Notes under the pieces: generated by a model
Seen by the model: only the letters and a program-made list of their open reading frames with translations
Database searches by the model: none
What the model was told of the DNA's origin: nothing
Position numbers and translations under genes: made by a program
DNA from: a virus
IMG/VR virus record: IMGVR_UViG_3300036985_000573
Coordinates: 1 to 24,476 of that record
Direction: 5' to 3' (one strand)
Length of the DNA stretch: 24,476 nucleotides
In this document: one piece after another, positions 1 through 24,476 of the stretch
How the letters are laid out: each line of letters opens with the position of its first letter
Position numbering within the stretch: position 1 is the stretch's first letter

Positions 1-96
1 TTCAATCTTGTCATGCACGACCTGAAGTAAAAAGATAATCGCATCTTGATCCCTGCGTTCAGTAAACGGTTGATGGATTTCTATTTCCTCGGCCAT
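1..96 (-). CDS. Truncated gene at window edge, function unknown
   Basis: An open frame starts at the ATG complementary to bases 94-96 and runs off the left edge after 32 codons, beginning MAEEIEIHQPFTERRD. A good Shine-Dalgarno sequence (GGGAGA) sits about 8 bases upstream, just after the stop of the preceding glycine-rich adhesin gene. Strand, spacing and ribosome site make it the next gene of the fibre operon. The visible residues are polar with a hydrophobic stretch (AIIFLLQVV) and match no family I can name. Phages often place lysis genes or small fibre accessory genes here, but nothing visible supports a choice. Confidence 0.6.
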   Translation of the reverse strand, partial: MAEEIEIHQPFTERRDQDAIIFLLQVVHDKIE

Positions 97-108
97 TGGT
101 GATTCTCC

Positions 109-966
109 CTAGAACGTGATCGACCCACTGGCCGTGAATTTGTAGACGCGAAAGCCCCCAGCCACCGTAATAGTCGGGCTACCAGTGGTTGCGGTTGCTG
201 GTGCGAATTGGTCGGAGTATCGTAGGATTACTATGCCGGAGCCGCCTGCGCCGCCGATACGACCTGATTGGTCGCCTCCGCCTCCACCACCCCCACCCGT
301 ATTTGCGGAGCCTGCTGTTCCCGCAGTAGTCCCGCCTGCTCCACCACCACCGACTCCACCAAGTCCAACTGTTCCATCTGACAGGCGAGCGCCTCCCCCA
401 CCACCGCCAGCGTATGTAGTTACGGTGCCAGATATTAAGGCCGCGATACCAGCGCCGCCATTGCCAGCTACAAGCGTTGTCCCCTTTAGGCCAACAGTTC
501 CTGCACCACCTCCGCCACCTCCTGTATATGCCGGAACATAAGGGCCAGCACCGCCTCCTGCATTACCTTGTCCTGTAGTTCCACTACCCGCAGCACCCTC
601 GCCACCATAGGTTCCATTTCCTCCGCCAGAGCCTCCCGCTAATCCTGCTGTTGTTCCGCCCCCGCCTCCACCCCCTGCGGCTGAGACTGTTCCAAATACT
701 GATGCGCTTCCAGTTGCGCCATTAACATCGGCTGTTGCTGCACCGCCACCACCAACAGTGACTGTGATCGCTGCTCCTGCCGCTACACCAAGGAGTCCTG
801 ATAGCAAACCGCCGCCGCCACCGCCGCCTCCATACTGCCCACCACCCCCACCACCCCCCGCAACCACCAGATACTCCACATTCTGCGGAGGCACGTTAGG
901 CCACAGCCCTGCCTTGATCGCAGCCTGAGCTTGCGCCATTGTCCAGATGCCGCTGAACTGTCCCAC
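109..966 (-). CDS. Polyglycine adhesin-like tail protein, paralog A
   Basis: This 285-residue protein has a short N-terminal cap (GIWTMAQAQAAIKAGLWP), then the family signature VEYLVVAGGGGGGG near residue 31. A long low-complexity body of GGGGGG tracts follows, separated by short variable segments, and it ends with GGSGIVILRYSD and a small module ending SGSITF. Polyglycine proteins of this kind sit on phage tail tips; in T-even phages such as S16 the gp38 adhesin builds stacked polyglycine II helices whose loops contact the receptor. Similarity here is in composition and layout, so receptor binding is inferred. The GTG start directly follows the stop TAA of the 113-residue gene and has GAGGTG six bases upstream; an ATG at residue 10 is the alternative. 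It shares the segment ISGTVTTYAGGGGGG with paralog C. Confidence 0.85.
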   Translation of the reverse strand: MGQFSGIWTMAQAQAAIKAGLWPNVPPQNVEYLVVAGGGGGGGQYGGGGGGGGLLSGLLGVAAGAAITVTVGGGGAATADVNGATGSASVFGTVSAAGGGGGGGTTAGLAGGSGGGNGTYGGEGAAGSGTTGQGNAGGGAGPYVPAYTGGGGGGAGTVGLKGTTLVAGNGGAGIAALISGTVTTYAGGGGGGARLSDGTVGLGGVGGGGAGGTTAGTAGSANTGGGGGGGGDQSGRIGGAGGSGIVILRYSDQFAPATATTGSPTITVAGGFRVYKFTASGSITF

Positions 967-1308
967 TTAGACCACCTCTGTCCAAGTCAGACTAGGCTCG
1001 TCCCATACATACCGCTTGCCATCAGTAGGCATGGGTGTAGGGGATTCCCACAAGTAAGTGTCGTCGTTCTTCGTCCAGCTTGGGTATGGCTGTGGTGCGT
1101 AGAAGCCGATGCCGTCGTACAAGAAGCCTTTGCCGGGGTAGTTCTTGCGAACTGGTGTGCCACCGTCCTTGTGTACGCCACCGGCAGTGTTGTAGCTGCA
1201 CTGGACGAACTTAGCCGGGTCGCCGTGCATACCAGCATCGATAACGTCTTGATCGATGACCAAGACCTGAGTGACTATTCCATTTTCAACGTAAGCGAAG
1301 TGCGCCAT
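967..1308 (-). CDS. Conserved phage tail-associated protein, MAHFA family
   Basis: This 113-residue protein begins MAHFAYVENGIVTQVLVID and carries CSYNTAGGVHKDGG near the middle, then FYAPQPYPSW and GKRYVWDE close to the C-terminus. I recognise this arrangement from short conserved proteins found beside fibre genes in cyanophages and many environmental phages; their molecular role has not been settled to my knowledge. The aromatic, proline-rich C-terminal half suggests a compact beta structural protein. The ATG has a strong ribosome site (AAGGAAACAATC before it). It is inserted between paralogs B and A, breaking the otherwise continuous run of polyglycine genes, which suggests it works with them at the tail tip. 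Confidence 0.82.
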   Translation of the reverse strand: MAHFAYVENGIVTQVLVIDQDVIDAGMHGDPAKFVQCSYNTAGGVHKDGGTPVRKNYPGKGFLYDGIGFYAPQPYPSWTKNDDTYLWESPTPMPTDGKRYVWDEPSLTWTEVV

Positions 1309-1318
1309 GATTGTTTCC

Positions 1319-2146
1319 TTAAAAAGTGATTGAACCGGATGAAGTCCATGTGTAGGCTTGATAGCCGTTTGCGATTGAGACTTGGGGTGAGCCTGTTGTG
1401 GCTGTGGGTGCGGATTGGCTTGAGGGGTAACGGAGGATTACGATGCCGGAGCCACCTGCTCCTGATGTAGCCGTATGTGAGCCGCCTCCACCGGAACCAC
1501 TATTCGCAGAAGCTGAGGACCCGGAAGCAGATGCGTCACCGCCTCCCGCAGAACCTATGCCGTTAGTGGTAGTCCCTGCGCCTCCACCTCCACCAGAGAA
1601 GAAGCGCCTAGTCCCATCGATGGTGGAGCAAGTCCCTGTGCCGCCATTACCGCCAGCAGTTGCAGTACCTGCAACTCCTACTGAGCCACTACCGCCACCA
1701 CCCCCAGCACCGGCAGATGTTGAGAATGATGCGCCACCGTCATACCCCTGACCAGCAGTAGCTGTACCATAAGCTGTTTGCACTCCACTGACTGCGGAAC
1801 TACCTGCGGCTGAACCGACATTGCTCTGTGTTGTGTAGCTTCCGCCCCCGCCCCTCTTTGCAGTTATGGAACTGAACACAGAGTCGTTGCCATCAATTCC
1901 AATATCGTTGCCGACAGTCTTAGCTGCACCACCGGCACCAATGGTTACAGTAAGAGCAGACCCGGTAGCGATGGCTAGTAACCCTTGGAGCAATCCACCC
2001 GCACCTCCACCGCCCCCCATACGATCTGCACTTTGACCAGACCCGCCCGACCCACCCCCCGCCACCACAAGGTATTCCACGGAAGTCGGAGCGCCGGAGA
2101 GGGGATTAAATGTAGGGCTTATGAAGCCCCCGAGTCTGTTGCTCAT
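1319..2146 (-). CDS. Polyglycine adhesin-like tail protein, paralog B
   Basis: This 275-residue protein has the family layout: VEYLVVAGGGSGG near residue 24, a glycine- and serine-rich body, then GGSGIVILRYPSS and an ending SGSITF. I choose the ATG at 2146 because it overlaps the stop of paralog C as ATGA, and because its MSNRL start resembles the MSRRD start of paralog D; the frame is open up to an ATG at 2173, but that start would overlap C by 31 bases without a ribosome site. Its body contains CSTIDGTRRFFSGGGGG, shared with D and absent from A and C. Serine partly replaces glycine here (SASGSSASANSGSGG), giving it the least pure polyglycine body of the four. A tail-tip adhesin role is inferred. 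Confidence 0.83.
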   Translation of the reverse strand: MSNRLGGFISPTFNPLSGAPTSVEYLVVAGGGSGGSGQSADRMGGGGGAGGLLQGLLAIATGSALTVTIGAGGAAKTVGNDIGIDGNDSVFSSITAKRGGGGSYTTQSNVGSAAGSSAVSGVQTAYGTATAGQGYDGGASFSTSAGAGGGGGSGSVGVAGTATAGGNGGTGTCSTIDGTRRFFSGGGGGAGTTTNGIGSAGGGDASASGSSASANSGSGGGGSHTATSGAGGSGIVILRYPSSQSAPTATTGSPQVSIANGYQAYTWTSSGSITF

Positions 2147-3000
2147 AGTGTTATCGAGCCTGAACTCGTCCATTTATAGACCCGCCAGCCACCTGCTGTG
2201 GTCACTGTGGGCGAGCCTGTTGTTGATGCTGCAAGAGCGAAGGTGTCGGAGTATCGTAGGATTACTATGCCGGAGCCGCCTGAAGCGTTTGTAACCCCAG
2301 TGGTTAGATAGTCAGAACTACCCCCAGCGCCCCCTCCTGTATTCGCAGTTCCAGAAGTACCAGCTAGTTGCGTTGCAGGTTTGCCGATAGCGCCAGCACC
2401 ACCACCTCCGACTCCACCCGTACCAGCAACAGTCCCTGCCAGATTTGCTCCGCCACCACCACCACCTCCGGCGTAGGGTGTAACAGTTCCTGAAATTGAA
2501 GAGGCTATACCAGCACCACCGTTGCCACATGCCGGGTTAACACCTGCAATGCCCACTGTTCCTGCCCCACCGCCTCCGCCGCCAAAGTTTGATATCGAGC
2601 CTCCGCCAGTATTCCCCTGACCAGTCGTACCAGCAGCGCCAGATAGAGTTCCTGACCAGCCGCCGCCACCACCCCCACTTCCACCGACCAAAACTTCACC
2701 CCCACCACCAGTTGCAGTGATGCCGCTGAAAACCGAATTGTTGCCGTTATTGGCAGTAGTCGAGGCAGAGCCTGCGCCACCAGCACCGATAGTCACAGTT
2801 AAGGCTGATCCCGCTGCAATGCCAAGTAAACCTGCTAGCAGTCCACCCCCGCCTGCCCCACCACTGCGATTAGCACACGCTCCCCCACCCCCAGCCACGA
2901 CAAGGTACTCAACCCATCCAGTCTTAGCGTCAGCATTCCCCCACGCCTTGTCACGCAGGGCACGGAGATGATTGTTTAATGTGAAAATTCCAGAAGGCAT
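2143..3000 (-). CDS. Polyglycine adhesin-like tail protein, paralog C
   Basis: This 285-residue protein has a cap (MPSGIFTLNNHLRALRDKAW), VEYLVVAGGGG near residue 30, a body of glycine tracts, then GGSGIVILRYSDTF and an ending SGSITL. The ATG at 3000 has an excellent ribosome site (AGGAGAACAAT). It pairs with A by the shared ISGTVTPYAGGGGGG and GGVGGGGAGA segments; a 38-base stretch is identical between the two genes (211-248 and 2245-2282). Caps of A and C begin with a GI(W/F)T pattern quite unlike those of B and D. A tail-tip adhesin role is inferred. Confidence 0.85.
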   Translation of the reverse strand: MPSGIFTLNNHLRALRDKAWGNADAKTGWVEYLVVAGGGGACANRSGGAGGGGLLAGLLGIAAGSALTVTIGAGGAGSASTTANNGNNSVFSGITATGGGGEVLVGGSGGGGGGWSGTLSGAAGTTGQGNTGGGSISNFGGGGGGAGTVGIAGVNPACGNGGAGIASSISGTVTPYAGGGGGGGANLAGTVAGTGGVGGGGAGAIGKPATQLAGTSGTANTGGGAGGSSDYLTTGVTNASGGSGIVILRYSDTFALAASTTGSPTVTTAGGWRVYKWTSSGSITL

Positions 3001-3009
3001 ATTGTTCTC

Positions 3010-3879
3010 CTAGAATGTGATTGAACCGCTGGCAGTGAAGACGTACACACGCCACATGCCAGAGATGTAAGTTGATGGACTACCCGTTGTGGCTGCTGCG
3101 GGAGAGTAGGTTGCTGGGTAGCGTAGGATTACTATGCCGCTGCCGCCTGCCGCTGATGTGGTTTTTGTAGAGCCGTAGTCAGAGCTTCCTCCAGCCCCTC
3201 CACCTGTATTTGCGGCACCCGCAGCGCCTGCAACCTGTACGGTAGTTGATCCCTTTGCGCCATCCCCACCGCCACCAGCACCACCGATACCTGCCCTAGC
3301 GGGAGCAGTAGAGGCTCCTCCTCCACCACCTCCAGCAAAGAAGCGTCTAGTCCCGTCTATGGTTGAGCAAATGCCTGTACCACCATCCCCAGCAGGTAGT
3401 CCAGCACTACCAGCAGCTATGCCTACGCTACCAGCGCCACCACCACCACCAGAGCCATGAGAGCTTGTCCCCGGACTTCCGGTGCCACCAGCATAGCCCT
3501 GCCCCGCTGTTCCAGTGCCTCCAGCAAAGCCGTTAGCTCCACCACCACCACCAGAGCCACCATTTCGCCCAGCAACCCCCTCCATATTTCCAGCGCCACC
3601 ACCCGTTGCGGTGATAGATGAAAATACAGAGTTATTTCCGTCTTGTCCTACTGCTGCTGCATCTGTTGTGCCAGCACCGCCAGCGCCAACGGTTACTGTA
3701 AGTGCAGCACCAATAGCAACAGATAGGATGCCTTGCTGCAACCCCCCTGCGCCCCCTCCACCTTGTTGACCTACTGCGCCACAAGATGCACCCCCCGCCA
3801 CCACAAGGTATTCCACCTGCGTAGGAGCCCCGTAGTAGGGACTGGTGATGGAGCCGGTTAGGGCGTCACGTCTGCTCAC
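3010..3879 (-). CDS. Polyglycine adhesin-like tail protein, paralog D
   Basis: This 289-residue protein is the first of the four polyglycine paralogs to be transcribed. A short cap (MSRRDALTGSITSPYYGAP) leads to VEYLVVAGG near residue 22, a body of GGGG tracts, GGSGIVILRYPATY and an ending SGSITF. The GTG start overlaps the stop of the upstream 127-residue gene as GTGA, which implies translational coupling. It carries CSTIDGTRRFFAGGGGG, the marker shared with paralog B. Family and likely tail-tip location are as for A, inferred from composition and context. Confidence 0.84.
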   Translation of the reverse strand: MSRRDALTGSITSPYYGAPTQVEYLVVAGGASCGAVGQQGGGGAGGLQQGILSVAIGAALTVTVGAGGAGTTDAAAVGQDGNNSVFSSITATGGGAGNMEGVAGRNGGSGGGGGANGFAGGTGTAGQGYAGGTGSPGTSSHGSGGGGGAGSVGIAAGSAGLPAGDGGTGICSTIDGTRRFFAGGGGGGASTAPARAGIGGAGGGGDGAKGSTTVQVAGAAGAANTGGGAGGSSDYGSTKTTSAAGGSGIVILRYPATYSPAAATTGSPSTYISGMWRVYVFTASGSITF

Positions 3880-4259
3880 GAAAGGTCCTTAAAACTCATC
3901 ACATACGTAATTGCACTTCCCGTGCCGCTTGTGACATGGACTGCGCTCCAAGCGCCTGCGTCGGCGTCCATCGTGGCGTCAACCAGCGATATGCCTTGGC
4001 TCTTGTCCACAACGATCAGGGATGCGTAGGGTGGGATGGTGATCGTCGGGCAGATGATGCGGTAGTTCGTGCCGTCATACAGTTCCACAATCGCCGTGGC
4101 CGCTGTAGCTGTCGTGTTGCTCGCCGTGATTGAGCCGACCTCAAAGACGTGCCCTGTGGCTGGTGCCACCCCAAGTGCGGTACGCGCCGTGTTTGCAGGG
4201 ACTACGGAAGCCCCACCTTCGATGATGGTGGCTACGTTGATGATGTTGAATGCTGCCAT
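3876..4259 (-). CDS. Small tail-region structural protein, unknown
   Basis: This 127-residue protein begins MAAFNIINVATIIEGGASVV and is rich in alanine, threonine and valine with alternating hydrophobic residues, as expected for a small beta-sandwich. It has no signal peptide or membrane segment. A very strong ribosome site (AAGGAGATATC) precedes the ATG at 4259, stronger than at most neighbours, which suggests high output. It lies between the repeat fibre and the first polyglycine adhesin and overlaps the latter by four bases. It could be a fibre-associated or capping protein, but I do not recognise the family. Confidence 0.75.
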   Translation of the reverse strand: MAAFNIINVATIIEGGASVVPANTARTALGVAPATGHVFEVGSITASNTTATAATAIVELYDGTNYRIICPTITIPPYASLIVVDKSQGISLVDATMDADAGAWSAVHVTSGTGSAITYVMSFKDLS

Positions 4260-4275
4260 GATATCTCCTTAAAAT

Positions 4276-5184
4276 TTATGCAAACACGAGCGTCATCGCT
4301 ATGGCTTTACCAACCGTTGCGTATGGGAGTGCGGGGAATGTGCAGTTTGTGAGAGTGCCAGAAGAAGGCGTTCCAAGAGCGCCACCATTAGCGACGAGGG
4401 CACCCGCAGAGCCTACGGCAACTGCCAGCGCAGTGCCAACCCCTGTGCCGGGGGTGATCCCTGCCCATGTGGTTAGGTCGGCGTCGTATGCTTGTACAGT
4501 AGTACCAATAGCAGCAGCGACTAAGGCCGTTCCGGTAACACCAGCAGCTGGTAGCCCGGTGGCGTTGGTGAGTGTGGCGCTTGAGGGTGTACCGAGAGCA
4601 CCGTTGAATACTACTGGGGCACCAGCAGAGCCTACGGCAACTGCTAGCGCTGTGGCTACGCCAGTTCCGGGGGTTACGCCTGCCCATGTGGTTAGGTCGG
4701 CGTCGTATGCTTGTACAGTAGTACCAATAGCAGCAGCGACTAAGGCCGTTCCGGTAACACCAGCAGCTGGGAGCCCGGTGGCGTTAGTAAGTGTCAGTGT
4801 TGTCGGCGTGCCATAAGCGCCATTAAATAGTACAGGAGCGCCAGCAGAGCCGACATTTACTGCTAGCGCTGTGGCTACGCCAGTTCCGGGGGTGATCCCC
4901 GCCCAGGTTGTCAAGTCGGCGTCGTAGGCTTGGACATTCGTCCCGATGGCCAAGCCAAGAGCAGTTCTGGCATCGGAGGCAGTAGTTGAACCCGTGCCCC
5001 CTGCTGCAACAGGGGTGATCTTGTATCCGATCTTCTGGATGACGTTGACGTCATCCTTGTAGAACAGAAACCCGTCCTTGTAGTTTATCGCTAGTTCACC
5101 AGCGGCGAGATCCCCAGCCACAGGGGCATTGGTCGTCGTGCCACTGTTGTAGAGGACGATGGGGGTGTAGTTTGTTGCGGCCAT
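4276..5184 (-). CDS. Tail fibre protein with 73-residue repeats
   Basis: This 302-residue protein opens with MAATNYTPIVLYNSGTTTNA and GDLAAGELAINYKDGFLFYKD, an N-terminal fibre segment common in environmental phages, where it is thought to attach the fibre to the tail. It continues with AAGGTGSTTASDARTALGL, then three copies of a 73-residue unit containing VQAYDADLTTWAGITPGTG and TNATGLPAAGVTGTALVAAAIG. The unit recalls trimeric beta-helical fibre shafts. The ATG overlaps the stop of the 942-residue fibre as TAATG, so the two are probably translationally coupled. No chaperone or peptidase domain is visible at the C-terminus. Confidence 0.88.
   Translation of the reverse strand: MAATNYTPIVLYNSGTTTNAPVAGDLAAGELAINYKDGFLFYKDDVNVIQKIGYKITPVAAGGTGSTTASDARTALGLAIGTNVQAYDADLTTWAGITPGTGVATALAVNVGSAGAPVLFNGAYGTPTTLTLTNATGLPAAGVTGTALVAAAIGTTVQAYDADLTTWAGVTPGTGVATALAVAVGSAGAPVVFNGALGTPSSATLTNATGLPAAGVTGTALVAAAIGTTVQAYDADLTTWAGITPGTGVGTALAVAVGSAGALVANGGALGTPSSGTLTNCTFPALPYATVGKAIAMTLVFA
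4461..4770. repeat. Two near-identical shaft repeats, 219 bp apart
   Basis: Within the 302-residue fibre gene, bases 4461-4551 are identical to 4680-4770 over 91 bases, and similarity continues beyond one mismatch. The offset is 219 bases, exactly 73 codons, so gain or loss of a unit would keep the reading frame. A third, more diverged unit lies further toward 4960. The high identity points to recent duplication or ongoing gene conversion. Confidence 0.88.
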
Positions 5185-8012
5185 TAGAAGACTCCTCCAG
5201 AAATGCCAGTAATTGTGCCAGTGAAAGTAGGTGCTGCTGCCCGGACAAATACGCCTGTGCCCGTCCCCCCATACTCAGCATCGGTCAAGTGGTACTGCTC
5301 AGAAGCTGTGCCCCCCTGCAAGCCACCAAGTTGATTGTGCAAGACCGCCAGCGGCGTAGTCATGTGCGTGTTTCTTGTCGTGCCGTTATAGGTAGTCGTT
5401 ACCGTTCTGCCTGCGTTGGTAGACGTGACGAAACTAATGCCGCCCAACTTAGTCGTGGCAGTAACTGTGAACGCTGGCTGCGTTGTGGTGACGTCGTACT
5501 GCGTGATCGTAGTGGTCAGCGAAGGCGACGTCAAACCACCAAACAACAGCTTCCACACGCTTGCGGCTACTGCGCTTTCGTTTGCGTACCCGCTAGGGAC
5601 GATAATCGTCACATTGAGGTCATTCGTCCGGGCAGAGATTTGGTACAGCCCCTGCGGGGTCTGTAGGTATGAAGCCAGTGTGTTAGTCGCTGAAGCAACG
5701 ATGGCTGACGTAGAGAACGGGGTTCCTGCACTCGCAGTAGCTGTGCGAGTTGTGCCTGTTCCTGTAGTAGTCAGCGTGCCTGTAACAAAGAGGAGCGCCG
5801 CGTACATCTGCCGGGTGATCGTAGTCGTTGCCCCGCTTGCACTGGCGAACACCGAGTAATTCCAGACACCAGCGTCAATGTTCGTTCTGCTTAATGCTGG
5901 AGACAGCCAAGCGGAAGAAGCAACGGTGCCGTTAATGGAGGTTGTCGTGGTAGTCTGTTCAGCCGTAGTTACCGGGGACTGCGACAGCGTCAATACCGGA
6001 AGTACGTTGTTTGTTCCCGTAGCAATGATGGACGGAGTCGCATTGAAGAACTCAACACCCGAGCCACCACTAATGGAGTTAGAAGCCCCATTTACCCATG
6101 CCACACCGTTGTACTTGAGAATCTGGTCAACTACCGGAGAAGTAATAGTAGTGTCAGACAGGTTGGCCAGAGGGATGGCAATGTCAGCAGAGCCGTTAAA
6201 GGCTACCCCTCCGATGTTTCGGGATGTGGTTAGTGTCGCCGCAGAGCCCGATGTGTTCTGGTTGAACGTCGGCCATGTGATCGTGCCCGTGGACATATCG
6301 GCGCTTGTCACAACCCCAAGGTGCGGGGTAACTAGTGTTGAGCTAGTGTCATAGACCAGCTTGCCTGTGCCAGTGGCTCCGGTGCTGGTGACGCCCTCAA
6401 AGGTAGTGTGGCCTGTGACTGAGAGCGAACCGGGTAGCGATACACTCTTGTCCTGATCCACAGTCATCGCGACAACAGGAACAGTCGTGGTGTTGGGCGT
6501 CACATAAAGCAGCGCCTTCGTACCATGAGCAGTAGCACCCCACATCTCTGTGGTGATGCCTTCCCAGTACGCGCCGGCCAAATCGTCAGCCGAGGTAGTC
6601 GCATACCCCGCGAACTCAAACCGCCCAAGACTGTCCCCGCTCTGAGGAACCTGGGGCGCGCCGTATGTTCCACGGAACTTGGCGACACGCAGGGCAGAGC
6701 CATTGGCATCACTGGAGTAGCCTCGCATGGCCACCCGGGAGAGCGAGCCGTTGTCGCCAACAAACCGGCCTAAGATGTTTGGGGCAACCGTTGTACCCAC
6801 CCCGAAATGAGTTACGTTTACAAGATGCTTGGCGTTCAGGTCAACGTCAGTAGTTGCCCCGGTGTAGGGGATGTACGCAAGGGCTGGAATATCCGCTGCT
6901 ATCAGCGCTCGGAAAGCAGGAGGGCCGCTGGCGCCTGTTGGCCCAGCGTAGACTACATTGGCTAACTGATTACCGAAGACGTCCTGTTTGCCATTGAACG
7001 TGCTCCAGTCCGCTGCGCTCAGCGCGCCCCGGTTACTTGCAGACGCAGTTGGAACATTCAGGGTAATAACAGGGGTCGTACTGCCGTTCGCAACCGTGGA
7101 GGAGAGATCAGTACCTGTGGTGCCAAGCGTCAGAGCGGCCACAGAAGTCACTGTTCCGGTGCCTGAGGGCAAATCCGCAGTAACCAACGCACGGAACGCT
7201 GAAGGCGCGTTTGGCCCACTTGCTGGCCCTGCATAAACGATATTAGCAGGTTGGTCGGAGACAATCATCGCCGAACCCCAAGTCGGGGCGGATGCTCCGC
7301 CTGAAACCAGCACCTGACCGGCCAAGCCTGTGACACTCACATACAGGCCATCAGCCCCGCACCAGATGATAGCTCCTGCATCGGGGACCAAACTCTTAGC
7401 CGTGCCGCCGTTACTCAGCCCCAGCAGTCCGTCAACTTCATTATCATCTGCTAGGTCAACAGCAGGATGGGCGTGGTCTGACCGAGCAATGTCTGTAGCA
7501 ACTCCACTAGTCCCTACTTGATACCCGCTTGTAGGGGTTGCGTTTGAAAGATTAGCTAGCAAGGTTACATTATTATTTAATGTGCCTCCTCCGCTAAGCC
7601 CGGAGCCAGCGATCACTTGCCTTGATTCAGGCACATAACCCGACACAGCCACAGCCACATTGGTGATAGACATCACCCGGCCCGTAGCGTCAACTGTGAA
7701 GACTGGGACTGTGGTACTGCTACCGTAAGTGCCCGGGGTGGCTCCTGAGGCTGCGAGTTGTGAGGTCCCGATGCCCCCCACGGCCACGCTGAGCGTGACG
7801 TCTGTAGCAAGTGGTCCACCGCCTGTCATCCCTGTGCCTGCAATCACTTGTCTAGAGGTAGGCACCCCCGCTACACTCAACAAGTCCCCAGCCCGTATCT
7901 GGTAACTATTGCCTTGGTAAACAAAGAGCAGGAGCCCGTCCTCGGACGCCACAGGGGCCATCGGCAACTGTGTTATGCGTGTGGGAATTAGATTGCTGGG
8001 TACGTTAGACAT
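5184..8012 (-). CDS. Large tail fibre protein
   Basis: This 942-residue protein is long, threonine-, serine- and glycine-rich and low in charge, as is typical of trimeric phage fibres. Internal repeats include SRQVIAGTGMTGGG and SRQVIAGSGLSGGG near residues 55 and 130, and ANIVYAGPASG with AFRALVTADLP repeated as ANVVYAGPTGA with AFRALIAADIP. The motif DIARSDHAHP resembles the ADHxHP element seen in many fibres, where paired histidines can bind metal along the trimer axis. The C-terminal third is extremely threonine-rich. The start overlaps the stop of the zinc-ribbon gene as TAATG. It is probably the main host-contact fibre; the receptor cannot be inferred. Confidence 0.88.
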   Translation of the reverse strand: MSNVPSNLIPTRITQLPMAPVASEDGLLLFVYQGNSYQIRAGDLLSVAGVPTSRQVIAGTGMTGGGPLATDVTLSVAVGGIGTSQLAASGATPGTYGSSTTVPVFTVDATGRVMSITNVAVAVSGYVPESRQVIAGSGLSGGGTLNNNVTLLANLSNATPTSGYQVGTSGVATDIARSDHAHPAVDLADDNEVDGLLGLSNGGTAKSLVPDAGAIIWCGADGLYVSVTGLAGQVLVSGGASAPTWGSAMIVSDQPANIVYAGPASGPNAPSAFRALVTADLPSGTGTVTSVAALTLGTTGTDLSSTVANGSTTPVITLNVPTASASNRGALSAADWSTFNGKQDVFGNQLANVVYAGPTGASGPPAFRALIAADIPALAYIPYTGATTDVDLNAKHLVNVTHFGVGTTVAPNILGRFVGDNGSLSRVAMRGYSSDANGSALRVAKFRGTYGAPQVPQSGDSLGRFEFAGYATTSADDLAGAYWEGITTEMWGATAHGTKALLYVTPNTTTVPVVAMTVDQDKSVSLPGSLSVTGHTTFEGVTSTGATGTGKLVYDTSSTLVTPHLGVVTSADMSTGTITWPTFNQNTSGSAATLTTSRNIGGVAFNGSADIAIPLANLSDTTITSPVVDQILKYNGVAWVNGASNSISGGSGVEFFNATPSIIATGTNNVLPVLTLSQSPVTTAEQTTTTTSINGTVASSAWLSPALSRTNIDAGVWNYSVFASASGATTTITRQMYAALLFVTGTLTTTGTGTTRTATASAGTPFSTSAIVASATNTLASYLQTPQGLYQISARTNDLNVTIIVPSGYANESAVAASVWKLLFGGLTSPSLTTTITQYDVTTTQPAFTVTATTKLGGISFVTSTNAGRTVTTTYNGTTRNTHMTTPLAVLHNQLGGLQGGTASEQYHLTDAEYGGTGTGVFVRAAAPTFTGTITGISGGVF

Positions 8013-8317
8013 TAGATCTCCAAGTACTCATTACCACTCTCGGTAATGAAGAACTCGTTTCCTGCTTCTTGAATCAGCCCGGCAGGGTGAGTGTTGATGG
8101 AAGTGTCTGGGCGCACAAAGGGCAGCACTATCTGATCTTCCTTGCGTGGGGCAAGGCGATAGGGGTCATATTCATCTCGGTCGACCTCACACACCATGAG
8201 CCCCGGAGAATTTGGGTCCGGAGCCAGCGCGGACAAGACCATCTTGCGCGAGCACCGTGCGCAGATGCCCAACCCGTAGGTAGGCTGGCCAGTGGGGTCA
8301 ATGAATAGGCCTCTCAT
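8012..8317 (-). CDS. Small zinc-ribbon phage protein
   Basis: This 101-residue protein contains C19-A-R-C22 followed by C43-E-V-D46, a zinc-ribbon-like spacing in which the last ligand position is Asp rather than Cys. Between them lies LAPDPNSPGLMVC. Similar short CxxC...CxxD proteins occur beside tail adaptor genes in other phages, so a structural or assembly role is likely; this is inferred from context. It overlaps the adaptor gene by four bases (ATGA) and its stop overlaps the fibre start, placing it tightly in the adaptor-fibre operon. Confidence 0.82.
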   Translation of the reverse strand: MRGLFIDPTGQPTYGLGICARCSRKMVLSALAPDPNSPGLMVCEVDRDEYDPYRLAPRKEDQIVLPFVRPDTSINTHPAGLIQEAGNEFFITESGNEYLEI

Positions 8318-9297
8318 TTAGTGTAGCATCCTATGCCCGGATTAATGAACGTGGGCGAGCCATCATTGTCACCGTCGAAGGCTCGCAGTGTAGCTGCCGC
8401 AGACTTCATCTCCAGCGTTGGGACAAGTGCTGCATCCACAGCCGGCGTCTCTGCCGCCACCTTAGCGGCGAGCCCTGCACAGATAGCCTCCAGCCAACGC
8501 TGTGGCACTTCCACATCTTGCTGCAGGTTCTCGGTGTCCATGATCTGCCGATGACGCCACACTATCAGTTGAGCTTGCTCAGCCGCACTGAATGGCGCAG
8601 GCCAGATGTGCATGACCGGCTCGGGTATGTCACGCTGGAACCAGTAGCTGTTAGGCCGACCGGGGAACACTTTGTTGCTCTGGGCTACGTAGGTGTCACG
8701 GTTCAGCACGCCAAAAGGTATCTCCTGCGGCATGTTGCCCAGCGTGAGAGTAGTGTAGGAAAACGCGCTGGTAGAGCTAATCCGGAAATAGTTATAGGCC
8801 AGTGCCCCAGAAACATCCGTCCAAGTGATTTCCCCAGCGCTCGCGGTGGCTGCAGAGGTGCCAACAGTCACCCAGGTAGCATTGTCATTGCTTACCGCAA
8901 AGGTCAAAGGTACTGCGGCTGCTGCCCACTTGACTCCCACAGTGCTGATGACTGAGGAGTCTGAGAAGTAGGCGGTGTAGGAATTGGCCAAGTCTACATA
9001 AGACGTTGGGGTCATTTGCTGGAGTACGCGGTAGTTGGCGTTGAGCACTTCCACCGTGCCCACAGGCAGCGTCACTATCGGCTGGTTCTCATAGAACGGC
9101 AGTATCAACTTCTCAATACACCAGCTGGGTGTCTTGACGTTGGCAAGTTCAGAGAGGAAGAGGTAGAGTGCTTCCAGCGCATAGCTGTGCATCTCTGAGG
9201 TGATGGCTTGGGCAGGCAAGCGGCAACGACGGAAAGCCGTGTCTACGACTTTCAGTGCGTTGAATGTAGTTCCGCTTATACTACCAGAAAAGGCCAT
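8314..9297 (-). CDS. Head-tail adaptor, P22 gp4-like, with inserted domain
   Basis: This 327-residue protein likely docks under the portal and closes the packaged head. The N-terminal helical region (residues 10-65: VVDTAFRRCRLPAQAI, SYALEALYLFLSELANVKTP) and the later segment PFGVLNRDTYVAQSNKVFPG, GRPNSYWFQRD and MHIWPAP match the layout of the P22 gp4-like packaged-DNA-stabilising proteins. Residues of about 108-185 look like an inserted beta domain (VPLTFAVSNDNATWVTVG ... NYFRISSTS), resembling a discoidin- or Ig-like fold. It is the first gene after a strong predicted promoter at 9354-9382. The family call is from remembered pattern, without a search. Confidence 0.75.
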   Translation of the reverse strand: MAFSGSISGTTFNALKVVDTAFRRCRLPAQAITSEMHSYALEALYLFLSELANVKTPSWCIEKLILPFYENQPIVTLPVGTVEVLNANYRVLQQMTPTSYVDLANSYTAYFSDSSVISTVGVKWAAAAVPLTFAVSNDNATWVTVGTSAATASAGEITWTDVSGALAYNYFRISSTSAFSYTTLTLGNMPQEIPFGVLNRDTYVAQSNKVFPGRPNSYWFQRDIPEPVMHIWPAPFSAAEQAQLIVWRHRQIMDTENLQQDVEVPQRWLEAICAGLAAKVAAETPAVDAALVPTLEMKSAAATLRAFDGDNDGSPTFINPGIGCYTK

Positions 9298-9353
9298 ACC
9301 AACTCCGAGTTGTAGTCAGGTTGGCCGCTGTTTCAGCACGCCCGGTTGACGCA

Positions 9354-9382
9354 ATTATAGGTTAAAAAGATTGCAAGGGCAA
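9354..9382 (-). promoter_or_regulatory. Sigma70-like promoter for the adaptor-fibre operon
   Basis: Read on the minus strand, TTGCCC (9382-9377) and a consensus TATAAT (9359-9354) are separated by exactly 17 bases. The site lies in a 92-base gap, one of the larger gaps in the structural region, about 57 bases upstream of the adaptor start. The 10 box is perfect and the 35 box matches 4 of 6 positions. Confidence 0.75.
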
Positions 9383-9389
9383 CACTTTA

Positions 9390-9800
9390 TCACTTGCAGG
9401 CTTTTCCACCCTTTTTCATACCCACCAGCGGCCCCAACGGAGCCACAGGTACTGACCGACGCGCAGGTGCTACTACTTTGGAAGTCTGTAGCAACTCCTC
9501 GCGCTGCATACGCGGAGCCTCCTCCCGCTCATGCTTGACCATAGCCTTGCGGCTGGGGTAGCGTTCTTTAGTGGCCTTCTCAAGCACCGGGCCACCTTTC
9601 TTCATCTTAGCGGCTTCAGTCGCCTCTTGCCTGGCGATGCGGGCCAAGGTACTGGCGTGCTCTAACTCTTGAGCTTTGTCGCCCTTGGCAACACCGCCCG
9701 CAGCCATTTTCTTAACTGGCCCACCTCGGCAGTACGCGGAGACCTGTACCTTGGGAGAACCGAAGTCAAAGTCTTTGACGTACTGGAGTGTCTTACCCAT
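9390..9800 (-). CDS. Basic, lysine- and glycine-rich protein, unknown
   Basis: This 136-residue, strongly basic protein contains repeated KKGG and GGPV elements (RGGPVKKMAAGG, KMKKGGPVLEK, and MKKGGKACK at the end) around a charged helical centre (residues of about 40-110). The ATG has AGGAG six bases upstream. It is the last gene before the 9.35 kb promoter. Basic, glycine-containing proteins of this kind are frequent in phage virion modules and may bind DNA or be ejected, but I do not recognise the family. Confidence 0.75.
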   Translation of the reverse strand: MGKTLQYVKDFDFGSPKVQVSAYCRGGPVKKMAAGGVAKGDKAQELEHASTLARIARQEATEAAKMKKGGPVLEKATKERYPSRKAMVKHEREEAPRMQREELLQTSKVVAPARRSVPVAPLGPLVGMKKGGKACK

Positions 9801-9809
9801 GATAGGCTC

Positions 9810-10427
9810 CTACTTGGTAGACTGTTGAACAATGGTCAAGCGCAGTGTGCCTGTGCCAGAGTTGATCTTGTAGCGTAAGGCCCGCATCAGCGTGGTGCTG
9901 GAGGCGGTTTGGCTTGCGGTTGCCCCCGTCAGTGCTGCTGTGGGATGAGCAACTGCAGTGCGCTGAAACGTATGATCCCATGGATCTTCGTTGGTGTACT
10001 GAATTGAGTAGTTGGCCGTACCTGTAAGCGTAGCCGACACCGTAGTCACCTGATTCGGGGTGTAGATGTCCATAGGGATCCACTCGCTGTAACCGGATTG
10101 CGCAATGCCCGCAGTCACGTTACCTGTAGTGGCTGCGCTCACAGTAATTGAACTCACTGAGGCATAAACCAGAAGGCTTGTGGCAGTGGCTGTATCAAGG
10201 CCCACAATCGTCTCACTTTGAGCGGTTCCGTCTAGCCCCAGACCCGTGACGGTAAAGAGGATGGCTGTTTCGTCAGCGGCGGAGGTGATAGTGACAAAGC
10301 GTGGCGGAGTCAGGGTCAGCGTAGCAGTGAGCGTTAGGGCTCCTGCCCCCGTGGGCTTTTGACTGGCCGCTAGGTAGTTAGCTACAGCCGCGCTGTAGCT
10401 AGGGGTTATCAGTTGGATTGGGCGCAT
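9810..10427 (-). CDS. Probable virion structural protein, unknown
   Basis: This 205-residue protein begins MRPIQLITPSYSAAVANYL and is rich in threonine, alanine and serine with alternating beta-forming stretches (LTLTATLTLTP, TSLLVYASVSSITVSAATTG). It contains no catalytic motif, signal peptide or membrane helix. The ATG has GGAG seven bases upstream and lies inside the 3' end of the 60-residue gene, which it overlaps by 29 bases. Its position after the capsid block suggests a head decoration, neck or minor tail component. Confidence 0.75.
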   Translation of the reverse strand: MRPIQLITPSYSAAVANYLAASQKPTGAGALTLTATLTLTPPRFVTITSAADETAILFTVTGLGLDGTAQSETIVGLDTATATSLLVYASVSSITVSAATTGNVTAGIAQSGYSEWIPMDIYTPNQVTTVSATLTGTANYSIQYTNEDPWDHTFQRTAVAHPTAALTGATASQTASSTTLMRALRYKINSGTGTLRLTIVQQSTK

Positions 10428-10581
10428 CTTGTTTCTCCGGTTCGGGTTCGATCAATTTGGCGATGAGCGTTTTGTAAGCGGAGATTGCCCCATCAGCCTG
10501 GATCAAGAAGGTCTTGGCCTTCTCAATCTCTTGCTGCAGATCGGCAATCTCAGCCCGCAAGAACTCTTGCGTTATGACCAT
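10399..10581 (-). CDS. Small coiled-coil protein, unknown
   Basis: This 60-residue protein is predicted to be one long amphipathic helix (EFLRAEIADLQQEIEKAKTF) with a short acidic, proline-rich tail (EPEPEKQDAPNPTD). The ATG follows the stop of the 192-residue gene almost directly, with no clear ribosome site, so translational coupling is likely. Its 3' end overlaps the next gene by 29 bases in another frame. Small helical proteins in this position may be oligomerisation or head-neck factors; function is unknown. Confidence 0.72.
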   Translation of the reverse strand: MVITQEFLRAEIADLQQEIEKAKTFLIQADGAISAYKTLIAKLIEPEPEKQDAPNPTDNP

Positions 10582-10583
10582 GA

Positions 10584-11162
10584 TTAAGACGCTGCGGAGT
10601 TAGCCATGATCCAGTACGGAGTACCGTCATGCGCGATGATTGGAATCACGTGGCTTGAAGCGGCCAGCACCCCTGCGGCAACCATCGCTTTGGGGATGTT
10701 CATCAAGTAGCTGATGGTGCCCGTGCCAGAATTGGTGCAGCGCATGAACGATGCGTTCGTCCAAGTGCCGCCCGTAGCGAAGTCCGAGTCAAACTGAACC
10801 GCAGCCAGCGTGCCCCCGGGGTTTGTAGATGTACCACCGATGGTGAACCGGCCCGCATTGCCTGCGCCTGCAACCGTACCTGAGCCGTTGATCGACAGTG
10901 AATTGTGCACACCATTGATCGTGCCCCCAGCCGCCGCGCCTGCGCCAGTCACAACAGTGAAGTTGCGTGCCGTTTCACCCGAACCAGTCGAGGTGAACGT
11001 GAGCTTTTGGTAGTTGAGGCGCGTATCCCCCGAAGCTACAGACGTTGTGCCGTAACTGGAAGTAACGTTGCGGGCAGTGGTGACCGCGATAGGGGATGCG
11101 GATGTCCCATTGATGAAACCGTTCAACGATTTGATCGGACCTGACCAAGTAGTTTGACTCAT
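10584..11162 (-). CDS. Probable virion structural protein, beta-rich
   Basis: This 192-residue protein begins MSQTTWSGPIKSLNGFINGT and is rich in threonine, glycine, serine and alanine. Its centre (SLSINGSGTVAGAGNAGRFT) looks like a beta-sandwich or beta-helix surface protein, and the C-terminus contains HVIPIIAHDGTPYWIM. The ATG has TAGGAAATACATC upstream. As the first full-length gene after the major capsid protein it could be a head fibre or decoration protein, but I do not recognise the family. Confidence 0.76.
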   Translation of the reverse strand: MSQTTWSGPIKSLNGFINGTSASPIAVTTARNVTSSYGTTSVASGDTRLNYQKLTFTSTGSGETARNFTVVTGAGAAAGGTINGVHNSLSINGSGTVAGAGNAGRFTIGGTSTNPGGTLAAVQFDSDFATGGTWTNASFMRCTNSGTGTISYLMNIPKAMVAAGVLAASSHVIPIIAHDGTPYWIMANSAAS

Positions 11163-11180
11163 GATGTATTTCCTAACATG

Positions 11181-11270
11181 CTAGTCTGATGCGTATGTCT
11201 GCATGTCGTCAGCCGGGACAAATTGGCTGTCATACGCATCGAGTTCGTCCCCAGAAAGGGCCGGGTTCAT
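11181..11270 (-). CDS. Possible 29-residue small ORF
   Basis: A frame from the ATG at 11270 to a TAG at 11181 encodes MNPALSGDELDAYDSQFVPA and nine further residues. GGGAG lies only two bases before the ATG and AGGG about nine bases before it, so the ribosome site is ambiguous. The start codon lies in the loop of the hairpin at 11255-11285, which would hinder initiation. The acidic product resembles nothing I know. It fills most of the 140-base gap after the capsid gene, where a conserved small gene would be expected if it is real. Confidence 0.35.
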   Translation of the reverse strand: MNPALSGDELDAYDSQFVPADDMQTYASD

Positions 11271-11285
11271 AACTCCCAGCCCTTT
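11255..11285 (-). terminator. Strong hairpin after the major capsid gene
   Basis: On the minus strand AAAGGGCTGGG and CCCGGCCCTTT form an 11-base-pair stem (one G-T wobble) with a 9-base loop, starting about 17 bases after the capsid stop codon. No long T-run follows, so it is a weak candidate as an intrinsic terminator. It may act as an RNA-stabilising or attenuating structure that raises capsid mRNA relative to downstream genes. Confidence 0.5.
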
Positions 11286-11302
11286 GAAGTGACGACGTCT
11301 AG

Positions 11303-12217
11303 TTAGACGCCAGCAGTACCGTACACGCCGCGCGGATCGGTCCAGCCCAGCACATAACGCTCAGTGGCCTTGTAGCGCATGGAGTCGGTTTCGAAGTCGC
11401 CTTCCATGCTCTTCTCCAGCGCACGACGCATCAGAAGCTTCAGGCCTTCCGGTGCATCGGTCTGTACCCACCAGGCGGTGGTCGACGTGATACGCGAGAG
11501 GTTGGCTTGACCATCAGCCAGCAAGCCCATGGACTTGACCGGGTTGATGTCGTTGTCAGCCGTGCCGGTGCGCAACACGCTCTTGAGCAGAACTTCTGCC
11601 TGGAACACATTGCTCGGGCCGGAGACGATCTTCTTCGGCTGCAGGCGGATACGCTTGCCGTTGTTGTCAACTGCGTTGCGGATCTGAATCAGCATCTGCT
11701 CAAGCGAAGTCTGCGACAGAGCCGCAGCGGTGCTCAGCTGGTTGCTGAAGGAACCGTTCACCAACGGATGGTCGGTAGCCACAAGAGACTTGCCGTCGCC
11801 ACCTAGATACGCGCCGTTGAAGGCTCGGTTCAGGATGTTGGCTGCAAGCGTCTCCTTCGTCTCAATCAGCGACTGAGCCAAGTGCTTGGCATAGGTCTGA
11901 CCGATACGAATGTGGTCGCCGTCTTCCACCAGGACCTTGGTCAGCGCGAACGCCAAACCATAGACCTTGTACAGGTAGCGCTGCAGGAACAACACGCCGC
12001 CCGATTGGTACGTCACCGCCATGCCGTCGGGCAGTTCCGGAGCCGCGCCGAAGCCGTACAGGACGGGCTCTTCGTGGTAATTCCGGGGAATGCCTTTTTG
12101 TTCACGGAAGACCATCTTCCACTCGTCAGCACGCTGTTCGTAAACACCGTCAAACACCTCGTTGAGAATGGGCTCAACAACGGACCGGAAGTCCGTACTA
12201 CGCATTGGGGTAGCCAT
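11303..12217 (-). CDS. Major capsid protein
   Basis: This 304-residue protein fits phage major head subunits with the HK97-type fold, in particular the Mu gpT-like group. It has an N-terminal arm (RSTDFRSVVEPILNEVFDG), a tyrosine-rich region (ILQRYLYKVYGLAFALTKVL in essence), an E-loop-like segment (AYLGGDGKSLVATDHPLVNG) and an A-domain core (KRIRLQPKKIVSGPSNVFQA). The ATG has a near-perfect ribosome site (AAGGAGG, 8 bases before it), the strongest in the window and fitting for the most abundant virion protein. It follows the probable decoration protein and precedes a strong hairpin. Confidence 0.9.
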   Translation of the reverse strand: MATPMRSTDFRSVVEPILNEVFDGVYEQRADEWKMVFREQKGIPRNYHEEPVLYGFGAAPELPDGMAVTYQSGGVLFLQRYLYKVYGLAFALTKVLVEDGDHIRIGQTYAKHLAQSLIETKETLAANILNRAFNGAYLGGDGKSLVATDHPLVNGSFSNQLSTAAALSQTSLEQMLIQIRNAVDNNGKRIRLQPKKIVSGPSNVFQAEVLLKSVLRTGTADNDINPVKSMGLLADGQANLSRITSTTAWWVQTDAPEGLKLLMRRALEKSMEGDFETDSMRYKATERYVLGWTDPRGVYGTAGV

Positions 12218-12230
12218 GGTTTAGCCCTCC

Positions 12231-12830
12231 TTAGATCGAGTTGACGGATGCTTTGTAGTGATGTTCGTTAATCCGAACAGTCGCTACAACGTAGGCGTCA
12301 GTGAGTGAATCGGCCACGCCGTAAGCAAAGCCAGTGATCTGGAATTGACCAGAAGTGGCTTGAATAACGGTGAGGGACGTGGAAGACAAGCCCGTGGAGG
12401 TAGAACCACCTGGAGCAGTCTGCCCCCAGTCACACTCTTCGCCGACGGCAGTTTGCACTGTAGTCGTACCAGGTGTGCCTGGATTGGCGTACTGGACGTC
12501 AAAGAGCGTCTCAGGATCATCGTATACATAGGCACGAATGTTGGTTGCAGTGGTCCCTGTTGGCCAGAAGTTCGACACAGTGGGCTTGCCCAAAGAGTCG
12601 TTGTACTCCACACCGGCAAAGATACCGAGCAGCAAGATGCCGTCAACGGTGCCCGTGCGGGCGCCGTCAGAAGTACCCAGCTGAATAACACCGTCGTCCA
12701 TCAGCTTCACGGGGTCGCCCATGAAGATATTGGCCGCGTAGGTGGACGCGATCGTGTAGGCTTTCGGGCGCATCTGACCACTGTTGTGGAAAGACGGGCG
12801 GAAGCCAAAAGGTGCGCTAGTCGAAGACAT
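12231..12830 (-). CDS. Probable capsid decoration or head-stabilising protein
   Basis: This 199-residue protein begins MSSTSAPFGFRPSFHNSGQM, followed by YTIASTYAANIFMGDPVKL and GILLLGIFAGVEY. The pattern of APFGFRP with a later GDPV and GIFAG segment is familiar from proteins encoded directly upstream of capsid genes in many environmental podoviruses, usually taken as decoration or structural proteins. The body is beta-rich with a threonine- and glycine-rich stretch near residue 145. The ATG has GGAG eight bases upstream, and the stop lies 13 bases before the capsid start. Confidence 0.75.
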   Translation of the reverse strand: MSSTSAPFGFRPSFHNSGQMRPKAYTIASTYAANIFMGDPVKLMDDGVIQLGTSDGARTGTVDGILLLGIFAGVEYNDSLGKPTVSNFWPTGTTATNIRAYVYDDPETLFDVQYANPGTPGTTTVQTAVGEECDWGQTAPGGSTSTGLSSTSLTVIQATSGQFQITGFAYGVADSLTDAYVVATVRINEHHYKASVNSI

Positions 12831-12865
12831 TAGCTTACTCCTTATTGGGATTGAACATTAACACA

Positions 12866-13396
12866 TCAGGAGAGCTCAAACTGAGCACTCCGGCGTTGTC
12901 CCATTTCCGTGTTGCCATCTCCCATCGTCAACCTTGATTTAGACACACGTGCCTGTTCCTCCATGAACTCAGCTGTATCAGTGAGTTTTTCTTCCTCCCG
13001 CAGGGGAGCGTCATGGTGGGCTTCCTGCATGTACTTCTCGTACAGGCTCATCGGAAGTTTGAAAGCGAGCATCTCATTAACCCCGATGAGTCCAGCCCAG
13101 TCGCCCGTCTTGAGCGTCGCATATTCCCAGCCCGGAACGTCTTCGGGCTTGATGGGCTGGTAGCCCAAGCGGATGCGAGTGTGGATTGAGTCTCGTGGAT
13201 TAGTAGTTGTGAGCCAGCAAGCGTGCCAGCCCGGGATCTTTGGCAAGTCCGGTAGTGAGGACTGGAAAAACTGATGTCGAAACATCTCAACCCGCTCATC
13301 ATCGGACAACTCGCGATTTTCAGTCTTCGGGCGGTCTTCCACAGCCCGGCTATCACGATTGTCACCAGCAGATTTCTTCAAGCGTTCGTCTGACAT
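12866..13396 (-). CDS. Conserved head-region protein, unknown
   Basis: This 176-residue protein has a charged, disordered N-terminus, a short conserved-looking core (residues of about 45-120: PKIPGWHACWLTTTNPRDSI, RLGYQPIKPEDVPGWEYATL) and a charged helical C-terminus. Proteins with this core lie between scaffold and capsid genes in related phages, so a head assembly role is plausible; it has no enzymatic motif I can see. The ATG has AAAGGAG upstream. It is the first gene after the AT-rich promoter-like gap at 13.4 kb, together with the decoration and capsid genes. Confidence 0.78.
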   Translation of the reverse strand: MSDERLKKSAGDNRDSRAVEDRPKTENRELSDDERVEMFRHQFFQSSLPDLPKIPGWHACWLTTTNPRDSIHTRIRLGYQPIKPEDVPGWEYATLKTGDWAGLIGVNEMLAFKLPMSLYEKYMQEAHHDAPLREEEKLTDTAEFMEEQARVSKSRLTMGDGNTEMGQRRSAQFELS

Positions 13397-13420
13397 TTCT
13401 CGCTCCTTTCAGCGATTGAC

Positions 13421-13452
13421 GGAATTATATATCTAATTCCAGAAAATTAAAA
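13421..13452 (-). promoter_or_regulatory. Promoter-like site with palindrome before capsid block
   Basis: The 72-base gap after the scaffold gene is strikingly AT-rich. On the minus strand it has a perfect TATAAT (13429-13424) with a weak 35 box TTTTAA 17 bases upstream (13452-13447). The 10 box lies within a perfect inverted repeat GGAATTA-6-TAATTCC (13421-13440). A regulator bound there would block RNA polymerase, or the palindrome may be an operator for a phage activator; this is inference. Confidence 0.5.
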
Positions 13453-13468
13453 CTATTTTGGGGACAGA

Positions 13469-14416
13469 CTAAGCGTGAGCTTTGTCATATTCAGCATACC
13501 GACGGGCATACTTGACACGCAGTACTGGGTCATCCCAGACTCCGGCATCGATAAGCGCCTGTTTACGGTCCGGGCTCAAGTACACCTCCTGTCGAGTTGA
13601 AGTCGGGGCGTGTTCTCGTCCCGATCCTACAGTCGGCCCACCTCTTGGAGTCCGTTCTTCTTTCTCGGCTGTCGGGAGATTCTTAAACTTCTCGGGAAGC
13701 CGGCGGGCCGCGCGCTTCTTGAGCTCATTCCAGTACTCTTCCGTTTGGGGATTATAGCCGTCACCACTGAGCGCCCTATCTATGGCTAGTACAATAGAAG
13801 ACTCCTCGTCTCGGCCCTGGGGGTCATACCACTTGTTGTCGTCCAAGAACTTCTTGGCATAGTGCATGGTGAGGTCGTCGGGTTTGGCCTCAGAAGTAAT
13901 AGGTCGCTGAGTCGCTTGTTGTTTGACTTGGTTTAATTGACGAACTCGCTCCATTGCTTGGTCACGATAGCCAAGAGCTTTGGTTACATCTGCCCCGTTG
14001 CCTTGTTCGATAGCTTTCGCAATCACTTGCTCAGCCATTCGAGTCTCTTCTTGGGCCTGTTGAAGTTGGGTATCAAGATTGCCTAGATCAGCCTGATATG
14101 CCCGCTGCTCTTGGGCCGACATGCGGCGCTCAAGTTCATCGTTGCGCTTGCGCAGGAAGTCCATCTCCAACTTATCCCGAGAGATTGCTTTGTCTCTGCG
14201 GTCTTTCCGTTCGAGTTTCTCCAGACGCCGACGTTCCCGGATAACTTCTCGCTCTTTGTCCGTTTCGCCCTCTTCGGACTTGACTACAGGAGAGTCATCT
14301 TCCTCGTCATGGTCATCAGAGTCTTCTCCCAATTTGACTTCGGGTTTCTCTTCGACGATAACAATGTCTTGGTCTTTACCCTTGACTTCGTCGTCTTCTT
14401 TCATCACATCAGCCAT
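13469..14416 (-). CDS. Head scaffolding-like protein
   Basis: This 315-residue protein has a highly acidic N-terminus (residues 1-50), a long charged coiled-coil (about 52-170: EREVIRERRRLEKLERKDRR, NDELERRMSAQEQRAYQADL) and a C-terminal segment LSPDRKQALIDAGVWDDPVL near the end. This composition, the small C-terminal binding element and the place just before the capsid genes fit phage scaffolding proteins, which guide procapsid assembly and then leave or are cleaved. No protease domain is visible in it. A strong ribosome site (GAAAGGAGATGATTC) precedes the ATG. The call is by composition and context. Confidence 0.83.
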   Translation of the reverse strand: MADVMKEDDEVKGKDQDIVIVEEKPEVKLGEDSDDHDEEDDSPVVKSEEGETDKEREVIRERRRLEKLERKDRRDKAISRDKLEMDFLRKRNDELERRMSAQEQRAYQADLGNLDTQLQQAQEETRMAEQVIAKAIEQGNGADVTKALGYRDQAMERVRQLNQVKQQATQRPITSEAKPDDLTMHYAKKFLDDNKWYDPQGRDEESSIVLAIDRALSGDGYNPQTEEYWNELKKRAARRLPEKFKNLPTAEKEERTPRGGPTVGSGREHAPTSTRQEVYLSPDRKQALIDAGVWDDPVLRVKYARRYAEYDKAHA

Positions 14417-14429
14417 GAATCATCTCCTT

Positions 14430-14840
14430 TCAGATGAATGCTCGGATCGCCAGTGGGTCGCCTTTGACGCTCCCAATGATGTCGAGGTCGTTGAAAATAA
14501 CAAATAGCGCGGATTCGCCATTTGGCAAGGGCACCTCCCAGCGATCACCTCCGTATTTGGCCACACGCACATAGTCGCCCGGTTTGCACCAGTCGCCTTC
14601 GGGCCATGCCGCCATGGTATTGCGATTCTTGAAGGCCAGCGGCCCAACAGAGACCACTTTACCAACTTGGGTATTCCACTTTTCGGTGTCTTTTGTACCT
14701 GTGTCTAGGTAGATACCAGATGCAGTGCGATTCTTTGCAGACCGAATTTGCACCAGAACACGGCTCCCGAAAGGCTGAATTCCAGCTTCTGCAGCTGGGA
14801 AAGCCTCCGCCAATGCGTTCTCAGAGGTCATTGTCACCAT
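14430..14840 (-). CDS. Phage GroES-like co-chaperonin
   Basis: The 136-residue product matches the Cpn10 layout: FGSRVLVQIRSAKNRTASGI (compare the GroES start PLHDRVIVKR), a mobile-loop region with GIYLDTGTKD, then TQVGKVVSVGPLAF, GDWCKPGDYVRVAKYGGDRW and ALFVIFNDLDIIGSV at the end. GroES caps GroEL during folding; phage versions (T4 gp31 is the known example) replace the host cap to fold capsid protein. I choose the ATG at 14840, four bases after GAGGAG; the ATG at 14831 (MTSEN) is an alternative. An insertion of roughly 15 residues (KNRNTMAAWPEGDWC) separates the usual dome segments. No groEL lies in the window, so the host chaperonin is presumably used. Confidence 0.87.
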   Translation of the reverse strand: MVTMTSENALAEAFPAAEAGIQPFGSRVLVQIRSAKNRTASGIYLDTGTKDTEKWNTQVGKVVSVGPLAFKNRNTMAAWPEGDWCKPGDYVRVAKYGGDRWEVPLPNGESALFVIFNDLDIIGSVKGDPLAIRAFI

Positions 14841-15018
14841 TCTTCTCCTCGTTAAGTAGTGAAAGAAGTACGTTAATAGAAGCCTCGTAACCACTTACGA
14901 CGCCTACTCGGAGCCCGTACTCAAAGCTATCTCGATTCTGTGGACGCTTCAAAGCATCCACGGCATACTGCGCCTGATCGGCCTTAAGCTGATTCAGGAG
15001 TCTAGTCGCAAGATTCAC
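14821..15018 (-). CDS. Small helical protein, unknown
   Basis: This 65-residue protein starts at a GTG that overlaps the stop of the 34-codon gene as GTGA and ends inside the GroES-like gene start. It contains QAQYAVDALKRPQNRDSFEY and GYEASINVLLSLLNEEKNGD, two amphipathic helices. The tyrosine- and arginine-rich sequence looks constrained. It overlaps the GroES-like frame by 20 bases, suggesting coupled translation. The function is unknown; context suggests virion assembly. Confidence 0.78.
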   Translation of the reverse strand: MNLATRLLNQLKADQAQYAVDALKRPQNRDSFEYGLRVGVVSGYEASINVLLSLLNEEKNGDNDL

Positions 15019-15119
15019 GCTGGAGTCTTAGGACCAGATTGGGGGATGGGCTGGTTTACGGGCTTGCCTTGAGCCAGGCGTTTGTGCTGTGGAAGCAGTG
15101 CGTCGTCAGTTGCGTACAT
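15015..15119 (-). CDS. 34-residue small protein, unknown
   Basis: A short frame begins at the ATG complementary to 15117-15119 and ends at TGA 15015. The product starts MYATDDALLPQHKRLAQGKP and ends in a proline-rich tail. It has a strong ribosome site (AGAAAGGA, about six bases before ATG), and its stop overlaps the GTG of the next gene as GTGA. The ribosome site, coupling and strand make it a credible gene despite its size. No function can be inferred. Confidence 0.65.
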   Translation of the reverse strand: MYATDDALLPQHKRLAQGKPVNQPIPQSGPKTPA

Positions 15120-15141
15120 GGTGTTTCCTTTCTAGGGGTTG

Positions 15142-15197
15142 GGGACTATGGATTCGGGACTATGGATTCGGGACTATGGATTCGGGACTATGGATTC
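15142..15197. repeat. Four tandem 14-bp repeats at the portal stop codon
   Basis: The unit GGGACTATGGATTC is repeated exactly four times. On the minus strand it reads GAATCCATAGTCCC, so the first copy encodes the last portal residues and its TAG stop, and three further copies fill the gap before the 34-codon gene. Because the stop is in the first copy, changes in copy number would not alter the portal. Confidence 0.92.
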
Positions 15198-17701
15198 GGG
15201 TTAATGCCTGTTCCAGTGCTGACTGCTACCTTATCGCCACTGGCAATCTCTGCTGCTGCCAAGAGTTTAGCAGTGTCATTATCTTCAGTATTCATCTGAT
15301 AGCGAACTTGGTCACTGTTCTCAGTCCGTTGAGTCTCTGCCTGCTGCCGCAGTTGCTCTTGTTGGAAGGCTTCCTGAGATTTACGAGCCTCAGACTCAGT
15401 TTTCTGCTGAGCCGCTTGGGCTTTCTGCTGAGCATCCTGCTGCATCCGTTGCTGATCTAAGCCCAAACGGGCTTGATCGGACTGAGCACGCTGTTGGAGA
15501 GCCTGGCCTTGCACTTGGGCATTGATCTGAGCCACTTGCATCGAGTTATCTGGCGGCATTGGCGGCTGAGGCTTGTATTTCTGAGCTTCTTGGTCGATTT
15601 GAGCCAGTTCTTGGGCGAATGCGCCGAGTTGCTGTTCAATAAACTGCTGGACTTGCAGGATTACCTTGACCTGTGGGCCCGATTCCTCTTCAATCAAGTT
15701 ATCTTTCTGTGCTTTGTCCACTGCTTCGTGAGATTCGACCAAGTAGTAATTCAAAACGTGGTCCCGTAAGTGAAGAGCCATCGGATACAGATAGGTTTTG
15801 ATGATTGCCGGGTTAGCTCCGAACAAAGGAGACTTCAAGAACGGCAAATGAGTCATCAAATGAGCCATGTGATCCTGGCGAGGGAGCACATACAAGGGCC
15901 TACCCATCGCAGCAGCCACATTCTCGCTCACGGGATCCATATCCTCAGTGCCTGGCTTGGATTGAAGCACGTCTGTGTCGGTCAAACGGAGACTGCGGAG
16001 GAACATATCCTCCACTTTGCGTTGGTCGTATAGTTGAGGCAGGGCCGCGGCTCTTTGAACGATAGCCTGGACTTGGGCAAATCTCTGAGTCTCGCTAAAG
16101 ATAGCGGGATCAGAGACTGGAACAATGTCCATCGGGCCATCAAAGTCCGACGGTGTGACGTCCAGGTCATCGCCTGCTTCAGCAATATCGTCTTCCGTCA
16201 GGTAAGCACTGTTGATCCGATGCAGAATCTTGAACACTCGGCTCATGGAGTTGTGCAAGCGGGAGTGGATGGAGGAGAACACCACCATTCCCTGCTCAAT
16301 CAAGGCCATCGTAGTGCCAACTGGCTGATTCACATTCTGATCGGAAAGCTTCTCAAAGCTCGTTTGAATCACGCCCTTGCCTGCATCGACCAAGAAACCG
16401 AGTAACTGGAAGAGTGTAGGAGAGGGACCGTTGAACGGAAGAGCCATTGCCAGCTTCCGAACGTCGTCGATGAGTGCCCCGCCTTCCAACTCTACCACCT
16501 CTGTAGGTTGGACATTGATAGTCTGGCCGTTGGGTCCACCCTTGAGCTTGAGCAGCGTGGGGATGTTCTGGATATGAGCCGAATCAAGGAGGGCACGGAG
16601 TGAGCCTGTAGCAGCACCGCTCAGTCCTCCGATCATGTGAGTCAGTCCAATAGGATACGCGCCGCGCCAAGGCACGAACGGGAACTCCACAACCCAGTCC
16701 AGTTCTCTCCGACGATCGTCTGCCTCTTCCCAGTTTCGGTAGAGGGCAAGAGCCTTGCCGCTCGACTTGTCAATGCTCAGGATGTAGGGCTCCATTCCAT
16801 CCTCAAAATCCAAGTGGGTGTAGATTTCGAAGACTGTACGAAGCCCATCTTCGTTGTAGTAGTCATCTTCCCGGCCTTCGATCTTGTCATTGGCCTTGGT
16901 TGCTTTGCTGTATTCCGGCTCACCCGGGGGACCAATGTCCACGTCCATGTACATGCCACTCTTTACACGACGTTGGTATTCCTGTTCCGTGATGTACTGA
17001 ACGTGGGTCTTGCGTTCAGCGGAGTAAAAGTTGGTAGCAGCGAAGGGGAGGTAGATGTCGTCAATCGCAATGAACTCAGCCGAAGGCCTGCGATACTGGG
17101 GATTCCAGAGCATCTTTAAGTACTGAGCACCACCGAGAGGCAACTGCGTGCTGAGTTGCTCAAGTTCACCCCGAAACTCAGGCATCTGTTCAGTTGTTTG
17201 CCAGTTCATAAACTGGACTTTTCTATCAGCCTTCTCGACTTTGGCCTTGTCGCGTTCGCCAATTAACTTGCTGCGCACCGGACCACTCGGCGGAAAGATC
17301 TCACGCATGACCCGAGCACTAAAGTCCACACATGCTTCCACCAGCATCGGGTGGACTACCTTGTTGGCCCCGGAGAACTGTGCCCCTCCGGGCGCGTCGT
17401 CACCTAGTCCTGTGCGACGAAGGCCCTCTTCATAGAGTTTGTCGCGTTTAGCCCGGGCCTTCTTGTCCTTCTCGATCTTGTCAAGCAAGTCAGAGACTGC
17501 TTTCCCCAATGCCTTCTGGTCAACTTCGTCGACGATATTAGCGAAGTGTTTGAGATTTTTCTTCTCGTCCTTGTCATCGGCGATTCGGACCTTGGCGCCA
17601 CCGTCCTCGGTGTCTTCAGTGTTGGTATCCTCGTCGTCAAGTTCAATGCGTTCGTCTTCGCTCTCATTGATCGAGAGGTCGTGGTTCTTGGCTTCAGACA
17701 T
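15188..17701 (-). CDS. Portal protein, P22-like
   Basis: This 837-residue protein forms the dodecameric vertex ring through which DNA is packaged and ejected. The length fits the large podoviral portals. After an acidic N-terminus, residues of about 90-270 (EGLRRTGLGDDAPGGAQFSG, VMREIFPPSGPVRSKL, FMNWQTTEQMPEFRGEL, FIAIDDIYLPFAATNFYSAE) show the P22-type clip and wing pattern. Later segments include FVPWRGAYPIGLTHMIGGL and GAATGSLRALLDSAHI. The last 150 residues form a glutamine- and alanine-rich coiled coil, like the helical barrel reaching into the P22 head. The ATG overlaps the previous gene by eight bases. The stop lies in the first of four 14-base repeats. Confidence 0.88.
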   Translation of the reverse strand: MSEAKNHDLSINESEDERIELDDEDTNTEDTEDGGAKVRIADDKDEKKNLKHFANIVDEVDQKALGKAVSDLLDKIEKDKKARAKRDKLYEEGLRRTGLGDDAPGGAQFSGANKVVHPMLVEACVDFSARVMREIFPPSGPVRSKLIGERDKAKVEKADRKVQFMNWQTTEQMPEFRGELEQLSTQLPLGGAQYLKMLWNPQYRRPSAEFIAIDDIYLPFAATNFYSAERKTHVQYITEQEYQRRVKSGMYMDVDIGPPGEPEYSKATKANDKIEGREDDYYNEDGLRTVFEIYTHLDFEDGMEPYILSIDKSSGKALALYRNWEEADDRRRELDWVVEFPFVPWRGAYPIGLTHMIGGLSGAATGSLRALLDSAHIQNIPTLLKLKGGPNGQTINVQPTEVVELEGGALIDDVRKLAMALPFNGPSPTLFQLLGFLVDAGKGVIQTSFEKLSDQNVNQPVGTTMALIEQGMVVFSSIHSRLHNSMSRVFKILHRINSAYLTEDDIAEAGDDLDVTPSDFDGPMDIVPVSDPAIFSETQRFAQVQAIVQRAAALPQLYDQRKVEDMFLRSLRLTDTDVLQSKPGTEDMDPVSENVAAAMGRPLYVLPRQDHMAHLMTHLPFLKSPLFGANPAIIKTYLYPMALHLRDHVLNYYLVESHEAVDKAQKDNLIEEESGPQVKVILQVQQFIEQQLGAFAQELAQIDQEAQKYKPQPPMPPDNSMQVAQINAQVQGQALQQRAQSDQARLGLDQQRMQQDAQQKAQAAQQKTESEARKSQEAFQQEQLRQQAETQRTENSDQVRYQMNTEDNDTAKLLAAAEIASGDKVAVSTGTGINPNP

Positions 17702-19868
17702 ACATTTCTTCCTTCAGTTGGGCGACGAGGTCGTCGACTCGCGCTGGGTCGTATTCGGTGTTGCGGTGTTGGGCGATTATCTCGTCCACTCGCTGTGGAC
17801 TGTAGACTAAGCCTCCAGTGGCGAAGCCCTTGAGCTTGCGCAGTTGCTGCGGAGACAGAGCGCTTTCCGGCACGAAGGCCAGTGCGGCCTCGTACTCCTC
17901 AGGAGTCATGTGTCCAGTGGCGTCTATGCCGCGCGCAGACAGGTTTTCCAAAGCTGCGGGGGTAAACTCACGCGGTCCATGCCTCAGTCCAGTGTTGGCG
18001 TAATCCTCCACATCACCCCACTTGCCGGACTTGACAAAGTCTTGGACGAAGGGGCGGTACTCGTAGGGCTCAGAGTTGACGAGGTTGGCTTTGCGCTTGA
18101 TTTGGACGATGGTGTCAGGATATGGGACGATCTCTCCCTTCCAATTCTTCGCGATCCACGACCTAACTGACGCGGCGTGTTGGAAGTCTCGTGCTGGCAT
18201 TGCCGCTTTTGCTGCCGCCACAGCATCGTCTGGCAGCTCCTCGAAAAACCCGTCCAGACGCGGGGTCCTGCCCTTTGTCGTCATGATCTGCACATGCGGA
18301 TCGCCCTTGGCGTCCACAAGGACATGCAGCTGGTTGCCATCTGAGCCATAGCGCTTGGCCATGTCTGCACCCTGAGTGCACCACGCGCCTTGCTTGCCAA
18401 TGTCACACGCAAACTTCAGTGCCTTCTCATCCTTGGCGGTGTCAGGCACCGTCAACCAACGGAATCCGCCCTCATGCTCCTTGCGCACCGGGATGCCTTC
18501 AGCCGCAGCCTTGCGCGCAGTGAGCGCGGCTTGCTCACGCCAATCATTGATCGCAGCCACATGCCTGACAGCCTTCTCCATGCCCATGTTGGCCATCTTC
18601 TCAGGGGTGAGCAACAAGTTGCGGGGTAGGCCGCTCTCTGGGTTGAGTGCGTTGCGGAGTTCGTCGGTGAGGTGGGTGAAGCCGAGGTCGCGCATGCTGG
18701 GCGTAGTGTTAAAGACGTTTGTTTCTGGCGGCTTAGTTGCCAGCCATGAATTATCTTTGACCCATGCTGCTTTACCCAGTATAGAGCCTAATCTCGTGCT
18801 TGCATCGTCTAAGATTTGCTTAGCCGTGCCTGCCGGGTGTATCGCAATATCAGCGTTATTTTCCCAAACCTTCGCTAAGTCCAATTTACCTTCAGCCGGC
18901 ATTTTTAGGATAGATCTTTGTAAGCTAGCCAAGTCAGCGGCCATAGGGCTGTTGGGTTGGAAATGCAGCACCCCCTGCTCAGCCAGCGCACGCACGGGGT
19001 CGTCGGGCGTGGCCATCTGCTGCTTGACGTAGCGGGTGAGGGGGCCTTCGACGAATTTGTTGGAGGCAACATCAGCAGTTGTGAGCAACTGTGGATTGAG
19101 TCTTGGCGGTAACCTGTGGTTGACTTCCATTTCGAGAGTCAACGCTTGATCTGAAATTGGGTCACCGTAGGTGTCCATGCCCGGAATTCTATTCTTCTCA
19201 GGAGTGCCCCGCGCGATCAATCTTTCAGTTCGCTTCTGAATTGCCTCTTCTCTCGTAAACCCCTTCTTCTTCAACCCCGCCAGCGCATTCTCCACCGAGC
19301 CCTTGAGGAAGTTGTTGTCGCCGGTGTTGCGGATGATAGCGCCGACAGGCATACCCTTGGTCAGTTGCGCCACCTTAGCCATAGGAGATATGAACTGAGG
19401 CGCAGCCATCAACGCTTCGCCTGTGTCCTCCGACAAGAACGGAACATTAGCCTTGCCTGCATTGGTCAGTGGTTCGCCGTATCCAAAGCGTTCCAGTGTG
19501 CGTTGGATAGCAGGCACTCCGAAGAGCGAACTGATCGCGGCAGCAGGGGGATTGTCATACCCAAAAGGCTTACGAGCAAACTCATCCGCTTGTCCTATCT
19601 TCTTAGCCAACCAAGCTGCTTCTGGATGTTGCTCTGGCGTTGACCTCATCGAGCCTGCCCCAGCAACTGCGGCACTCCCAACAATAGCTGCTGGGACTCT
19701 GTAAGCCTTTTGCTCAGGCAACGCTAGCCACTGTTGGAAATTAGGCTGATCCTCGTACCGTACGTCTCTCATAGCCTTCTTGTAGGCTTCTTGTGCTGGC
19801 TGTTTTGCTACTGCTTCTTCCCGAAGCAACTTCAAACGAGCTAGGATGGAAGAGGAAGGCGTAGCCAT
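17694..19868 (-). CDS. Large virion-associated protein with PcfJ-like motif
   Basis: This 724-residue protein lies between large terminase and portal, where a gene of this size is unusual. An alanine-rich hydrophobic stretch (residues 58-73) sits near the N-terminus. Residues of about 478-540 (GFRWLTVPD, ACDIGKQGAWCTQGADMA, LHVLVDAKGDPHVQIM) resemble the PcfJ-like element of plasmid and phage polyvalent proteins, with a Cys at the expected core position. The C-terminus has FATGGLV followed by two related units (YSPQRVDEIIAQ, YDPARVDDLVAQ), a pattern seen in phage ejected or tail-length proteins. It may be an internal virion protein or carried effector. No catalytic set is complete enough to name an activity. 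GAGG precedes the ATG by seven bases. Confidence 0.7.
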   Translation of the reverse strand: MATPSSSILARLKLLREEAVAKQPAQEAYKKAMRDVRYEDQPNFQQWLALPEQKAYRVPAAIVGSAAVAGAGSMRSTPEQHPEAAWLAKKIGQADEFARKPFGYDNPPAAAISSLFGVPAIQRTLERFGYGEPLTNAGKANVPFLSEDTGEALMAAPQFISPMAKVAQLTKGMPVGAIIRNTGDNNFLKGSVENALAGLKKKGFTREEAIQKRTERLIARGTPEKNRIPGMDTYGDPISDQALTLEMEVNHRLPPRLNPQLLTTADVASNKFVEGPLTRYVKQQMATPDDPVRALAEQGVLHFQPNSPMAADLASLQRSILKMPAEGKLDLAKVWENNADIAIHPAGTAKQILDDASTRLGSILGKAAWVKDNSWLATKPPETNVFNTTPSMRDLGFTHLTDELRNALNPESGLPRNLLLTPEKMANMGMEKAVRHVAAINDWREQAALTARKAAAEGIPVRKEHEGGFRWLTVPDTAKDEKALKFACDIGKQGAWCTQGADMAKRYGSDGNQLHVLVDAKGDPHVQIMTTKGRTPRLDGFFEELPDDAVAAAKAAMPARDFQHAASVRSWIAKNWKGEIVPYPDTIVQIKRKANLVNSEPYEYRPFVQDFVKSGKWGDVEDYANTGLRHGPREFTPAALENLSARGIDATGHMTPEEYEAALAFVPESALSPQQLRKLKGFATGGLVYSPQRVDEIIAQHRNTEYDPARVDDLVAQLKEEMYV

Positions 19869-19877
19869 GTCTACGCC

Positions 19878-21449
19878 TCACGCAGCATAGGGGTTGACTC
19901 GTTCGAGCCGTTTGACAGGCAAGTCCTCAATGTCTTTAGCCCGAGGCAACTCGAACCACCCCTCGTTCTTAAGGAAGATAATAGCCTGGGAGAATGTGTC
20001 CACATAGTCATCATGTTGTGCTACGGGAAATTTGCTCAGTTGAGCTAGGAATTGCGTCGCTCCGCCTACAGCGTGTCCTGGATTCTTCGTCGATTCGGGT
20101 ATCCATAATAGCCCCAATTCCAAAGTAGGTGCAGCGGAATGTGCGCGACTGATCTTGTCCGCATTGCCGGGATTATAGCCTACCGCAGGCACATTGGCCA
20201 ATCTCAAATCTTGTAATAAACTCTGACCCGAGGCCTTCGCTTCAACCAACACTCTGTCCGGCCTCTTCGGCCTGTTCCAAGGATTCGCCTTACTCGAAGC
20301 TCCATACTCCGTTGTCCATGACCTAATCGCTCTCTTCCGTAGGTCTGGGTAACTCAAGTACTCATCCCACGCATCAATCAACATCGCGTTCCGCACGCCC
20401 TTGTATGTGAACATCCCCCACACAGTGCACGCAGTTGGATCCCCTGTGCTCTTCTCAGTAAACGCACAGTCGTATGACTGCAATATGTACTCGAACACAG
20501 GCAAGCCTCCGACGGGCCACAACTTGAAGAACGCAGTCTTCAATATCCCACCTTCCACAGGCGATGGATCCTGTTGCAACTGTCCGGACGAACCGTACGT
20601 CCCCAGCGCCTGCTTCAGCACTCGGATCTCTTCCGCCCCGAACCGATCAGGACAGATCAGTTCACCCTTTACTTGCCTAGGGTCATAGTCCCCAAGCACT
20701 GTCTTTCTATACTTCCCGTCCCACTCAGCGGGTATACAAATATGTTCCCAGCCTTTGATGTCCTGGAGTATGTGCCCACTAATATCCTGCTCATGTAGCC
20801 TCTGCATCACTACAACCATCGCGTCCGTCTTGGGATTGTTCAACCGCGTGCTCCACACTTGGTCAAACCATTGCAGCGCTGACTCCCGCATCGCATCGCT
20901 CTGTGCGTCCTGCGCTCCGTGGGGATCGTCCAATATCAGCCTTGATCCCCCTTCCCCCGTCGCCGTACCCCCCACCGACGTAGCAATCCGATAGCCGGTC
21001 TTGTCATTCTCGAATCGTTGCTTAGCGTTCTGGTCCCCCGCCATCGCAAACATGTGGCCCCATCGCTCCTGATACCAAGGCGACTGCACCAACCTCCGCG
21101 CCTTCAAGTTATCCCGAGTAGACAGAGCCCCTGAATACGAAGCAGCTAGGAACTTCTGCTCTGGCTGCGCTATCCATTCCCACATTGGCCACATCACACT
21201 AACAATAGTCGATTTACTATGCCTTGGGGGAATGTTAATCAGTAACCGCCTAATCTCTCCGCTCGATACCGCCTCCAGGTGTTCACAGATCGCCTCGATA
21301 TGCCACGACGGCACGAACGGTATCCCTGGCTCGACGGCGTCCCAACTCTGTTTCACAAACTCATAGAGCGAGGCTTCAGCTCTCCGCCTCAGTTGCTCTT
21401 TAGCCAGCAATTCCCGGAGTACTTCCGGGGTGGCGTGGTTCATGTTCAT
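19878..21449 (-). CDS. terL: Terminase large subunit
   Basis: This 523-residue packaging motor has an N-terminal ATPase with a variant Walker A (PPRHSKST, residues 74-81), Walker B LILDDP (171-176) and the coupling segment MVVVMQRLHEQD (211-222). The C-terminal RNase H-like nuclease shows SYDCAF with Asp327, LVEAKASG with Glu403, and HDDYVDTF with Asp480, Asp481 and Asp484, which are the expected acidic metal-binding positions. All key residues look intact, so it should be active. It cuts concatemers and pumps DNA through the portal. Two in-frame ATGs (21449 and 21443) are possible and neither has a strong ribosome site. It follows the small subunit after a 36-base gap made of tandem repeats. 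Confidence 0.93.
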   Translation of the reverse strand: MNMNHATPEVLRELLAKEQLRRRAEASLYEFVKQSWDAVEPGIPFVPSWHIEAICEHLEAVSSGEIRRLLINIPPRHSKSTIVSVMWPMWEWIAQPEQKFLAASYSGALSTRDNLKARRLVQSPWYQERWGHMFAMAGDQNAKQRFENDKTGYRIATSVGGTATGEGGSRLILDDPHGAQDAQSDAMRESALQWFDQVWSTRLNNPKTDAMVVVMQRLHEQDISGHILQDIKGWEHICIPAEWDGKYRKTVLGDYDPRQVKGELICPDRFGAEEIRVLKQALGTYGSSGQLQQDPSPVEGGILKTAFFKLWPVGGLPVFEYILQSYDCAFTEKSTGDPTACTVWGMFTYKGVRNAMLIDAWDEYLSYPDLRKRAIRSWTTEYGASSKANPWNRPKRPDRVLVEAKASGQSLLQDLRLANVPAVGYNPGNADKISRAHSAAPTLELGLLWIPESTKNPGHAVGGATQFLAQLSKFPVAQHDDYVDTFSQAIIFLKNEGWFELPRAKDIEDLPVKRLERVNPYAA

Positions 21450-21453
21450 GGAG

Positions 21454-21494
21454 TCTTAGAGCTTTGTATCTTAGAGCTTTGTATCTTAGAGCTT
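21454..21494. repeat. Tandem 15-bp repeats at the terS stop codon
   Basis: The unit TCTTAGAGCTTTGTA occurs twice in full and once in part (21454-21468, 21469-21483, 21484-21494). On the minus strand each copy begins AAGCTCTAAGATAC, so the first carries the last terS codons and TAA stop, and the rest form the gap before terL. This is the same arrangement as the portal-end array but with an unrelated unit. Confidence 0.88.
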
Positions 21495-22253
21495 CGGTAT
21501 CACAAACCCATACTCCTGCTCTAACTCCGACAGAGCGGGAGGTGGAGGGGGCGGCACATGTAGGGGAGCAGGACGTTTGACAGTCGCAGGGCGTTTGACA
21601 GTCGCGTGCTCCTTAACGGGAACATCCTCCACGTCATTCGTCTCCAGCTCAAGAATGTCCCCCGACTCCTGGGGCGTGGCCTTGGACAGCAACTTCTGCA
21701 TATTGTCCAACTCCACATCAGACAAGCCGCGGAAGTTCATAGCCGAGACCTGAATCGGTCCACCGTTCGCTCCCGTGTGCTCCGTCAAGAGCTTATCCCC
21801 ATACAGTCTCGGCAGCATCTTAGCCAGGATCCACTTCCGCGTTTCCACTCTCAGCCTCGACCGCTGGACAACTTCCGAGTTCATCCGCACCATCCCGTGC
21901 TCATCCACGAAGGTATCCTCATCGGCCCTGTCTGCAATATCCAGCAGTTCATCCGCCAGCAACCGATACCCAGTGTCTCTAGCCTGTGAGTATACCCTCG
22001 CTAAGTCCTGATCGTCATATACCCACCTCAGAAACTGAGACGGGCTGATAACCCCGATCGCTGCCGTGGCCATCCGACAAGCCTTATGCAGAGGATGTCC
22101 CTCAGACAGCAAGGGCAAAATGAATTCCGCAATATCTCGACGGTATGGGGAATTGGGGAGTGTAGGTCTCAACCTCGTAGGGTCAAGCACTTTACGATCC
22201 GGGCCTTGAGCAGAGCGGAGTTGTCCATTGGGCATAGGTGGCGAATATACCAC
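21486..22253 (-). CDS. terS: Terminase small subunit
   Basis: This 255-residue protein likely recognises viral DNA and loads the large subunit. A helical N-terminal half (RRDIAEFILPLLSEGHPLHK) precedes a typical small-terminase core, SQARDTGYRLLADELLDIAD and RVETRKWILAKMLPRLYGDK (residues of about 88-155). The C-terminus is low complexity and ends in a proline tract; it holds a duplicated hexapeptide ATVKRP, mirrored by an 18-base tandem duplication near 21571-21608. The GTG start at 22253 has GGGAG eight bases upstream; the ATG at codon 7 is an alternative. It is first in the structural operon, downstream of the duplicated promoter-like elements. Confidence 0.88.
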   Translation of the reverse strand: MVYSPPMPNGQLRSAQGPDRKVLDPTRLRPTLPNSPYRRDIAEFILPLLSEGHPLHKACRMATAAIGVISPSQFLRWVYDDQDLARVYSQARDTGYRLLADELLDIADRADEDTFVDEHGMVRMNSEVVQRSRLRVETRKWILAKMLPRLYGDKLLTEHTGANGGPIQVSAMNFRGLSDVELDNMQKLLSKATPQESGDILELETNDVEDVPVKEHATVKRPATVKRPAPLHVPPPPPPALSELEQEYGFVIPKL

Positions 22254-22420
22254 TGCCGCATCTCCCAGTCAATCGTCCGTTCTAACGTATGAGTCTGAGG
22301 GGTTGGTTATCCCCCGGGGGCCAGGTCGATCATGGATCAGAGGCCCGATTAGCCAAGGTGGCGGGGCCAAAAGACTGGGTGGGCTCCCCGGGGGCATGTG
22401 GTCCCTTTTAGATTACGGGT
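22254..22420. other. Leader region upstream of terS with GC palindromes
   Basis: No credible gene is seen here. It would be a leader of about 165 bases if transcription begins at the promoter-like site at 22424. CCCCCGGGGG occurs at 22311-22320 and CCCCGGGGG at 22386-22394. A phage cos or pac site is commonly near terS, so this is a reasonable place to look for one, but nothing proves it. Confidence 0.4.
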
Positions 22421-22463
22421 CTTTTAATATGTAGTCCCCTAATTTTTGAAAACGGGTTAGCGA
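22421..22463 (-). promoter_or_regulatory. Promoter-like element, copy 1
   Basis: Read on the minus strand this gives TTTTCA (22452-22447), a 17-base spacer and TATTAA (22429-22424), pointing toward terS. It is one of two copies spaced 64 bases apart. Each box matches the sigma70 consensus at 4 of 6 positions, so recognition may need an activator or a phage factor. Confidence 0.45.
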
Positions 22464-22481
22464 CTCCCCCCCCGGGGGAGT
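22463..22481. repeat. GC-rich perfect inverted repeat
   Basis: ACTCCCCC and GGGGGAGT form perfect 8-base arms around CCC, lying between the two promoter-like copies. It sits where the upstream copy would start transcription, so it may act as an operator or leader structure. There is no adjoining T-run, which argues against a simple terminator. Confidence 0.7.
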
Positions 22482-22484
22482 AGG

Positions 22485-22527
22485 CTTTTAATATGTAGTC
22501 TCATAATCTTTGAAAACTGGCTAGCGA
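22485..22527 (-). promoter_or_regulatory. Promoter-like element, copy 2
   Basis: On the minus strand TTTTCA (22516-22511) and TATTAA (22493-22488) are again 17 bases apart. Over 43 bases it differs from copy 1 at 5 positions, all outside the two boxes and most of them in the spacer or upstream of the 35 box. Conservation of the boxes is what a functional duplicated promoter would show. Confidence 0.45.
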
Positions 22528-22616
22528 TCTCATGGGCCTCGGCGAAAAAACCCGTGAATCCTGCTGGGGGTGTGTGGGGGACAGCGACAGTGAGCCCAAA
22601 CCGACACGGGTCAGTT

Positions 22617-22670
22617 GTAACCAGATGTAACAGACACATTTGGTTACGGTTGACAGCCCCTGTCGACCGT
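22617..22670. repeat. Two adjoining inverted repeats
   Basis: GTAACCAGATGT (22617-22628) pairs with ACATTTGGTTAC (22636-22647) with one mismatch and a 7-base loop. It adjoins ACGGTTGACAG (22646-22656) pairing with CTGTCGACCGT (22660-22670), with one mismatch and a 3-base loop. Dyads of this size are typical of repressor or initiator binding sites, or they may form cruciforms. No matching regulator gene lies in the window. Confidence 0.7.
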
Positions 22671-22690
22671 GTCTAGTTGTAACCGTCGGC

Positions 22691-22715
22691 TCACGCCAAC
22701 GGAGGCACACGCCAA
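22691..22715. repeat. Short direct repeat ACGCCAAC
   Basis: ACGCCAAC occurs twice (22693-22700 and 22709-22716), 16 bases apart, just before the iteron array. It is short and could be chance, but it lies in an otherwise repeat-filled segment. Confidence 0.3.
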
Positions 22716-22813
22716 CAGAGACTGAGTCGCTGCCTCGGTGACGCGGGGCAGTGCGTCACCGAGGGCATGAGGTCAGGGAGTCGGTGACGCGGGGCAGTGC
22801 GTCACCGACGAAC

Positions 22814-22842
22814 GACTATATAACTAAAACGCATAAAGAACT
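22814..22842. other. AT-rich stretch within the iteron array
   Basis: Immediately after the second 28-base palindrome comes ACTATATAACTAAAACGCAT and similar sequence, distinctly AT-rich against GC-rich flanks. AT-rich segments beside iterons are the usual DNA-unwinding element of replication origins, and this is the main reason to consider an origin. No clear DnaA box was seen. Confidence 0.4.
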
Positions 22843-22999
22843 CGGTTGATTCTCGGTGCGGCGGGCCGCGTCACCGATCCGCGTCACCGAGAAACCGAGA
22901 CATCCCGCTATAGGCTCAGGGCCCAATCTCGGTGACGCAAAACTCGGTGACTCGGGGGGGGCGTCCCTAGGGGGAGGGAGACCGCGTCACCGACCGAGA

Positions 23000-23081
23000 A
23001 CGCTTACGCTGCCTCGGGCTCCACTTCATGCTGAAGACATGAAGGTGGAAGCCACGAAGCAGGCGTCACGTTTGCAAGCGT
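23000..23081. repeat. 80-nt imperfect hairpin inside the array
   Basis: The left arm 23000-23030 reads ACGCTT, ACG, then CTGCCTCGGGCTCCACTTCATG with small gaps. The right arm 23038-23081 can pair back to it: reverse-complemented it gives ACGCTT, ACG and CTGCTTCGTGGCTTCC followed by ACCTTCATG. The apical CTTCATG-7-CATGAAG is perfect. It might be a structured RNA, a single-strand origin or a degenerate mobile repeat. Confidence 0.55.
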
Positions 23082-23176
23082 ACCAAAATTGAATTCTCGG
23101 TGACGCGGGCCGAGTCACCGACCCCGCGTCACCGAGGTTTTTGTTGTCACCGAGCCATTTTGTCATCGACTCGTTT

Positions 23177-23192
23177 CCCGACATAGGTCGGG
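23177..23192. repeat. Short perfect hairpin CCCGAC-4-GTCGGG
   Basis: Arms CCCGAC and GTCGGG enclose ATAG. It lies just beyond the last iteron-like copy and upstream of the transposase remnant. It might mark the left part of the insertion element, but the terminal inverted repeat cannot be confirmed because the other end is missing or scrambled. Confidence 0.45.
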
Positions 23193-23340
23193 CCTGTGAG
23201 ACTCAGATTGACCGGCAATTGTCTCGTCGGAGTCCATTTCCCTCCGATCAAGGACTATCCGGCTATTAGGTATCCAGTGCCAACCTCGTAGCCATTGAGC
23301 CTTTTGAGCCCCTAACCCGAATATTTCACACAAATGAGTC

Positions 23341-23393
23341 GGCAGTCCTTGGTTGTCATTGGTATCTGACGCCAAGTACAACCAAGGACTGCC
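23341..23393. repeat. Long inverted repeat just before the transposase start
   Basis: GGCAGTCCTTGGTTGT (23341-23356) pairs perfectly with ACAACCAAGGACTGCC (23378-23393). The stem extends inward to 22 bases per arm with two mismatches and a 9-base loop. It ends two bases before the transposase ATG. Hairpins over the translation start of insertion-sequence genes commonly suppress expression driven by transcription from outside; that role is inferred here. Confidence 0.8.
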
Positions 23394-23394
23394 A

Positions 23395-24159
23395 ATGCCA
23401 AACTGTACCGAAGAATCTGGAACAAGCAAGATTAAATTTGGACAGCTTGGCCGACGCGTCGTGGAAGGTTGTTTTGATGGCGGCAGCATGACCAGTGATG
23501 CAGGGGTCATGCTACTGGGGGCGACCGATCGCAAACTCGGTCTGATACAGGCAGCAGCACGTTGCATCACTGATCCGCGCAGCCCACTGCTCATCAAGCA
23601 CGGCGTTGTCGATATGCTACGCCAGCGCGTCTATGGACTGGCTCTTAGCTGGGAAGACCTCAACGACCACAGCACTCTGCGCCAGGACGTGGCCATGCAA
23701 ACGGCTGTCGGTGTTGATCGCGAGGTGGCAAGCGCCCCCACGCTGTGCCGTCTGGAGAAATGGGCAGATCGCTCAAGCGCGCTACGGCTGCACCAGGTGT
23801 TGATCGAACAATTCATCGCCAGCTTCAAAGACGCACCGCAGGAACTGGTGCTCGACTTCGATGCCACCGACAACCCGCTGTACGGTCAGCAAGAGGGCCG
23901 CTTCTTTCACGGCTACTACGACAGCTACTGCTATTTGCCCCTGTACGTGTTCTGCGGCCAGCAGTTGTTGTGTGCCTACCTGCGCCCCAGCCGCATCGAT
24001 GACACCAAACAGGCCCGCAACCCAAGCCGGGGTGGTGTAGTTGCGGCCCAACTGGCCCGATTGCCAGCCTCTGACAGCTCCACACCTGCAAAACGACCAG
24101 TTCAACCCCATTCAGCGCAGAAATCAGCACCAATCAGGTCATACAGTGCAGTAGCGTGA
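23395..24159 (+). pseudogene. IS1380-family transposase, truncated
   Basis: The frame encodes 254 residues. The first 206 or so match the IS1380 transposase layout: CFDGGSMTSDAGVMLLGATD (residues 26-45), QRVYGLALSWEDLNDHSTLR, LVLDFDATDNPLYGQQEGRF (151-170, with the first catalytic Asp) and FHGYYDSYCYLPLYVFCGQQ, then LRPSRIDD. After about base 24013 the sequence no longer resembles the family, and the later part with the remaining DDE acids is absent. Full-length members have more than 400 residues, so this is inactive. I choose the ATG at 23395; the frame is open to a TTG at 23353, but that lies in the hairpin. It is the only plus-strand gene and is unrelated to the phage module. Confidence 0.85.
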
Positions 24160-24476
24160 AATATGCGGGCTAAGCCGAGGGGGCAATGTTCAGCCGATGA
24201 AGTAGCAGTTGTATACCGTTAAATAAGTGAGTCTAGCTCAAATAAAACGTAACAGTTTCTATATTCCTAAAAGTCATCAAGCCGCCTATATGCCGAAATC
24301 CACATAAAAACATGACTCTTTAAACAGACCGTATCGTTTTAAACGCTCATAGCTAACTTATTTAAGTTCCTAAGGCCAATGCCTTAGGGGTCAAGGGATC
24401 GCGGCGTCTAGGGCCCATTCCGGAGGGCACTAGTTTGGTGCGGAATGTAGCAGACTGTTACATTTGTTTTCTCCTG
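24160..24476. other. Non-coding stretch at the right edge
   Basis: No gene or RNA is recognised. The first 200 bases are AT-rich compared with the phage module. Two small dyads lie in it: CCTAAGGC-4-GCCTTAGG (24369-24388, perfect) and CATTCCG with CGGAATG (24416-24422 and 24441-24447). These could be a terminator-like structure and part of a mobile-element end, but neither can be assigned. Confidence 0.6.

Follow-up and report, generated by a model that had tools for sequence, protein, structure and literature searches.

A dense array of short repeats in both orientations, located next to the terminase genes of a freshwater phage, most probably serves as a DNA replication origin with iterons, comparable to those of SaPIs, PICIs and P4, as judged by comparison with related phages. 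The window, that is, the whole 24,476-base stretch of DNA analyzed here, is a fragment of a tailed phage genome that includes genes for the terminase, portal and capsid. The record lacks the primase-helicase gene of this phage, so that the key link between initiator and repeats rests on analogy. Origins of uncultivated phages are seldom known, and the comparison yields a simple rule for finding them in a large group of freshwater phages, namely, a dense two-orientation array on the 3' side of a primase-helicase gene and before terS.

The repeat array and its surroundings

The main features of the window are as follows.

19878..21449, minus strand: terL, large terminase subunit, the query used for finding relatives
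21486..22253, minus strand: terS, small terminase subunit of the Sf6 type, with the array on its 5' side, as in the relatives
22735..22762: first 28-base inverted repeat, TCGGTGACGC-GGGGCAGT-GCGTCACCGA (repeat search)
22781..22808: second, identical 28-base inverted repeat, 46 bases downstream (repeat search)
22811..22854: AT-rich stretch (at most 68% AT per 40 bases) that separates the first two repeat pairs from the remaining copies (composition), a candidate melting site
22853..22890: repeat copies at 22853 (plus, two mismatches), 22868 (minus) and 22881 (minus)
22929..22993: repeat copies at 22929 (plus), 22944 (plus, one mismatch) and 22984 (minus)
23006..23066: long hairpin within the array (folding), which may correspond to the hairpins in the middle of the arrays of relatives
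23097..23153: repeat copies at 23097 (plus), 23112 (minus, one mismatch), 23126 (minus) and 23144 (minus, two mismatches)
23311..24174, plus strand: IS1380-family element with an internal deletion that retains the inverted repeats of both ends; in the relatives, this location holds the 3' end of the gene for the primase-helicase

The original prediction, made from the letters alone, described a dense two-orientation array of about 13 copies of a 10-mer. The array is real: TCGGTGACGC occurs in 10 exact copies (four on the plus and six on the minus strand) and two copies with one mismatch between positions 22735 and 23135, with two further two-mismatch copies at 22853 and 23144. The count of about 13 fits the 8-mer TCGGTGAC, of which there are 13 copies. 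No exact copy of TCGGTGACGC is found elsewhere in the 24,476-base record, for which the chance expectation is 0.07 copies (0.001 per 420 bases). Across 2000 dinucleotide shuffles of the 500-base segment, no 10-mer reached more than 3 copies, compared to the 10 observed, and the best 10-mer in any of the remaining 500-base stretches of the record has at most 4. The two 28-base elements reported as palindromes are indeed identical and 46 bases apart but are not full palindromes, each consisting of 10-base inverted arms that flank an asymmetric 8-base center.

The other parts of the described layout were recovered as well. The AT-rich block is present, if modest (68% AT in 40 bases near 22815 vs 39% for the segment), and so is the hairpin at approximately 23006 to 23066 (RNA folding energy of −31.9 kcal/mol, z = −4.3; DNA z = −4.9); an Rfam search gave no match. 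The segment is gene-free except for a single overlapping open reading frame of 78 amino acids that is built mostly from the repeats. As the prediction also noted, the arrangement differs from classical same-direction iterons: instead of direct repeats at even intervals, the orientation is mixed and the spacings range from 13 to 113 bases. The window array is a cluster of short repeats in non-coding DNA, as are the iteron origins of the SaPI/PICI/P4 type.

The late genes run leftward from the array, in the order terS, terL, portal, GroES-like protein and major capsid protein. PICIs lack a full virion gene set, whereas this record encodes a terminase, a portal and a capsid; the element is therefore no PICI, though its proposed origin would work like a PICI origin. 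To the right, the record ends with the IS1380 element followed by a further 300 bases. Such an element is unusual in a phage; its left part is 82% identical to ISPosp7 of Polaromonas, and no target duplication was seen around it. The element may mark a join to host DNA or an assembly chimera. The statement that a binding protein gene is not in the window proved correct; past the defective IS1380 element, the record stops short of the position where a primase gene is expected. A frame of 49 residues between the array and the element shows no resemblance to anything in the fetched loci of relatives, and searches with the window DNA gave no match in phages and only the IS1380 element in plasmids. 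Between the array and terS, there are two AT-rich direct repeats of 43 bases (22421-22463 and 22485-22527; 88% identical, 64 bases apart), both of which carry, on the minus strand, GACTACATATTAAAAG, perhaps a phage promoter.

Arrays of related phages and the primase C-terminus

A TerL search of IMG/VR yielded 80 close relatives (76-80% identical), some with records of 54-60 kb. TCGGTGACGC is practically absent from related phages. According to the original prediction, such absence would argue against an origin; this rule would have misled because dozens of related freshwater phages (TerL 71-83% identical) have, at this position, an equivalent array with another motif. These arrays, each with 5-12 short repeats that face either way, occupy the interval between the primase-helicase gene and terS. 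They usually lie directly 3' of the former, often tens of bases past its stop codon and often around an AT-rich stretch or a hairpin, and directly 5' of the latter, at times with at least one intervening gene. The motifs found in the TerL relatives are CGAACGATTA, GAGGTTCGA, GAGGATCGA/GAGGATAGA, AAGGTTACAAG, ACCCGGCGA, ACACGGTTA and AGCCCCCTA, and additional records contributed CCTGTGCC/TCCTGTGC, ATTAACGGGTA, CCTAAATAAG and GACTGATC; in the 54-60 kb records, CGAACGATTA is confined to the array. Several close relatives (e.g., L169, L182, L162, L355 and L361) have no clear array, so that these arrays are common but not universal, and none was seen in the approximately 550 bases before terS in the nearest isolates, the Roseobacter phages CRP-901/902. 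In five near-complete relatives, the extremes of GC skew, a check proposed in the prediction, fall away from the array. In the group with D5-type primases (L195, L188, L204 and L167), a gene for a VRR-NUC-like nuclease of 121-163 amino acids, identified by eye, is located between the array and terS. The TerS N-termini among L148-L223 are of very different types, either Sf6-like or rich in PGSGR, vs a TerL steady at 76-80% identity.

The gene beyond the array usually encodes a primase-helicase with the domain architecture PrimPol-PriCT_2-AAA_25, PriCT_2-DUF5906 (D5-like) or Toprim-AAA_25, and the motif differs from one type or subtype to the next. G007 shares the virion genes of G001-G005 but has another replication module and another motif. 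One case is a natural recombinant, L213. The body of its primase is 92-94% similar to that of L204 (94% over the 162 residues preceding the last 58), whereas the last 58 residues are 98% similar to those of L195 and only 43% to those of L204; the array is of the L195 type. Similarly, L368 combines an L195-like C-terminus with GGTTCGA repeats, and L362 another C-terminus with GGTTCT repeats. When pairs of genomes with the same and with different motifs were compared across 27 genomes, the AUC was 0.97 for the last 60 residues of the primase, 0.94 for the rest of the primase and 0.84 for TerS, with motif classes assigned by us from the array sequences and relatedness of the genomes ignored. On the same terms, the last 60 residues separated the pairs perfectly in the D5-type group (AUC of 1.0 vs 0.84 for the rest of the primase and 0.71 for TerS) but had no advantage in the PrimPol group (0.78 vs 0.81 for the rest of the primase). 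The motif tracks the primase C-terminus rather than terS, and both this association and the L213 recombinant support, at the sequence level, a C-terminal domain of the initiator as the likely seat of iteron specificity. Natural recombinants of this kind point to the part of the protein that likely reads the repeats.

Because the array adjoins the 3' end of the primase gene, a single crossover moves both, and co-inheritance accordingly signifies linkage, not binding. In L356, the primase gene and the array are 5 kb apart, separated by a cargo segment, and the motif still matches the primase. For CGAACGATTA arrays that were first seen without upstream genes (L223 and also G026), upstream extension reached a PrimPol-AAA homolog, as predicted. 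A blind scan of 2.9 million viral contigs for the CGAACGATTA pair returned 46 stretches, almost all from this phage group, about 40 of which contain a cluster of at least three copies; the pair in reversed order gave no match. Where the neighbors of these stretches could be reached, they are mostly the terS/terL genes of the group and the gene for the PrimPol primase, the latter at 52-100% identity; L379 combines the array and a primase of 72% identity with a TerL that is only 41% identical. The structure model of the C-terminus for the D5 group is too poor for use (pLDDT of 43), and the model for the PrimPol group (pLDDT of 70.7) has a helix-helix-strand-strand order, for which the PDB matches are not significant (best E of 0.07) but include several winged-helix regulators; a winged helix is not firmly predicted by modeling.

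The window motif itself provides a further hint at the type of initiator. Arrays of TCGGTGAC are located directly 3' of a D5-type primase gene (Pfam DUF5906, D5_N) in unrelated satellite-like elements of 5-19 kb from bacterial isolates (L327, L334 and L338), which, by analogy, fits a D5-type initiator for the phage in the window. The exact paired motif of the window occurs at six unrelated places in viral contigs, and only as scattered pairs, never in such an array, in bacterial genomes. Small elements from bacterial isolates with a D5-type primase (L327, L334 and L338-L346), often with a TTCGGTGACA array, look like phage satellites; in L327, genes for an HNH protein and the small and large terminase subunits follow.

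Proposed function and alternative readings

Under the origin model, the primase-helicase encoded just upstream of the array, beyond the end of the record, would bind the TCGGTGACGC repeats via its C-terminal DNA-binding domain. This protein would assemble on at least two groups of repeats, melt the AT-rich stretch between them and prime synthesis, perhaps with the help of the hairpin. The comparison of relatives favors the phage origin among the candidates listed in the original prediction and disfavors a mobile palindrome cluster or a host repeat.

An unlikely alternative is a multi-site operator, where an early regulator would act through the repeats on a promoter of terS and the late genes. 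Sequences that look like promoters precede terS at a short distance, both in relatives, where they were spotted by eye, and at 22272-22244 of the window, the 43-base AT-rich direct repeats lie between the window array and terS, and an origin can double as an operator. However, 10-14 sites together with an AT-rich stretch and a hairpin exceed the needs of an operator, and neither the location 3' of the primase gene nor the covariation with the primase C-terminus would be expected.

We similarly give little credence to a pac site in which the repeats are read by the product of the neighboring terS gene, although, in most members of the group, terS is the gene that directly follows the array, which lies on its 5' side, and TerS proteins bind DNA near their own gene in known phages. 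L188 and L206 have 100% identical TerS proteins but different arrays (their primase C-termini are 48% identical); conversely, the TerS proteins of L177, L154 and L223/L356 are only 40-47% identical, with very different N-termini, and the motif is the same. The match between motif and primase across the 5-kb cargo segment of L356 also argues against this reading. TerS had been our first idea for the repeat reader and was dropped because the site sequence does not follow the TerS sequence.

A centromere of the kind used by plasmid prophages for partition, with a ParB-like protein as its reader, is very improbable: parS clusters do resemble clustered inverted repeats, but no Par genes were recognized among the inspected genes of relatives (a non-exhaustive inspection), and the motif covaries with the primase. 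Least probable of all is a host or mobile palindrome repeat that arrived with the adjoining IS1380 element, given that the array is outside the IS ends, that the paired-motif matches in bacterial genomes are scattered, never in such an array, and that IS-free relatives have arrays at the same place.

Among known systems, the preferred reading, an iteron origin, has its closest parallel in SaPIs and PICIs, in which the C-terminal domain of Rep reads iterons just 3' of the rep gene (PMC7581432; PMC6092414). In PICI origins, an AT-rich region on the 3' side of the initiator gene is always flanked by two sets of iterons, and the authors of that study knew of no other replicon built in this way (PMC6092414). 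In the related phages, too, short iterons form at least two groups on the two sides of an AT-rich region, immediately 3' of a primase-helicase gene and sometimes with terS next; the two sets are clear in the D5-type relatives, whereas the AT-rich stretch of the window is modest. Unlike SaPIs and PICIs, these phages encode all virion proteins as well as a DNA polymerase of their own, the repeats are in both orientations, often with a mid-array hairpin, some initiators are of the PrimPol-AAA_25 or Toprim-AAA_25 type, and two genomes encode a free-standing candidate reader. P4 also pairs a primase-helicase with origin repeats. Its primase is of the Toprim type, and there is a second site, crr, whereas no second repeat cluster was found in the 54-60 kb records of relatives. 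According to a passage in PMC4234260, the C-terminal winged helix of the P4 alpha primase-helicase binds the origin repeats. In pRN1 and phage BIP-1/BPP-1, a stem-loop 3' of the PrimPol-helicase gene is a proposed origin (PMC4234260); the gene order is alike, but no origin-like iterons were found there, whereas the phages here have both iterons and hairpin. RSF1010 oriV, as outlined in the same source, combines iterons for one protein with priming hairpins for another (PMC4234260), but employs three separate proteins.

Free-standing domain copies, hairpins and further observations

In L208 and L360, the PrimPol primase has the conserved C-terminus but the motif is other than CGAACGATTA. Both genomes, and only these two in the set, encode beside the array a separate protein that resembles the primase C-terminus (170 amino acids in L208 and 135 in L360); no free-standing paralog thus occurs in a genome of the set whose motif agrees with that of its close relatives. 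The primases of L208 and L372 are 91% identical and their hairpins match at 56 of 57 bases, yet the arrays consist of ACACGGTTA and CGAACGATTA, respectively, which suggests that the repeats can change even as hairpin and enzyme remain together; L372 also has repeats of intermediate appearance, such as TAATCGTGTGG. In an alignment of 11 hairpins, 7 of the 10 predicted pairs have altered bases on either side and can still form, a count to be taken as supporting evidence only because four of the rows were chosen by eye.

It is conceivable, albeit doubtful, that the origin code of this abundant group of phages changes in a rapid and modular manner, with the primase C-terminus and the repeats swapped or rewritten jointly, the hairpin traveling with the enzyme body and a free-standing domain copy accompanying a new code in L208 and L360. 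If so, the driver could be escape from origin-recognizing parasites or defenses, comparable, with the roles reversed, to Vibrio PLE/ICP1, where an origin-directed nuclease of phage ICP1 selects changed PLE iterons (PMC8263062). In any case, these phages offer a ready system for the study of joint change of initiator and origin, and combine an origin layout of the satellite type with complete sets of virion genes.

Three further features of the window lie outside the replication locus. The minus strand at 109-3879 encodes four consecutive paralogous glycine-rich proteins of 284-289 amino acids (VEYLVVAGGGG ... GSGIVILRY), probably tail or receptor-binding proteins. Tandem GGATTACGGATTC-like repeats, seen in the translated open reading frames only, are present at 15089-15299, near the 3' end of the large portal-type open reading frame. 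Between this frame and the capsid genes, the minus strand at 14430-14894 encodes a GroES-like co-chaperonin (Cpn10) of the phage.
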